A stretch of 64,000 nucleotides of DNA from Anabaena sp. UHCC 0187 (GTDB taxonomy: Bacteria; Cyanobacteriota; Cyanobacteriia; Cyanobacteriales; Nostocaceae): contig NZ_VILB01000010.1 in assembly GCF_009712035.1 (NCBI RefSeq), positions 65,794 through 129,793 of the forward strand. The letters run 5' to 3'. Under the pieces are notes generated by a model. It saw only the letters and a program-made list of their open reading frames with translations. It did no database searches and was not told the DNA's origin. Shown piece by piece: positions 1-64,000 of the stretch. The stretch's first letter is position 1. The number at the start of each line of letters is the position of its first letter. Made by a program: the position numbers and the translations under genes.

Positions 1-3000
1 CAAGATTTCCAAGTATTTGAAAGTTACCCTGATTGGCAGTAATACTGGCATTTGCAATTTCTTGCCCAAGGATTTTTGTTGTACCGCCAATCTCTAATTT
101 AGAAGAGGTGACCGAAATTATTGCATTCTCTATTTTCAGGACACTGAATAAGTCAAGATTTCCTGTAACTTGAAGCTGAGTGGAATTGATATCCATCTTT
201 GCATCTGCAAGCGAATAACCGAATACCTTGACCGTAGCCGATCCTGTTATTGCACTATTAGCCAGATTAGATTTATCAATGATGGCTGAAAGAGAGGGAA
301 TATCTAACTCTAAGAGTTTAAAGAAGTTGAACTTCAAATTGTTGATCTTGACACTGATTGGAGTGATATCAACACTAGCTGATGCAACCTCCTGACCGAG
401 TAAAGTCACTCTACCCGATCCACTAGCCCTACTTTCAAGTGGATTAGTTTTATTAGTGATGACTGAAAGATTGTTAATATATAACCCTACAAGTCCGATA
501 TCAACATTGAATTTTTTAATGGTGATACTGCTTGAAGTGATTTCAAACTCAGTTGAGGCAACTTCCTTGCCAAAAACCACCAGCTTTCCGTCACCACTTA
601 AGAATTGCTTTTCCGAAGATACTTCCAGTGCTAAATCTAAGTTCGGATCGTTAGCACCTGAAAGCTGCAAAAATCCCAAATCAATCTCAGAAAGTTTCAA
701 AGACCCTGTTAAGGTAGGATTCGCTGCGTATGGATTGGCGTTGATATTGAGATCGGCTGTTTTTTTCCAAGCTTCCACCTGTCCATTGATACCAATTCCT
801 TGAGTGAAGATTGTGTTACCAATTTTTGTCTCAACTGGCACAAATTTGATCAGTGGATCGATGATTGTATCTTCATCGGGTCCATCAATAGATACAACGC
901 TGACATCAATAATTTTATTCAAAAACTCCAGCGCGTCCTTGACAATAGTTAATTCTTTAGCACCTTGTTGCAACACAAAAGAACCAACTGGTCCGACAAT
1001 CAGGTCAACCAAACTGACTTTCTTATTTGCCGTTAATTCCAAACCAATTTTGCTTGGATCGTTCGTATCTAGTAAGAAACCACCCTTTAGATTGAATTTA
1101 CCAAACTGGAAATCTCCTAAGAAGCCAATATTATCAATATACGGTGTTAGATAAGTCCCACCCAACTGGACTACTAAATTCCTAACAGTTATATCCGGTA
1201 AACTAAATGGTTTTTCCCATGCAGTATCGGTATTAAGTGAAAATGACCCTGTTAGTGCTTTTGGATCAAGAGTTAGTCCTCCTGTCAATTTTAAAGTCGG
1301 TTCATCAGTTTGGAAAGGATCGTAACCTGTAAAACTTATACCTGCTGCAATACCAAAGCTTGGAGAAATAGTGCTATCTACAGCTAGGTTTAATTTAGCG
1401 TCCGTCAGTGTGGCACTAAAATTTCCACTGGAGAAGAGAGGAACATTACCAGCCAGAATACCTGTTAAACTTGCGCCACCAGTGCTGGTGTTCAGTCCAA
1501 CATGAACTCCTAGAGAGTCTATCTCTAATTGTTCGCTAATAAAACGAGAATAAACATCTGTTCCCTGAGCAAAATTGATATCTCCTGTGAAGTTAAACCC
1601 TTGAGTTAAATTAATTAGTCCCAAGGTAGGATGATTGATCTGTTCAGATACATCAGAAATAGTTAGTTCTGGGTTTGTTAATTTAAACGCACTCAGAATA
1701 GGAATTTCAGCTTTTATAGAACCAAAATCTATCTCATCAGGAAGGGAGTAACTAAACTTAATGTCATCCCCTTTAAAGTTAAGGTCAATTTCTTGACCAT
1801 TGAGGAGTGCAGCTAGACTAAATTCTTTAGTATCATTTTGCTTAACAACCTTTAGCTGAGGTTGTGATAAAACAAGCTGAGTACCTTCTTTTGTTGAGTC
1901 ACCATCACCTAGAAGTTGATTACTAATTTCATTAACAGCATCCTGAATAAATCCGATGCCAGCAGTACTAGTAATCTCGTTCAGATCTAATGTTACATCC
2001 TTGAGATAGGAGAGAGATATTCCTTGTTTGGATAAAGTGAAACTGACGTTGCCAATTTCCTTTAGTTCTGATTCGATACTATCTGGTAAATCTGTACCAG
2101 CTAAACTGGCGAGAAACGCAACGACTTCACCCGGAGAAATTTCATCAACAGAGAATTCATAGAACCGCTTGCCGTCATTCCCTTTTTTAATGACTAAACT
2201 AGGATTGGTGACAAAGATGTCTTGGTCTTCTGCTAAATAACGTCCTAAACCTAATTCAGAAGATAATCCATTCACGATTGACTTAATACTCAGGCTATCG
2301 TGATAGGTAACTTTGAATTCATCCTTGTTGGATTCAAATTTTAATGCGTTGAGGGCTTGGAGTGAACCTAGAAACCCTGTCACAAATTCAGGTAATTTTT
2401 CATCATTTTCAGATATTGCTTTTTCGAGACTAGCTACATCCACAGATGGCATCTCAAAGTCAAAACCAATATCTGTACCATCAAGATTGATACCGAAGTC
2501 TGTACCATTCAAACTGCCAGCAATACTTAATTCTGTTTTGCCATCCTTCCGAATCAAATCCAGTTGAGGTTGCGACAGCACTAATTGAGTTCCGTCTGAC
2601 GGATCAGCATTCCCATCTCCAAAAAGTCCAGCCAGAATCTCATTGAGGGCATCTTGTATGAAGCCGCTACCCACTAGACTATTCACATCTAAGGTCAAAT
2701 TATCTAAATAGGTGAGGACAATTCCCTGTGTAGATAAGGTTAAACTGGCATTACCAATTTCATCTAGTTCTGATTGGATACTATTTGGTAAGGACGTACC
2801 AGCTAAACTGGCGAGAAAATTAACGACTTCACCCGGAGAAATTTCATCAATAGAGAATTCATAAGACCGGTTGCCATCCTGCTCTTTCTTAATCAGTATT
2901 CCCGGATTAGTGACGGAAAGTGATGAAGTGAAATTTGGACCTAAACCTAATTCAGATAATAGGCTATTAATGATAGAGCTAACATCTAGACTATCAAGAT

Positions 3001-5011
3001 AAGTAACTTTGAATTCATCCTTGTTGGATTCAAATTGTAATGCGTTGAGGGCTTGAAGTGAATCTAGAAAACCTGTAATAAATCCCGGTATTTCTCCAGC
3101 AATTTTAGATAGTGCAGTTTTGAGACTAGCTACATCCACAGATGGTATCTCAAAGTCAAAACCAATATCTGTACCATCAAGATTGATACCGAAGTCTGTA
3201 CCATTAAAACTGCCGGCAATACTTAATTCTGTTTTGCCATCCTTCCGAATCAAATCCAGTTGCGGTTGTGACAGAACCAACTGAGTTCCAGGTAAATTTT
3301 CATCTCCATCCCCTAAAAGTCCTGCGGTAATCTGATTAACAGAATCTTGAAGGAATTGATTATCACTGCCAATGAGACTATTAATATCTAAGGTCAAATT
3401 ATCTAAATAGGTGAGGACAATTCCCTGTTTAGATAAGGTTAAACTGGCATTACCAATTTCATCTAGTTTTGATTGGATACTATTTGGTAAGGATGTACCA
3501 GCTAAACTGGTGAGGAAATTAACGACTTCACCCGGAGAAATTTCCCCAATGGACACTTCATAGAATCGCTGACCATCATCTTCTTTTTTAATCAGTAAAC
3601 CCGGATTAGTGACGGAAAGTTCTGAGGGGAAAACATTTTCTCCTAACCCCAATTCAGACGATAACGTATTTAGGAGAGTCTGAATATTGAGAGTATCGAG
3701 ATAGGTGATTTTGAATTCATCAGCATTGGATTCAAAGTTTAATTGGGTACTCGCACTGAGAAGCTCAAGAAAACTGGTCGCAAATCCGGGTAATTCTCCC
3801 GCCAACTTGGAGAGGGCAGTTGTGAGGTTTTCGACATTGACTGTGGGCATTTGGAACTCAAAGCCCAGGTCTTGAACGTCAAGATTGATGCCAAAGTCTG
3901 TGCCATTCAAACTGCCAGCAATACTTAATTGTTTGCCTTCGTTGTTGTTAATTAAATCCAGTTGCGGTTGCGACAGCACTAATTGAGTTCCGTCTGACGG
4001 ATCAGCATTCCCATCTCCAAAAAGTCCAGCCAGAATCTCATTGAGGGCATCTTGCATGAAGCCGCTACCCACTAGACTATTCACATCTAAGGTCAAATTA
4101 TCTAAATAGGTGAGGTTAATGCCATTGCTTGCCAGCATTAAATCTACACTACCGACACTACTTAACCCTTTAAATAAATCCGCTCCTGTGAGTTGTCCCA
4201 ACCCGTCCATAATTTGTCCGGCGGAGAGTTGGGAAAGTGAGAGTTCGTAATAGCTAGTATTACTAGGATATCCTTTGACTACGACTTTGGGATTTGTTGC
4301 CTCAATCTGTTGAGTGATGCTGCCTAACTTAAGTTGGCTTGCTATTTGGTTAATCGCATCGGAAATATTGACAGTCCCGTTGTAGGTGGCTTCTGTTATA
4401 TCTTCCGTTGTCGTGACTGTCACATTAGGATTATTATAATTTAACCAATCAGTGATAAAGGTAGGAACTAGAATTGAAGTCGTGTCTAATACAGCCGGAT
4501 AAGCGGCCATTGTTTCTGATGTAAAAGCCGGAACAAACTTCCCTTCTCCCAAGGTGACTTCTAACTCCCAATCTCCTCCTAGTGCTGCGTTGCCGGTCAA
4601 GTTAGCCGAAGCAGCAATATTTGCTCCTGTCAAAGCACGCAACTTATCAAGAAACTCTGCACCAGCATCACCCACAGCAACTTGGCAGCCGTAAATAAAC
4701 AAGTTAGGTAAGACACTTCCAACTGGGGCAAACCATTGTTGTAATTGGTGGGCATACTGACCGAAAGTATCCAAATTCAGTTGAGCATTTCCCAAGTAAA
4801 CACAACCAGGCGCACCGTGAGAGACAATGTGAACGGTGATAGCTTTATCTTGATATTGCTCTAGCACTGAGGTAATTTGAGCAATGCCATCTTGATTAGG
4901 TTTGAGTCTAATGACCTCTATACCCTCTAAAAGCCCAGACACTAATTGTTGTTGTGCTTCTAAGCTAGAGTCAATAAAAGCAATTTGGCGGTTATGTTGT
5001 GCGTTTGCCAT
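1..5011 (-). CDS. Giant DUF4347 repeat protein, C-terminus beyond window edge
   Basis: The minus strand is open from an ATG at 5011 to base 1, giving at least 1670 codons with no stop. Residues 8 to about 155 form a DUF4347 domain, with a His in a VSHGAPG stretch and a Cys in an IYGCQVA stretch. These resemble the His/Cys pair of clan CD peptidases; activity is inference. From about residue 290 to 1090 there are four copies of a roughly 233-residue unit, recognisable by LVLSQPQL at about residues 350, 584, 816 and 1052. Shorter units of about 60-70 residues follow near residues 1490-1670. No signal peptide or membrane segment is evident. I see no clear ribosome binding site before the ATG. 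Such proteins are usually large and surface-associated or secreted. Function unknown. Confidence 0.85.
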   Translation of the reverse strand, partial: MANAQHNRQIAFIDSSLEAQQQLVSGLLEGIEVIRLKPNQDGIAQITSVLEQYQDKAITVHIVSHGAPGCVYLGNAQLNLDTFGQYAHQLQQWFAPVGSVLPNLFIYGCQVAVGDAGAEFLDKLRALTGANIAASANLTGNAALGGDWELEVTLGEGKFVPAFTSETMAAYPAVLDTTSILVPTFITDWLNYNNPNVTVTTTEDITEATYNGTVNISDAINQIASQLKLGSITQQIEATNPKVVVKGYPSNTSYYELSLSQLSAGQIMDGLGQLTGADLFKGLSSVGSVDLMLASNGINLTYLDNLTLDVNSLVGSGFMQDALNEILAGLFGDGNADPSDGTQLVLSQPQLDLINNNEGKQLSIAGSLNGTDFGINLDVQDLGFEFQMPTVNVENLTTALSKLAGELPGFATSFLELLSASTQLNFESNADEFKITYLDTLNIQTLLNTLSSELGLGENVFPSELSVTNPGLLIKKEDDGQRFYEVSIGEISPGEVVNFLTSLAGTSLPNSIQSKLDEIGNASLTLSKQGIVLTYLDNLTLDINSLIGSDNQFLQDSVNQITAGLLGDGDENLPGTQLVLSQPQLDLIRKDGKTELSIAGSFNGTDFGINLDGTDIGFDFEIPSVDVASLKTALSKIAGEIPGFITGFLDSLQALNALQFESNKDEFKVTYLDSLDVSSIINSLLSELGLGPNFTSSLSVTNPGILIKKEQDGNRSYEFSIDEISPGEVVNFLASLAGTSLPNSIQSELDEIGNASLTLSTQGIVLTYLDNLTLDVNSLVGSGFIQDALNEILAGLFGDGNADPSDGTQLVLSQPQLDLIRKDGKTELSIAGSLNGTDFGINLDGTDIGFDFEMPSVDVASLEKAISENDEKLPEFVTGFLGSLQALNALKFESNKDEFKVTYHDSLSIKSIVNGLSSELGLGRYLAEDQDIFVTNPSLVIKKGNDGKRFYEFSVDEISPGEVVAFLASLAGTDLPDSIESELKEIGNVSFTLSKQGISLSYLKDVTLDLNEITSTAGIGFIQDAVNEISNQLLGDGDSTKEGTQLVLSQPQLKVVKQNDTKEFSLAALLNGQEIDLNFKGDDIKFSYSLPDEIDFGSIKAEIPILSAFKLTNPELTISDVSEQINHPTLGLINLTQGFNFTGDINFAQGTDVYSRFISEQLEIDSLGVHVGLNTSTGGASLTGILAGNVPLFSSGNFSATLTDAKLNLAVDSTISPSFGIAAGISFTGYDPFQTDEPTLKLTGGLTLDPKALTGSFSLNTDTAWEKPFSLPDITVRNLVVQLGGTYLTPYIDNIGFLGDFQFGKFNLKGGFLLDTNDPSKIGLELTANKKVSLVDLIVGPVGSFVLQQGAKELTIVKDALEFLNKIIDVSVVSIDGPDEDTIIDPLIKFVPVETKIGNTIFTQGIGINGQVEAWKKTADLNINANPYAANPTLTGSLKLSEIDLGFLQLSGANDPNLDLALEVSSEKQFLSGDGKLVVFGKEVASTEFEITSSSITIKKFNVDIGLVGLYINNLSVITNKTNPLESRASGSGRVTLLGQEVASASVDITPISVKINNLKFNFFKLLELDIPSLSAIIDKSNLANSAITGSATVKVFGYSLADAKMDINSTQLQVTGNLDLFSVLKIENAIISVTSSKLEIGGTTKILGQEIANASITANQGNFQILGNL

Positions 5012-5503
5012 GAGATTTATGATCAATGAAGGAGTAGGGATAAGAATTGAAAAGCTTATAATAATATACTATATACCGTAATCTTAATGAAATTAAACAC
5101 AAACATCGGAATTTACTGTGTCTCTTTATTTGCCATGCAAGACTTAATTCCTTCTTCGATTTCTAAAATGAGCGAACGGACAGCAGAGATTTTATTTATC
5201 ATTTTATTTTCCCCTGTGTGGTTGAGTAGTTTGTTTATTTGTTCTTGACCTCTTGTTTTGTATGATACACACAGGGTCAGAAATATCCAATAGGCATATT
5301 CGTATTTTCACCATGTCTTTAAATAGAGAGGACTTATTTGAAGTAGAGATAAAGAAGCAACCTTTTTTACCGTATTTGATTAATTATTATATTGAGTCTG
5401 ACAGGATCATGAAATAGTCCCAAAAGCTGACAGAATCACCGTCCAACCCTTTCCAAACAAGCTTTTAAGATTCCTTGAGTAGTCATTCCTGCCGTTATTG
5501 AGG
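5012..5503. other. Gene-poor spacer with one doubtful 29-codon ORF
   Basis: This 492-base AT-rich stretch separates the DUF4347 gene from the left end of an insertion-sequence remnant. The only coding-like signal is a minus-strand ORF at 5113-5202 (29 codons, starting MINKISAV). Its ATG is preceded by AGGGG at a normal ribosome-binding distance. The same frame is open upstream of that ATG back to about 5308 without another start codon, so it may be the tail of a lost gene. No RNA gene was recognised. Confidence 0.4.
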
Positions 5504-5530
5504 CAGCAATTCTCATTTTGAAAGAAATAA
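5504..5530. repeat. Left terminal inverted repeat of IS remnant
   Basis: 27 bp starting CAGCAATTCTCATTTTGAAA. It matches the reverse complement of 6861-6887 with one mismatch (G/A at base 24). Confidence 0.85.
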
Positions 5531-5750
5531 GATAAAATTCTCTTAATTTAAGTAGAAGACCTGTATCAAATTATCATTTTTTGATAGATAATTATTATCC
5601 GACCCTGGAGATAGACAGGGTTGTAAAAATCTTTAACAATCTAGACATGAAAAAATGATTTCAACTCATCAATCTAGCTGAAATTCTACGCAAATTTGTA
5701 GTTTTTTTAATAAATAACTTTCTCCTCATCCTTCAATAAATTGAAATTTT

Positions 5751-6733
5751 TTAACTAGAATTTGCCTTTTTAAATGGGACATATTTTCTGAAAATAAATG
5801 AGAAAAAATCCGACCAATCTTTAAACCAAATAAATTTTAATAGAGTACTAATATCATTAAAGAAAGAAGTCCGAGTTACTAATAACTCACGAAATTTCTG
5901 ATAGATATAATTAACTAAATCTAAAACAGTATAAAATAAAAAAGCTAGCAAATTTAAAGACAATAATAACTCACACAAATAATTTTCTCCATGTCCAAAG
6001 TTATGCTCTAAATTATAACCGTGATTTTTAAGAACGTTATTGCCTTCATTCTCAACTTTCTATTTGCTGCGTCCAGTTTGACAATTTTTTCCACATTATT
6101 TTCAGTAATTTCATGATTAGTTATCCGATTATTTTGGGAGATAATTTTTCCTGTTTTCTCATTAATAACAGTCACTTCGCACCAATTAACTTCGAGACTT
6201 GAGTCTTCATCTTTTAAGGGGACTCTAGAAGTATAACGATAACGATAAATTAGATTTTTTGACCATCCCATTGTTTCTTTTCAATGGTTGTAACTTCTCC
6301 ACTTCTTTCTAAAAATTCTAGCCATTCATGCAAAGTTTTATGTGATGTTTCCAGACAAACAAAAATAAAATTATAACCTTGTTTTAGAGCTAGTTCACAA
6401 ATAGGTTGGTGAGAATACAAATCCTCTACTAAGAGGGTTGCAGCATAACCATACTTGTTTTGATGATTCTTGTTTAACCATCTTTTAACGGCTGCATTTT
6501 CACAATCTTGTTTTTGATGACCATCTTGTTTTTTTTATGAATTCTGGTGATAAATTAATCACTTGTTTTTGATTGGGCGAAACCACAATTGGTGTGACAC
6601 AGCTATGAAAGTAGGTTGTAGTTCCATTTTGATGATTACGAAAATTACAATGAGGGCAATTAATTTTCTTAGATGAGAAATATTCTGTACCATCTAAAGC
6701 AATTAAAATTTCTTCATCTTCGTTGTCAGGCAA
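5751..6733 (-). pseudogene. Transposase pseudogene, truncated and frameshifted
   Basis: Three minus-strand pieces in different frames together resemble one DDE-type transposase. The piece 6733-6500 carries LDGTEYFSS and a Cys-rich IHCPHC-like segment (here INCPHC). The piece 6271-6008 carries YRYRYTSRVPL, WCEVTVINEKTGK and ITNHEITENNVEKIVK. The piece 5978-5751 carries CELLLSLNLLAFLFYTVLD. Between the last two, the other frame reads VENEGNNVLKNHGYNLEHNF, the motif that normally joins them, so a small frameshift is visible near 6060. The N-terminal third is absent. It lies inside the 27-bp inverted repeats and cannot make an active enzyme. Confidence 0.8.
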
Positions 6734-6744
6734 TCTCTCTAATT

Positions 6745-6766
6745 GATTAAGTATAAATACTTAATC
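6745..6766. repeat. Perfect 10-bp-arm palindrome inside the IS remnant
   Basis: GATTAAGTAT and ATACTTAATC are separated by two bases. It sits at the upstream edge of the surviving transposase code, near the inferred internal deletion. It could be an operator-like site or a scar of the rearrangement; nothing more can be said. Confidence 0.5.
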
Positions 6767-6860
6767 TTTAACCCGACTGTTTTTTTAGCCAGAGGCAATG
6801 TCTAAAAAATAGTTACTTTGTACTATATTTTTAATTCCAAAATCGGGGCTAATACTTTAT

Positions 6861-6887
6861 TTATTTTTTTCAAAATGAGAATTGCTG
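6861..6887. repeat. Right terminal inverted repeat of IS remnant
   Basis: Reverse complement of the repeat at 5504-5530 with one mismatch. It marks the ilvC-proximal end of the element. Confidence 0.85.
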
Positions 6888-6888
6888 A

Positions 6889-7971
<1,083 letters not shown>

Positions 7972-8019
7972 TTTTGAGTAATTGGTAATTGGTAATTCTT
8001 TACCTTTTACCAAATTCTT

Positions 8020-8060
8020 TTTTTTCGCGCAGAGACGCAAAGACGCAGAGAAGAACGCAA
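8020..8060. repeat. Dispersed 'cgcagagacgcaaag' repeat, copy 1 of 4
   Basis: An imperfect repeat of CGCAGAGACGCAAAGACGCA type follows ilvC. Related copies in the opposite sense lie at about 11181-11206, 34918-34950 and 36214-36250, always between genes. This is a short dispersed repeat of the kind common in Nostocales; function unknown. Confidence 0.6.
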
Positions 8061-8064
8061 AGAT

Positions 8065-8832
8065 TTAATATTCAAGTTTGAGAAAATAACGGATTCTAGC
8101 AACTACATTTTCAACACTTGTTTTATCTGTATATTGGGGATTAATGGGAATCTCTTGATCATTTTTGAATAAAATTACAGCCTGATAAACTTTAGAATAT
8201 TTATTTTGCTTATCTTGAATATGAAAACTCCCAATTTCTTCTAGGGGATATTCAATAATTTTTTTACTTCGGAAACCTTTACGTTCTATAAAAACCTTAT
8301 TGATACTTTTATAAAAGGTGCAAGTTGTGGCAGATGATGTTGCTGAATAGGCACCAGTTACTATAATTGTCAACATAAATAAGCTGATAAAAAAGAGATA
8401 ATTACGTTGATTTTGTTGTAATATTATAAAGCTTTCACTAGAGTTAATAAAGCTATTAAGTTGAGAGACAAATACTTCATTTTCTTGATAGCTAACTTGA
8501 GATAGCAGGGAAAATTCTCCAAATTTACTAACAATAATTACTTGATAACTTTTACTGCCTTTACTCCCAGTTTTTGTCTGAATATATGCTTGTTGAGGAT
8601 CAAATATTTTGAGTTTTGTCATCCTTCCAAAAAATGTAAATTTCTTTAATTCACAGTTAATTTCTGGAGGTGCAGAACGAGTACAGGTAAGACGCAGGGA
8701 AGTAAAATCAAAAGCTATAAAATAAATCCAAAAACTTAACCCAAATATAAATAATAAACCTCCTGATAACCAGTCAGAAATTGGTTGATGTTTAATAACC
8801 AATCTAGTATGAGTTTCTTCTACAACTTTCAT
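8065..8832 (-). CDS. Hypothetical two-helix membrane protein
   Basis: I do not recognise this 255-residue protein. It has a hydrophobic segment at about residues 23-47 (GGLLFIFGLSFWIYFIAF) and another at about 147-168 (LFFISLFMLTIIVTGAYSA). Between them is a mostly polar domain with three or four Cys residues, and about 85 polar residues follow the second helix. The pattern suggests a small bitopic or hairpin protein with PH-like or DUF-type beta-rich domains on both sides. It is convergent with ilvC and divergent from sbtA. Membrane location is inferred from hydrophobicity only. Confidence 0.7.
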   Translation of the reverse strand: MKVVEETHTRLVIKHQPISDWLSGGLLFIFGLSFWIYFIAFDFTSLRLTCTRSAPPEINCELKKFTFFGRMTKLKIFDPQQAYIQTKTGSKGSKSYQVIIVSKFGEFSLLSQVSYQENEVFVSQLNSFINSSESFIILQQNQRNYLFFISLFMLTIIVTGAYSATSSATTCTFYKSINKVFIERKGFRSKKIIEYPLEEIGSFHIQDKQNKYSKVYQAVILFKNDQEIPINPQYTDKTSVENVVARIRYFLKLEY

Positions 8833-9105
8833 AAACTAAATTCTCATTATTTAAGTGCTTTTATGGGAGAGAGTTGGCAACTTTATCAAAAAAATCTATC
8901 ATGAAATCCATTAATTCATCCGCGTTTATCCGCGTTTATCTGCGTTTAACTATTCTTGACATCTGATTCTATACAGCTTCATCTTCATTTCTCCAGTTTT
9001 TCCATTGTTAATAATTATGCTATTCATTTACAAAATGCTATATCAACAGGTATATTGAAGAGTTACGCTCGGAATATAAAATCACAAACTCAAAATTAAT
9101 AAAAA

Positions 9106-10095
9106 ATGAATTATAGCATTTTATTATCAAACATTTTAAACCCGCCAGTGTTATTCTTCTTTTTAGGAATGCTGGCAATTTTCCTCCAGTCTGATTTAGA
9201 AATTCCCCAACCATTACCCAAATTATTTTCTCTTTACCTCCTATTAGCAATTGGTTTTAAGGGTGGATATGAAATTGAAGAAAGTGGCATTAATCCAGAA
9301 ATTGCCCTCACTCTTTTAGCCGCAATATTCATGGCTTCTGTTGTTCCTATCTATTCATTTTTTATCCTCAAATTAAAATTAGATGTCTATAATGCAGCCG
9401 CTATTGCTGCAACTTATGGTTCTATTAGTGCAGTTACCTTTATTACGGCGCAATCTTTTCTCAAAGTTCTCAATATTGATTCTAGTGGACACATGGTAGC
9501 AGCTTTAGCACTCATGGAATCTCCCGCAATTATTGTGGGAATTGTCTTAGTGAGATTCTTTGCTAAAAGTCAATCAGATACAGAAGCAGGAGAAGCAGAA
9601 AAATTTTCCTGGGGTGAAGTTTTCAGAGAAGCTTTTTTAAATGGTTCAGTATTTCTTTTAGTTGGTAGTGTCTTTGTGGGAATTCTCACAGGAGAAAAAG
9701 GTTGGGAAAAATTACATCCATTTACCCAAGATATATTCTATGGAGTGCTATCATTCTTTTTACTAGATATGGGTATGGTAGCTGCTAGAAGAATCAAAGA
9801 CTTGAGTAATACTGGTTATTTTCTCATTGGTTTTGGGGTTTTGATGCCTGTAATTAATGCAATTATTGGTATTTTTATTAGTAAACTAATTGGGATGTCC
9901 GAAGGTAATGCGCTGTTATTTGCGGTACTTTGTGGTAGTGCTTCTTATATTGCTGTACCAGCAGCAATGCGAATGACTGTTCCTGAAGCTAATCCCAGCT
10001 TATATGTATCCATGGCTTTAGCTATCACGTTCCCATTTAATATTATTGTCGGTATACCTTTGTATTTCAACATTATCAAAACTATAGGAGGATAA
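9106..10095 (+). CDS. sbtA: SbtA-family sodium-dependent bicarbonate transporter
   Basis: A 329-residue, highly hydrophobic protein with about ten predicted membrane helices in two similar halves, as in the SbtA family (formerly DUF897). Family members take up bicarbonate with sodium as part of the CO2-concentrating mechanism in the plasma membrane. Recognisable stretches are AIGFKGGYEIEESG, AATYGSISAVTFITAQ and VLCGSASYIAVPAAMRM in the substrate-binding cores. The central cytoplasmic loop is short (about residues 155-175), so the protein is shorter than the 370-residue Synechocystis type. The next gene, 4 bp downstream, encodes an SbtB-like PII protein, which supports the call. I saw no clear Shine-Dalgarno sequence before the ATG. 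Confidence 0.85.
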   Translation: MNYSILLSNILNPPVLFFFLGMLAIFLQSDLEIPQPLPKLFSLYLLLAIGFKGGYEIEESGINPEIALTLLAAIFMASVVPIYSFFILKLKLDVYNAAAIAATYGSISAVTFITAQSFLKVLNIDSSGHMVAALALMESPAIIVGIVLVRFFAKSQSDTEAGEAEKFSWGEVFREAFLNGSVFLLVGSVFVGILTGEKGWEKLHPFTQDIFYGVLSFFLLDMGMVAARRIKDLSNTGYFLIGFGVLMPVINAIIGIFISKLIGMSEGNALLFAVLCGSASYIAVPAAMRMTVPEANPSLYVSMALAITFPFNIIVGIPLYFNIIKTIGG

Positions 10096-10099
10096 TCAG

Positions 10100-10393
10100 G
10101 TGCAAAATGTCAAAAAAATCGAAATAATTACTAATTCCTTAGAACTAGAAAAGGTTCTGAAAATTTTAGATCATGCAGGTGTTTCGGGATATACGATTAT
10201 TGAAGATGTCATAGGTAAAGGACACAGAGGCAGAGTTATTGACGACTTAGAAGGTCATGCACTTACCAATGGTTATATAATGACTATTTGTAGTGAAGAA
10301 CAAGAACATCAAGTAGTCGAGGCTATTAGACCAATTTTAAAAAAATATGGTGGTGTCTGTATTGTTTCTGATGCTAAATCAATTATACATTAG
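10100..10393 (+). CDS. sbtB: SbtB-like PII signalling protein
   Basis: A 97-residue PII-fold protein that starts at GTG with AGGAGGAT just upstream, inside the sbtA stop region; co-transcription and coupling with sbtA are evident. SbtB trimers bind cyclic AMP and other adenine nucleotides and restrain SbtA. The T-loop region reads GKGHRGRVIDDLEGHALTNG and the core ends VVEAIRPILKKYGGVCIVSD. The product stops shortly after this strand and lacks the C-terminal loop with the two Cys residues found in Synechocystis SbtB, so redox control through that loop is not expected here. Confidence 0.85.
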   Translation: MQNVKKIEIITNSLELEKVLKILDHAGVSGYTIIEDVIGKGHRGRVIDDLEGHALTNGYIMTICSEEQEHQVVEAIRPILKKYGGVCIVSDAKSIIH

Positions 10394-10571
10394 TTAAGTT
10401 TTGTAAATAAATATCAAAGAATAAATGGTAAATAAAATCAGATTTTTGGATTAATTTTGGTGGATACTCCCGTACAAAAGCAATAGATAAGTAATTATTC
10501 GGTAACAGATTCTAGTATGGCATGGCTATAATCATGGCAAAGCTTAGGATATTATCCCTGAAGTAGACAAA

Positions 10572-11057
10572 ATGAAATCTTTAATTGCAACTTTCACCGA
10601 AAATTTAGATTTTTCCGAATCAGAAATAGAAGCAATACTTTCCACACCCTTAAATGAGGTGCTAAATTCACCAGCATTAAAACAAGAATTAGACAGTTTA
10701 GATATTAACTTGCTCAAACAAACTTTACCTACAGCAGGTGCAGTTTTAGCTGAACATTTACCACCTTTTTATAATTGGTTAAAAAATGAATTAGGCGTTC
10801 AGAATGTTCCTGACAGTCCAAATCATACAACAAAATGGGTAGTTGGTTTTCTCAACAATCAAGAAAGTATCAATCATCTAGTTGAATTACATCGTCCCGT
10901 ACCCCACGCAGCACTAGAAAAAGCTGTTCCCCGGTTGGTGGGTTTATTTGATGGAGTTGAAGATATAAAAGTGCGTCAAGCATGGGAAAAAGCAGTTGCA
11001 GCACTTTGTTTAGTTTTAGTTGTTGATGCTCGTGAACAGGAAAAACTTGCTAATTAA
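10572..11057 (+). CDS. Conserved hypothetical helical protein
   Basis: A 161-residue soluble protein, predicted mainly alpha-helical and acidic at its N-terminus (FTENLDFSESEIEAIL). It has no signal peptide or membrane helix and no motif that I recognise. It lies 178 bp after sbtB on the same strand; a carbon-uptake role would be guilt by proximity only. Confidence 0.7.
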   Translation: MKSLIATFTENLDFSESEIEAILSTPLNEVLNSPALKQELDSLDINLLKQTLPTAGAVLAEHLPPFYNWLKNELGVQNVPDSPNHTTKWVVGFLNNQESINHLVELHRPVPHAALEKAVPRLVGLFDGVEDIKVRQAWEKAVAALCLVLVVDAREQEKLAN

Positions 11058-11262
11058 AATGTCAGAATCAGGATTAGTAAGATTAAAGGATTAACCGGAT
11101 TAAGAATACATACCTGCTGAAAATTGGCATTGTTGAATCAGGGGATGAATTGAGATTTTGCGATAGACTCAAGAAAGATTCTTTGCGCCTCTGCGCCTTT
11201 GCGTGAGCCTTATTCATCCTGTAAATCCTCAAATCCTGTAAATCCTGATTCAGACAGTCTAT

Positions 11263-12654
11263 CTAAAGTGCGGGACGATGTTGAATCCAAGGATTAGCGG
11301 CTTCTAATTGCGCTGCTAAACTAATTAAAGTAGACTCAGCCGCAGGTTTACCAATTAACTGCACACTTATGGGTAAACCATTACTATCGAAACCGACGGG
11401 AAGGGCGATAGCAGGTAATCCGGTAGCATTCGCTACTGGGCAAGGGGCAACCCAGTTGGCAATTTTGGCAAATGTCTCTTCTGGACTCAAATCTGCCCAT
11501 TCACCTATGCGAATGGGAGAATGTAGATAGACGGGTAATACCAACACATCTACGGTATCAAAAAATGCGATAATTTGCCGGGAGACAATTTGCATTTGGG
11601 AAAGTGCTTGCAGATATTCAGCTACAGAACCATTTTTGGCTAATAACCATTGGTTTAAAGGTTGTAAGGCTTGCGAAGGAATTCCCGCTGCTGCTATTCC
11701 AGCTTGCCAAACCACTATAAATGGTTCGATTAAACTGCTAAAATCTGGGTATTTTTCCTCAACTTGATGTCCAAATTGTGCTAATAATTCGACGGTTTTT
11801 AATACTCCTTGTTTACAGTTAGCGTCAGCTTCTCCAAAGGGCAGAATATTGGTACTAAAGGCAATTTTCAGAGGTTCTAATTTAACTTCAGTTGCGGCCA
11901 GAAATGATGGTTGGGGATCTGGTAGCCAATAAGGATCACCGGTAACATAACCAGAGATCACATCTAACATCGCCGCTGCATCAGCCACTGTGCGGGCAAG
12001 GGGACCATCAACCGCAATACCCCCCAAACGATCGCCTACAGGGGCTTTAGAGACTCTTCCTCTGGCTGGTTTGATGCCGACAACACCACAACAAGCCGCT
12101 GGACCACGCACTGAACCACCACCATCTGAACCTTGGGCAATCGCACTTAATCCCGCTGCTACTGATGCTGCTGCACCACCACTAGAACCACCAGGAGTAT
12201 ATTCTAAATTCCAAGGGTTTCTCGCTGGGGGAAATCCCGCAGGTTCACTGTAAGGATAAGAACCTAATTCTGACGTTGCGGTTTTACCAAGAATAATAAA
12301 ACCAGCTTGTTTAATTCTTGTAACTACACCATCATCATGATTAGCAATATTATTTAACAGTGCCGGATTTCCGTAAGTACAAGTAACACCTGCAACCGCA
12401 CTCAAGTCTTTAATAGAAATTGGCACACCAAAAAATGGCGGTAATTCTGAAGTTGTTGTCAGTAATTCTGTTTTATTTTTAGCATCAGCAATGGCTAAAT
12501 CTGCCGTGACTGTAAAATAACTACCTAATTGGGGATTTAAGCGTTCGATTCTTTCTAAATATACTTCCACCAACTCTAGAGGTGACACTTCCCGCAGACG
12601 GATCAATTGTGCTAACTCTAAAGCTGGGGTAAAAGCTAAATCATTGTTATTCAT
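11263..12654 (-). CDS. Amidase of the amidase-signature family
   Basis: A 463-residue amidase-signature enzyme. The Ser-cisSer-Lys triad is visible: Lys82 in PISIKDLS, Ser157 in PGGSSGG and Ser181 in GSDGGGSVRGPAA. The C-terminal part has the usual GLPAIALPVGF segment. Members hydrolyse amides in the cytoplasm. GatA, the glutaminyl-tRNA amidotransferase subunit, belongs to the same family but is slightly longer and normally has a different C-terminal signature, so I call this a general amidase with unknown substrate. ATG at 12654. It stands alone, with tRNA-His 100 bp upstream on the same strand. Confidence 0.9.
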   Translation of the reverse strand: MNNNDLAFTPALELAQLIRLREVSPLELVEVYLERIERLNPQLGSYFTVTADLAIADAKNKTELLTTTSELPPFFGVPISIKDLSAVAGVTCTYGNPALLNNIANHDDGVVTRIKQAGFIILGKTATSELGSYPYSEPAGFPPARNPWNLEYTPGGSSGGAAASVAAGLSAIAQGSDGGGSVRGPAACCGVVGIKPARGRVSKAPVGDRLGGIAVDGPLARTVADAAAMLDVISGYVTGDPYWLPDPQPSFLAATEVKLEPLKIAFSTNILPFGEADANCKQGVLKTVELLAQFGHQVEEKYPDFSSLIEPFIVVWQAGIAAAGIPSQALQPLNQWLLAKNGSVAEYLQALSQMQIVSRQIIAFFDTVDVLVLPVYLHSPIRIGEWADLSPEETFAKIANWVAPCPVANATGLPAIALPVGFDSNGLPISVQLIGKPAAESTLISLAAQLEAANPWIQHRPAL

Positions 12655-12755
12655 TATAAATCTGCCAATCTAAATAGTTACTTTAGCAGGATTTTTGAGA
12701 ATTATCTTTTTTAATTCATAACAACTGTGAAATCACAGATCATATAATCTAATAG

Positions 12756-12829
12756 GGCGAACGATGGGGATCGAACCCACGAATGGTGGTACCACAAACC
12801 ACTGCCTTAACCACTTGGCTACGCTCGCC
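12756..12829 (-). tRNA. trnH: tRNA-His (GTG)
   Basis: The reverse complement folds as a cloverleaf with anticodon loop TTGTGGT, anticodon GTG, between GTGGT/ACCAC stems. The T loop is TTCGATC. The acceptor stem has the extra G(-1) paired with C73, the histidine identity element, so the gene is 74 nt. CCA is not encoded. Confidence 0.95.
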
Positions 12830-12953
12830 ATTTAACTCACTTCCTGAGTATAGCACTACCTCTAGAAAATAATCAAGCTTTTTTCGCCAGAAATTAGATA
12901 ATTTTCTTGGTAGTCTTTAAAAGACTAATAACTATACCAGATCAGGCTAGAAT

Positions 12954-13334
12954 ATGAAACCTTTGACTATTCTTATATGTGTAGGAGCAGCGAGCGTTAC
13001 CATCCTGGGCGCAATTATGGCGAAAACCAATCCTAACCAGCCTGAATATGAACAGTATGCAATCCAAAAGCTGACGACATACTTAGAAGCTGATGTCTGT
13101 AAAAAAACACCGAGCTTTCTAGAAAAATTAATCAAAGTTAATTGTCAAGAATTGCTTAAATCCGCCACACCACACATCAAAGAACTAATTACCACCACAA
13201 CTAACCGCCAAGATTATATGATCTTTAGTATTTACCGCACGGAAATTAAACTTGATTCTTGGATACCAGGATACAAGTTTGAAACAGTGGGAGCATTGAA
13301 TCAATTTTATACTTACAATGCTGAAGAAAAATAA
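12954..13334 (+). CDS. DUF4359 family protein, membrane-anchored or secreted
   Basis: A 126-residue protein starting MKPLTILICVGAASVTILGA, an N-terminal hydrophobic segment (residues 4-22) that serves as a signal or anchor. The mature part (TNPNQPEYEQYAIQKLTTYL, a Cys in EADVCKK, ending VGALNQFYTY) fits the cyanobacterial DUF4359 family as I remember it. Two Cys residues in the mature part could form a disulfide outside the cytoplasm. Function unknown. Confidence 0.75.
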   Translation: MKPLTILICVGAASVTILGAIMAKTNPNQPEYEQYAIQKLTTYLEADVCKKTPSFLEKLIKVNCQELLKSATPHIKELITTTTNRQDYMIFSIYRTEIKLDSWIPGYKFETVGALNQFYTYNAEEK

Positions 13335-13386
13335 ATCAGCATAAATCAGATCAAGACTTAAGATACAAGTAGTCCTGGAAAATAAC

Positions 13387-13495
13387 TACTACCGCAGGGC
13401 GGAATTAAAAATTAAAAATTAAAAATTAAAAAAGCTGATTGTATAAGCTTTTCAGAGATTTTTAATGGTTGGTTGATTTACGCCGTTGTGTACTA
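13387..13495. repeat. MITE-like repeat, copy 1 of 3
   Basis: About 109 bp bounded by imperfect inverted ends: TACTACCGCAGGGCGGAA at the left and TTACGCCGTTGTGTACTA at the right (12 of 18 paired). The inside has an ATTAAAA tandem run, then AGCTTTT and a TTTTTAATGGTTGGTTGA segment shared with the copies at 27423-27532 and 51572-51673. It has no ORF. It ends 8 bp before the kinase-GUN4 start, so it forms that gene's leader. Confidence 0.75.
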
Positions 13496-13502
13496 CTATG
13501 TG

Positions 13503-14852
13503 ATGAGTTTTTGTACTAACTGTCTGTATCCGCAAAATCCCGATAATGCGCGGTTTTGTCTCAAATGTGGTAAACCGCTGTTACTTAAAGATCGCTATCG
13601 TCCCCTTTATCCTCTAGGTCAGGGTGGTTTTGGCAGGACATTATTAGGAGTGGATGAGCATATCCCCTCTCAACCTCAATGCGTAATTAAACAACTCTGT
13701 TTTCCTGAAGAGAATCCAGCCAGTTTTCAAAAAGCTGTGGATTTATTTCGTCAAGAAGCAGTGCGTTTAGATGAGTTGCGTCATCCCCAAATTCCCCAAC
13801 TATTGGCACATTTTGAACAGGAAAATAAGTTATATTTAATACAAGAATTAATTACAGGCCAGACATTAGCGCAGGAATTGGAGCAGCAAGGGGTTTTTAA
13901 TCAGGGTAAAATCCAGAAACTACTGCAAGATTTATTACCTGTGTTGGAATTTGTGCATATTCATCATGTCATTCACAGAGATATTAAGCCGGAAAATATT
14001 ATGCGAAAATCCCCAGGAGGAGATTTAGTTTTGATTGATTTTGGTGTTGCTAAATTTATTTCTGCCACTGGGATGATGAAAACAGGGACAACCATTGGTA
14101 GTCCTGAATATATGGCTCCTGAACAAATACGCGGTAAGGTATTACCAGCTAGTGATCTTTATAGTTTGGGTGTTAGTTGTATTCAACTCTTGACGGGGAT
14201 TTCTCCCTTTGATTTATATGATGACACAAGCGATCGCTGGGTTTGGCGAGACTATTTACCTCCAGAAAATCATATTACATCCCATCTAAGTGAAATTATT
14301 GATAAACTTATTCATAATGCCCTGGCTCAACGTTACAAATCTGCTCAAGAAGTCCTAGCTGCAATAGAAATAAAAACCCAACCAGCACAAAAACAGCAAC
14401 TTAATACTCTTCGTTCTGATACTGGTGTCAATTACCAAAAGTTACGTGATTTCCTGGTCTGGAAACAGTGGGAAAAGGCAGATAAAGAAACTTGGGCGTT
14501 AATGTGTCAAGCTTTATCTAAACGCATAGGTAGTTATTTATCTAATAGTGATTTAGAAAGTTTACCTTGTCAGGATTTTCAAATAATTGACCAATTGTGG
14601 ACAAAATATAGCCAAGGACATTTTGGTTTTAGTATCCAAACCCAAATTTATCATACCTGTGATAGCGACTATGGACAATTCTGCGCTACGGTAGGTTGGT
14701 ATTTGCCCTATTCTACTTCTGTCCGTCAACAATTATCTTTTAAGTTATCAGCACCAACAGGCCATTTACCTTCTCACTTTTGGGTTAGTGGTAATCAGTT
14801 AGGAAGACACATGAAAGCATTAGCGGCAAAGGTAACAAGCTGTTACAATTAA
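13503..14852 (+). CDS. Serine/threonine kinase with zinc ribbon and C-terminal GUN4 domain
   Basis: A 449-residue fusion. Residues 3-25 form a zinc ribbon (CTNC...CLKCG). Residues 32-290 form a Hanks-type kinase: LGQGGFG as P-loop, CVIKQL with the ATP-binding Lys, VIHRDIKPENI as catalytic loop and LIDFGVAK as DFG motif, so it should be active. Residues about 318-445 form a GUN4 domain (LRDFLVWKQWEKADKETW, IDQLWTKYSQGHFGFSIQ). GUN4 domains bind porphyrins and stimulate magnesium chelatase. I infer a kinase that senses tetrapyrrole state; siroheme-pathway genes lie directly downstream. I chose the ATG at 13503 rather than 13473 because the zinc ribbon begins there, although no ribosome binding site is clear. 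Confidence 0.88.
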   Translation: MSFCTNCLYPQNPDNARFCLKCGKPLLLKDRYRPLYPLGQGGFGRTLLGVDEHIPSQPQCVIKQLCFPEENPASFQKAVDLFRQEAVRLDELRHPQIPQLLAHFEQENKLYLIQELITGQTLAQELEQQGVFNQGKIQKLLQDLLPVLEFVHIHHVIHRDIKPENIMRKSPGGDLVLIDFGVAKFISATGMMKTGTTIGSPEYMAPEQIRGKVLPASDLYSLGVSCIQLLTGISPFDLYDDTSDRWVWRDYLPPENHITSHLSEIIDKLIHNALAQRYKSAQEVLAAIEIKTQPAQKQQLNTLRSDTGVNYQKLRDFLVWKQWEKADKETWALMCQALSKRIGSYLSNSDLESLPCQDFQIIDQLWTKYSQGHFGFSIQTQIYHTCDSDYGQFCATVGWYLPYSTSVRQQLSFKLSAPTGHLPSHFWVSGNQLGRHMKALAAKVTSCYN

Positions 14853-14903
14853 TCAAATTTAGTCATTGGTAATTGGTAATTGGGAAATTTTTCTCCTGTG
14901 TTT

Positions 14904-14934
14904 CCCAGTCCCCAGTCCCCAGTCCCCAGTCCCC
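14904..14934. repeat. Heptanucleotide tandem repeat (CCCCAGT)
   Basis: About 4.4 copies of CCCCAGT directly before the chelatase start codon. The same unit recurs at 39722-39772 and 47589-47664. These are short tandemly repeated repetitive sequences typical of heterocystous cyanobacteria. Confidence 0.85.
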
Positions 14935-14938
14935 AAAT

Positions 14939-15682
14939 ATGCAAATTAACAACTTTACAGCTTATCTTTTAGTATCTCACGGGAGTCGTGATCCTCGTCC
15001 TGATCTGGCTATGCAGCAATTAGCTGGGCTTTTGAGTGAGATGTTACCCCAAGGTGAAAATTTCGTAGGTGTTGCTACCCTAGAGGCTAATATTCAACCT
15101 TTACATCTGCAAATTCAAGATTTTGCTGATCGTGTTCAGGCTTTTGGCTGTAAAAGGGTGCAAATTATCCCCCTATTTTTGTTACCGGGATTTCATGTGA
15201 TGACTGATATTCCCGCAGAAATCGCCCTTGCAGAACAGGCTATAACTGAAGGAATGACAATAGAATTGCGTCCTTATGTTGGTAGTTATCCTGGTTTAGC
15301 CAAGTTTTTCACGAGGATGATGATGACAGTAACATCTGATGTATCAATTATTTTAGCTCATGGTAGCCGTCGGGCTGATTCTCATACCTCTGTGGAAAAT
15401 ATAGCAGCTACGGTGGGCGCAGTTACGGCTTATTGGTCTGTACCTCCGAGTCTAGAAGTCAGAGTACAGGAATTGATAGCCGCTGGTTATGGACAAATTG
15501 CGATTTTCCCCTATTTTTTATTTACAGGTGGCATCACTGATGCGATCGCTCTGGCAGTAAAAACGCTAGAATTACAATTTCCATCGGTAACTTTTCAACT
15601 CGCGCAACCTCTAGGAACAAGTCGAGAATTTGCTGATTTAATCTGGGATTTCATTAAAGAAGAGGAAAAAGTTTTTGGGTAA
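14939..15682 (+). CDS. Sirohydrochlorin chelatase (SirB/CbiX family)
   Basis: A 247-residue chelatase of the two-domain CbiX/SirB type, which inserts iron or cobalt into sirohydrochlorin on the way to siroheme or cobalamin. Two homologous halves each carry a metal-binding His motif: LLVSHGSRDPRPD near residue 10 and IILAHGSRRADSH near residue 138. A further His sits in LLPGFHVMTD. The start at 14939 places MQINNFTAYLLVSHGSR at the N-terminus; the upstream extension would be CCCCAGT repeat code. The stop overlaps the methyltransferase start by 8 bp, so the two are translationally coupled. Confidence 0.85.
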   Translation: MQINNFTAYLLVSHGSRDPRPDLAMQQLAGLLSEMLPQGENFVGVATLEANIQPLHLQIQDFADRVQAFGCKRVQIIPLFLLPGFHVMTDIPAEIALAEQAITEGMTIELRPYVGSYPGLAKFFTRMMMTVTSDVSIILAHGSRRADSHTSVENIAATVGAVTAYWSVPPSLEVRVQELIAAGYGQIAIFPYFLFTGGITDAIALAVKTLELQFPSVTFQLAQPLGTSREFADLIWDFIKEEEKVFG

Positions 15683-16430
15683 AGTTTATTTAGTTGGTGC
15701 TGGGCCTGGAGATCCTGGACTCATGACTCTCAAGGGAAAAGGTTTATTAGCCTGTGCAGATGTCGTTATCTATGATGCTTTGGTGAGTCCAGAAGTGCTG
15801 GAAATGATCAATCCTGAAGCAGAACAAATCAATGCGGGTAAACGCATGGGTAGACATTCACTGTTACAGGAAGTCACTACCCAATTACTGATTGAGAAAG
15901 CAGAAAATCATGCCATAGTTGTCCGGCTTAAAGGTGGTGATCCTTTTATCTTCGGTCGTGGTGGGGAAGAAATGGCAGAATTGGTAGCCGCAGGGATTTC
16001 CGTGGAAGTTGTGCCAGGGATTACATCAGGAATCGCCGCAGCGGCCTATGCTGGTATTCCTTTAACCCATCGGCTTTATAGTTCTTCGGTAACTTTTGTA
16101 ACTGGACATGAATCCGCTGGTAAGTATAAACCCCAGGTAAATTGGCAAGCCATCGCTCACGGTTCAGAAACTATAGTTATTTATATGGGTATTCACAATT
16201 TACCCTACATTATTGAACAGTTTACTCTAGCTGGGTTGAGTTTAGATACACCCATTGCCCTAATCCGTTGGGGAACTCGGCCAGAACAGGAAGAATTAAT
16301 TGGTGAATTGGGGACAATTGTGGCACAAGTGGAAGCAAAGGGATTTCTTGCTCCAGCAATAGCGGTAATTGGTGCAGTTGTTAAAATGCACGGTATATTA
16401 TCCGGTAAAGAAAGAAAATTCAATAAGTAA
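15675..16430 (+). CDS. cobA: Uroporphyrinogen-III C-methyltransferase
   Basis: A 251-residue SAM-dependent enzyme that methylates uroporphyrinogen III at C2 and C7 to precorrin-2, the branch point to siroheme and cobalamin. Signature motifs are VGAGPGDPGLMTLKG (residues 6-20), VRLKGGDPFIFGRGGEE and VVPGITSGIAAAAYAGIPLT. It begins at TTG within the last codons of the chelatase gene and lacks the CysG dehydrogenase/ferrochelatase domain, as usual in cyanobacteria. Its TAA overlaps the next ATG by one base (TAATG), coupling it to the toxin-like gene. Confidence 0.95.
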   Translation: MGKVYLVGAGPGDPGLMTLKGKGLLACADVVIYDALVSPEVLEMINPEAEQINAGKRMGRHSLLQEVTTQLLIEKAENHAIVVRLKGGDPFIFGRGGEEMAELVAAGISVEVVPGITSGIAAAAYAGIPLTHRLYSSSVTFVTGHESAGKYKPQVNWQAIAHGSETIVIYMGIHNLPYIIEQFTLAGLSLDTPIALIRWGTRPEQEELIGELGTIVAQVEAKGFLAPAIAVIGAVVKMHGILSGKERKFNK

Positions 16431-16720
16431 TGAATTTTGTTTACCAAACCCAGGGAATTGAGTTTGAATGGGATATAAATAAGGCCGAGAGCAATTTTGT
16501 TAAACATGGTGTTAGATTTGAAGAAGCAGTAGAAGCATTTTTTGATCCTTTTTATCAAGAAGGAGATGCTAGTGCTAATAATGAAGAACGGAATTTTATT
16601 TTGGGATATTCATTATCACAACGTTTACTATTAGTTGTTTATGTAGAACGACAAACCAGAAACAGAATTATTTCTGCTCGTCTAGCGACAAAACCCGAAA
16701 GGAGATTATATGAGCAATAA
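16430..16720 (+). CDS. brnT: BrnT-family (DUF497) toxin
   Basis: A 96-residue protein with the BrnT/DUF497 pattern: FEWDINKAESNFVKHGVRFE at residues 12-31, then a variable acidic middle, ending IISARLATKPERRLYEQ. BrnT toxins have a RelE-like fold and cut RNA; the WDxxKxxxNxxKHGVxFEEA motif and the final R-R-Y segment are conserved. It begins at TAATG on the methyltransferase stop and overlaps the downstream antitoxin-like gene by 11 bp. Function is inferred from the family. Confidence 0.85.
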   Translation: MNFVYQTQGIEFEWDINKAESNFVKHGVRFEEAVEAFFDPFYQEGDASANNEERNFILGYSLSQRLLLVVYVERQTRNRIISARLATKPERRLYEQ

Positions 16721-17003
16721 TGAAGAAATGAAATTACAATTGCGTCCTCGTTTCACAGAAGTTCTTTCCATCAAAATACCCACAGATACTTTAGCATCAC
16801 TAGAAGAAGTAGCTGTTAATAAAGATATGTCTATAGAAGCTTTGCTGAAATTTTATATCGGACAAGGTTTACGAGAAGATATAGCCAAATTATTTAATGA
16901 ACGATTATTAAATACAACTGTGGAAGTTTTGTCACGTCATATTGAATCTCAGGAAGAAGTTTCTAAAATTATCCAAGAAATTAAGGCTGAAACAATTAGA
17001 TAA
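16710..17003 (+). CDS. Putative cognate antitoxin of BrnT
   Basis: A 97-residue protein overlapping brnT by 11 bp. Residues 12-50 (LRPRFTEVLSIKIPTDTLAS and MSIEALLKFYIGQGL) look like a ribbon-helix-helix DNA-binding fold, followed by an acidic helical tail (HIESQEEVSKIIQEIKAETI). BrnA antitoxins usually put the RHH at the C-terminus, so this is a non-standard partner. The assignment rests on the overlap and the fold pattern. Autorepression of the pair is expected, but their promoter would have to lie inside cobA or further upstream. Confidence 0.7.
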   Translation: MSNNEEMKLQLRPRFTEVLSIKIPTDTLASLEEVAVNKDMSIEALLKFYIGQGLREDIAKLFNERLLNTTVEVLSRHIESQEEVSKIIQEIKAETIR

Positions 17004-17022
17004 ATTAGATATCTGGAAACTT

Positions 17023-18102
17023 TCACACAATATGCTGAAAAATAATTTTCAGTAAATCCCCTTGGGAAAAAGGTTTTTCTAAATAGCCATTAGCTTTGAC
17101 AAATTTGGCTTTTGCTCTATTTCTTAATCCCATTCTTTCTGTCATTAAAATTACCGGAGTATTTTTATAATTTGTGTGTTTCCGTAATAAGGAACAGATT
17201 TCATAACCATCTAAATCAGGCATTTCTACATTTAGTAAAATGATATCTGGTTGCACGCGCAAAATTTCCATTAAAGCCTGGGAAGAGTCCATGAATTTAA
17301 TAATAGAAAATATTTTCTCATCTAAAAAATCTTCTATAGTATTTAATATGTTATAATCATCGTCTACACAAAAAATACTGCATTTCTTTCTCTCAGTCAC
17401 TGGGGAGTTGATAGGTTGCTTGATATTTGGCTCAAAATCAACTTGATCAGTATTGCCTTTGGTTAATTGTTCCTGATCTTTTTTGTGTGCTTCTGGTTGA
17501 TGATAAGTTTCAAAATTGAGATTTTCTTGAATATTAACTTTTACCCCTGTTTGACATTGTTCCACTAAAGTTCTTAAGTTTAAATGACAAAACTTAGGCA
17601 AATTATCTAAAAAAGTATGGGGAACGAACTCATAACTACCATATTCTAAATCTAGTAATGATTCTAAAACTTCTAATGCTAATTGTTCAATTAATAAAGC
17701 AGCTTGAAAGTGACTAATATATTTTTGATTAACTAACCAACAAATAGCTAAATAATCAGGATTGGGGATGGACTGATTCTCAATGTCTTTTTCAAAAATC
17801 ATCCGTACCTGTTCATTAATACCCAGAGGAAGAGTAGAAATTTGCTGACTTAACCTCTGTAAGTTACGGTAAAGAGGTTCAAACATTTCCTCTGAGTAAC
17901 CAGCATATATTAGTTTGCCTTGATCCATATATATTGACCATGCACCAGACTCACTAAATACTTGCAAACAACCAGTAAAGGAGTCATTAGTAATCTTCTT
18001 TAATAAGGTAATTGGTTGTAGCTTTTGGAAGAATCTATATCTACTAATAGGAATTGTGTTCATGTTCTGACATTGATCATTAAATTTTTCTTTCATGATC
18101 AT
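17023..18102 (-). CDS. PatA-like response regulator (PATAN + REC)
   Basis: A 359-residue protein with an N-terminal PATAN/DUF4388 domain (about residues 15-195; SFTGCLQVFSESGAWSIYMD, YISHFQAALLIEQLALEVLE), a polar linker and a C-terminal receiver (about 240-359). PATAN-REC proteins include PatA of Anabaena (heterocyst pattern) and phototaxis regulators. The receiver keeps its acidic pocket (FCVDDDYN), Thr (ILMTER) and Lys (YLEKPF), but the phospho-acceptor position near residue 290 reads IILLNVEMPDLDG, with Asn (codon AAT) in place of Asp. Control without phosphorylation is therefore likely. No partner kinase is adjacent. Confidence 0.85.
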   Translation of the reverse strand: MIMKEKFNDQCQNMNTIPISRYRFFQKLQPITLLKKITNDSFTGCLQVFSESGAWSIYMDQGKLIYAGYSEEMFEPLYRNLQRLSQQISTLPLGINEQVRMIFEKDIENQSIPNPDYLAICWLVNQKYISHFQAALLIEQLALEVLESLLDLEYGSYEFVPHTFLDNLPKFCHLNLRTLVEQCQTGVKVNIQENLNFETYHQPEAHKKDQEQLTKGNTDQVDFEPNIKQPINSPVTERKKCSIFCVDDDYNILNTIEDFLDEKIFSIIKFMDSSQALMEILRVQPDIILLNVEMPDLDGYEICSLLRKHTNYKNTPVILMTERMGLRNRAKAKFVKANGYLEKPFSQGDLLKIIFQHIV

Positions 18103-18296
18103 TTAATCACTAGATTTGACAACGGTTTTGAATTCTTATTCTTGAATTCTTTCTTTTAGGTTACTATATATTTTTTAGATGAATAAAAAAGTATGTTAAA
18201 GCTATGATGAAAAAATGAAGTATAGAAGTTCTCCTGGAACACTTTTAATGTTTAATCTCCATGTTTCTTAAATCACCCATTACTTAATACCCCATC

Positions 18297-19229
18297 GTGT
18301 CTGCAATTAATATCCAAGTTCCCGAAAATACTGATCGCCTAGATCGCTACTTATCCCAAGAGTTATCAGATTTATCCCGTTCTCGCATCCAGCAGTTAAT
18401 AGAACAGGGTCATGTGCAAGTTAATGATACAGTTTGCACATCTAAGAAGATTAATCTCAAAACAGGCGATCGCATTATTCTCGAAATTCCCGCCATCCAA
18501 CCTTTAGCACTAATCGCCGAGAATATTCCCCTAGATATCCTTTATGAAGATGATGAGTTAATCATTCTCAATAAACCCGCTGGTTTGGTGGTTCATCCCG
18601 CACCCGGCCATCCTGACGGAACTTTAGTCAATGCTATCTTGGCACACTGTCCCAATTTACCGGGCATCGGTGGTGTGCAACGGCCGGGAATAGTCCATCG
18701 TTTAGACAAGGATACAACGGGAGCGATTGCGATCGCTAAAACAGACCTAGCTTATCAACATCTACAAGCACAACTACAAGCAAAAACCGCCAGAAGAGAA
18801 TATTTAGGTTTAATTTACGGTGTTCCCAAAACAGAAACCGGAATTATAGACTTACCCATTGGTCGCAATCCCCAAGACCGCAAAAGAATGGCCATTGTTT
18901 CCATAGAAGATGGTGGACGGAATGCAGTCACTCACTGGCGAGTAAAAGAACGCTTTGGAAACTACACATTAATCCACTTTCAACTCGAAACAGGCCGGAC
19001 CCATCAAATTCGCGTCCACAGCGCCAAAATGGGTCATCCTATCGTTGGCGACCCAATTTATAGTTCTGGTCATTCCCTCGGCGTAAATTTGCCAGGACAA
19101 GCATTACACGCTTGGAAACTCCAGCTACAACATCCCGTTTCTGGAAACTTGGTGGAAGTGACAGCACCCCTTCCCCGCAGCTTCGCAACTTTACTGGAAG
19201 TATTGCGCCGTCGCAGCGGTCTTTATTAA
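18297..19229 (+). CDS. rluD: RluD-type 23S rRNA pseudouridine synthase
   Basis: A 310-residue protein starting at GTG. Residues 10-75 are an S4 RNA-binding domain (TDRLDRYLSQELSDLSRSRI). The catalytic part carries GIVHRLDKDTTGAIAIAKT with the nucleophilic Asp, and GRTHQIRVH. The family makes pseudouridines in helix 69 of 23S rRNA. The exact target (RluD or a paralogue) cannot be told from sequence. Its C-terminus is 619 bp upstream of cpcB, on the same strand. Confidence 0.92.
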   Translation: MSAINIQVPENTDRLDRYLSQELSDLSRSRIQQLIEQGHVQVNDTVCTSKKINLKTGDRIILEIPAIQPLALIAENIPLDILYEDDELIILNKPAGLVVHPAPGHPDGTLVNAILAHCPNLPGIGGVQRPGIVHRLDKDTTGAIAIAKTDLAYQHLQAQLQAKTARREYLGLIYGVPKTETGIIDLPIGRNPQDRKRMAIVSIEDGGRNAVTHWRVKERFGNYTLIHFQLETGRTHQIRVHSAKMGHPIVGDPIYSSGHSLGVNLPGQALHAWKLQLQHPVSGNLVEVTAPLPRSFATLLEVLRRRSGLY

Positions 19230-19847
19230 GAATTTCTGCAAAAATAGCAATTTACTCTCAATTTGTGAATATAGCTTTTTTCCCATTTATATCCCCCCAG
19301 GGGGGAAAAAAACAGAAAGTTTTCAAAATATTTAGAAATGTAAATTTAACACTCCTTAACAAAACTCAGATAAATCTTATGCAACAGAAAACGGCTGTAA
19401 TCTGTTTATAACAGGGAGTTTCTGGAAAATTAAAACAATCTTTAACTGCTGAATATTGCGATTGTTGTCAAAAATTGTAAAGTTCTGTAACAGAAATATC
19501 GAATTTTTATCAGTTATACTCCTTATATGTAAAGGATTTGAGGCTTTTCTTAGGCGATCATCTTATTTATTCATAATTTGTAACAAATAAAGGCTCTATG
19601 GCATTGTATAAACATAAACTGTAGGGGTTAAACAACAGAGGAAAGTTGAAAAAAGCGGGCAATTCATCAAGTTTGCCAGTTTCTCATAAAATTCCCCTTG
19701 ACTCTCATAATTTCTGGTTTGTAAACTGTAAACTAGTAAATGAGAGAATGAATTGAGAAACGCTTTGATTTGACTCCGTTGCGAACAAATCCAAATTAGT
19801 TTTAATTTAGACATCTCTCAACTAAGTAATTTAGGAGATTAGAGTCC
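19230..19847. promoter_or_regulatory. cpc operon upstream region
   Basis: This 618-base AT-rich stretch before cpcB should hold the promoters and long leader of the phycocyanin operon. A TATACT box at 19515-19520 could be a -10 element but has no good -35 partner. GGAGA at about 19832-19836 is the cpcB ribosome binding site. The short ORFs visible on either strand lack supporting features. No known riboswitch or terminator was recognised. Confidence 0.5.
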
Positions 19848-20369
19848 ATGACATTAGATGTATTTTCCAAAGTTGTTTCCCAAGCCGACGCTAGAGGCGA
19901 ATTCCTCAGCACCGAACAACTAGATGCTTTAACCGCAGTTGTAGCTTCCGGCAGCAAGCGTTTAGATGTTGTTAACCGCATCACCAGCAACGCTTCCGCT
20001 ATCGTTACCAACGCGGCTCGTTCTTTGTTTGAAGAACAACCAAACTTGATCGCTCCTGGCGGAAACGCTTACACCAACCGTCGTATGGCTGCTTGCCTCC
20101 GCGACATGGAAATCATCTTACGCTATGTAACCTACGCCGCTATCGCTGGTGATGCTAGTGTTCTTGATGACCGTTGCTTAAATGGTTTGCGCGAAACATA
20201 CCAAGCTTTGGGTACTCCTGGTGCTTCTGTAGCAGTTGGTGTTGGCAAAATGAAAGAAGCAGCAATCGCGATCGTTAACGATCCTAACGGTATCACCAAA
20301 GGTGATTGCAGTTCTTTGGTTTCTGAAGTTGCAAGCTACTTTGACCGCGCTGCGGCTGCTGTTGCCTAA
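19848..20369 (+). CDS. cpcB: C-phycocyanin beta subunit
   Basis: A 173-residue phycobiliprotein. Cys83 ([10 protein letters not shown]) and Cys154 ([10 protein letters not shown]), counted with the initiator Met, are the two phycocyanobilin attachment sites. Asn73 in APGGNAYTN is the residue normally methylated. The sequence is cpcB rather than pecB, judged by [14 protein letters not shown] and the C-terminal FDRAAAAVA. It pairs with CpcA to form hexameric rod discs. First gene of cpcBACDEFG1-G4; a good AGGAGA ribosome binding site precedes it. Confidence 0.98.
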
Positions 20370-20451
20370 CAACTCATTACAAATTAGCTCGAATCTTAAT
20401 TGAGCTTTTCCCAGCAAAACAAGCAAGAAACTATCTAGGAGATTTTCACCA

Positions 20452-20940
20452 ATGAAAACACCAATTACCGAAGCAATCGCATCTGCTGATACCCAAGGAC
20501 GCTTTTTAAGCAACACCGAATTACAAGCAGTTAATGGTCGTCTAGTTCGTGCTGCTGCCAGCATGGAAGCTGCTCGTGGTTTGACAGCTAACGCTCAAAA
20601 ATTAATTGACGGCGCTACCAGTGCTGTTTATAGCAAATTCCCTTACACCACCTCCACACCAGGCAATCAATTTGCTATGGATGCTCGTGGTAAAGCTAAA
20701 TGCGCTCGTGACGTTGGTCACTACCTCCGCATCATCACCTACAGCCTAGTTGCTGGTGGAACAGGTCCTTTGGATGAGTTCTTGATTGCTGGTTTGACTG
20801 AAATGCACGCAGCTTTCGACTTATCTCCTAGCTGGTACGTAGAAGCTTTGAAATCTATCAAATCTAATCATGGTTTGAGCGGTCAAGCTGCTAACGAAGC
20901 TAACACCTACATTGACTACGCAATCAACGCTCTTAGCTAG
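20452..20940 (+). CDS. cpcA: C-phycocyanin alpha subunit
   Basis: A 162-residue phycobiliprotein with one bilin-binding Cys84 ([20 protein letters not shown]). The CpcE/CpcF lyase encoded downstream attaches phycocyanobilin here. It starts [13 protein letters not shown], with AGGAGATTT just upstream. The 82-bp gap after cpcB and the folded spacer after its stop fit the usual high cpcBA transcript level relative to the distal genes. Confidence 0.98.
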
Positions 20941-20948
20941 ATAGCGTC

Positions 20949-21119
20949 ATGCCCGGAGAGGGATACAATTGTTAGATGGAGTTACCCCTAAAGGGGTTCG
21001 CCAGTCGTTCATGGGGAGTCACTGCGTAAGTTGGAAAATATTCCAACTGGGAATTGAGTGGCGTTAAAATCTCCAAGATCATTCTGGTTCACCTAGCAAT
21101 TGGATCTAGCTCCGGGCAT
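20949..21119 (+). ncRNA. Folded spacer between cpcA and cpcC
   Basis: ATGCCCGGAG at 20949-20958 pairs perfectly with CTCCGGGCAT at 21110-21119, enclosing about 150 nt. Inside are a hairpin at 20984-20997 (ACCCC/GGGGT, loop TAAA) and one at 21029-21048 (AGTTGGAA/TTCCAACT, loop AATA). No ORF is present. Placement suggests a cis-acting element that stabilises cpcBA mRNA 3' ends or limits read-through into cpcC; this role is inferred. Confidence 0.7.
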
Positions 21120-21208
21120 AGTTTTATCTCCAGATAGAAGTTGTTAATCAGAGCGTGAAAATCACTGGAAAAAGTGATTTTGGATTGAAAACAATAAAGG
21201 GGAAAAAT

Positions 21209-22069
21209 ATGGCAATTACAACAGCAGCATCCAGACTAGGAACAGAGCCTTTTAGTGACGCACGCAAAGTTGAACTACGCCCCGCTGCCAGCCGTGAAGA
21301 AGTCGAAGCGGTAATTCGTGCCGTTTATCGGCAAGTCTTAGGAAATGACTATATATTGGCATCAGATCGTTTGATTGGTGCAGAATCACTTCTCCGTGAT
21401 GGCAATTTAAGCGTGCGCGAGTTTGTCCGCAGCGTCGCTAAATCAGAACTCTACAAAGCTAAATTCTTCTACAACAGTTTCCAAACTCGGTTAATTGAAC
21501 TCAACTATAAACATTTGTTGGGTCGCGCACCATACAATGAGTCCGAAGTAACTTACCACTTAGACTTATATATTAACCAAGGTTACGACGCGGAAATTGA
21601 CTCCTACATTGATTCTGAAGAATATCAAAACAGCTTTGGGGAAAGTGTTGTTCCCTACTATCGCGGTTTTGATTTTCAAGCAGGACAAAGTGCAGCCGGT
21701 TTTACGCGGATGTTCCGTTTATACCGTGGTTATGCCAACAGCGATACTGCTCAAGTTGAAGGTTCTAAATCTCGTTTAGCGCGGGAATTAGCTAGTAATA
21801 AATCTTCCTCAGTTGTTGGACCATCTGGTAGTAACGATAATTGGGGTTTCCGTGTATCTGCGGATAACGCTCCTAAGCAAAATCTCGGTAATGCTGTAGG
21901 AGAATCAAATCGCACTTACCGTGTTGAAGTTACAGGCATTCGCAATCCAGGATACCCCAGCGTGCGCCGTAGCAGTACAGTATTTATCGTACCTTACGAG
22001 CGCCTGTTAGACAAAATGCAGCAAATTCAGAGAGTTGGCGGCAAAATTGTCAGCGTAATTTCCACGTAA
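21209..22069 (+). CDS. cpcC: Phycocyanin rod linker, 32-kDa type
   Basis: A 286-residue rod linker. The N-terminal PBS-linker domain spans about residues 18-180 ([40 protein letters not shown]). A CpcD-like domain spans about 230-286 ([34 protein letters not shown]). It joins and orders phycocyanin hexamers in rods. I chose the ATG at 21209 because AAAGGGG lies just upstream and [11 protein letters not shown] is the normal N-terminus; a GTG 54 bp upstream extends the frame. Confidence 0.96.
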
Positions 22070-22118
22070 GATCCGGTGCTGTTCACCGACAAAACTCATC
22101 ATAGGAGATATAGAAGTA

Positions 22119-22364
22119 ATGTTCGGTCAAACCACACTTGGCGCTAGTAGTGTTTCTTCATCTGCCAGCCGCGTATTTCGTTACGAAGTTGTCGGCTTAA
22201 AGCAAAACCAAGAAACCGACAAAAATAAATTCGACATTCGCCGCAGTGGTAGCGTATTTATTACCGTACCCTACGGACGCATGACTGAAGAAATGCAGCG
22301 GATTAGCCGTTTAGGTGGCAGAATCGTCAAAATTGAAGCTTTGACTGTGGCAGATTCAGAATAG
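22119..22364 (+). CDS. cpcD: Small rod-capping linker
   Basis: An 81-residue linker that caps the core-distal end of phycocyanin rods. The CpcD fold is seen in FRYEVVGLKQ, SGSVFITVPYGRM and MQRISRLGGRIVKIE, homologous to the C-terminal domain of CpcC. AGGAGAT precedes the ATG. Confidence 0.96.
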   Translation: MFGQTTLGASSVSSSASRVFRYEVVGLKQNQETDKNKFDIRRSGSVFITVPYGRMTEEMQRISRLGGRIVKIEALTVADSE

Positions 22365-22374
22365 CACCCTGGCA

Positions 22375-23205
22375 ATGATAGAAACCAGTGGAGAAGAATA
22401 TTCTGTAGAGAATGCACCAAATCTCACACCAGAGATAGCTATTGCTAACCTGCAATCACCAGATTTAAGTCTCCGCTATTATGCTGCTTGGTGGTTGGGT
22501 AAGTTCCGCGTCAGTCAGCCAGAAGCCATAGACGCACTCATCGCTGCGTTAGAGGATGAATCTGACAGAACCGAACTGGGTGGTTATCCCTTACGGCGTA
22601 ATGCTGCCAGGGCGCTTGGTAAATTAGGCAATTTCAAAGCCGTACCAGGTTTGATTAGGTGTTTAGAATGTGCTGATTTTTATGTCCGCGAAGCAGCAGC
22701 CCAATCTTTAGCTATGCTTGGGGATAAAACAGCATTACCAGCCCTGATAAAACTGCTAGATGGGGGAGTTGAGGCTGCTGTACAAGTACCTGGTTTTCCC
22801 CACCTTGCCCAGCCCTATACAGCAGTAATAGAAGCCTTGGGAGCTATGGGTGCAACTGAGGCTATTTCCCTTGTTCAGCCTTTTCTCAAGCATTCAGTTC
22901 CTCGATTACAATGCTCCGCCGCGCGAGCCATGTATCAACTGACACAAGACTCTATTTATGGTGAGTTGTTAGTGAAAACTTTGGCAACAGGTGATTTGAA
23001 AATGCGTCGCGTTGTTTTGGGGGACTTGGGGGCAATTGGGTATTTGGCCGCAGCCGAAGCGATCGCCGTTGCACAAGTGGAAAATAGCTTTAAACTTATC
23101 GCTTTGAAAGGATTATTAGAGTATCAACTGCCACAACAGTCTGATACTTTTGGTATATCTGAACAAGCTATCCGAGTCATGAATCTCATGGATTCACTCT
23201 TGTAG
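22375..23205 (+). CDS. cpcE: Phycocyanobilin lyase subunit alpha
   Basis: A 276-residue HEAT-repeat protein, subunit of the heterodimeric CpcE/CpcF lyase that attaches phycocyanobilin to Cys84 of CpcA. Repeats include LRYYAAWWLGKFRV, GGYPLRRNAARALGKLG and FYVREAAAQSLAMLGD. It starts 10 bp after cpcD. Its TAG stop is the TAG inside a GTAGGGGCGGGG palindrome that opens a 20-bp tandem array. Confidence 0.95.
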   Translation: MIETSGEEYSVENAPNLTPEIAIANLQSPDLSLRYYAAWWLGKFRVSQPEAIDALIAALEDESDRTELGGYPLRRNAARALGKLGNFKAVPGLIRCLECADFYVREAAAQSLAMLGDKTALPALIKLLDGGVEAAVQVPGFPHLAQPYTAVIEALGAMGATEAISLVQPFLKHSVPRLQCSAARAMYQLTQDSIYGELLVKTLATGDLKMRRVVLGDLGAIGYLAAAEAIAVAQVENSFKLIALKGLLEYQLPQQSDTFGISEQAIRVMNLMDSLL

Positions 23206-23345
23206 GGGCGGGGTTTCCCCGCCCATGATGGGGTTTCCCCGCCCATGATGGGGTTTCCCCGCCCATGATGGGGTTTCCCCGCCCATGATGGGGTTTCCCC
23301 GCCCATGATGGGGTTTCCCCGCCCATGATGGGGTTTCCCCGCCCA
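23206..23345. repeat. 20-bp tandem array between cpcE and cpcF
   Basis: From 23211 the unit GGGTTTCCCCGCCCATGATG occurs six times without a mismatch, plus a 15-base partial copy, seven GGGTTTCCCC cores in all. Each core can form a GGGG-TTT-CCCC hairpin, and the first, preceded by GGGCG, forms GGGCGGGG-TTT-CCCCGCCC. There are no spacers, so it is not a CRISPR array. Confidence 0.95.
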
Positions 23346-23377
23346 CAAAGTTGTTTTTTGCTACTGACAACGGAAAA

Positions 23378-23977
23378 ATGGATGAACTAATTCGGGCTGT
23401 CACTGTAGCAGAAACACCTGACCAAATGGTGACAGCGGTTAAAAATCTGGCAGCAACCAAAGATCCATCGGCAATTCCGACTTTAATTGCTGTCTTTGGT
23501 TATAACAATCCAGAAGCGGGCATAGTGGCAGCAGCAGCATTGACGCAGTTGGGAGAGATAGCAGTTCCACAATTGCTAGACCAAATTGATGATTATAACT
23601 ATGGCGCACGGGCTTATTCGATTCGTACAATAGCTGCGATCTCCGATCCCCGTGCTTTGGATATTCTCATCTCTACCACACTCACTGATTTTGCCCCCAG
23701 TGTTCGCCGTGCCGCTGCTAAGGGACTAGGAAATCTACAATGGCAGAAGCTAGACATTTCTGCAAGTCAAATAGCCATCAACCGCGCCCTAGAGACACTT
23801 CTGTTTATCTGCGAAGATACAGATTGGTCAATTCGTTATGCTGCTATTGTTGGGTTACAAGCTTTGGCAAAAGTAGCTATAGTTCAATCGCCTATTTTTG
23901 CTAAATTGCAATTAATGCTGACTAACGATACTGAAAAAGCCGTTCGCGCTCGCGTTCAGTTGGCCTTAGCCCAGTAA
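23378..23977 (+). CDS. cpcF: Phycocyanobilin lyase subunit beta
   Basis: A 199-residue HEAT-repeat protein and partner of CpcE. Characteristic segments are LIRAVTVAETPDQMVTAVKN, YGARAYSIRTIAAISDPRAL and FAPSVRRAAAKGLGNLQW. I chose the ATG at 23378, giving MDELIRAV, rather than a TTG at 23351 next to the repeat array. The ribosome binding site is weak. The array separates it from cpcE, with which it normally nearly overlaps. Confidence 0.92.
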   Translation: MDELIRAVTVAETPDQMVTAVKNLAATKDPSAIPTLIAVFGYNNPEAGIVAAAALTQLGEIAVPQLLDQIDDYNYGARAYSIRTIAAISDPRALDILISTTLTDFAPSVRRAAAKGLGNLQWQKLDISASQIAINRALETLLFICEDTDWSIRYAAIVGLQALAKVAIVQSPIFAKLQLMLTNDTEKAVRARVQLALAQ

Positions 23978-24014
23978 ACTGATTTATATACCATATAACA
24001 AGGTAAAAGTAAAG

Positions 24015-24851
24015 ATGTCAATACCACTACTAGAATACGCGCCCAAATCGCAAAACCAGCGAGTAGAAGGTTATGAAGTTCCCAACGAAGACACCCCAAC
24101 TATTTATCGCTTAGATCGGGCTACGTCAGATAAAGATATTGATAGTATCATCTGGGCTGCATACCGCCAAATTTTCAGCGAACACCTGATTTTAGCCAGC
24201 TATAAGCAAACCGCTTTAGAATCACAATTGCGAAATCGGGCGATTACCCTGCGTGATTTTATCCGAGGTTTGGGTAAATCAGACGTTTACCGCACCCAAG
24301 TAGCAGAGACAAACACCAACTATCGCTTAGTTGACATCACCTTAAAACGGTTCTTAGGCCGGGCTGCTTACAACAAAGACGAAGAAATCGCTTGGTCAAT
24401 TGTGATTGCTACCAAAGGGTTACACGGTTTTATAGATGCTTTATTAGAATCAGACGAGTATTTAGACAACTTTGGTGATGACATTGTCCCTTTTCAACGT
24501 CGTCGCTTTGGTTCTCGCCCCTTTAATCTAGTTAATCCCCGTTATGGTGCTGACTGGCGCGATACTCAAAACATTCGTGGTATGGCTGGCCGTTCCTACT
24601 ATAGCATCCGCACATCAGGACAACTAACTACAGCAGATATCCGTCGGGCAATTCCTGCCAACTTCTTCATTATGGCAGGGGCAATTATTACCAACGAATG
24701 CAACTACCAACGCAGTTTGGCTACCGCCCAATCTTTCGTTAGTAGCGGCGAAATCCCTGATACAAGCAGAGATAATCAAGAACAACCCACAGTTAAACCT
24801 GTAGCAGTTTCTTTACCTTATCGTTATATTCCTGCTAACGCTAAAAATTAG
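24015..24851 (+). CDS. cpcG1: Rod-core linker CpcG, copy 1
   Basis: A 278-residue linker with an N-terminal PBS-linker domain (about residues 15-185; [40 protein letters not shown]) and a basic, proline-containing C-terminal extension. CpcG anchors phycocyanin rods to the allophycocyanin core. It starts MSIPLLEYAPKSQNQRV, like its three neighbours. First and longest of four tandem paralogues; the C-terminal tails diverge most. Confidence 0.94.
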   Translation: MSIPLLEYAPKSQNQRVEGYEVPNEDTPTIYRLDRATSDKDIDSIIWAAYRQIFSEHLILASYKQTALESQLRNRAITLRDFIRGLGKSDVYRTQVAETNTNYRLVDITLKRFLGRAAYNKDEEIAWSIVIATKGLHGFIDALLESDEYLDNFGDDIVPFQRRRFGSRPFNLVNPRYGADWRDTQNIRGMAGRSYYSIRTSGQLTTADIRRAIPANFFIMAGAIITNECNYQRSLATAQSFVSSGEIPDTSRDNQEQPTVKPVAVSLPYRYIPANAKN

Positions 24852-24875
24852 TTATTAGTCATTAGTCATTGGTAA

Positions 24876-24951
24876 GAACAACTAACAACTGACAACTAAC
24901 AACTAACAACTAACAACTAACAACTGACAACTGACAACTGACAACTAACAA
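24876..24951. repeat. Heptanucleotide tandem repeat (CAACTAA/CAACTGA)
   Basis: About ten 7-bp units alternating between CAACTAA and CAACTGA fill the gap between cpcG1 and cpcG2 and end 3 bp before the cpcG2 ATG, so no normal ribosome binding site is visible there. Confidence 0.9.
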
Positions 24952-24953
24952 AC

Positions 24954-25697
24954 ATGACAATACCTTTACTAGAATACAAACCCAGTTCTCAAAACCAGCG
25001 CGTTTCTGGTTATGAAGTCCCCAACGAAGATACACCCACAATTTACCGCATCGAAGACTATGGCTTTGGTGGAGAAGTAGAAGAATTAATTTGGGCAGCT
25101 TATCGGCAACTTTTTAGCGAACACGTAATTCTCAAATTTTACCGCCAAGTTCATTTAGAATCCCAAGTAAAAAACAAGGCTATTACCGTCCGCGATTTTA
25201 TCCGAGGTTTAGCTAAATCTGAAGCTTTCCAAAGTTTGGTAATTCAGAGTAATTCTAATTACAGATTAGTAGAAATTGGGCTGAAACGGTTATTAGGTCG
25301 CGCACCTTACAACAAAGAAGAAGAAATCGCTTGGTCAATTGTGATTGCTACCAAAGGTTGGGGTGGTTTTGTGGATGCTTTGCTAGATTCTGAAGAATAT
25401 CAAAGCAACTTTGGTGAAAATATCGTTCCCTACCAAAGACGACGTTATAAAGATAGACCCTTTAATTTGGTAACACCACGATACAGCGATTACTGGCGCG
25501 ACCAACTTGAAGAAGCTCGTTATAAATGGGGTGACATCAAAAACTTTTTGGATATGGCAAATTCCATTAAGATTAAAACAGTGACTCACAAACCAGTTAG
25601 CACTGCCAATATCCAAATTCCTAACACTACTAGGGAAACAACATCAACAGGTATTCCTGTTTCCATTAGTCCTAGTGCTGGGTTTCCCGGACGCTAG
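24954..25697 (+). CDS. cpcG2: Rod-core linker CpcG, copy 2
   Basis: A 247-residue paralogue of CpcG1 starting [20 protein letters not shown]. The PBS-linker domain covers about residues 20-185 ([40 protein letters not shown]), followed by a divergent tail. It is soluble, with no C-terminal hydrophobic helix. The heptanucleotide array directly before its ATG may affect initiation. Confidence 0.93.
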   Translation: MTIPLLEYKPSSQNQRVSGYEVPNEDTPTIYRIEDYGFGGEVEELIWAAYRQLFSEHVILKFYRQVHLESQVKNKAITVRDFIRGLAKSEAFQSLVIQSNSNYRLVEIGLKRLLGRAPYNKEEEIAWSIVIATKGWGGFVDALLDSEEYQSNFGENIVPYQRRRYKDRPFNLVTPRYSDYWRDQLEEARYKWGDIKNFLDMANSIKIKTVTHKPVSTANIQIPNTTRETTSTGIPVSISPSAGFPGR

Positions 25698-25837
25698 ATA
25701 GTTTTTTAACTAGCTGGGTAATCTCGGTTACAAAAGTGATAAAGTTTGTATTTTTTTAAGGATTTTAATTTTAGTTAGTTTGCTAAGTATGACGACATTT
25801 TAAGATGCCAACTTTACCAAAAGGCAGGTTCTTTAAA

Positions 25838-26545
25838 ATGGCAATTCCTTTACTTGAATACAAACCTACAACTCAAAACCAAAGAGTTAGCAGCTTTGGT
25901 ACGGCAGATATTAACGAAGACAATCCTTATATCTACCGCATTGAAAATGCTAACTCTGCCGGCGAAATTGAACAACTAATTTGGGCGGCCTATCGCCAAG
26001 TCTTCAACGAACAGGAGATTCTCAAATTTAACCGCCAAATTACCTTAGAAACCCAACTCAAAAATCGGTCAATTACGGTTAAAGACTTCATTCGTGGTTT
26101 GGTGAAATCAGAAAGGTTTTATCAGCTAGTTGTGACACCAAATAACAACTATCGGTTGGTAGAAATGTTCCTGAAAAGGATCTTAGGTCGTTCTCCCTAC
26201 AATGAGCAAGAAAAAATTGCTTGGTCAATTCAAATTGCTACTCTAGGTTGGGGAAAATTTGTGGATGTTCTGATTGATAGTAGCGAGTATGAACAAGCCT
26301 TTGGCGAATATACCGTACCCTATCAACGCAAACGGATGACCACAGACCGCCCAATCAGCTTTACGCCTCGCTATGGTGCTGATTATCGTGACCGGGCAGG
26401 TATTGTCCAAAAAGGTCGGTTTTTCTTCCCAAGCTCAAGGCCAAATGTTGATTTGGGGGCATTGTCTGCTGTATTACTAGTAATAACCGCAGGCATTACT
26501 TTCTTATTTATCCTCCATTGGTTAGGAATGAGTAATATCTACTAA
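25838..26545 (+). CDS. cpcL: Membrane-anchored rod linker (CpcG3/CpcL type)
   Basis: A 235-residue CpcG paralogue. The PBS-linker domain ([40 protein letters not shown]) is followed at about residues 205-232 by a strongly hydrophobic stretch ([20 protein letters not shown]). In Anabaena sp. PCC 7120 the CpcG3 paralogue with such a helix is called CpcL and builds core-less rods that transfer energy to photosystem I. I chose the ATG at 25838, which matches the [10 protein letters not shown] start of its neighbours. Confidence 0.92.
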
Positions 26546-26663
26546 CCTTTTAAGGGGAAAATAAGATCAAGAGGAAATAGGGAATAAGCAATAGGGTAAA
26601 ACTATTCCCTATTCCCTGTTTCATTATCTTTGTTTAATTAGATCATAAAAGGAGAAAATTAAT

Positions 26664-27425
26664 ATGGCATTGCCATTACTTCAATACAATCCAAGCAGTC
26701 AAAATCATCGGGTGGGCAGCTTTGGCGTTGCTGACCAAAATGAAGATACACCTTATATCTATCGGATTGAAGATGTTAGTTCTTACACTGACATGACAAA
26801 CATCATTTGGGCTGCTTATCGCCAAGTTTTCAGCGAACATGAAATTCTCAAGTTTAACCGTCAAGTGACTTTAGAATCTCAACTTAAAAACGGTTCTTTG
26901 TCAGTTCGTGACTTTATCCGGGGTTTGGCTAAATCTGAAGCTTTCTATCGTTTAGTTGTTTCTGTTAACAACAACTACCGTTTAGTAGACATCACCCTCA
27001 AACGCTTATTGGGTCGTTGTGCTTACAATAAAAGAGAAGAAATTGCTTGGTCAATTGTCATTTGCAACAAAGGTTTTAGCGGCTTTGTTGATGTTTTATT
27101 AGATAGCGAAGAGTACAACCAAAACTTTGGTGAAAATACCGTTCCTTACCAACGTAAACGGTTTGTAGATCGTCCTTTTAACTTGGTAACTCCTCGTTAC
27201 GGTGTAGACTTCCAAGAAACAGCCGGTACAGTCAAAACCGACTGGCGCTTTACCTTGGAAAACTTCTACAGTGCCAAAGCCAAAGAAAAGCGCATGGCAG
27301 AAGGAGATCCTCGCAAGTTTGCCGCTATGGCTGGTGCTGTATCTGGTAAAGGTAATTACGCTCAAAAGCTATCTTCCTTTGACATTGATTACCTAAATGC
27401 TGTTCCTTACCGTGGTAAACGCTAG
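26664..27425 (+). CDS. cpcG4: Rod-core linker CpcG, copy 4
   Basis: A 253-residue CpcG paralogue starting [20 protein letters not shown], with AAAGGAGAA as ribosome binding site. The PBS-linker domain covers about residues 20-190 ([20 protein letters not shown]), and the basic tail ends NAVPYRGKR. Last gene of the operon. Its TAG stop is the first three bases of a MITE-like repeat. Confidence 0.93.
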
Positions 27426-27532
27426 TACCGCTTTCTCGGAATTAAAAATTAATAATTAAAAATTAAAAAAGCAGACTATACAAGCTTTTTAGGAATTTTT
27501 AATAGTTAGTTGACTTCCGCTGTTGTGTACTA
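27423..27532. repeat. MITE-like repeat, copy 2 of 3
   Basis: 110 bp from TAGTACCGC to TGTTGTGTACTA, sharing the ATTAAAA run, AAGCTTTTT and TTTTTAATAGTTAGTTGA segments with 13387-13495. It begins on the stop codon of cpcG4 and so forms the 3' end of the phycocyanin operon. Confidence 0.75.
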
Positions 27533-27627
27533 AATTTAGCAAAAAATTTTCAATTTATAGGGTGTGTTAGGAAGGTGATTCTTGACACACCCTAGATTTA
27601 TTGGTTATGGTATAATTTTGCTGAAAA

Positions 27628-30600
27628 ATGCAGTTATACGAATTTTATCAACAGTTGCTACACTGTGTATATTCTAAATTAGCAGAACAAGCTGCGGAAT
27701 TAGAAGCTATTAACCAACGCTTACAAAAAGCGGAAGCAGCAGTCAGAGACAAGGAAGCTATCCTGCGTAGCTTTTATGATTCTGCACCCATGATGATGGG
27801 TGTGGTGGAATTACTAGATGATGATATTCGTCATTTATCTGATAATTCAACTACTGCTAGGTTTTTAGGAACTACTCCAGAGGATATACCCAATAAACTT
27901 GCTAGTCAAATGGGTAGGTCTGAAAAAGATATTCGCCAATGGATAGAATATTACCAAAAAAGTCAATACACAGGTGAATCTGTCCACTTTGAGTCTCAGC
28001 TAACGGTTAATAATATTCCTAAATATTTATCGGCTACAGTTAATTATATTGGCAGTGGTGATCATAATTATCCGCAATTTACATATTTTGTTGAGGATAT
28101 GAGCGCCCGTTTCATGATCGAAGCAGAGAGAGTTTATCTGTCAAATCTTTTGGAAGCTAGTTTAAATGAAATTTACGTTTTTGATGCCAAAACATTAGTT
28201 TTTCGGTACGTAAATCAGGGGGCGCTTCAAAACTTAGGTTACTCTTTGACAGAAATCCAACAAATGACACCTTTGGACATTAAACCAGAAATGACAGTGA
28301 TTAAATTCCAATCTTTAATTGCTCCCTTAATAGCTAGTGAACAAGAAATTATCCAGTTTCAGACTATTCATCAACGGGTAAATGGTAGTTTGTATCCTGT
28401 GGAAGTTCATTTACAACTGATGAAAGAGTTGGGGAAAAAAGTATTTTTAGCTGTTATTTTGGATATTACCGAGCGTCAAGAAACCGAAAAACAAGTCAAA
28501 TTTCAAGCCCAGTTATTAGCACAAGTTAGTGATGCAGTAGTAGCGGTTGATCTCAATCACCAGATTATTCATTGGAATACTGCTGCTGAAAAACAGTATT
28601 GTATTACTGCGGCAATAGCAATAGGTAAAAAGATCAATGAATGTTATGAATATCTTTGGATAAAATCAACAGATGAAGAAAATGCTTTTGCAGCTTTAGT
28701 CACTATAGGTTATTGGCAAGGGGAAAATATTCATCGCAAGCTGAATGGAGAAGAGATATTTGTTGAATCATCAGTGACAATTCTCAAAGACGAATATGGT
28801 AATCAGATGGGATTATTAAGTGTAATTCGAGATATTAGTGAACGGAGAAAAGCAGAAGTAGCTTTGCAACAGCAATTACAAAAAATGTTGCTACTTAAGC
28901 AAATTACTGATGAAATTCGCCAGAATTTGAAAACACAGGATGTTTTTGAAGCTGCTGCTGTGCAAATTGGCCAGGCGTTTGCTGTTAATCGCTGTCTCAT
29001 TCATACCTATAATGCTGAACCAGAGCCGCATTTACCTTTAGTTGCAGAATACTTAAATGGCAATTATCAATCAATGAAAGGAATAGAAGTTCCGGTTATA
29101 GGTAATCCTCATATTCAAGAAGTATTAAAAACAGATCTGGCAATTGCTACACCTGATATTGATAATGAACCATTATTGCAATCTGCTATTAATCTTTGTC
29201 ACCAATTGCAACTTAAGTCCTTGCTAACTATTCAGACTTCTTATCAAGGAAAACCCAATGGCATAATAGGCTTACATTATTGCTGGGAACAAGAGAATAT
29301 AAAGCCAAAAATTCGGAAATGGACACCTGATGAAATTGAATTATTAGAAGCTGTAGCTGCTCAAGTCGGTATTGCTATAGCTCAAGCAACTTTTTTGGAA
29401 ACAGAAACCTATAGACGGGAAGAATTAACACTAAAAAACTCAGCCCTAGAGCAAGCAAAACAACAAGCAGAAACTGCTAACCGTGCTAAAAGTGAATTTC
29501 TGGCTAATATGAGTCATGAAATTCGGACACCAATGAATGCTATTCTTGGTTTTGCGGATTTGTTGAAATCAGTAGTAATTGAAGATCGTTCTCGTTTTTA
29601 TGTTGATGCTATTGCTGCCAGTGGTAAAACTTTACTCAGATTAATTAATGATATTCTTGATCTGTCTAAGATTGAAGCTGGTAAACTCGAACTATATTAT
29701 GAACCTGTAAATTTGCGATCGCTAATTCAAGAAATTATCCATATTTTTAAACCTCTCTCAACTGAAAAAGAATTAAACCTATGTTGCCATATTTCAGAAA
29801 CAGTTCCTAATGCTATTTATATTGATCAAATTAGATTACGGCAAATTCTGTTTAATGTAGTTGGTAATGCTTTAAAATTTACAGAACAAGGATATATTCA
29901 AATATTTCTTCGCGCTCAAACATATTTTATAGAAAATGAAGAAAATATCTGGCTAGAAATTGCTATTAAAGATACAGGAATCGGCATTGATAGCCAAGAA
30001 CAACAAAGTATTTTTGAAGCTTTTGTCCAAAGTTATGGACAAAGTAATCGCAAATATGGTGGTACAGGTTTAGGACTAGCAATCACACGCAAATTAATCA
30101 ATATGATGGGGGGAATGGTCACAATTCAAAGTACCTTAGGTGAAGGTAGTATTTTTACTTTTGTATTTCCTCAAGTTTTACCTGCTACTGTGGTTAAAGA
30201 AATAACATCATCTCGTCAAGACGATAATTTCAACCAATTTTTACCCAGTAAAATTTTAGTAGTTGATGATATAGAATCAAATCGGGAATTAATTAGAGGA
30301 TATTTTGAAAAAACTCACCATTTCCTGATATTTGCAGAGAATGGAGAAGAGGCTATTAATTTAACCAAATTGCATCATCCTCATCTAATATTACTCGATT
30401 TGAGAATGCCTCGCATGGATGGAAAAGAAGCATTAAAATATTTGAAACAAGATCAAAATACCCAAGATATTCCCATCATTATTCTTACTGCTTCATCTCA
30501 ACAAGAAGAGCAGTTTGAACTTGAGAAAATCTGTCAAGGATTTTTACGTAAACCAGTTAGTCGTCAACAACTAGTTAGTGAACTCAAAAAACATTTAAAA

Positions 30601-30945
30601 TTGGGTCTTGTAATCCAAGAACAAACAAATAAAGAACCTGATATTTCTGATCCTACTACCCAAATAATATTAACTTGTCCAATTAATTTACCAGATTTAT
30701 TTATTAAGTTAGATCAAGAAGAAATAGTCTGGTTTACCTTACGTAAAACTCTTAAAATTCGTGAATTAAAGAAATTTAATCAACGCCTAAAAAAGTTAGC
30801 AAAAAACTATGATTGCCAGCTATTATTAGACTATGCTGATCATCTCAAAACTAATTTAAATACTTTTGATATAGTAAACATAACTCAGATCGTCAATGAT
30901 TTTCCATCTGTGCGAAAAACTCTCATTCAAGAATATACTTCTTGA
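27628..30945 (+). CDS. Hybrid histidine kinase, multi-PAS, GAF, HisKA, HATPase, REC
   Basis: A 1105-residue soluble sensor kinase. Order: coiled coil (1-50), three PAS-like domains (about 50-165, 170-285, 290-410), GAF (about 430-590), HisKA with phospho-acceptor His near residue 630 (LANMSHEIRTPMNAILGFAD), HATPase with GGTGLGLAI near 810, receiver from about 875 with Asp in LILLDLRMPRMDG, then a helical tail (about 990-1105). All catalytic motifs are intact. No membrane helix is present, so a cytoplasmic signal is sensed. The stop codon overlaps by 19 bp the end of the convergent REC-GGDEF gene, a possible functional partner. Confidence 0.93.
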   Translation: MQLYEFYQQLLHCVYSKLAEQAAELEAINQRLQKAEAAVRDKEAILRSFYDSAPMMMGVVELLDDDIRHLSDNSTTARFLGTTPEDIPNKLASQMGRSEKDIRQWIEYYQKSQYTGESVHFESQLTVNNIPKYLSATVNYIGSGDHNYPQFTYFVEDMSARFMIEAERVYLSNLLEASLNEIYVFDAKTLVFRYVNQGALQNLGYSLTEIQQMTPLDIKPEMTVIKFQSLIAPLIASEQEIIQFQTIHQRVNGSLYPVEVHLQLMKELGKKVFLAVILDITERQETEKQVKFQAQLLAQVSDAVVAVDLNHQIIHWNTAAEKQYCITAAIAIGKKINECYEYLWIKSTDEENAFAALVTIGYWQGENIHRKLNGEEIFVESSVTILKDEYGNQMGLLSVIRDISERRKAEVALQQQLQKMLLLKQITDEIRQNLKTQDVFEAAAVQIGQAFAVNRCLIHTYNAEPEPHLPLVAEYLNGNYQSMKGIEVPVIGNPHIQEVLKTDLAIATPDIDNEPLLQSAINLCHQLQLKSLLTIQTSYQGKPNGIIGLHYCWEQENIKPKIRKWTPDEIELLEAVAAQVGIAIAQATFLETETYRREELTLKNSALEQAKQQAETANRAKSEFLANMSHEIRTPMNAILGFADLLKSVVIEDRSRFYVDAIAASGKTLLRLINDILDLSKIEAGKLELYYEPVNLRSLIQEIIHIFKPLSTEKELNLCCHISETVPNAIYIDQIRLRQILFNVVGNALKFTEQGYIQIFLRAQTYFIENEENIWLEIAIKDTGIGIDSQEQQSIFEAFVQSYGQSNRKYGGTGLGLAITRKLINMMGGMVTIQSTLGEGSIFTFVFPQVLPATVVKEITSSRQDDNFNQFLPSKILVVDDIESNRELIRGYFEKTHHFLIFAENGEEAINLTKLHHPHLILLDLRMPRMDGKEALKYLKQDQNTQDIPIIILTASSQQEEQFELEKICQGFLRKPVSRQQLVSELKKHLKLGLVIQEQTNKEPDISDPTTQIILTCPINLPDLFIKLDQEEIVWFTLRKTLKIRELKKFNQRLKKLAKNYDCQLLLDYADHLKTNLNTFDIVNITQIVNDFPSVRKTLIQEYTS

Positions 30946-31895
30946 GGAAAATGATGAGCAATTACTCGATTACGTCCTTGATTTTTAGCTTGATAAAGTG
31001 CCTTGTCAGCCCGTTGAATCAGGACATCAATATCTGTATCACCCTTCTGATAGCTACCCACACCAATACTAACTGTGATTGATACTAATTTGTCATCAAT
31101 AGGAATCTTTATTTCTTCTATATTTACTCTAATCCGTTCAGCCGTAATTACTGCGGCTTGACTGTCAGTTTCTGGTAATAATGCCACAAATTCTTCCCCC
31201 CCAAATCTCCCTAAAACATCTATATTGCGTAAATATTTCATGACAGTTTCTGTCATGATAATTAGTACCTCATCTCCTATAGCGTGTCCATAAGTGTCAT
31301 TAACATTTTTGAAATGATCAATATCAATCATTAGTACAGATAAGGGACGATTATATCTTCGAGAACGTTGAGTTTCTTGTTCTGCTATATTTAAAAGATA
31401 ACGACGATTCCAAACTCCTGTTAATGAATCTGTATTAGCTAATTTTTCTAGACTTTTCACTAATTCTTTTTGCTCCTCCAGCATTTTTTTTAGTTGATTT
31501 TGTGTATATCTCAACTCTAAATGAGTCCTGACACGAGCTAAAAGTTCATAGGTATTAAATGGCTTGACTACATAATCAACAGCACCTTTGTCAAAAGCTT
31601 GTAATATATGCTCCTGTTCATTACTGGCAGTGATAAAAATAATCGGAATATCTGCTAAACTGAGATCAGATTTAATTTTGTCACATACCTCAAAACCATT
31701 CATATCTGGCATCATTAAATCCAATAATATTAAATCTGGACGTACCAATTGCATTCGTTCTAAAGCTTGGTTCCCACTGGAGGCTAAGGTAATTTCATAG
31801 CCTGCTGATTCTAAGGCTTGTGCCATAACTTGTAAATTTAGGAGGACATCATCTACCACCAAAATTAAGCAGTTCTCAGGATTAAGTCTTGTCAT
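30927..31895 (-). CDS. REC-GGDEF diguanylate cyclase response regulator
   Basis: A 322-residue PleD-like protein. The receiver spans residues 9-125 with Asp in LILLDLMMPDMNG, followed by a short coiled coil. The GGDEF domain (about 150-315) has active-site RFGGEEF and the upstream RNID, five residues before it, which matches the RxxD inhibitory site for c-di-GMP. It should make c-di-GMP when phosphorylated and be product-inhibited. Convergent with the hybrid kinase (19-bp overlap). Confidence 0.94.
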   Translation of the reverse strand: MTRLNPENCLILVVDDVLLNLQVMAQALESAGYEITLASSGNQALERMQLVRPDLILLDLMMPDMNGFEVCDKIKSDLSLADIPIIFITASNEQEHILQAFDKGAVDYVVKPFNTYELLARVRTHLELRYTQNQLKKMLEEQKELVKSLEKLANTDSLTGVWNRRYLLNIAEQETQRSRRYNRPLSVLMIDIDHFKNVNDTYGHAIGDEVLIIMTETVMKYLRNIDVLGRFGGEEFVALLPETDSQAAVITAERIRVNIEEIKIPIDDKLVSITVSIGVGSYQKGDTDIDVLIQRADKALYQAKNQGRNRVIAHHFPQEVYS

Positions 31896-32014
31896 AAAAT
31901 TCTTACCTTTTCCTTAGTTATTGCTATGGTTATTTAAGAAAATTAATTTTTATGATTTAGCTAAAAAAATATTATAAGTAAATATAACATCTTAACATGA
32001 TTTATCCAAATATT

Positions 32015-32716
32015 TTAAAGTCTCTGCCTGATTCTCATGAAAGTCGCACCGGTCACCAAAGCGGCAAATTGTCCCCAGTAACTGACACTAGAGAAAGAAC
32101 GACCACCGACAATGTTTAAACTACCTATTCCATAAAATGACTGCTGTACAAACCACCAAAATAAATAGAAAATAGCTGGTATTTCAACAGGTATATATAA
32201 AACTAATAAAGTCAGAACTGAATATATTTTTGCCTGGGGAAATTTGATGATATATGCACCTAAAATAGCTGCAATTGCTCCATTTGCCCCAATGATTGGA
32301 ACTGTTATATCCGATGATAAAATAATTTGGACTATGCCACAAAAAAAGCCAGCAGTTAAGTAAAGTAGTAAATATTGTTTATGCCCCAAAATACTTTCTA
32401 CCGTTTTCCCAAATACCCATAGAAACAGCATATTACCTAAAATTTGGCTAAAACTGCCATGGAGGAATAGCGACACCAGTAAAGAAAGTAACCGCCAAAA
32501 TACAACTACCCAAGCCGCAGAATTGTCAAAAAAAGCATTGGCAATTGCAATATTTATTTGCTCAGGGATAATCCCCCAATTATTAATTAAATTCCCTAAT
32601 TCATCACTCCAGTTTAATTTGACTTCCCAGAGAAATATCACTAGGTTAATCCCAACTAACCAATAATTAATAATTGGCTTTTGCCAACTGTGGATATTGT
32701 CATCTATAGGAATCAT
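32015..32716 (-). CDS. Rhomboid-family membrane protein lacking catalytic residues
   Basis: A 233-residue rhomboid-fold protein with six hydrophobic segments. It keeps HG (86-87) and LGNMLFLWVFG (93-103) of the second helix. The usual catalytic GxSG reads GANG at 143-146 (Asn145, codon AAT), and the catalytic His of the last helix is Gln216 (SYWGQFAALVTGA). Both dyad residues are missing, so it should be a non-proteolytic rhomboid. Rhomboid pseudoproteases usually bind or sort membrane proteins; the role here is inferred. Divergent from the kinase-TPR gene. Confidence 0.88.
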   Translation of the reverse strand: MIPIDDNIHSWQKPIINYWLVGINLVIFLWEVKLNWSDELGNLINNWGIIPEQINIAIANAFFDNSAAWVVVFWRLLSLLVSLFLHGSFSQILGNMLFLWVFGKTVESILGHKQYLLLYLTAGFFCGIVQIILSSDITVPIIGANGAIAAILGAYIIKFPQAKIYSVLTLLVLYIPVEIPAIFYLFWWFVQQSFYGIGSLNIVGGRSFSSVSYWGQFAALVTGATFMRIRQRL

Positions 32717-32835
32717 CTTAACTTTAGCATTTGGGTTACTGGTTTTTGGTTACTAATCAATATTTTTGCTTATCTTCTCATTTTTGTGTGGCAAGATTGT
32801 CATAATGTAACATTATAGTCAAATAGGCTGGTGAA

Positions 32836-34905
32836 ATGTTGGGAAACACCCTTGTAGGCAGATATCAAATTACCAATTACCTCGGAGGTGGAGGATTTGG
32901 TGAAACTTATGTCGCTAATGATACGCAATTACCAGGCTCACCTCAGTGTGTAGTCAAGAAACTCAAACCTCAGTCCACTGATATTTTACACCTGGAAATA
33001 GCTAGAAGGTTATTTGACACAGAAGCCCAAGTTTTATACAAATTAGGGATTCATGATCGGATTCCGCAACTTTTAGCTTACTTTGAAGAAAATGCCGAAT
33101 TCTATCTGGTTCAGGAACTTATTGTTGGTAATGATCTTAGTCAAGAATTAAAACCTGGTATAATCTTCACTCAAGATCAGGTAATTTGCCTATTACAAGA
33201 AATTTTAGAAATTTTGGACTTTGTACATCAACAAAAAGTAATTCATCGTGATGTCAATCCTCGGAATATTCTCAGACGGGAACAAGATCATAAATTAATT
33301 CTAATTGATTTTGGTGCAGTTAAACAAATTACGACAAAATTAGTAAATTCTCTAGATATTACTAAATCTACTGTTGCTATTGGCACACCCGGTTACACTC
33401 CAGGGGAACAAGCACAAGGCACACCAAAATTTAGTAGTGATATCTATGCTTTGGGAATTATTGCTATTCAAGCTTTAACCGGATTATCTCCTGAACAATT
33501 AGACAAAGATCCCGAAAATAATGAGATTATTTGGCAAAATTATGCCACTGTATCTCCAGAATTCGCACAATTTTTAAATCAAATGGTGTGTTATGATTTT
33601 CGTCAACGTTATGCTTCCGCGACCATAGCATTACAAGCCTTAGAAAACTTAAATAAAAATACATCGGGAACTATAGTTTTTTCTCCTGCTACTTTACCAA
33701 CTCAAGCAAATACTTCCAAAACTAAAAAAGGGATATTCTGGAAATTATTATTAGGAATATTTGTGTTAGGTATTGGTAGTGTTGGCGCAATATTTATGCT
33801 CAATCGTATCAACAATCAGAATGCTATAGAATTATATAATCAGGGAAATACTCTGATTCAATTACAACGCTATGAAGAAGCTTTAGCAATTTATGAAAAA
33901 GCTGTAGATATTAAACCTAGTTATTCTCAAGCTTTATATGGTCAAGGTAAAGCATTATTTCAATTAAAGAAATATCAAGAAGCTTTAATAGCTTATGATC
34001 AAGCCATTCAAATTCAACCTAATTATTTAGAAGCTTGGACTAATCGAGGTTTTGTTTTAGTCAGCCTCAAACGTTATTCGGAAGCCCTTGCCACCTTTGA
34101 TAAAGCATTACAACTAAAAAATGATAATCCTCAAGTTTGGCAAATTAAAGGTGATGTTTTTATAAAAATTAATCAATATAATAATGCAGTTAAAGCTTAT
34201 GAACAAGCGGTTAACTTGCAACCTGACAATGCTCAATTATGGTACAAAAAAGCATCAGCATTACAAAATCTTAAACAGTATGAAGAAGCAATTGTAGCTT
34301 ACAAAAAAGCCATAGAATTAAAACCTGATTATGAATTAGCTTGGTATAACTTAGGTAATTGTTCAGTTAATTTAAATCGTTATGAATATGCTTTACAGGC
34401 TTATGATCAAGCCGTACAGTATAATCAAAATAACTCCGCCGCCTGGTTATCTAGAAGTAATGTATTGATGACATTACGTAGATATCCAGAAGCAATTGAT
34501 TCTTTTAGCCAAGTTATTAAATCTAATCCTCAACAATATCAAGCATGGTATAATCGGGGTTGGGCATTGCATCAAGTCAAACGCTATCCAGAAGCAATAG
34601 AATCTTATCAGAAAGCTATTAGTTTAAAGGGAAATGATTATTTAGTATGGTATAATTTAGGAAATACACAATATAATTTACAAAAATATCAAGAAGCGAT
34701 CACTTCCTATAACAAAGCAATCCGCTATAAACCAAATCATTATCAAAGTTGGTACAGTAAAGGCAACGCCTTATTAAATTTGCAACAATATCAACAAGCG
34801 ATCACATCCTACGACAAAGCCATAGAATATAAACCAGACTACCAGCAAGCCATAGAAGCCCGCACAAAAGCCCAAAACATCCCCAAATTCCCCATCAAAT
34901 TCTAA
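32836..34905 (+). CDS. Membrane-anchored Ser/Thr kinase with TPR repeats
   Basis: A 689-residue protein. The kinase domain (residues 8-272) has LGGGGFGETY, CVVKKLKP and LILIDFGAVKQ. The catalytic loop reads VIHRDVNPRNIL, with Asn in place of the usual Lys after HRD. One membrane helix (about 303-322, LLLGIFVLGIGSVGAIFML) separates it from about ten TPR units (330-680), which would lie outside the cytoplasm. TPRs mediate protein binding. The catalytic Asp and DFG are intact, so activity is likely but not certain. Confidence 0.92.
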   Translation: MLGNTLVGRYQITNYLGGGGFGETYVANDTQLPGSPQCVVKKLKPQSTDILHLEIARRLFDTEAQVLYKLGIHDRIPQLLAYFEENAEFYLVQELIVGNDLSQELKPGIIFTQDQVICLLQEILEILDFVHQQKVIHRDVNPRNILRREQDHKLILIDFGAVKQITTKLVNSLDITKSTVAIGTPGYTPGEQAQGTPKFSSDIYALGIIAIQALTGLSPEQLDKDPENNEIIWQNYATVSPEFAQFLNQMVCYDFRQRYASATIALQALENLNKNTSGTIVFSPATLPTQANTSKTKKGIFWKLLLGIFVLGIGSVGAIFMLNRINNQNAIELYNQGNTLIQLQRYEEALAIYEKAVDIKPSYSQALYGQGKALFQLKKYQEALIAYDQAIQIQPNYLEAWTNRGFVLVSLKRYSEALATFDKALQLKNDNPQVWQIKGDVFIKINQYNNAVKAYEQAVNLQPDNAQLWYKKASALQNLKQYEEAIVAYKKAIELKPDYELAWYNLGNCSVNLNRYEYALQAYDQAVQYNQNNSAAWLSRSNVLMTLRRYPEAIDSFSQVIKSNPQQYQAWYNRGWALHQVKRYPEAIESYQKAISLKGNDYLVWYNLGNTQYNLQKYQEAITSYNKAIRYKPNHYQSWYSKGNALLNLQQYQQAITSYDKAIEYKPDYQQAIEARTKAQNIPKFPIKF

Positions 34906-35065
34906 TTCCCCTCAACTCTTTCTCTTTGCGCCTCTGCGCCTCTGCGTGAGAAAAAAATCATCCCATTAACTCAGCAACACCCTGAGACCTGACCAAAATC
35001 CAGTAAAATTTAAAATACAAATTATCTTAGACAAATCTCAAGTCCTGACAACTTGAGCCAAAATT

Positions 35066-36179
35066 ATGGACGTATTAGAACTAAAACGCGAAATCGAACT
35101 GTTATCTAGCCGCCTGGGTAAAACCCAGGACTATCTTTGACGTACCCGCACTCAAAGCCAAAATTCACGACTTAGAACAAATCTCAGCCCAAACAGAATT
35201 TTGGGAAGACCAAACCCAGGCACAAAACACCCTGCAAGAACTCAATGATCTAAAATCCCATTTAGATCAGTATTATCAGTGGCATTCTCACCTAGATGAT
35301 ACTAGGGTAGTAGTTGAGCTATTGGAACTAGAAACCGACACCGCACTATTGCAAGAAGCGGAATCTACCATTACCAAACTCAATCATGACCTTGACCAAT
35401 GGGAATTACAACAACTACTTTCCGGCATTTACGACGATAAAGGCGCAGTTTTGACAATTAACGCCGGTGCTGGTGGTACAGATGCCCAAGACTGGGCATT
35501 TATGCTGATGCGGATGTATACCCGTTGGGCAGAAGATCATGGTTATAAAGTCACCCTAGCCGAAGAATCAGAAGGTGACGAAGCCGGCATTAAATCTGCC
35601 ACCCTAGAAATTACCGGACGTTATGCCTATGGTTATTTGCGTTCGGAAATGGGTACTCACCGTCTAGTCAGAATTTCTCCCTTCAACGCTAACGGAAAAC
35701 GACAAACCAGCTTTGCTGGAGTCGAAGTCATGCCGCAAATAGATAACACCGTCAAATTGGACATTCCAGAAAAAGATTTAGAAATTAGCACCACCCGTTC
35801 TGGCGGTAAAGGTGGGCAAAACGTCAACAAAGTAGAAACCGCAGTCCGAATTGTTCACCTCCCCACCGGTCTAGCAGTCCGTTGTACAGAAGAACGTTCC
35901 CAACTGCAAAACAAAGAAAAAGCCCTAGCCCGTCTTAAAGCCAAGTTGTTAATCATTGCCAAAGAACAACGCGCCCAAGAAATTGCCGAAATTCGTGGCG
36001 ATATGGTCGAAGCCTCCTGGGGTAATCAAATCCGTAACTATGTATTTCACCCTTATCAAATGGTGAAAGACCTCCGGACAAACATGGAAACAACAGCCGT
36101 CACCGATATCATGAATGGTGAACTTGATATGTTCATTCAAGCCTATCTCAGACAAGAAAACCAAATAGTTGACGCGTAA
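35066..36179 (+). CDS. prfB: Peptide chain release factor 2, programmed +1 frameshift
   Basis: Release factor 2 ends translation at UGA and UAA. The gene begins at ATG 35066. After 24 codons the frame hits TGA at 35138-35140 in the context CTT TGA C, and the rest continues in the +1 frame from 35139 for 346 residues (about 370 in all, the family length). Motifs: SPF ([13 protein letters not shown]) for UGA recognition and GGQ ([14 protein letters not shown]) for peptidyl hydrolysis. The annotated frame must skip one base at 35138. It heads a run of same-strand genes with the DUF3285 gene and ybeY. Confidence 0.95.
35127..35141 (+). promoter_or_regulatory. prfB autoregulatory frameshift site
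   Basis: AGGACTATCTTTGAC: an internal Shine-Dalgarno-like AGGA, then CTT TGA C, the canonical release factor 2 slip site. Scarce RF2 favours +1 slippage and restores RF2, as established in many bacteria. Confidence 0.93.
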
Positions 36180-36339
36180 GTCAGAGGGAACAGGGAACAG
36201 GGGGAGAAATTTCTTCCTTTGCGTCTTTGCTCCTTTGCCTCTTTGCGCGAAACAAAATCAAGATATGTAACTCATCTTCCTCATCACCTATTCCCCCACA
36301 ACCGGTTACATTAATAAAAGAAATGATCTTCAATGAATT

Positions 36340-36495
36340 ATGGACAAATCTCCTGCCACAGAACCCCAACCTAGCTATGTCAAACTCGCCATGCGAAACA
36401 TGGTCAGAAAAGGCGGCACTTCCCTCAAACACTTTGCCCTAACTGCCGTAGGACTTTTATCTGTCCTTGTGGGTTTAGCATATCTTACCCGCTAA
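36340..36495 (+). CDS. DUF3285 small membrane protein
   Basis: A 51-residue protein (MDKSPATEPQPSYVKLAMRN at the start) with a basic region and one membrane helix (about 31-49, FALTAVGLLSVLVGLAYL). It matches the cyanobacterial DUF3285 family as I remember it and sits between prfB and ybeY, 13 bp before the latter. Function unknown. Confidence 0.8.
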   Translation: MDKSPATEPQPSYVKLAMRNMVRKGGTSLKHFALTAVGLLSVLVGLAYLTR

Positions 36496-36508
36496 GTGAG
36501 GAAAAATA

Positions 36509-37009
36509 GTGCCTCTACAGGTAGAATTATATTTAGAAAATTGTGTTGATGACTCTTCAGCAATTCCTCTCGAAACTTGGGAAAACTGGTTTTGGCAATG
36601 GTTAGAAATTCTTGATGATTATCTACCAACTGCACCTAGTTATGAAATCAGCTTGCGTTTGACAACCGACACAGAAATTCAAACCCTCAATTCTCAATAT
36701 CGTCAGCAGGATAAACCTACAGATGTGTTAGCCTTTGCATCTCTAGAAGCAGATTTACCACAAAGCGAAGAAATGCTGGCTTCTATGCCTTTGTATTTGG
36801 GTGATATTATTGTCTCTATAGATACAGCAAACCGTCAGGCACAACAGCAGGAACATAGCTTATCTACAGAATTAGCTTGGTTAACGGCTCATGGTTTATT
36901 GCATTTGTTAGGTTGGGATCATCCTGACGAAGAAAGTTTGATGGAAATGTTAACCCAGCAAGTTGTATTACTGAAAAAAATAGGTATTATTATTAACTTA
37001 GAGTTGTAG
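36509..37009 (+). CDS. ybeY: Endoribonuclease YbeY (16S rRNA maturation)
   Basis: A 166-residue protein starting at GTG, with GAGGAAAAAT just upstream. The zinc motif HGLLHLLGWDH (residues 127-137) and YRQQDKPTDVLAFAS are diagnostic. YbeY takes part in 16S rRNA 3' processing and ribosome quality control. Immediate neighbour of prfB and the DUF3285 gene. Confidence 0.95.
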   Translation: MPLQVELYLENCVDDSSAIPLETWENWFWQWLEILDDYLPTAPSYEISLRLTTDTEIQTLNSQYRQQDKPTDVLAFASLEADLPQSEEMLASMPLYLGDIIVSIDTANRQAQQQEHSLSTELAWLTAHGLLHLLGWDHPDEESLMEMLTQQVVLLKKIGIIINLEL

Positions 37010-37097
37010 ATGTATCTTGACAACTGCGAATCTTGGTAATTACTTTATAGTTGAGATATTTAAAATAGCCTACAATTACCTCAAAGTTTATCTGGCT

Positions 37098-37498
37098 GTC
37101 AGTAACTCAGCCCTAAAGGGACTGAGCTTGTAAGAAATTGCAAGCTGTACTGACCAGTTTAAGTCTTCACTGACTACGTTTTTTGAGTCACGACACCCTG
37201 GAATGCGTAGCTAGTTCCCTGCTCTGTCGCTTGTGATTAAACAGTTTCAAAGTCACTGAAACAGTGTTGCAAGCCTAACAAGCTCTTAAAACATTGACAA
37301 AGCTAACATTACCCCAGAAATGGGAGGCTCTTCGGAGCAACACATTATGCGTACAGAGTTGGGAAATTTGAATCGGTAATTGTCCCGTTGAAAGTACACC
37401 ACAAAAGTACCCCGAATTTCTTAACTCCAAGGCGGTAATGAAAAAAGATTCAAAGCGGTTAAAACCGCCCGTGTCGCTTTCCTTTCAGGGCTAAAGCC
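37098..37498 (+). ncRNA. Candidate structured RNA between ybeY and dgkA
   Basis: No ORF is present over about 560 bp, but the strand folds well. GTCAGTA (37098-37104) pairs with TACTGAC (37148-37154) around two hairpins: 37106-37126 (CTCAG-CCC-TAAA-GGG-A-CTGAG) and 37126-37145 (GCTTGTAA, GAAA tetraloop, TTGCAAGC). Further on are 37244-37262 (GTTTCA/TGAAAC), 37327-37338 (GCTC-TTCG-GAGC, a cUUCGg tetraloop), 37455-37468 (GCGGTT/AACCGC) and 37489-37498 (GGC/GCC, loop TAAA). Two standard RNA tetraloops and a three-way junction argue for a real RNA. A HEARO/omega-type RNA of IscB or IS605 elements is one possibility, but I cannot identify it. Confidence 0.55.
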
Positions 37499-37577
37499 AC
37501 GCTCGTTTCCCACTTACCGGATATCCTTATGAAAATCGGTAAATTCTTACTCCCTCATATCTCGTATTTTTGTGTCT

Positions 37578-38033
37578 ATGTCCCCAAAAGTTTCGTCATC
37601 ATCCACCAATAACAGCTTACCAACGCTTGTGTCCAAAGATAGGGAACTTTCCTGGCAAATTGCCTCTAATTTACTTGTTAGTTTTAAGTATGCTTGGGCT
37701 GGAATTACCTATGGTTTTCAGACTCAACGGAATTTTCGGATTCATGTAGCCGTCTGCGCCTTGGCTATTGGTTTAAGTGTATTTTTGCGCTTGGCAACAG
37801 TGGAAATAGCCATAATTGCTATTACCAGCGGCTTAGTTTTGACCTTAGAGTTAGTAAATACTGCCATTGAGTCCATTGTAGACTTAACGGTAAAACAGTC
37901 TTATCATGAGTTGGCAAAAGTCGCTAAAGACTGCGCTGCTGGTGCTGTACTTGTTTCAGCTTTAGTTGCATTATTGGTTGCCTCTACACTAATATTGCCT
38001 CCTTTAGCAACTTTAATCCTATCTACTTTCTAG
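37578..38033 (+). CDS. dgkA: Diacylglycerol/undecaprenol kinase family protein
   Basis: A 151-residue small membrane kinase. The signature ELVNTAIESIVDLTVKQ and KVAKDCAAGAVLVSAL match the DgkA family, with three hydrophobic helices after a polar N-terminus of about 45 residues. It phosphorylates diacylglycerol or undecaprenol for lipid or cell-wall recycling; which one is unclear. I prefer the ATG at 37578; a GTG two codons upstream is in frame. Confidence 0.9.
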   Translation: MSPKVSSSSTNNSLPTLVSKDRELSWQIASNLLVSFKYAWAGITYGFQTQRNFRIHVAVCALAIGLSVFLRLATVEIAIIAITSGLVLTLELVNTAIESIVDLTVKQSYHELAKVAKDCAAGAVLVSALVALLVASTLILPPLATLILSTF

Positions 38034-38107
38034 ATAGTAGATTGTGAATAGTAGAGACGTTTCCGGGGAACGTCTTTGATATTTTTAAATATAATTAGGT
38101 AAAAATT

Positions 38108-38695
38108 GTGATATTAGTCATTGATAATTACGATAGCTTTACGTATAACTTAGTACAATACTTGGGAGAATTAGCAGCAGATTTTCCAGTGGCTAATGAC
38201 CTGCAAGTAGTCCGAAATGATAAGATTACTGTAGACGAAATTAAGACATTAAACCCCGATGCAGTGGTGATTTCACCAGGTCCCGGTCGTCCAGATGATG
38301 CCGGAGTTTCCCTGAATGCGATCGCTCAACTAGGATCTCAAATACCGATTTTAGGCGTGTGTTTAGGACATCAAAGTATTGGTCAGGTTTTCGGTGGTAA
38401 AATCGTCTCTGCCCCAGAATTGATGCACGGTAAAACCTCTCAGGTATCGCACACCGGCATAGGAATTTTTCAGGGATTAGAAAATCCATTGACCGCTACC
38501 AGATATCATAGTTTAGTTATTGAGCGCGAAACTTGCCCGGAAGTATTGGAAATCACTGCTTGGGTAGAAGATGGCACAATCATGGGCGTGAGACACCGGA
38601 ACTATCCTCATATTCAAGGAGTCCAGTTTCATCCAGAAAGTGTCCTCACTTCTTTGGGTAAGGAATTGCTGAGAAATTTTTTGCGAACTTTATAA
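38108..38695 (+). CDS. trpG: Anthranilate/aminodeoxychorismate synthase glutamine amidotransferase
   Basis: A 195-residue class I glutamine amidotransferase starting at GTG. The nucleophile Cys lies in [11 protein letters not shown], the His-Glu pair in VQFHPESV, and the N-terminal [19 protein letters not shown] is typical. It supplies ammonia to TrpE (tryptophan) and/or PabB (folate). Many bacteria use one subunit for both, so trpG or pabA is equally possible. It lies 13 bp before the MBL-fold gene on the same strand. Confidence 0.93.
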
Positions 38696-38708
38696 AGCGA
38701 GAATATAA

Positions 38709-39476
38709 ATGAAACGACGACAATTGATAGGCTGTGCTGGGGCGGGTTTAGTAACGGCTGTAATTACTAATTTAAGTTCTCAAGTTCCAGTAAATGCCCA
38801 AACTAGCGGTGTATCAATTCAGTGGTTAGGCCATACTTGCTTTCTATTGACTAATGGAAAGGTCAAAATTCTCATTAATCCCTTTCGGACTTTAGGATGT
38901 ACAGCTAAGTATCGTCCCCCAAAAGTTGCCGCAGATTTGGTATTAATTAGCAGTCAACTGTTAGATGAAGGGGCAATAGATCAACTATCAGGAAATCCCA
39001 AAGTAGTTTATCAGCCGGGGGTTTATGAGTTTCGCGGTGTTAAATTTCAGGGAATTACCACAGACCATGATCGTAACGGTGGAAACCGATTTGGAAAAAA
39101 TGTGGTTTGGAAATTGACCCCAGGGGGAATGAATCTGCTGCACTTAGGGGGTTCGGCTGCACCCATTACCCTAGAACAAAAAATCCTCATGGGTAGCCCC
39201 GATGTGTTATTTATTCCCGTGGGAGGCAGTGCTAAAGCCTACAATCCCCAAGAAGCAAAACAAGCTATTGAAGTCCTAAATCCTAAGATAGTCATTCCCA
39301 CCCATTACCGCACCCAAGCCGCTGATCCTAACCAGTGTGACATTACCCCAATAGATGATTTTCTGACTTTGATGCAGGGTGTTAATATCCGCCGGAGTAA
39401 CAGTGATTCTCTGATGATTAATTCTCAGAATTTACCGGAAAATATGGAAATTCAGGTTTTGAGTTATAAGTTTTGA
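38709..39476 (+). CDS. Exported MBL-fold (UlaG-like) protein, metal motif degenerate
   Basis: A 255-residue protein. The N-terminus MKRRQLIGCAGAGLVTAVIT is a Tat-like signal (two Arg, then a hydrophobic core) with a possible cleavage after VNA near residue 30. The fold is UlaG-like: SIQWLGHTCFLL, ILINPF, VFIPVGG-like LFIPVGGSAK and PTHYRT. The HxHxDH zinc motif is replaced by LISSQLLDEG, so at least the first metal site is lost. Hydrolase activity is doubtful. Confidence 0.85.
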   Translation: MKRRQLIGCAGAGLVTAVITNLSSQVPVNAQTSGVSIQWLGHTCFLLTNGKVKILINPFRTLGCTAKYRPPKVAADLVLISSQLLDEGAIDQLSGNPKVVYQPGVYEFRGVKFQGITTDHDRNGGNRFGKNVVWKLTPGGMNLLHLGGSAAPITLEQKILMGSPDVLFIPVGGSAKAYNPQEAKQAIEVLNPKIVIPTHYRTQAADPNQCDITPIDDFLTLMQGVNIRRSNSDSLMINSQNLPENMEIQVLSYKF

Positions 39477-39782
39477 TGAGTTCTTGATTAGAAAATAGAA
39501 CATAAAAAGCGATTCCTAGGTCGCGCTTCGCTATCGCTTTCCTAGAAATCATGGATAGCGATCGCTTAATACAGCACTTCCAGGTGTTATGAGGTACAAG
39601 AACCCCACCCCCAACCCCCTCCCCGCAAGCGATGAGGGGGCTAAGATGTAACTCATAAGAGCGGAAACCGCTGTATAATCGTTAGTAAAAGTATTGGTAA
39701 ACGGGTAATTTTTCCTAATTACCCAGTCCCCAGTCCCCAGTCCCCAGTCCCCAGTCCCCAGTCCCTAGTCCCCATTACCAAA
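39477..39782. other. Repeat-rich spacer
   Basis: This 306-base spacer has no gene. It holds a short dispersed element at about 39509-39548 (GCGATTCCTAGGTCG, then CTTCGCTATCGC), whose reverse complement CGACCTAGGAATCGC recurs at about 53888. It also has a C-rich stretch (ACCCCACCCCCAACCCCCTC) and a CCCCAGT array at 39722-39772. Confidence 0.7.
39722..39772. repeat. Heptanucleotide tandem repeat (CCCCAGT)
   Basis: About seven units of CCCCAGT, one with CCCTAGT. It ends 11 bp from the stop of the FG-GAP gene. Confidence 0.9.
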
Positions 39783-41036
39783 TCAACCTGTATACCATTC
39801 TGGAGTTAGCTTATCTGCATCAGCAACAGGAGTTTCAGTAGCTAGAGTTCCATCCATAGTCCAGATTTTATCTGCGGATGTTTGTTGATCTCTCCAGTAA
39901 ATATCAGTCTTACCATCGCCATTGAAATCGCCTAAAGATGCGGTGTAACCAGGAGCATTGCTGGGTAAGAAGGCTTCAGAACTAACTGCTGTACCATCCA
40001 TCAACCAAGCGGTGTTTTCACCAGTGGTAGCATTGTGCCAGAAGATGTCTGTTTTACCATCGCTATTGAAATCGCCAATATTAGCAGTCCAATCTGTACC
40101 CAATGTATTAACAACACCTTCGGTCACAAAAATACCATTCATTGTCCAAATCTTATTCTCCCCTGTTTGGGAGTTGCGCCACAGAACGTCAGTTTTTAAG
40201 TCACCGTTGAAATCGCCTAGGCTATAACCCCAGGAAGCATCTTGGGATTGAAGATCATATTTAGTAGCCTCACTACCATTCATAAACCACGCGCTATTTT
40301 CGCCTGTGGTGGTATTGCGCCAGAAAATATCACTCTTACCGTTACCATCGAAATCAACAATGGTTGCACTCAATAATGGATCTGTAGTTTCTAGAACATT
40401 AGCACTAACTACTGTTGTTCCATCCATTTGCCAAATAGCGTTTTGACCAGTGGTGTCATTATGCCAGAAAATATCAGTTTTGCGATCGCCATTGAAATCG
40501 CCAATATTTGCATTCCAACCTGGATCAACGCGATCTAAAGCCATGAAACTAGCAACTCTTGCTCCATCCATTAGCACAACTACATTCTCACCAGTTGTCT
40601 TATTGCGTAATAAGAAATCAGTCTTATTATCGCTGTTAAAATCAGCAGTTTTATATTCCCAGGTTGTTAAGTCATATTGACCTAAAGAAGACTGTTCTAA
40701 AACTTGTGTTCCGTTCATGAGGCGAACTAAAATTTCACCTGTTTGTACATTTACCCAAAGTTTATCTGTTTTACCATCACCATTGAAATCAGGAACAATG
40801 GCCGCACTAGTTAAATAGGGGTTAGGATTGGGGTTAGCACTACCTCCAACTGGGATTTGGAGATCCGGTAAAGCATCAATTGGTAAAGGAATTAATGGAT
40901 CTTCCTGTGCTTGAGGTGCAGAACTTTGACGAGTATCAAGAGATGTTATCAAACCTTGTGATTTTTCGAGAGATACTAATCCTGATGTGCCTAGTTCTTT
41001 TAAATCTAATCCTGAGCGATTTGCTGATTGAAACAT
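39783..41036 (-). CDS. FG-GAP/VCBS repeat protein
   Basis: A 417-residue protein. From about residue 75 to the end there are seven units of about 45 residues, each with a DFNGDGKTD-type calcium-binding loop followed by a W-x-N-x-x-T-G-E motif (for example IGDFNSDGKTDIFWHNATTG). These form a beta-propeller usually found on extracellular proteins. The first 70 residues are polar, with no classical signal peptide, so export could be by a type I system. Stand-alone gene; function unknown. Confidence 0.9.
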   Translation of the reverse strand: MFQSANRSGLDLKELGTSGLVSLEKSQGLITSLDTRQSSAPQAQEDPLIPLPIDALPDLQIPVGGSANPNPNPYLTSAAIVPDFNGDGKTDKLWVNVQTGEILVRLMNGTQVLEQSSLGQYDLTTWEYKTADFNSDNKTDFLLRNKTTGENVVVLMDGARVASFMALDRVDPGWNANIGDFNGDRKTDIFWHNDTTGQNAIWQMDGTTVVSANVLETTDPLLSATIVDFDGNGKSDIFWRNTTTGENSAWFMNGSEATKYDLQSQDASWGYSLGDFNGDLKTDVLWRNSQTGENKIWTMNGIFVTEGVVNTLGTDWTANIGDFNSDGKTDIFWHNATTGENTAWLMDGTAVSSEAFLPSNAPGYTASLGDFNGDGKTDIYWRDQQTSADKIWTMDGTLATETPVADADKLTPEWYTG

Positions 41037-41410
41037 GGTGTGTTTTTATCGGTAATTAATATCCATTTTTAATTTGATTTTTATGAAGATTCTGTAAATA
41101 ACAAACATTTGTTTAATTATTTTAATTGAATGTCATTGTTTATAGATATTTTGATAATGTTCATAACCACTAATATTAAAAATTAAAAGTAATATCTAAA
41201 CAATCAAAAAATATTTTATATTCTGTTTATCAAAGTCATTATTTAAAGATCAAATCCTGTTTTCTTGACAATCTTATTTATAGAATTCCTAGGGGATTGT
41301 CAAGGAAATTAAAAATTGGCTAGAATAGGCAAAATTAGCAATTTTTCTGACATCCTTCTCAGTAGTCTATAATTGTTAAAGCCAAAAACAACACTATCAA
41401 TACATCAACT
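41037..41410. promoter_or_regulatory. AT-rich divergent intergenic region
   Basis: A 374-base, very AT-rich region between the divergent FG-GAP and pepP genes. It should hold both promoters. No clear operator, RNA or repeat was seen. Confidence 0.4.
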
Positions 41411-42718
41411 ATGCAAACAGAATATCGGCAACGTCGTGAGCAGTTAATGGCGAAAATAGGCAGTGGTACAGCAATTTTTAGAAGTGCGCCCACAGCAGTA
41501 ATGCACAACGATGTCGAGTATGTTTATCGTCAAGATAGTGATTTCTTTTACTTAACTGGCTTTAATGAAGCCCAAGCAGTAGCAGTATTAGCACCCCATC
41601 ACCCAGAACATCGGTTTATATTATTTGTTCAACCCAAAGACCGGGAAAAAGAAGTTTGGAGTGGTTATCGTTGTGGAATAGACGCAGCCAAAGAATTTTA
41701 TGGTGCAGACGCAGCTTACCCCATTGCGGAGTTAGATGAGAAGCTACCCCAATATTTAGAAAAAGCCGATTGTATTTATTATCATTTAGGACGCGATCAC
41801 AATTTCAACGACAAAATCCTCAAACATTACCAAAACTTACTGCGAACCTATCCCAAACGCGGTACAGGACCAACATCCATAGCTGATCCTGGTATTGTCC
41901 TCAACAATATGCGGTTATATAAAAGCAAGACAGAACTAGACCTAATGCGTCGAGCCGCAGAAATTGCCGTAGAAGCTCATAATCATGCTTTAAAAACCAC
42001 CGCACCAGGACGTTATGAATATGAAATCCAAGCGGAAATAGAACATATTTTCCGTCTTCGGGGTGGCATGGGGCCAGCTTATCCTTCCATAGTCGCATCA
42101 GGTAAGAATGCTTGCGTTTTACATTACATCGAAAACAACTGTCAAATGCAAGAGAATGATTTACTCTTGATTGATGCTGGTTGCGCTTATGGTTATTACA
42201 ACTCTGATATTACCCGGACATTTCCCGTTAGTGGTAAATTCACACCAGAACAAAAAGCATTATATGAAATTGTATTAGCTGCACAAAAACAAGCAATAGC
42301 AGAAGTAAAACCGGGTAATTCCTTCCATGCACCTCATAATGCAGCCGTGCGGATATTAACAGAAGGATTAGTCGAACTGGGTTTACTCAAAGGAGAAATT
42401 GATAAATTAATAGAAGAAGAAAAATATAAACCCTTTTATATGCACCGCACCAGTCATTGGTTAGGTTTAGATGTCCATGATGTGGGAGTTTATCAACATG
42501 GAGAAAACCCCCAAACCTTACAACCTGGCCAAGTGCTAACTATAGAACCAGGACTTTATATAGTCCCCGACACCAAACCAGCCGAAGACCAACCGGAAAT
42601 TGACCCCCGTTGGGTAGGAATTGGGATTCGCATTGAAGATGATGTCTTAGTTACTGAAGATGGAAATGAGGTTTTAACTGCGGGAGTTCCCAAAGAAGTA
42701 AAAGATTTAGAAAAATAG
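41411..42718 (+). CDS. pepP: Xaa-Pro aminopeptidase (M24 family)
   Basis: A 435-residue aminopeptidase P. The N-terminal creatinase-like domain (residues 1-165) is followed by the pita-bread fold with the dinuclear metal ligands: two Asp in LIDAGCAYGYYNSDITRTFP, His in HWLGLDVHDVG, Glu in LTIEPGLYI and Glu in IGIRIEDDVLV. It removes N-terminal residues that precede proline, in the cytoplasm. Confidence 0.95.
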   Translation: MQTEYRQRREQLMAKIGSGTAIFRSAPTAVMHNDVEYVYRQDSDFFYLTGFNEAQAVAVLAPHHPEHRFILFVQPKDREKEVWSGYRCGIDAAKEFYGADAAYPIAELDEKLPQYLEKADCIYYHLGRDHNFNDKILKHYQNLLRTYPKRGTGPTSIADPGIVLNNMRLYKSKTELDLMRRAAEIAVEAHNHALKTTAPGRYEYEIQAEIEHIFRLRGGMGPAYPSIVASGKNACVLHYIENNCQMQENDLLLIDAGCAYGYYNSDITRTFPVSGKFTPEQKALYEIVLAAQKQAIAEVKPGNSFHAPHNAAVRILTEGLVELGLLKGEIDKLIEEEKYKPFYMHRTSHWLGLDVHDVGVYQHGENPQTLQPGQVLTIEPGLYIVPDTKPAEDQPEIDPRWVGIGIRIEDDVLVTEDGNEVLTAGVPKEVKDLEK

Positions 42719-42793
42719 CAGGACAATTACAAAATTTACTCGAAAAAGAATCTCAATCATCACAATAAATAACCACAAAAAAAGAGTTTATCC

Positions 42794-45406
42794 ATGAGTA
42801 TTCTCGGTGCTATAGTCGGTGGTATTGCTAAATTAGCTGGGACTATCGCTCCCACATTAATGGCAGTAAATAAAACCCGGATCATTACTACCCAAACACA
42901 ATCTTTAGCACTTGCTCAAAAACGGGATAATGACACTCAACAGTTGGCAATGAAACGCATGGAATTTGATGCCAAAATGGAAATGATGCGGCAAAGTGTC
43001 AGAGCTAGAGAACGTCAAGGAGATAAGGAATTTAGCCTTACTCTTAAAGCTATGGAAGCAGAAACTTTGCTCACACAAGAAAAAATGCGGCAAGCATTTC
43101 AAGCATTAGAAGCAGAAAAACAACGAGAATTTACCCAAGCAATTGAAAAATTCAAAGCAGAAGTACAAATTGCCATCCAAACTGATAATATTGCCTTTCA
43201 AAAATGGAAAACTGAAACAGATCAACAATTTGCCATTGAAATCCGCTATCTTGACGCGCAAATTACCCGACAACGAGATAAACAAATTAGAAGAGATCAC
43301 AATAGTCCCTTTTTTGCCGTTGCTGATGACATTCTGGAAATAGTCCACAACCGCCCAGAAATGCCCCTAACAGTCTTCTTTTCCCCTCCGGTATTGCGTT
43401 ACGACCCTTTACCAAATAGCACCGCTCAGAGTCAATTTCCCATGATGGAATCTACCCTTTCTGGTGCTTTACGAGAACTATTTAAACAATATACCCTCAA
43501 CCAACGCCCAGTAAAATTTATGGCGGGAGAATGGGTAACAAAAAACCGTCGTGCAGAGTCAGCAGTTAATCAGATATTTAGTGAATTACGTTCTATTCCC
43601 GTGCTGGTTTTAGAAACTGAAGTAGAAGAATCTTTTTTTAACATCAACATCGGTTTTTGGAACAATGATTTTGATGATGCTCGTTTTGAAACCGTTGTGC
43701 GTAAACTGCGTTGGCAAGATACCATTAGCGAAATTTCTCAAAACCTATTCCAACAATGGCAACAACAAGGAAAAGCCATACAAACAGACTTGGATAGAGC
43801 CGAATTTAGTCGCCGTAGTCGGGAAACTTTCACTCACTACATGGAAGTTTTACACTCTATTCATGTGGGAATGGTGACAGATGAATATTTCTTAATTTAT
43901 GCACCCCAACGGCAATTACCCCTTTTGCCTACATTATTGCCTGATTTATTTGATGAAGCTAATCTTGATGATGATGAACGTATAGCTTTAACAAAAGCTG
44001 TAATTGACTACTGTAATGCCCTATTTGATGGTTTAGAACAAACTGAACCCGCTGTTATGGTGGAATTGCGTTTAGGTTGGGCAAAAATTTTACAGTCTGT
44101 TCCGTCACGCTATAGTTTTGCTAATCAAGTACAAGCAATTATGAAAACCTGGTTGAAACAACGAGGTATTAATAATAGTGTTGATCCAATTATTGACATT
44201 GGTAAAATGCTTGTACCTGAAGATAGTAATTTTGTCCAATCTTTCAATGCTTATTTACAAGTTTTAGGAGTAACGAATTATCTTAATATTGCTAAATCAT
44301 GTTTTAAGCGTGGCATGGAACATTTACAAGTCCAACGTCATGATCTAGCCAAGATTGATTTTGATCGGACTATTTCTTTAAATCCTCAAGCAAGTGTTTA
44401 CTATCAACGAGCTATGGCTTGTTATGGATTGAAGGAATATAATAGTGCTATTTCTGATTTAGATAAGGCTATTTCTCTCCAACCTCAAAGGGCTGAATTT
44501 TACGATTTACGGGGTGATACTTACCTAAAATTAAATAACGATGAAATTGCCCTAGCTAACTATAATCAATCGGTAACTTTAGGACATTCCACCGATAAAC
44601 GGGATGCTTTGCAAAAAGAATGGAATGATACCCGTCGTCAGGAAGAGGAAGCACGTAAACGCCGTGAAGCTGAAGCTGTTCGTAAACGTGCTGAGGAAGA
44701 AGAACGTCGTCGAGCTTTGATTTTACCTTTACCCAATAATCAAACCTTACAATTAGTTTGGATTGATGCTGGAGTATTAAAAATGAAAGGTGGACATACT
44801 GTAAATCTTTCCGAGTTTCGCATAGGTAAATATCCCGTTACCCAAGCACAATATCAAGCAGTTATGGGTACAAACCCCTCCCATTTCTTAGGTATTGGTA
44901 AGGAAAATCACCCGGTTGAGCGCGTTAATTGGCATCAGGCAACGGAATTTTGTCAAAAGCTGACTGAACACCTAAACAAACAGGGAATTAACGTCAAAAT
45001 TACCCTCCCTAGTGAAACCCAATGGGAATATGCTTGTCGTGCTGGTACAACCACAAAATTCTGGTTTGGAGAGAATGACAGCCAGTTAAAAAACCATGCT
45101 TGGTACACAGATAATTCTAATAGTCAAACCCATTCCGTGATAAAAAAAGAGGATACCCATACTAACCCTTGGGGTTTAGTGGATATGCACGGTAATGTTT
45201 GGGAATGGTGTGCAGATTCCTGGACAAGTAATGTTGCTGATTTACCTAAAAATGGTAAATCCTATGTTAATACATCTGAAAGCAACAAGCTATTACGTGG
45301 GGGTAGTTGGTGCAATGTTAGTAATAATTGCACTGCTGGCTATCGGGAAAACGATAGCGCGGGCTACTACTACTTCAGCTTCGGTTTTCGTGTAGTATGT
45401 GTGTAG
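42794..45406 (+). CDS. Coiled-coil/TPR protein with C-terminal FGE-sulfatase (C-type-lectin fold) domain
   Basis: An 870-residue protein. The N-terminus has a hydrophobic patch (ILGAIVGGIAKLAGTIAPTL), then a long coiled coil (about 40-180). A domain I do not recognise follows (190-460), then TPR units (about 505-600), a charged linker (610-640) and an FGE-sulfatase domain (640-870; GKYPVTQAQYQAVMG, VERVNWHQATEFCQKL, LPSETQWEYACRAGTT, DMHGNVWEWCADSW). The last 37 residues have the RGGSW...GFRVV frame of diversity-generating-retroelement targets. Ligand display is inferred. The TAG stop lies inside a GTAGGGGC palindrome. Confidence 0.85.
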   Translation: MSILGAIVGGIAKLAGTIAPTLMAVNKTRIITTQTQSLALAQKRDNDTQQLAMKRMEFDAKMEMMRQSVRARERQGDKEFSLTLKAMEAETLLTQEKMRQAFQALEAEKQREFTQAIEKFKAEVQIAIQTDNIAFQKWKTETDQQFAIEIRYLDAQITRQRDKQIRRDHNSPFFAVADDILEIVHNRPEMPLTVFFSPPVLRYDPLPNSTAQSQFPMMESTLSGALRELFKQYTLNQRPVKFMAGEWVTKNRRAESAVNQIFSELRSIPVLVLETEVEESFFNINIGFWNNDFDDARFETVVRKLRWQDTISEISQNLFQQWQQQGKAIQTDLDRAEFSRRSRETFTHYMEVLHSIHVGMVTDEYFLIYAPQRQLPLLPTLLPDLFDEANLDDDERIALTKAVIDYCNALFDGLEQTEPAVMVELRLGWAKILQSVPSRYSFANQVQAIMKTWLKQRGINNSVDPIIDIGKMLVPEDSNFVQSFNAYLQVLGVTNYLNIAKSCFKRGMEHLQVQRHDLAKIDFDRTISLNPQASVYYQRAMACYGLKEYNSAISDLDKAISLQPQRAEFYDLRGDTYLKLNNDEIALANYNQSVTLGHSTDKRDALQKEWNDTRRQEEEARKRREAEAVRKRAEEEERRRALILPLPNNQTLQLVWIDAGVLKMKGGHTVNLSEFRIGKYPVTQAQYQAVMGTNPSHFLGIGKENHPVERVNWHQATEFCQKLTEHLNKQGINVKITLPSETQWEYACRAGTTTKFWFGENDSQLKNHAWYTDNSNSQTHSVIKKEDTHTNPWGLVDMHGNVWEWCADSWTSNVADLPKNGKSYVNTSESNKLLRGGSWCNVSNNCTAGYRENDSAGYYYFSFGFRVVCV
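45295..45395 (+). other. Candidate DGR variable region
   Basis: Between LLRGGSW and GFRVV the codons are enriched for the NNC/NNT pattern expected when AAC/AAT codons of a template are altered at adenines (TGC, AGT, AAT, TGC, ACT, GGC, TAT, then TAC TAC TAC TTC AGC TTC just before GGTTTTCGTGTAG). This matches the form of variable regions in FGE-sulfatase-type DGR targets. No template repeat or reverse transcriptase is in the window, so the retroelement would act in trans. Confidence 0.5.
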
Positions 45407-45430
45407 GGGCAAACCCCCCGTGGTTGCCCC
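45403..45430. repeat. REP-like palindrome 1 (supplies stop codon)
   Basis: GTAGGGGCAAACC, then CCCCGTGGTTGCCCC. Inverted arms are GGGGCAA and TTGCCCC. Its TAG is the stop codon of the FGE-domain gene. Confidence 0.85.
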
Positions 45431-45578
45431 GATATTTATAATTACCACGCGATTACCTTAATATTTGTGGTAATCATTTGGTTGACCCGATATTTGTATT
45501 GATCAATAAATTGATTATTGGGGCGATCGCATTAAATCAAAACCCATGTAGAATTGATCATTAATCCGATAATTATGA

Positions 45579-45605
45579 GGGCAACCACGGGGGGATTGCC
45601 CCTAC
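45579..45605. repeat. REP-like palindrome 2
   Basis: GGGCAACCACGGGG ... ATTGCCCCTAC, the reverse orientation of the 45403 copy. Confidence 0.85.
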
Positions 45606-45685
45606 GTATTTTATGCGATTTATTTGGGCGATCGCATGAAATCAAAACCCATATATAATTGATATCGGGGCAACCACAAATTATT

Positions 45686-45713
45686 GGGGCAACCACGGGG
45701 GGATTGCCCCTAC
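45686..45713. repeat. REP-like palindrome 3
   Basis: GGGGCAACCACGGGG ... ATTGCCCCTAC, same orientation as 45579-45605, with a partial copy at 45667-45677. It ends 8 bp before the RAYT start codon. Confidence 0.85.
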
Positions 45714-45721
45714 ATATTTTT

Positions 45722-46240
45722 ATGGCGTATAATCCTGATATTCATCGTCGCCGTTCTATTCGCCTGAAAGGATATGATTATTCTCAGGCAGGGGCGTATT
45801 TTGTGACTATTTGTATTAACCAAAGGCGATCTCTCCTTGGTAATATTCAAGAAGGTATAATGCAGCCTTCACCAGCAGGAGAAATGGTACAAATTGTTTG
45901 GGATGAAATTCCTGCCCATTACCAAGGAATTGATATTGATGCTTTCGTTTTAATGCCTAATCATATTCATGGTATTATTATCCTTGAACCTAATTGTTCC
46001 ATGAAATTACCAGATGTAGTTCATCGGTTTAAATCTTTAACCACTGCTAGATATCGTCATGGTGTTTATGAAAAAGAATGGCCAGCTTTTGAAAAGAGAC
46101 TATGGCAACGCAATTATCATGAACACATTATTCGTAACGAAAAATCATGCGATCGCTTACGAGAATATATAAGAGATAATCCAATATTATGGGATGTTGA
46201 CACCCTTCATCCCAACAACCCCGAAAATTTCCCCACGTAG
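45722..46240 (+). CDS. REP-associated tyrosine transposase (RAYT)
   Basis: A 172-residue Y1 transposase of the HUH superfamily (IS200-like Y1_Tnp fold). The metal-binding HUH motif is His81-Ile-His83 in VLMPNHIHGIIIL, and the catalytic Tyr is Tyr149 in LREYIRDNPILW. RAYTs cut REP palindromes as single strands; the five palindromes at both sides of the gene fit this. The ATG at 45722 is chosen because MAYNPDIHRRRSIRLKGYDY is the normal start. The TAG stop belongs to a GTAGGGGC palindrome. Confidence 0.92.
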   Translation: MAYNPDIHRRRSIRLKGYDYSQAGAYFVTICINQRRSLLGNIQEGIMQPSPAGEMVQIVWDEIPAHYQGIDIDAFVLMPNHIHGIIILEPNCSMKLPDVVHRFKSLTTARYRHGVYEKEWPAFEKRLWQRNYHEHIIRNEKSCDRLREYIRDNPILWDVDTLHPNNPENFPT

Positions 46241-46261
46241 GGGCAATTTTCGGGGTTGCCC
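46237..46261. repeat. REP-like palindrome 4 (supplies stop codon)
   Basis: GTAGGGGCAATTTTC, then GGGGTTGCCC. Its TAG ends the RAYT reading frame. Confidence 0.8.
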
Positions 46262-46267
46262 AGAATC

Positions 46268-46294
46268 GTAGGGGCAATCCCCCGTGATTGCCCC
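46268..46294. repeat. REP-like palindrome 5
   Basis: GTAGGGGCAATCCCCC, then GTGATTGCCCC, 6 bp after palindrome 4. The pair forms a BIME-like doublet. Confidence 0.85.
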
Positions 46295-46329
46295 AATAAT
46301 TTGGGGTTGGGGTTCTATTATCTCACAAA

Positions 46330-46403
46330 TCGGGATGACAGGATTCGAACCTGCGGCATCCTGCTCCCAAAGCAGGCGCGCTACCAAGCTGCGCTACATC
46401 CCG
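46330..46403 (-). tRNA. trnP: tRNA-Pro (TGG)
   Basis: The reverse complement is a complete cloverleaf. Acceptor CGGGATG/CATCCCG with A73, anticodon stem CCTGC/GCAGG, loop TTTGGGA with anticodon TGG, and T loop TTCGAAT. CCA is not encoded. Confidence 0.95.
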
Positions 46404-46567
46404 TAAAGTCATAGAAACCAAACTCCACATAAATCAAATTATGTTTTTTTGGCTCATCCCGACTATCATATCACAAAAAAAAATAAATGCAAACCCAATA
46501 ATCTAGAAAAAATAAGATTTAGGGAAATATTTTAAATTCCCTAATCCCCAAACCCCAGCCACCTTGA

Positions 46568-47095
46568 TCACTGAGGATACCAAAACATTCCTTTTATACC
46601 TTCAGGATCTGACATAAAGCCCATTGTCTTATAGAAATCTACAACATGAGGGTCAGCAAAAAGAGTGACATTGCTAATTTCTTCACTCCTAAGTTTTTTG
46701 AGGACATATTTCATTAATGCCTTACCTAGCCCTCTACTTTGAAAATCAGGATGAACGACTACATCCCAAATAGTGGCATTAAAAGCATGATCTGAGGTAG
46801 CACGGGCAAAACCAATCAAACGCTTTTTATTTCCTCGCACTTGCCACATAGAGGCCACGAGAAAACTATGCTCAATCGCTTTTTTTACTTTTCTGAGAGG
46901 GCGACGTGACCAGCCAACTGCATCACAAAGTTCTTCTAGTTCATAGAGGTCAATATCTCTTTCCGTACTGAAAAGGATTTGATCCTTACCTACACTAGAA
47001 TTACCATCAACTTCCGCTGTATGCTCATTAACAGCAGTGTTTTTATTTGCCGCTAAAGATTCAGGAGTGCTAAACCAAGTTTTCCAAAAACCCAT
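46568..47095 (-). CDS. GNAT-family N-acetyltransferase
   Basis: A 175-residue protein. After a polar N-terminal extension of about 40 residues, the GNAT core carries the acetyl-CoA motif A at [18 protein letters not shown] (about residues 119-136), preceded by NATIWDVVV, and ends DFYKTMGFM. It resembles the cyanobacterial/plastid GNAT group (ycf52/NSI-like) as I remember it; substrate unknown. Confidence 0.85.
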
Positions 47096-47524
47096 GCCAA
47101 TGCAGTTCGGGTAGTATGACTGAATTGGTTGCCACTTTTTAAGAGTGTTGATTCACATTTAACATTACTATGATCATTGTTAGCCAATCAGCTAGAAATA
47201 ATCTAGGTGTTTTGGCGATTTGCAATAGTCATAGCTAGTTATCAGGTGTTTCTTACCAATCACTTTCAACTCTAGCATTTTGTTTTAACACTACTCAATA
47301 AAACTCACCCAAAGGCAAAAAATTTCCAAAATCCAAGTATCTTTCCGCCTTAAGTGATAAATTTTGGCAGCACAGTTTTATAAATAAACAAGATAAAGCT
47401 GACCCTGTGCTAATCAATGTCAACTTCAATGACACAATGAGAACAGGTAATTTAACTGATACGCTGTAGACTTTGAGAGATAACATTATTTCAGAATTCT
47501 AACTAAGTCCGGGGATTCGGGATA

Positions 47525-47573
47525 GGCAAGAGGCAAGAGGCAAAAGGCAAAAGGCAAGAGGCAAGAGGCAAGA
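47525..47573. repeat. Heptanucleotide tandem repeat (GGCAAGA/GGCAAAA)
   Basis: About seven 7-bp units, adjacent to but different in sequence from the CCCCAGT array. Confidence 0.88.
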
Positions 47574-47588
47574 AAAATTCTTATTGCT

Positions 47589-47664
47589 CCCCAGTCCCCA
47601 GTCCCCAGTCCCCAGTCCCCAGTCCCCAGTCCCCAGTCCCCAGTCCCCAGTCCCCAGTCCCCAA
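47589..47664. repeat. Heptanucleotide tandem repeat (CCCCAGT), longest copy
   Basis: About eleven units, the longest CCCCAGT array in the window. It ends about 40 bp before the start of the ACT-domain gene. Confidence 0.92.
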
Positions 47665-47704
47665 TCCCCAGTTTGTACAAAACAAGTAAGTCTTACCCCC
47701 AACA

Positions 47705-48424
47705 ATGGCTTCTGGTTTAAAATCTTCAACTCTAGAACTCCTTAAACGCTTTAATCGAGCGTTCCCCCAATTCTATGAGCAATTTGTTAGCAGTGAGATT
47801 CAACTGCAAAATTTACGTCTGGCATACCGTCTTTATAAAACCAGACGGGCTGTAATCGAGATGAAGTCAGAAGGGAGCAAAAGCGCCCTGCATTTTGCCT
47901 ACCGCAATCAATCTTTCCTTCTGAGCGATATTTTTGGTGTCCTGGCAGCTTATGGTTTAACTATTCACGGTCTGAGTTTATACGGTCAAATTCGACCACC
48001 GATGCTAGTTTTTATTAAATTACTGGTATCTCGTGGTAGTAAAGCACTGACTGAAAAAACCGCTGATAATGTTTGCCGTGCTATTCGTGAAGCATTAGGA
48101 GGCAGATTTGAAGTAGAAGAAATGCTGGCGGTAGAATTTAATCTTGATGCTGGTTTAGAGCAGGTACAAACCGACTTCTATGTTGATCCTGTCTTTCATC
48201 TTCCCGCTTTAGTCATTGAAGCTGATAATCAACCCGGATTATTTTACAAAGTCATGTACGCTATCTGGCAAGAAGACCTACTGGTAGTTAACGCCAATTT
48301 ACTGGTGTGGCGCGGACGCACTCGGCTAATTCTCTACTTACTCGGTCCAAATGAAAGTCTAATTCCTGAATATCTGGGTCACAGAATTGCGGAAGGAGTT
48401 AAAAATAGGTTACTTGGTCAATAG
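47705..48424 (+). CDS. ACT-domain protein (GlnD C-terminus-like)
   Basis: A 239-residue soluble protein with two ACT-type modules: about residues 65-140 (FLLSDIFGVLAAYGLTIHGL) and 155-235 (LPALVIEADNQPGLFYKVMY). ACT domains bind amino acids and similar small ligands. The arrangement resembles the tandem ACT repeats at the C-terminus of GlnD, but there is no nucleotidyltransferase or HD domain. A regulatory role is inferred. Confidence 0.8.
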   Translation: MASGLKSSTLELLKRFNRAFPQFYEQFVSSEIQLQNLRLAYRLYKTRRAVIEMKSEGSKSALHFAYRNQSFLLSDIFGVLAAYGLTIHGLSLYGQIRPPMLVFIKLLVSRGSKALTEKTADNVCRAIREALGGRFEVEEMLAVEFNLDAGLEQVQTDFYVDPVFHLPALVIEADNQPGLFYKVMYAIWQEDLLVVNANLLVWRGRTRLILYLLGPNESLIPEYLGHRIAEGVKNRLLGQ

Positions 48425-48514
48425 AATTAGCTAATTCAAAATTCAAAATTTTTGAGTTATTCGTTCTCTGTTTGTATTGAGTCGCACCCATTTTTAAGGG
48501 GACGATATTTAACT

Positions 48515-49405
48515 ATGGCAACAATAGAAATCTTAGGCGTTCCACATACTTATGAGCTAACCGCTCCTACATCATGCCCCCATACTTTAGTATTTATCCA
48601 CGGTTGGCTGAATAGCCGTGTATACTGGCAACCTGTGATTTCTCGTCTATCAGTAGATTTGCAGTGTTTATCTTATGATTTACGAGGCTTTGGTGAATCA
48701 CAGTCCCAGGTAACATCAGATATAGAACTGACTTCCACAGACTCTAGTATGGTTAGTTCGTCCTTGGATTCTCTATATTCTCCATCTGCTTATGCTCAGG
48801 ATTTAGCTGTTCTTCTCCAACACTTGAATATTTCTAGTGCTTGGTTAATAGGTCATTCTTTAGGTGGCACTATTGCTTTATGGACAGCGACTCAATTACC
48901 TGATTGTGTTCAAGGTGCAATTTGTATTAATGCCGGTGGTGGGATTTATCTCAAAGAAGCATTTGAGCAATTCCGTGCCGCAGGGCAGAAATTTTTACAA
49001 GTCCGTCCCCGTTGGCTTTCCCAAATGCCTTGGATTGATTTGTTGTTTACCAAAGCTAGTGTATTGCATCCTTTAGAGCGATATTGGGCGCGTCAACGAC
49101 TAATTGATTTTATTGTCGCTGATCCCGAAGCTGCTTTGGGAACTCTTTTTGAATCCACTACGGAAGCAGAAATTAACTGTTTACCTGAATTAGTATCTAA
49201 ATTAAAGCAGCCAGTGTATTTTTTAGCTGGTGCTGACGATAAGGTAATGGAACCCAAATATATCCGCCATTTAGCGAGTTTTCATTGGCTTTTTCAATCC
49301 GTTGGCAACAATGTGATTGAAATTCCTGATTGTGGGCATCTGGCTATGTTAGAGCAACCAGAAGCCGTAGCTGAACATATTCGGTCATTAGTTATTGGTC
49401 ATTAG
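48515..49405 (+). CDS. Alpha/beta hydrolase
   Basis: A 296-residue alpha/beta-hydrolase. It has an oxyanion FIHGWLNSRVYW, nucleophile Ser in LIGHSLGGTIAL, acid in FLAGADDKVM and His in DCGHLAMLEQP, so the triad is intact. I chose the ATG at 48515 (MATIEILGVPHTYEL), with AAGGGG about 14 bp upstream. The final SLVIGH and stop are written by a TCATTAG-type tandem repeat. Substrate unknown. Confidence 0.9.
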   Translation: MATIEILGVPHTYELTAPTSCPHTLVFIHGWLNSRVYWQPVISRLSVDLQCLSYDLRGFGESQSQVTSDIELTSTDSSMVSSSLDSLYSPSAYAQDLAVLLQHLNISSAWLIGHSLGGTIALWTATQLPDCVQGAICINAGGGIYLKEAFEQFRAAGQKFLQVRPRWLSQMPWIDLLFTKASVLHPLERYWARQRLIDFIVADPEAALGTLFESTTEAEINCLPELVSKLKQPVYFLAGADDKVMEPKYIRHLASFHWLFQSVGNNVIEIPDCGHLAMLEQPEAVAEHIRSLVIGH

Positions 49406-49439
49406 TTATTGGTCATTAGTCATTAGTCATTAGTTATTG
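49388..49439. repeat. Heptanucleotide tandem repeat (GTCATTA/GTTATTG)
   Basis: About seven 7-bp units running from inside the 3' end of the hydrolase gene into the convergent spacer before tsaD. Confidence 0.85.
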
Positions 49440-49481
49440 AGAAAATTCTTCTTTCTTTCTCCTGACTCGGCGACTCCTGAA

Positions 49482-50525
49482 CTAATTTTCGTACAACTGC
49501 ATAACTTGGTTCAGTGAGAGCCGGGAATGGACTCCTAAAGTGAGAGGTGATGTTCTACCAAGTGATAGGTGTTCGGCGGCTGCACAGCCAATCATGGCGG
49601 CGTTGTCGGTGCAAAATTTTAACGGGGGAAATAGAACCCGCAAGTTATGTTTGCTGGCTGCTGCTTGTAAATGCTTTCTCAGTCCACTATTAGCAGCTAC
49701 GCCACCACCTACAGTAATGGTATCTAGTCCATAATTACGAGCGCAGGCGATCGCTCTTTTGGTCAGCGATCGCGCTATGGTATCCTGAAAACTAGCCACA
49801 ACATCAGCTATTGGTACTTCTTTACCTTCTTTCTCCAACTGCTGCACTAAACGTAATACCGCTGTCTTTAATCCGCTAAAACTACAATCGTAGGGATGAT
49901 AACCCCCACCTGGTAAAGAAATTTTTCCTTCCGGTAATGCAAAAGCTTGGGGATTACCTGTTTGTGCCAGTTTGTCAATTATTGGCCCACCGGGATAACC
50001 CAGTTTTAACAACCGTGCTACCTTGTCAAAAGCCTCACCCGCCGCATCATCACGGGTTTCTCCCAGGGTTTCGTAAATACCATAATCCTTAACATAAATC
50101 AAGCTTGTATGACCGCCGGAAACAAGTAAGCTAAGAAAGGGAGGATTTAAACTTGGCTCGCTCAAGTAAGTCGCGTAAATATGACCTTCCAGGTGATGCA
50201 CTCCCAAAAAAGGCAAATCATGGACAATTGCCAGGGTTTTGGCAGCCGTTAAGCCCACCAGCAACGCCCCCACAAGTCCAGGCGCACAAGTGGCAGCTAT
50301 CCCATCAATCTGACCCCAATCTAGACCACTAGACTCCATCGCTTGCTCTATTTCATAATTCAGCGTTTCCAAATGCTGACGTGAGGCCACTTCTGGTACT
50401 ACCCCACCATATTGTTGATGAACAGAAATTTGTGAAGCAACAATACTGCTACACACTTCACGATTCTTAATAATTGCAACAGCAGTCTCATCACAACTGG
50501 TTTCAATGGCTAAAACGGTTGTCAT
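49482..50525 (-). CDS. tsaD: tRNA N6-threonylcarbamoyladenosine transferase subunit
   Basis: A 347-residue Kae1/TsaD protein, which transfers threonylcarbamoyl to A37 of ANN-decoding tRNAs. It has an N-terminal [14 protein letters not shown], the metal-binding [16 protein letters not shown] and a [13 protein letters not shown] glycine loop. Universal essential enzyme, full length. Confidence 0.97.
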
Positions 50526-50576
50526 AGAATTGGTAATTGGTAATTGCTAATGGGCAACATACATTCTCTCATACCT

Positions 50577-50658
50577 CCCCTGCTCCCTGCTCCCTGCCCC
50601 CTGCCCCCTGCCCTCTGCTCCCCGCTCCCTGCCCCCTGCTCCCTGCCCCCTGCTTCCC
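50577..50658. repeat. Heptanucleotide tandem repeat (CCCTGCT/CCCTGCC)
   Basis: About eleven 7-bp C-rich units between divergent tsaD and psaF, so upstream of both promoters. Confidence 0.9.
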
Positions 50659-50817
50659 TATCTTTTGATTGAGAAGCTTTAACTTTTGTTGACTTAAACT
50701 TTACTCAGTCCCCAGCCAAGAGTATGATAACTTCCTAGTTATCTAAAATAAAGACTGTACAAGCCGCTTCGTTTTGTACAAGAAACTTCTCGTTTTGTAA
50801 TAAAAGGAAACAACTCC

Positions 50818-51312
50818 ATGAGACGATTGTTTGCTTTGCTTTTGGCGATTACTCTTTGGTTCAATTTTGCTCCTGAAGCTAAAGCATTAGGCGCAAACCT
50901 TGTCCCTTGTAAAGACTCTCCCGCCTTTCAAGAGCTAGCACGAAATGCCCGTAACACCACCCCTGACCCTGAATCAGGTAAAAAGCGGTTTGAGCGTTAT
51001 TCCCAGGCACTCTGTGGACCAGAAGGTTATCCTCACTTGATTGTAGATGGCCGTCTTGATCATGCTGGTGATTTTTTAATCCCTAGTATTCTCTTCCTCT
51101 ACATTGCTGGTTGGATTGGTTGGGTAGGCCGTGCTTATCTCCAAGCAATCCAAAAAGGAGCAAATGCCGAGCAAAAAGAAATCCAAATTGATTTGGGTAT
51201 TGCTCTACCTATCATCACCTCCGGTTTTGCTTGGCCAGCAGCAGCAATCAAAGAATTGCTCTCTGGGGAGTTAACAGCGAAGGATTCAGAAATTACCGTT
51301 TCACCACGTTAA
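50818..51312 (+). CDS. psaF: Photosystem I subunit III
   Basis: A 164-residue PSI subunit. Residues 1 to about 22 are a signal peptide ([17 protein letters not shown]). The lumenal part has two Cys ([17 protein letters not shown]) that form the known disulfide, and a membrane helix [19 protein letters not shown] is followed by [20 protein letters not shown]. PsaF lies at the plastocyanin/cytochrome c6 side of PSI. AAAGGA lies about 8-13 bp before the ATG. Cotranscribed with psaJ. Confidence 0.97.
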
Positions 51313-51351
51313 TTCATTTGTTGTCACTCACTTATTCTGGAGACTAAATTC

Positions 51352-51498
51352 ATGGCTGAAAAAGGTAACGAAACCAACTACTTGATTACATTCATTTCCA
51401 CTGCTCCCGTTGCAGCTACCATTTGGTTGACAATCACAGCCGGGATTTTGATTGAATTTAATCGCTTCTTCCCTGACCTCCTTTTCCACCCACTATAG
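51352..51498 (+). CDS. psaJ: Photosystem I subunit IX
   Basis: A 48-residue single-helix PSI subunit starting [20 protein letters not shown] and ending [12 protein letters not shown], standard for PsaJ. It lies 39 bp after psaF, with TCTGGAGAC as ribosome binding site. Confidence 0.95.
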
Positions 51499-51516
51499 GT
51501 TGAAAATCCGGTTCAG

Positions 51517-51539
51517 AAAAGCTAAGTAAATTAGCTTTT
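51517..51539 (+). terminator. Hairpin after psaJ
   Basis: AAAAGCTAA, loop GTAAA, TTAGCTTTT: a perfect 9-bp stem 18 nt after the psaJ stop. The stem ends in TTTT, so it is terminator-like or an mRNA-stabilising 3' end. Confidence 0.6.
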
Positions 51540-51571
51540 GCTTGTAGATTGTCTAATTAAGTTATCAAACC

Positions 51572-51673
51572 TAGTACCGCAAGGCGGAAGTCAAAAGTCA
51601 AAAGTCAAAAGCAATATAGAATCAGCTTTTGAACGATTGAAAATGGTTCATTAACTTACGCCGCAGTGGACTA
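51572..51673. repeat. MITE-like repeat, copy 3 of 3
   Basis: 102 bp from TAGTACCGCAAGGCGGAA to TTACGCCGCAGTGGACTA. The internal run is GTCAAAA rather than ATTAAAA, followed by AGCTTTTGAA and AAAATGGTTCATTAA. It lies in the psaJ-psaL gap. Confidence 0.75.
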
Positions 51674-51714
51674 GTTAGGTGAAAATATCACTCAAATTAG
51701 CAATCTTCACTAAT

Positions 51715-51757
51715 GTATGAAACTCGTCATGTTGTCTACTGTTTGCGGGTTTCATAC
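51715..51757 (+). terminator. Hairpin with T-run upstream of psaL
   Basis: GTATGAAACTCG pairs with CGGGTTTCATAC (11 of 12, one G-T), loop 19 nt, directly followed by TTTTCT. It could be a terminator for upstream transcription or an attenuator of psaL. Confidence 0.55.
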
Positions 51758-51763
51758 TTTTCT

Positions 51764-51816
51764 AAATTAGAAAGTGGCAAAATTAATTTTCATTAAAAAT
51801 GCCATCTTTCTAATTT
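51764..51816 (+). promoter_or_regulatory. Long stem in the psaL leader
   Basis: AAATTAGAAAGTGGCA at 51764-51779 pairs with TGCCATCTTTCTAATTT at 51800-51816, with one bulged base, around a 20-nt AT-rich loop. The stem ends 18 nt before the ATG at 51834, covering the place of the ribosome binding site. Confidence 0.55.
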
Positions 51817-51833
51817 AAAAGCGAGCAAACAAC

Positions 51834-51893
51834 ATGACTCAAGCAGTAAGCTCATCAAAAACCCACCTAGTGATTCAAGGGATCGAAAAATAG
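51834..51893 (+). pseudogene. psaL: Out-of-frame 5' end of psaL (19 codons)
   Basis: ATG at 51834 opens MTQAVSSSKTHLVIQGIEK and then TAG. MTQAVSSSK resembles a normal PsaL N-terminus (MAQAVDASK in Anabaena as I recall). The continuation NPPSDSRDRKIV, which should follow, is in the -1 frame, after the A-run at 51857-51861. One extra A, or a -1 slip there, would join it to the downstream psaL frame. Confidence 0.7.
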
Positions 51894-51895
51894 TT

Positions 51896-52357
51896 ATGGC
51901 AGTAGCAGCACGTGATCCACAAAGAGGCGATCTAGAAACCCCCATCAATTCCGCTCCTTTGGTGAAGTGGTTTATCAGCAACTTACCAGCTTATCGCCCC
52001 GGTCTAAATCCCTTTAGACGCGGTTTGGAAGTTGGTATGGCTCATGGTTATTTACTATTTGGACCTTTCCATAGATTAGGCCCTTTACGCAATGCCCCCA
52101 ATGCTACCTTAGCTGGTTTGTTGGGTAGTATTGGGTTGGTTGTCATTTTGACAGCTTGCCTATCCTTATATGCCAACAGCAATCCTGATAAGGCTCTTGC
52201 TAGTATTGCTGTCCCCAATCCTCCAGTTGATGCTTTTAACTCTAAGGAAAGCTGGAATAATTTTGCCAGTGCTTTCTTAATTGGTGGTATCGGTGGCGCA
52301 GTAGTCGCTTTTTTCTTGACAGTTAATTCTGGATTAATCCAAGGTTTATTGGGTTAA
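51896..52357 (+). CDS. psaL: Photosystem I subunit XI, shortened N-terminus
   Basis: A 153-residue PsaL, about 20 residues shorter than usual. The core is normal: RDPQRGDLETPINSAPLVKW, FRRGLEVGMAHGYLLFGPF, SIGLVVILTACLSLY and FASAFLIGGIGGAVVAFFLT, with three membrane helices. PsaL sits at the trimer/tetramer interface of PSI. The frame remains open upstream to NPPSDSRDRKIV, but the expected start MTQAV lies in another frame. The ATG at 51896 is 2 nt after the TAG of that upstream ORF, so reinitiation is possible. Confidence 0.9.
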   Translation: MAVAARDPQRGDLETPINSAPLVKWFISNLPAYRPGLNPFRRGLEVGMAHGYLLFGPFHRLGPLRNAPNATLAGLLGSIGLVVILTACLSLYANSNPDKALASIAVPNPPVDAFNSKESWNNFASAFLIGGIGGAVVAFFLTVNSGLIQGLLG

Positions 52358-52516
52358 TTTGATTCTTGGTAATGGGTAATAGTTGCTAATTTGGGCTATT
52401 ACCTATTATCGAGAGAAGTATATTAAAAAATAGATAATTATAATTTTACAAAAAACTAAGTTATAAAATACGGTTCTTCGGTTATTTTTATGGAAAACCT
52501 GGTTCAAAATCATTGA

Positions 52517-53886
52517 AAGCCTTGGTATGGTGTTGCAAGGGAAGCGAAGATGGGAAATTGGAATATTTTGGTCAATTTATCACGGGGAAAAGATCACCCA
52601 CTTCTAGCAGCAGCTTATACTTTGCCATTTGAAGATGCACAGGGACAATTTCAAGGGGTACTTGTTTCTGGTCTAAATCTAACTCAGTTTGGAGACTTTC
52701 TTCAAAATTTAAAAATTGGGAATACAGGACAAGCATTTTCGATAGATCAACAAGGACAAATGATCGCCAATTCTATTAACGAAGTCCCATTTATAACTAC
52801 CGCTAAAAGTGAATTATCTCAAAATGTTAATGCTAGTTCCCGCCGCTTAAAAGCAACAGCTAGTAAAAATAAAGTTATTAGATCAACATCCCAATATTTA
52901 ACAGATAACTTTAAGCTAGAAGATATTAAAAACATTCAAAAACTTAATTTGTCAGTTGATGGTCAGAACTATTTTGTGCAGGTTTTTCCAGTGAGCCAAC
53001 AAAATTTAAACTTCCTAACAGTTATTGTCATTCCTGAATCTGACTTCATGGAACATATTCAGGAAAATGCGCGTTTGACAATTGTATTCTGTGGTCTCAC
53101 CCTGATTGTTGCCATAATAATTGGTATTCTCACTGCTCGTTGGATTACTATTCCTATTTTAGAATTAAGTCGTTTTAGTCAGGCTTTAGCACTAGGAGAA
53201 TGGCAAAATTCTGATATAGAAAATGATTTATTAGAAACTAAAAATATTACAGAAATATCAACTCTGGCTAATTCATTTAATTTGATGGCACAACAGTTAC
53301 AAGAATCTTTTCAAACATTAGAAAATCGAGTAAAAGAACGCACATCAGAATTAGTTATTGCCAAGGAAAAGGCGGAAGTTGCCAATCAAGCTAAAAGTTC
53401 ATTCATTGCGAATATGAGTCATGAATTGCGGAGTCCCCTCAATGCAATTATTGGTTTTTCTCAGTTAATGTTACGCACGAAAAATTTGCCTTTAGAACAA
53501 TATGACAATGCGGGAATTATTCAAAGAAGTGGTGAGTATTTATTAACCTTAATTAATAATGTTCTTGATGCCCAACCGATTTAGTGGCACGTTATGGTGG
53601 TGAAGAATTTGCCATAATTCTACCAAATACGGACAGTGAAGGCGCGTTAATTATTGCTGATTCCATTAGAGAAGCGATTCCTACGGAGCGCTTCGCTATC
53701 TCCAATCTTGCTATTCCTCACCGAAATTCTGATGTCAGCAGTAGCGTTACCTTGAGTATGGGAATTGCCTGTGAAATTCCCACAGGAGAGCAAAGTTTAG
53801 AAAACTTAATATCCCAGGCTGACAAAGCTCTTTATTCTGCAAAGAATCAGGGACGGAATCAGGCGGTAGCGTCTCGAAAGAGATAG
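52517..53886 (+). pseudogene. Deletion fossil: sensor kinase fused to GGDEF remnant
   Basis: The first part is a truncated sensor: the end of a dCache domain ([11 protein letters not shown], entered after an in-frame TGA), a membrane helix ([20 protein letters not shown]), HAMP and the start of HisKA ([20 protein letters not shown], up to LINNVLD). There the kinase stops and, in another frame, the second half of a GGDEF domain begins ([20 protein letters not shown]). HATPase and the first GGDEF half are missing. The longest pieces are 52550-53584 and 53584-53886. An inactive remnant of two signalling genes joined by a deletion. Confidence 0.85.
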
Positions 53887-53922
53887 CACGACCTAGGAAT
53901 CGCCTATAAAGTTTAATTGTCT

Positions 53923-54534
53923 TTATACAGGAGACTCTGAACCAAAAATAGCTTTTTCAATTTCATTTAAAGCTTCCTCAAAATCATCATTGATAATTTT
54001 TATATCAAATTCATTAGCAGCGGCAACTTCCTCTTCAGCACGTTGCAAACGACGAGTGATAGCTTCTTCAGAATCTTGTCCCCGTTCACGGATCCGTTTT
54101 TCTAATTCTGAAAACGAAGGTGGCAAAATAAAAATACTCAGGGCGCTAGGAAAAGTATTACGGATTTGTCTTGCTCCTTCTAGTTCAATTTCTAGCACCA
54201 CCAACTTACCAGACTGAATCTGGTTAAGGACAGCTTCACGGGGTGTACCATAAAAATTCCCAGCAAATTCTGCCCATTCCAAAAATTCACCTTGAGTAAC
54301 TAATTGTTCAAACTTACTCCGGCTGATAAAGTCATAGTTTTTACCATTGATTTCTCCCGGACGAGGAGAACGAGTTGTTGCAGATACTGAATAATGCAAT
54401 TCTGGATAACGCTGGAGAATTGCATTCATTAAAGTACCTTTGCCAACTCCACTCGGACCTGTTAAAACAATTAGCTTGCCTAGAGGCGGGAATTGTTTCG
54501 TATTTGCACCATTATAGATAGGTAAGACTTGCAT
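53923..54534 (-). CDS. gmk: Guanylate kinase
   Basis: A 203-residue enzyme converting GMP and ATP to GDP and ADP. P-loop [16 protein letters not shown]-binding [20 protein letters not shown] and lid RRLQRAEEE. It lies downstream of the remA-like gene on the same strand, as in Bacillus subtilis. Confidence 0.97.
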
Positions 54535-54580
54535 TATCCGTTGAATTTGTGAATTAATAAATATAAATTATTCATTAGTC

Positions 54581-54601
54581 TTGTTTTAGCTGCTAAAACA
54601 A
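54581..54601 (-). promoter_or_regulatory. Hairpin between remA-like gene and gmk
   Basis: TTGTTTTAG and CTAAAACAA flank a 3-nt loop, a perfect 9-bp stem 47 nt before the gmk start, read on the minus strand. It may end or process the remA transcript. Confidence 0.5.
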
Positions 54602-54799
54602 CTAATACCATTTTGAACTTGAGATTTGAGATGATCAAATACCTACAGTAGCAGTTTTTCGGCTGCATCTCTCATCCTCACAATTCCAATTGGCATCAAG
54701 ACTAAAGAATTTGTAGCACTGGTGACAGAAAACCAGTCTAATTCACATGGTACGGCCGATATGGTACAAATAGAGTTGGGTTGATAACTATTCCGACGA

Positions 54800-55066
54800 T
54801 TAATTATCTACAACATGATGATCACGGGAAATCACAAACCGATTGGCTACGGTTTCTGGCTGAATTGCCGAGAGAATAACATGACTAGAATCGGTGATAA
54901 TCACCGCCCTTGTCCGTCGTCCATAGGTAGCATCAACCAGTTGACCTCTATCCCTAGCATCGGTGATAATCCGCTTAATGGGAGCAGATTCTGGACTAAC
55001 GATGGCAACGACTCTGTTGGCAGAGACGATATTACCAAACCCGATATTGATTAATTGAATTTCCAT
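54800..55066 (-). CDS. remA: RemA-like DNA-binding protein (DUF370)
   Basis: An 88-residue DUF370 protein ([40 protein letters not shown]). RemA of B. subtilis is a ring-forming DNA-binding activator of matrix and osmoprotection genes; Arg residues in the GRRTR loop bind DNA. The cyanobacterial role is unknown. Placement upstream of gmk is conserved widely. Confidence 0.9.
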
Positions 55067-55207
55067 AAAAAAAATTTCAGCTAAACCAGAAATGAAAAGC
55101 TTGTAGTAAACTTATTTCCATGTTATCGCTAAAGAATCGGAGTTACAACGATTTAAACCACGTTATCCCCAGTTTTTTCATAACAAATGCTTTTTTTAGC
55201 TGTATTA

Positions 55208-55513
55208 TCAATCAAATCTACTAAAAATATTCCTTATGATATACGCAGAATCACATCCATACAAGCTAGTCACGCTTTCCTTTGAATTTAAAAAAATATA
55301 GGTGAAATGAGCTTTTTGAAGGCAAGAATGAATAATTAATGGTACTGCAGTACTATTTGAGGAGTTAAATAAAGTAAAGCACACACCATTGGCAATTACT
55401 ATTTTAGACTCAAAGACATCTTTTTTGCAAGATTCAGGAGCAATAACAACGGTAAAACCTGTAGGGGCATTTTTGAATTGCCCCAAATTATCAAGAAACG
55501 CGATTTTTCTCAA
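55208..55513 (-). CDS. Doubtful ORF overlapping the TgpA-like gene
   Basis: A 101-codon frame starting MRKIAFLDNLGQ inside the 3' end of the transglutaminase-like gene (23-bp overlap). It contains a GTAGGGGCA palindrome (55461-55484), unusual inside real genes, and no recognisable domain or ribosome binding site. More likely chance than a gene. Confidence 0.2.
   Translation of the reverse strand: MRKIAFLDNLGQFKNAPTGFTVVIAPESCKKDVFESKIVIANGVCFTLFNSSNSTAVPLIIHSCLQKAHFTYIFLNSKESVTSLYGCDSAYIIRNIFSRFD
55461..55484. repeat. GTAGGGGC palindrome 3' of the TgpA-like gene
   Basis: GTAGGGGCATTTTTGAATTG, then CCCC. GGGGCA and TTGCCCC arms form a hairpin 7 nt after the TGA of the minus-strand gene ending at 55491; terminator-like position. 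Confidence 0.7.
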
Positions 55514-57821
55514 CTTTCTTCAATGCTTGCCATCTTTGTTGTAATTGTTGCCAGTTAGGATTATGTCCACCATAACGCCAACTCACATAAGCTTGACAGA
55601 TATCATCTATCACCTCAGCTATTTCTGGAGAATGGTGTCGGCGTGAAAACTGGGCATATTCTAGAGGTGTTTGACTGGGATGCTTCCCTAAACCCTTGTT
55701 AGCAGTCCATTGCAGGACTTGTTGGTAAAGTCTTTCCATTGGGGGTAATTTCTTTAACCAGCGGATATTCAGCCACTTACGCCATTGCCCCCAACTCAGC
55801 CAACCTAAGAAAGCCGCGATTGTCCCCACAATTAAACCGGTTAATATCCCCAACCAACCTTTAGTAAATAAAGCCAAAAACCAAGCTATTCCTTGGAATA
55901 ACCAGCTAAATATCGTCCCAAACACAGTATTTAAAATAGCTGTAATTGGTGAAGGTAGCCAACCAGCCACCCAATTCCAAAATTGACGCAGCACACTAAA
56001 AGTCTGATCTTCTTCTATCGAAGGGGGAATCAAAGGATGGCCAGGAATTGGATCAAAGGTAAACCAGCCATACTTAGGGAAATAAACTTCCGTCATCGCA
56101 TAGGCATCAGTATTACGAACAACATACATCCCTGTAAACGGATTAAATTCTCCTGGTGCAAATCCCGCTACTAACCGGGCTGGAATGCCTATGGAACGCA
56201 GCATCACGGTTAACGTAGTAGAAAAATGGTCTGGATAGCCACCTTTATTTTTGAATAAAAAACTTTCTACTAAATCATCCTTGTCATCCAAATAAGGCAA
56301 GTCTAAGGGATTTGTGGGGAGGGTGTAATTTTGTTTAACATACTGGGCTAAGTAAAGAGCTTTTTCGTAAGTTGAATCTAGGCTTTTCGTCCCTGGAGAA
56401 CGGGAAACTCGCTGTTGATCATAACTAGCCAGCATTTCTTCAGTCCGTTTTCGGACTTTATCGGCGATTGCTGGGGGGATTTGTAGATAATACTGTTTAA
56501 TATTAGCTGGGTATTTGGTTGAGGCTTTACCCAATAAAGAGCGATCGCGGTAAGGAACATCTGAAACTACAGTATAAGTTAGCCCTTCTGACAACTGCAC
56601 TGGCGCACGTAAACCATCTTCTTGATCAACCGCTATTGCTGGTGTAGGAAAGTATAACCCTTTAGGATAGGACATTGCCGGAATTAGGTTAGGTAACTCC
56701 GACACCAAATTATAAGTTTGGACTACCTCTTTTGTGGGAGTAGTGAACAGTGGGGGGTCAATAGAAATGCGGGAAGTCCAAGGTGATTGTCTGAGGGTAG
56801 TAACTTGATCATTACGGGAAATCTTCCAACCTTTACCTGTATAATTGTCAAAAGCCAGGACGCGCCAAAAACCTTCTGCTTGCGATCGCACACGCATTAC
56901 CACCTTGGGTTTCATCTCTCCCCGCAGGTTTTGGTTCATCTCGCTATTGAAACCGTAATAAAAATTATTGTCTATTGTTCCTGGTTCACCAGCATTTCCA
57001 CCGCTACCGCTACCATTTCCTTGACCATTACCCTTGCCTTCACGGACATAACCAGGGTTAATAATACTCCGTCCTGTAAAATTGTCTGGAACTTTAAGCG
57101 GCGCACTCACAGGAAAAGACCGGAGTTGATAACCGGGAAACCGGGGTAAAATTGCAAAAATCCCCAGTCCCAAAGTCACAATCAACAAAAAATTTAAAAT
57201 TAGAAATTTAAAATTGAAATTATAATTCTTATTCTTTTTGGGAGATTTTTCTGAAGTTGATTCCTTAAAACCTAAGCGGGAACGGTAATCTAGAACTAAA
57301 GTTGGGAGAGTGATTCCTAAAAATAATAGCAACACAGGTGCAAACGCCATAGTTTGGCTCAATGTTGCCGCCACGCCCACCAATATTAACCCAATCACAA
57401 TGGAATAGCCCAAATCTTTGCGTCGGGGCGTATCAAAGCTGTGTAGCACTTGCAATTGAATTAATAACTCTGCCAAACTCAGCCGGGTATCATTCCAATT
57501 GCCGATAAACCGCCCAAAAAAAGCACCTAAAGCCAATAACATTCCAATTGCAATACAAAACTGGATCGGAATATTAGGACTACGGCGACGGTAGTAACTC
57601 CAGCCTGTACCCACCATAGTCAGTGGTACTGTCCACAGACTAAATTGAGTTTCACCAGCAATATCCGTGGCCACAATCCCCAAAATTACCAAGGCCATCA
57701 CTAGCACCCGTAAAGGAATTGAATCTTCCACTTCTTTTACTGGTGATTTTCCTCTAGTTTGTGGCCAGTGATTACCTACAGGTAAACGCCAAAACCGATT
57801 CATCCTGGATAAATTAAACAT
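55491..57821 (-). CDS. TgpA-type transglutaminase-like membrane protein, catalytic residues lost
   Basis: A 776-residue protein. N-terminal DUF3488-type region with about six membrane helices (residues 30-215), a large external transglutaminase-core domain (about 240-610), one or two helices (about 625-690) and a cytoplasmic DUF4129-like tail. The core keeps GIPARLVAGFAPGEF and Asp in WFTFDPIPG. The nucleophile position reads GGYPDHFSTTL (Pro near residue 525 where GxCxxF is expected), and the His position reads NTDAYAMTEV (Tyr near 573). It is therefore probably a non-catalytic family member. Confidence 0.88.
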   Translation of the reverse strand: MFNLSRMNRFWRLPVGNHWPQTRGKSPVKEVEDSIPLRVLVMALVILGIVATDIAGETQFSLWTVPLTMVGTGWSYYRRRSPNIPIQFCIAIGMLLALGAFFGRFIGNWNDTRLSLAELLIQLQVLHSFDTPRRKDLGYSIVIGLILVGVAATLSQTMAFAPVLLLFLGITLPTLVLDYRSRLGFKESTSEKSPKKNKNYNFNFKFLILNFLLIVTLGLGIFAILPRFPGYQLRSFPVSAPLKVPDNFTGRSIINPGYVREGKGNGQGNGSGSGGNAGEPGTIDNNFYYGFNSEMNQNLRGEMKPKVVMRVRSQAEGFWRVLAFDNYTGKGWKISRNDQVTTLRQSPWTSRISIDPPLFTTPTKEVVQTYNLVSELPNLIPAMSYPKGLYFPTPAIAVDQEDGLRAPVQLSEGLTYTVVSDVPYRDRSLLGKASTKYPANIKQYYLQIPPAIADKVRKRTEEMLASYDQQRVSRSPGTKSLDSTYEKALYLAQYVKQNYTLPTNPLDLPYLDDKDDLVESFLFKNKGGYPDHFSTTLTVMLRSIGIPARLVAGFAPGEFNPFTGMYVVRNTDAYAMTEVYFPKYGWFTFDPIPGHPLIPPSIEEDQTFSVLRQFWNWVAGWLPSPITAILNTVFGTIFSWLFQGIAWFLALFTKGWLGILTGLIVGTIAAFLGWLSWGQWRKWLNIRWLKKLPPMERLYQQVLQWTANKGLGKHPSQTPLEYAQFSRRHHSPEIAEVIDDICQAYVSWRYGGHNPNWQQLQQRWQALKKVEKNRVS

Positions 57822-58081
57822 TTTTAAGTAAGCAAAGCTATGATGTAGACGCTGCGGATACCATGCTAGGTAAAAACTATGGTCTTACCTTCAACTTTCC
57901 CCTATCCTAGCGTTAGACTCCCTAAGAGTACAAGTATCCTGCTCATAGCTAAGGTTCTAGAGATGCCCTTAATATTGTTGATTGCAAAGAGAATTAAGGT
58001 TTAAACCTCGGAAATTAATCAAGATTATTATACATCGCTTGCCATTCCTCCCATCCAATTACTAGAGATGGTAATTTTGAG

Positions 58082-58876
58082 TTAGATTTTCACCTGAATC
58101 GCCAACAATAAAGGCTGCTGATCTAATTCGGGGAACTCAATTGCCAAAGTATAAGTTGGCTGACTTTTATCAATTTTTAACTCTATAACTGGTATTTCAG
58201 AAGTTCCAGATTTTACCATATCTTGAGTATTACTACTTTGTAGTTGTAAAATCCCTGGCGTAGGTAATTCCCCCTGAACTGTTAATATCGTGAATTTACC
58301 TGAATTCCGTAATTCTACTCGAATACTCAGAGTCCCCACAGTAGTCAGCCATTGTCTTTCTAGCAGTGGCTGAGTAAATGAAATCGGTAAAGTTAAATTT
58401 TCTAACAGTTGCTTGGCTGCCATTAATGACAATGCCATTTGTTGACGTGGTAATAAATCAAAATAATCGCTCTCAACATCGGGAGTAGCTGTCAAAGTAT
58501 CAGCCGAACGATAAGAGCTTCTCAGGACTAATCCAGCCAAATCATTGATGGCTTGGGTATCCGTGGGGAACATACTTTCTACCACCTGAACTAATTTAGC
58601 TCCCAGGGGTACGGAAGATGTCAATAACACTTGACATTTTTCTAACAATTGCCAAAAAACTTTTTCTGGCAAAGGAATCGGCAAATTCAGCTTAGACTGG
58701 TGGACTGTCCACCCCCAAACAGGAACTAATCCTAGTGATTGTTCTTCTACACAGTCAGGATACTCTACTGATTGTGTTTCCCAGGGGAACAACGGTGGAT
58801 TTTTTTCTACTTGGTCTTGTAAACGACGCTTAAGAATAGCTTGAAAACGTTCTTGCACAGTAGGAATTTCTCCCAA
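58082..58876 (-). CDS. PatU-like protein downstream of hetZ (PatU3-type)
   Basis: A 264-residue soluble protein with NPPLFPWETQSVEYPD near residue 25 and a C-terminal beta-rich part. Position after hetZ on the same strand and this N-terminal pattern fit PatU, which in Anabaena sp. PCC 7120 is split into patU5 and patU3. The only start in frame is TTG at 58876. The frame stays open upstream as QEKPQTFQ to a TGA near 58900, as if the N-terminal half were lost or split. PatU takes part in heterocyst patterning. Confidence 0.55.
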   Translation of the reverse strand: MGEIPTVQERFQAILKRRLQDQVEKNPPLFPWETQSVEYPDCVEEQSLGLVPVWGWTVHQSKLNLPIPLPEKVFWQLLEKCQVLLTSSVPLGAKLVQVVESMFPTDTQAINDLAGLVLRSSYRSADTLTATPDVESDYFDLLPRQQMALSLMAAKQLLENLTLPISFTQPLLERQWLTTVGTLSIRVELRNSGKFTILTVQGELPTPGILQLQSSNTQDMVKSGTSEIPVIELKIDKSQPTYTLAIEFPELDQQPLLLAIQVKI

Positions 58877-59051
58877 TTGAAAGGTTTGGGGCTTTTCTTG
58901 TCAAGTTTAGTTCACCAATTATTTGGCTACCATCTTGAAATGAATGTCTACCCCGTCAATTTCCTCACATTCTAACAAGCTATACACTTAAGTGTTGAAT
59001 TTGTAATTTTCCAATACCCAAGTCAGCTAATAATTTTGTGAGGATTCTGAG

Positions 59052-60239
59052 TCACCATTCATGGGTAGATGCACTAGATCCGGACACTAATGAGTTACGA
59101 ATTTCCCAAGCTTGTTCCAGAATCTTAAACCACCGTTTCTGTAATTGTGCCATTGACAAGCCTACAGTCTTGGCTATTTGTTCGTCAGGTTTTCCTTCTT
59201 GCTTCAAATCTAAAATAGACTTTTGTTTATCATCTAGCTGTGCCAGATAAGTTTCCCATTGAATTGGAGTTAAACCCAAATTAGTGGGTAAGGAAACTTC
59301 TAACCACTCATGTACTAATTCCCAGCGATGTAAAAGAGCAAACCGAATTAAATGATATTTAAACCGTTGCTGTAAGTAATCACGCTGCCGAGATGTTAAA
59401 CCTAAAATTGACTCAATTTCTGGTGCTGATAAATCCTGAAGACGAAGAGCAAAGTAATCAGCACAGTCAGATTGTTCTTTTTCTTCTAAATAGCCGATTA
59501 ATTCGGTAATCACAACCGAGCGCAGGGTATCTTCTTCGGGTTCGGGCTGCATTGCCATAGCCGAGCGCAATTTGTGAATAGCTGGCTCTTCCCAAGAACC
59601 GTCATACTCACCGCTACCACTTTCAGATGCCTGTTCTATATCTACACTTGTTTCTGGAGGCTGCTGTTTGGAAAAAGTTTGCGCTCGCAGAATAATTAGC
59701 TGTTGCTGCCTGCCTGGGAGGGGAATCCGACGTTTACCATATCGTTCGGTAAATGCCATGTATTCTCCCAATTCCAATAGAGTCTGAGGGCGATAGGTAG
59801 GACCTAATTGGTTCTCCCTTCTAAAAGCATTTAAAGCCTCTAGATAAAAACTCTGGAGAAAATCTTCAATGATTGTCAATCGCCCTTGATAGCTTAATTG
59901 CTTATGAGGGGGATTAATATAACGGTAAACAATGGCACTTAAGGTGCTGTGTAGTTCTACCCTGCCACGACTTGAACCTAACTGATAGTAACGGATACAC
60001 TGTTGTAACCGATGTTTAGCTAGGCTCATGGCTGAACTTTCTACAGACCCGGAAGTTTGAATGCGTTTACTTTCATTACAAATCCGCAGGACTTCGTTGG
60101 TAATTCTCACAGATACATCGTGACAATTTTGCTCGGAAGCCTTAGTTGACTGTTGAAGTTCCCTAAATAGGAATTGAAAGATGACCTCCACGCTGATAGA
60201 AATTTTCCCCTGAGTAGTTGCGATTGCGGCTGAATTCAT
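59052..60239 (-). CDS. hetZ: HetZ, heterocyst differentiation regulator
   Basis: A 395-residue protein very like Anabaena HetZ as I remember it: MNSAAIATT at the start, STKASEQNCHDVSVRITNEV, LGSSRGRVELHSTLSAIVYR, QLGPTYRPQTLLELGEYMAF and RYGKRRIPLPGRQQQ. The C-terminal 130 residues look helix-turn-helix-like (LGLTSRQRDYLQQRFKYHLI; IAKTVGLSMAQLQKRWFKIL). HetZ acts early in heterocyst commitment downstream of HetR. I chose the ATG at 60239 rather than an in-frame start at 60254. The upstream 190 bp, shared with a divergent gene, should hold its promoter. Confidence 0.88.
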   Translation of the reverse strand: MNSAAIATTQGKISISVEVIFQFLFRELQQSTKASEQNCHDVSVRITNEVLRICNESKRIQTSGSVESSAMSLAKHRLQQCIRYYQLGSSRGRVELHSTLSAIVYRYINPPHKQLSYQGRLTIIEDFLQSFYLEALNAFRRENQLGPTYRPQTLLELGEYMAFTERYGKRRIPLPGRQQQLIILRAQTFSKQQPPETSVDIEQASESGSGEYDGSWEEPAIHKLRSAMAMQPEPEEDTLRSVVITELIGYLEEKEQSDCADYFALRLQDLSAPEIESILGLTSRQRDYLQQRFKYHLIRFALLHRWELVHEWLEVSLPTNLGLTPIQWETYLAQLDDKQKSILDLKQEGKPDEQIAKTVGLSMAQLQKRWFKILEQAWEIRNSLVSGSSASTHEW

Positions 60240-60447
60240 AGTCCCAGTTCTCAAAAAGACCCTAACATACTTTGGACACGACTTGTCAGAATTTGGATAA
60301 TAGCTTCATGGTTTTTGTGTACAAGTCAAACGCAAACCAATCTACAGTGAGGATATGTGGCGTAAGAAGATTGAACTTGTGAACCCCATTTTTGTGGGAT
60401 ATTTTGCGCTCATGTTTTAGCCATTATCCAACATTCATTTACAACTC

Positions 60448-60924
60448 ATGATGGATTTAGAAGCACAAATTCAATTGCTGATAGACAATGCACCCCAGGA
60501 TGGCGTGACACCAGAAATTATGGTATCAATCGCTCCTGTATTAATCGCCATTGCCCAAAAGTTAAACCACTACCAATACTTTATTCTCCAAAATTCTGAG
60601 AAGGATTGGGTTTTAACTACATTGAGCAACCGCGCAAATCCAGGAATAGAAAAGCAAGTTATTTACGCTTTCCCTACCATACAAGATGTTTCCCTAATCT
60701 CAGGTGCTGGGCGTGACCCTCACTTGCTGCCAACCCTCATGGATGTTACCCAAATTTTGTTCCAATTAGTAGCCCTGAAACCAGTACACAGCATAGTTTT
60801 TATCGAAACACCAGGAAATATAAAAAATACTGTAGAAGTGCGGCGTTCTGAGCTAGAAAGGCTGATTCAGCAACGATTACAAGAATTTAAAACCAAAAAA
60901 ACAGTTCCTCCCAATATTGCCTAA
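60448..60924 (+). CDS. Conserved hypothetical protein divergent from hetZ
   Basis: A 158-residue soluble protein (MMDLEAQIQLLIDNAPQDGV; LNHYQYFILQNSEKDWVLTT; VALKPVHSIVFIETPG). I recall no named family. Two Met codons in a row leave the start ambiguous by one codon. It shares its upstream region with hetZ and converges with the prenyltransferase gene. Confidence 0.75.
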   Translation: MMDLEAQIQLLIDNAPQDGVTPEIMVSIAPVLIAIAQKLNHYQYFILQNSEKDWVLTTLSNRANPGIEKQVIYAFPTIQDVSLISGAGRDPHLLPTLMDVTQILFQLVALKPVHSIVFIETPGNIKNTVEVRRSELERLIQQRLQEFKTKKTVPPNIA

Positions 60925-60989
60925 ACAAATTTGGGATTTTGGATGTTAAATCTCCTCAATCCCAAATCTGAAATCGCCCTAATTTTTGT

Positions 60990-61961
60990 TTAGTAAAGCC
61001 GACTTAGTACATAGTCGGTCAAATTCATGAGTGCTTCCCGTGATGCTGATGGTTCTAAAATACCGATATGCTCGGTGGCTAATTTAGCATGGTGAGCCGC
61101 TAATTCTCTAGCTCGCTGGATACCTCGACTATCATGAATTAGTGCCAATGCCTTCTCTAAATCACCTTCTTGGGCAAACTCTCGTTCAATCAAGATTTCC
61201 AAGTCAGGTTTTTCTTCCAAGGCATATAAAGCTGGCGCTGTCAGGTTGCCACTTTTGAGATCAGAACCGGCTGGTTTACCCAGGGTGTCTGTTGAACTGG
61301 TGAAATCAAGAATATCATCTACTATCTGAAAAGAAAGACCTAGATGGCGACCATAACTGTACAAGTGTTCGGCAGTTTCTAGGGATGTTTCACTAATTAA
61401 TCCAGCGGCTTTGGCGCTGTTGGCAATTAATGACGCTGTTTTGTAATAACTCTTTTGCAGGTAGGTTTCCGTAGAAAGACTAGCATCAAAACGATTTAGC
61501 CCTTGCTGGATTTCTCCAGCAGCTAAATCCATAATTACTTCCGAAAGCAGTTTGACAACATCCAAGTTGTTGAGATTTGCTAAATACCAGGAGGATTGAG
61601 CAAAGAGGAAATCCCCTGCAAGCACAGCAATACGATTACCAAACAAACTATGTACTGTCGGTACACCACGCCGGACATTTGACTCATCTACCACATCATC
61701 ATGTACTAAACTGGCTGTGTGGATCATTTCTGTAATCTCCGCCAGTCGTCTGTGACGTGCTGTAATGTCTTCGTCTAGCATGGTCGCCCGCGATATAAGT
61801 AGCACTATGGCGGGTCTAATGCGCTTCCCCCCAGCACCGAATAAATGTTCGGCTGCGGCATAGAGTATGGGGTGGCGATTTCCAACTAGCTGTTTAAGGT
61901 TATCTGCTAGTATTTGCAGGTCTGCTTCCACAGGGGTAAACAGGGAGGTGGCTGGGGTCAT
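60990..61961 (-). CDS. sds: Solanesyl (polyprenyl) diphosphate synthase
   Basis: A 323-residue trans-prenyltransferase that makes the side chain of plastoquinone. The first Asp-rich motif is HDDVVDESNVRRG and the second is FQIVDDILDF, with GGKRIRPAIVLL near the N-terminus. Long-chain product type is inferred from cyanobacterial homologues. Confidence 0.92.
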   Translation of the reverse strand: MTPATSLFTPVEADLQILADNLKQLVGNRHPILYAAAEHLFGAGGKRIRPAIVLLISRATMLDEDITARHRRLAEITEMIHTASLVHDDVVDESNVRRGVPTVHSLFGNRIAVLAGDFLFAQSSWYLANLNNLDVVKLLSEVIMDLAAGEIQQGLNRFDASLSTETYLQKSYYKTASLIANSAKAAGLISETSLETAEHLYSYGRHLGLSFQIVDDILDFTSSTDTLGKPAGSDLKSGNLTAPALYALEEKPDLEILIEREFAQEGDLEKALALIHDSRGIQRARELAAHHAKLATEHIGILEPSASREALMNLTDYVLSRLY

Positions 61962-62787
61962 GGATGGGCGGACTCTGGCTTAGGTTACGAAAGTTTACAT
62001 ATTCTTTAATTTTAAGATAACCCAGTGTCAGCGCAAAGTTTTCCTCTGGAAATCTGATTTTTAATATCTATTAAGTTATTCATACATTAGATTATAAATA
62101 TGTTACGATTAAAATCCTCTTCAGGTTGGTTTTTGCCAAACTCATCTATAAGTGCGTAATAATTCAAGCTATTATGTCAATAAATTAACAGGCACTACCA
62201 GTAAATTTAAATTGGCTGTCAGCCACGAAAAATTTTTAAATTTCGTCTAGAAATTAGCTTCAAATTCAAGATGGCTGTGTTAGGCTAATACTTAGAGATG
62301 TTAAATTTTTCAGATTATTCACTTCCGAAGTAAAACCATCATTTGGTGATTTTACACAATAGTGTTGTGGGTCTAAAATAACTCGTCGCCCAAGAGAAGA
62401 TGGAAATTATTCCTAGATTTTGGGCTATAGCCATACCTTTTGAGTTGAATTATGCTTTTCCAGTTATGGAACTAACTCAACGTATTCAGCGCACGTTGGG
62501 TATTAGCGTATATTTATTTAACTTGGTGTGAGGTCAATAATACAGGCTAGGTAGACTGCTGATGAGCGCAGTTTAAAATTGCTGTTTAGCAATTTTACTG
62601 CTGTCGGATGTATGGCCTGGGAAAGTTGATATTAAAGAAAATAAATTAATTGACCAGAGAAAATTGGTTTTCTACTGGACAGTTTGGTATAGCTAACTAC
62701 AGTTATCAAGGATGTGCTTGATTAACTGGAGTCCTGCTAGTTTTGTATGCAATTTTATATTCCTTAGCAATTAAAAATGGGGGAACA
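61962..62787. other. Long spacer upstream of small membrane protein gene
   Basis: 826 bases without a convincing gene. A 43-codon ORF at about 62400-62531 (MEIIPRFWAIAIPF) has no supporting feature. A strong hairpin lies at 62568-62601. The stretch may hold a small RNA or a long leader. Confidence 0.5.
62568..62601. promoter_or_regulatory. Strong hairpin of unknown role
   Basis: GCAGT, two bulged T, AAAATTGCT, loop GTTT, AGCAATTTT, ACTGC: 14 perfect pairs. No T-run follows on either strand, so it is not a simple terminator. It lies 187 bp before the small membrane protein start. Confidence 0.6.
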
Positions 62788-62985
62788 ATGATTTACGGAA
62801 ATATGCCCATGATGATATTTATTTTAGCTGCTGGCTATTTATTCAGTGTGTACTTGTTATTGGCATTGGCCAAGCGAGCAGGCAGAAAAGATATTTCTCA
62901 AAGCGATTCTAATAATGTAAAAGATAAGTACAAGCAGCAGAGAGGATTAACGGCAAATGTGACGGAAGCTGTTAATAGTCAATGA
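62788..62985 (+). CDS. Small single-helix membrane protein
   Basis: A 65-residue protein. MIYGNMPMMIFILAAGYLFS leads into one membrane helix (about residues 7-28), followed by a basic, then polar, tail (KRAGRKDISQSD). The ATG at 62788 has GGGGGA 4-9 bp upstream, a good ribosome binding site; the frame extends 45 bp further upstream. Unknown function. Confidence 0.65.
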   Translation: MIYGNMPMMIFILAAGYLFSVYLLLALAKRAGRKDISQSDSNNVKDKYKQQRGLTANVTEAVNSQ

Positions 62986-62986
62986 A

Positions 62987-63016
62987 AGGGTTTAGGGGTT
63001 TAGGGGTTTAGGGGTG
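62987..63016. repeat. 8-bp tandem repeat (GGGTTTAG)
   Basis: Three and a half GGGTTTAG units directly after the small gene stop. They resemble telomeric repeats only by chance. Confidence 0.8.
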
Positions 63017-63062
63017 GAATTTTCTTTCTCCTGACTCGGTGACTCCTAACTCCTGCCTTCAT

Positions 63063-63920
63063 TTAAGATACGACAGCATCAGCAAAACATACTTGCTCTA
63101 CCATTGGAGTATAACCCAACCACTGTAAACCAGACTGAGTAAATTGTTGAGGACAACCGCTAACAGCGAAGCGGGTAGGCATGGGTGGATGAGTATTCTT
63201 AATACCTAGTATATCTAACTCTTGAGAGCAAGCAGCTACTACATGAACCGCTGGATCAATTAGCTTGACTTGAGAGGGCAGGAGCGATCGCAAAACTGGT
63301 GACAAATGGGGATAATGGGTACAACCATAGACTAAAGTATCTATTTTTTGCTTCAGCAAAGGTTCTAAATAAGTTTTGGCGATTTCAGTAGTATAAGGGT
63401 CATGGATGCGATTTTGTTCAATTAGTGGGACAAATTCTGGACAACTGACTTGCCAAACTTGAACATTAGGTTGAATTTCTAAAATAGCTTGACGGTAGGC
63501 ATTGCTTTGAGCAGTAGCTGGAGTAGCAATTACACCGATGCGCTGTCCTTCTTGGACTGCTGCCTTTGCCCCTGGTAGAATCACTCCTAAAATGGGGAAA
63601 TTAAATTCTTGACGAACTATATCTAAGGACAGAGCAGAACTGGTGTTACAAGCCATAATTGCCATTTTCACCCCTTGCTGCTGCATCCAACGGAGGATTT
63701 CTCGAACAAATTGTAGAATTTCTGTTTGGGAACGAATACCATAGGGAAGACGGGCTGTGTCCCCTACATAAATAATAGATTCATTGGGAAGTTGTTGATA
63801 AATTTGTCGCAGTACAGTTAGTCCACCAACACCGCTGTCAAATACCCCAATCGGAGCGCGTTGAGGTTCTTGAGGGGAAAAATTATCAAAATGAGGATCA
63901 AAAATAGAAGATGAATACAC
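63063..63920 (-). CDS. murI: Glutamate racemase
   Basis: A 285-residue enzyme that makes D-glutamate for peptidoglycan. GVFDSGVGGLTVLRQI and VGDTARLPYG lie near the N-terminus. The two catalytic Cys are in MACNTSSAL and YGCTHYPHL. Full length, with ATG at 63920. Confidence 0.96.
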   Translation of the reverse strand: MYSSSIFDPHFDNFSPQEPQRAPIGVFDSGVGGLTVLRQIYQQLPNESIIYVGDTARLPYGIRSQTEILQFVREILRWMQQQGVKMAIMACNTSSALSLDIVRQEFNFPILGVILPGAKAAVQEGQRIGVIATPATAQSNAYRQAILEIQPNVQVWQVSCPEFVPLIEQNRIHDPYTTEIAKTYLEPLLKQKIDTLVYGCTHYPHLSPVLRSLLPSQVKLIDPAVHVVAACSQELDILGIKNTHPPMPTRFAVSGCPQQFTQSGLQWLGYTPMVEQVCFADAVVS

Positions 63921-63939
63921 AGCAAATATTAATTTAGAT

Positions 63940-63990
63940 TGTGGTCAGTGGTCAGTAGTCAGTGGTTAGTAGTCAGTGGTCAGTGGTAAA
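63940..63990. repeat. Heptanucleotide tandem repeat (GTCAGTG/GTCAGTA)
   Basis: About seven 7-bp units upstream of murI, at the right edge of the window. Confidence 0.88.
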
Positions 63991-64000
63991 GAAAAAACAA

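Follow-up and report, generated by a model that had tools for sequence, protein, structure and literature searches.

A gene of Anabaena sp. UHCC 0187 that ends like the target of a diversity-generating retroelement (DGR) raises the question of whether such an element wrote this end and, if so, where the element is now. In a DGR, a reverse transcriptase (RT) copies a template, introducing errors at adenines, and this copy is substituted for the variable region (VR) of a target gene. The gene (42794–45406, + strand, from the list of open reading frames) encodes an 870-aa DGR-type variable protein and is located in the window, the stretch of 64,000 nucleotides that was analysed, within a 5.1-Mb genome that is assembled into 57 contigs and 99.99% complete (G000; the genomes compared with it are numbered likewise). 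The original prediction proposed that the C-terminus of this protein is a DGR target acting in trans. The reading favored here, with good confidence, is that the protein belongs to the DGR variable proteins but has since lost its retroelement, leaving a frozen site.

Residues 41–165 (42914–43288, + strand) form a helical stretch that is rich in E, K, R, Q and A, with no proline and a single glycine, and that is coiled-coil-like by composition only. The middle region (residues 150–500; 43241–44293, + strand) has no Pfam match; matches to it were obtained in 140 of the 388 genomes searched within the same taxonomic order, and its relatives at 76–84% identity sit in other families (G435, G271 and G343), which suggests horizontal transfer. 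A domain search placed a TPR at residues 533–565 (44390–44488, + strand), so that, of the coiled coil and TPR scaffold that had been proposed, the TPR is confirmed and the coiled coil keeps its composition-based status. The C-terminus is an FGE-sulfatase/C-type-lectin-like domain (PF03781; residues 667–868; 44792–45397, + strand). Its best solved relative, and the best PDB match of the whole protein, is 2Y3C (E 5.7e-37), the variable protein 1 of T. denticola, which we take to be a DGR target itself; this is a short protein from another phylum that lacks TPR and helical parts, and the alignment spans the VR through its variable end. As far as can be judged from sequence, the protein thus combines a C-type-lectin/FGE-type fold with a C-terminal variable region.

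The RGGSW...GFRVV frame expected at the end of the FGE domain is present, with RGGSW as the left constant part (45296–45310, + strand) and GFRVV as the right one (45383–45397, + strand). Between them lies a core of 24 codons (residues 840–863; 45311–45382, + strand), defined by codon analysis and orthologue comparison, and the series TAC TAC TAC TTC AGC TTC was found in the variable region as described; the constant codons of this VR are GCG GGC, then GGTTTTCGTGTAGTATGTG. The codons of the core are indeed dominated by NNC and NNT (NNY in 21/24 against 451/834 upstream in the gene, binomial p 5.7e-4). However, this richness is only suggestive as a sign of a DGR because another 24-codon window of the same gene also reaches 21, and the codon argument of the original prediction is therefore weak when taken alone.

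Stronger evidence than the codon make-up is provided by the comparison of orthologues. Among 100 relatives, full-length-type orthologues, aligned over most of their length, were found in G014 (92% identity), G009 (87–91%, split over two contigs) and G093 (51%). A further orthologue is present in G221, whose protein sequence is that of the MAG locus L132 (the two were counted once), and the copies of G093, G343, G435 and G271 are more distant; a 126-aa remnant in G039 was excluded from the statistics. The trio of G000, G014 and G009 offers 554 aligned codons besides the core, the G009 piece beginning at about codon 275. First and second codon positions are variable at 31/48 sites in the core versus 94/1108 in the rest (rate p 2.9e-20), a rate about 7.6 times higher, whereas third positions are not raised (3/24 versus 101/554), and the shift toward first and second positions in the core is significant (p 1.2e-6). 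Between G014 and G009 the core shows 24 first- and second-position differences and no third-position difference. When 24-codon windows were scanned at positions 1 and 2, the core was the most variable window in all five groupings scanned, although in G000/G014 overlapping windows reach the same value. Its variable sites in the trio number 31, compared with 13 for the best window outside it. Additionally, A is among the bases at 28/34 variable sites of the core compared to 103/195 elsewhere (p 0.0012). Hypervariability is thus limited to the VR, where it affects the first two positions of AAY-type codons, and this pattern together with the A-containing sites is what rewriting of AAC/AAT codons predicts. 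The G009 gene copy (L120, G009:C81) breaks off between its two contigs after about codon 260, and in Dolichospermum sp. LEGE 00240 (L133) the gene likewise ends at codon 265, close to a contig end.

On the other hand, three third-base changes in the core are unique to G000 (AAT, CGG and GAA; 3/24 against a background of 16/554, p 0.039). Rewriting itself does not explain these changes, which may reflect erosion after the last rewriting.

Some homologues still have the machinery in cis, with template differences that are biased toward adenines. In G093 (L248), a homologue is followed by the accessory gene Avd, an RT and a template, with 11/15 core mismatches located at template adenines, although a longer alignment running beyond the core has 11/28; this protein is 51% identical over nearly its full length and differs from that of G000 by its intact cassette and another C-terminal tail. 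The G082 homologue (37% identity) has an Avd match, an RT and a template behind it (13/15 core mismatches at template adenines). Planktothrix sp. PCC 11201 (L142) encodes a full-length homologue of 31% identity, with TPRs and FGE domain like the 870-aa protein and, unlike G000, with Avd, RT and template in cis after about 1.1 kb (12/14 mismatches at template adenines). A template from which the VR differs mainly at adenines was thus found for the homologues in G093, G082 and PCC 11201 and not for G000. The cis cassettes at these three loci make the architecture a recurrent DGR target in other cyanobacteria, and the TPR/helical scaffold is therefore not the unusual display that had been supposed. 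No MoxR, vWA, peptidase or TIR genes were seen among the eight upstream neighbors scanned at PCC 11201, G082 and G093, so that the neighbors at the three cis loci give no support to a role in a conflict system; those of G000 were inspected by eye.

DGRs are also found within the genus. RTs with 63–100% identity to the DGR RT of G002, used as query, occur in 5/16 genus genomes (G002, G013, G005, G011 and G004), and short DGR remnants in G014, G007 and G008. In nine VR–template pairs (from G002, G013, G004, G005 and G010, and outside the genus from G095), 126/139 mismatches fall at template adenines (singly 17/17, 13/13, 9/11, 13/15, 18/19, 17/19, 14/16, 13/16 and 12/13). In the two-contig genome G010, a template adjoins the VR (L116, G010:C1:1871000-1881000; 14/16 mismatches at adenines) and no DGR RT was found. 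G000 itself harbors a second orphan, the caspase–FGE gene L007 (G000:C11:44120-44794; Peptidase_C14 plus FGE), with 18/19 mismatches to the G002 template at adenines; this fit implies past contact of G000, or of a donor, with a DGR, and L007 would represent a second DGR-written end in a genome without a DGR. Among three further FGE genes of G000, the fit is poorer for L008 (12/29 mismatches at adenines) and L010 (10/20), and L009 hardly fits.

The machinery was sought in and around G000. As had been noted, no RT lies inside the window: tblastn with DGR RT and Avd gave no match at E 0.01, and the same Avd query finds Avd in the DGR loci of relatives. An RVT_1 profile search of the genome returned six RTs, none of which was accepted as a DGR RT. 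Five are group II intron-like, closely similar to one another and with an HNH-like end by eye (of these only L001 was scanned, its 289.5 bits falling just below the model cut-off of 300). The sixth, L006 (G000:C5:437703-438371), is a 700-aa RT of the candidate defense family UG19 (padloc E 3.6e-173). Searching G000 with the G002 DGR RT gave 24–31% identity only, on these proteins, and Avd gave no match at E 10 in a search run without a positive genome. Neither direct comparison nor an inferred template revealed a template repeat in G000; the inferred-template probe does work, as it recovered the templates of relatives such as G002 and G013.

Beyond G000, the constant bases of this VR matched no template outside the orthologues when 217 family genomes were probed (34 matches were read of the 50 listed, 6/34 having no readable frame), a search of viral contigs for the exact VR pattern came back empty, and plasmids gave no template for this VR and one partial match, in Fischerella NIES-4106. 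Compared with ten template-type sequences, the G000 VR showed at best 38 mismatches, 9 of them at adenines, and next 39, with 13 at adenines. These ten still included the sequence at 5390-5511 of L117 in G012, which was rejected as a template since its GGACT end fits a VR-type remnant instead. A 365-aa RT on contig C50 of G014 was likewise discarded as a DGR RT, as nothing beyond weak, partial matches was obtained for it (E 0.19 to 1.2e-4, 23–24% identity) and it is missing from the DGR RT list. The rewriting of this gene is thus deduced from its orthologues and homologues rather than from its own template. With neither a template nor a DGR RT found genome-wide, the refuting condition set by the original prediction speaks against an active element within the limits of the assembly; the orthologue pattern indicates that the target is real and its element probably lost.

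The VRs were also compared at their 3′ ends. In eight of the nine template-bearing VRs with ends printed, AGRACT or GGACT occurs 24–32 nt after GGTTTTCG, the exception being G093 (the VR end of G082 lies outside these nine). From its position, and from what is known of IMH elements, this motif would be a homing site (IMH-like). Of eight template-less copies, those of G009, G343 and G271 retain the motif at 28 nt; G000, G014, G221 and G039 lack it and have a REP-like TAGGGGCAAACCCC repeat close to the stop; G435 has neither motif nor repeat. In G000, a first REP-like copy begins at the stop codon (45404–45422, + strand), where most template-bearing VRs have AGRACT/GGACT, and a repeat search placed two more at 45586–45604 and 45694–45712 (both on the − strand), giving three copies within 45404–45712 against a chance expectation of 0.01. 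An IS200-like (Y1_Tnp) transposase gene lies beside the repeats (45659–46240, + strand; ORF list and domain match). ORFs similar to this transposase are also located near the gene in G014 (L121 3734–4318) and G221 (L253 3809–4357).

The alternative that survives best, yet an unlikely one, is that the gene is still being diversified in trans, by a DGR that resides on a plasmid or in a part of the genome absent from the assembly. An active trans DGR within the assembly itself was rejected, the searches of G000 for DGR RT, Avd and template being empty in a genome 99.99% complete, and so the trans action of the original prediction was not borne out. A plasmid lost from a 57-contig assembly is conceivable, a plasmid-borne DGR being known close by (pANA02 of Anabaena sp. 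90) and DGR RTs in 5/16 genus genomes; this is countered by the lack of an intact DGR RT in G014, G009 and G221, by the absence of a template for this VR from the 217 family genomes, the plasmids (beyond the partial match) and, as an exact pattern, the viral contigs, and by the replacement of the VR end motif by a repeat in G000. Somewhat less probable still is that rewriting of the variable end took place in a different host, from which this end was imported by horizontal transfer or gene conversion, the machinery never having been in the lineage. Near-identical VRs in G009 and in G039, which belongs to another genus, and the middle-region homologues in the families of G435, G271 and G343 speak for such an import. 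However, G000 has no donor-like second copy, for which reason gene conversion from a paralogue was rejected, and G000, G014 and G009 share the constant codons of the core (TGC, GGC, GCG GGC) and differ at most others, so that separate rewriting or separate imports would be needed. That a ligand-binding loop came under ordinary positive selection and no retroelement took part is very improbable: this explanation can be weighed as follows, in that it could draw on the weakness of NNY richness alone and on the lack of a known template fitting this VR, but it is at odds with the raised rate at first and second positions and unraised third positions in the trio, and with the fact that, in G093, G082 and PCC 11201, the same domain, frame and architecture belong to DGR targets with matching templates.

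The reading of a DGR target that has lost its element rests on the hypervariability pattern, on the cis cassettes of the same architecture in other cyanobacteria and on the fact that no machinery was found in G000. In the ancestor, a DGR RT with its helper Avd would have copied an AAC/AAT-rich template with adenines replaced at random, and the mutated copy would have overwritten the 3′ terminus of the gene, altering the residues between RGGSW and GFRVV and keeping the frame constant. The changed residues would lie on the predicted ligand-binding face of the FGE/C-type-lectin fold, and the TPR and helical parts may relay ligand binding to a partner, giving the 870-aa protein a putative sensor function. 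RT, Avd and template would later have been lost from the lineage, and the REP-like repeat would have taken the place of the VR 3′ end motif, leaving the site frozen. The lineage itself may once have had a cis cassette; this is supported by G343 (70% identity), where the gene is immediately followed by Avd and the genome yielded no DGR RT, an intermediate stage of loss. Behind a homologue in Oscillatoriales USR001 there is a 57-aa Avd match, with no RT in the fetched flank. In G000, G014, G009, G221, G435 and G271 the gene has no adjoining Avd or RT, and searches of these genomes yielded no intact DGR RT. The dismantling of a DGR around one architecture can thus be followed as a graded series of cis cassette, gene with Avd and gene alone. 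It is doubtful, though conceivable, that such retirement of a target is a regular, selected step in which the genome discards RT, template and Avd, a repeat of REP/IS200 type takes over the homing site and the receptor is locked as heritable memory; if so, G000 would hold at least two locked receptors (the 870-aa gene and L007) and G343 would have been caught midway. Frozen variable regions are where targeted mutation naturally ends, and they could reveal the ligands that were selected.

Several of these features have been described in cyanobacteria. The study of Vallota-Eastman et al. (2020; PMC7517822) describes DGR variable proteins with a C-terminal C-type-lectin/FGE module and a local hypervariable region, lists TPR among the extra domains, mentions remote targets and plasmid DGRs in Anabaena sp. 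90, proposes that DGR targets act as signaling sensors and includes the paralogue all3226, which has remnant homology and no RT nearby. The 870-aa protein resembles the targets in that study by its C-terminal FGE module, its TPR and its condition of a remnant-type target with no RT nearby, and differs from the cases given there by the lack of any DGR RT or template found genome-wide in G000 and by the replacement of the end motif by a repeat. The same study thus already reports a target that has remnant homology but no RT close by, and what is added here is a well-resolved series of loss. RT-first surveys overlook targets whose rewriting lies in the past, and PMC8144416 states that its own survey would not detect remote targets. 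DGR-linked antigen sensors of conflict systems have been proposed by Dore et al. (2024; PMC10907252) and by Kaur et al. (2020; PMC7159879). The present protein shares with the systems outlined there an FGE-type variable domain fused to signaling or scaffold parts in multicellular bacteria. It may differ from them in gene neighborhood, as none of the associated genes was seen among the eight upstream neighbors scanned at the cis loci. In the literature collection that was searched, no paper joins the term DGR with Dolichospermum. The plasmid pANA02 of Anabaena sp. 90 (L254) carries two FGE genes together with avd and an RT, and its template shares 98.5% identity with the G002 one; the Anabaena sp. 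90 cassette that is called degraded in PMC7517822 is perhaps another copy than this one.
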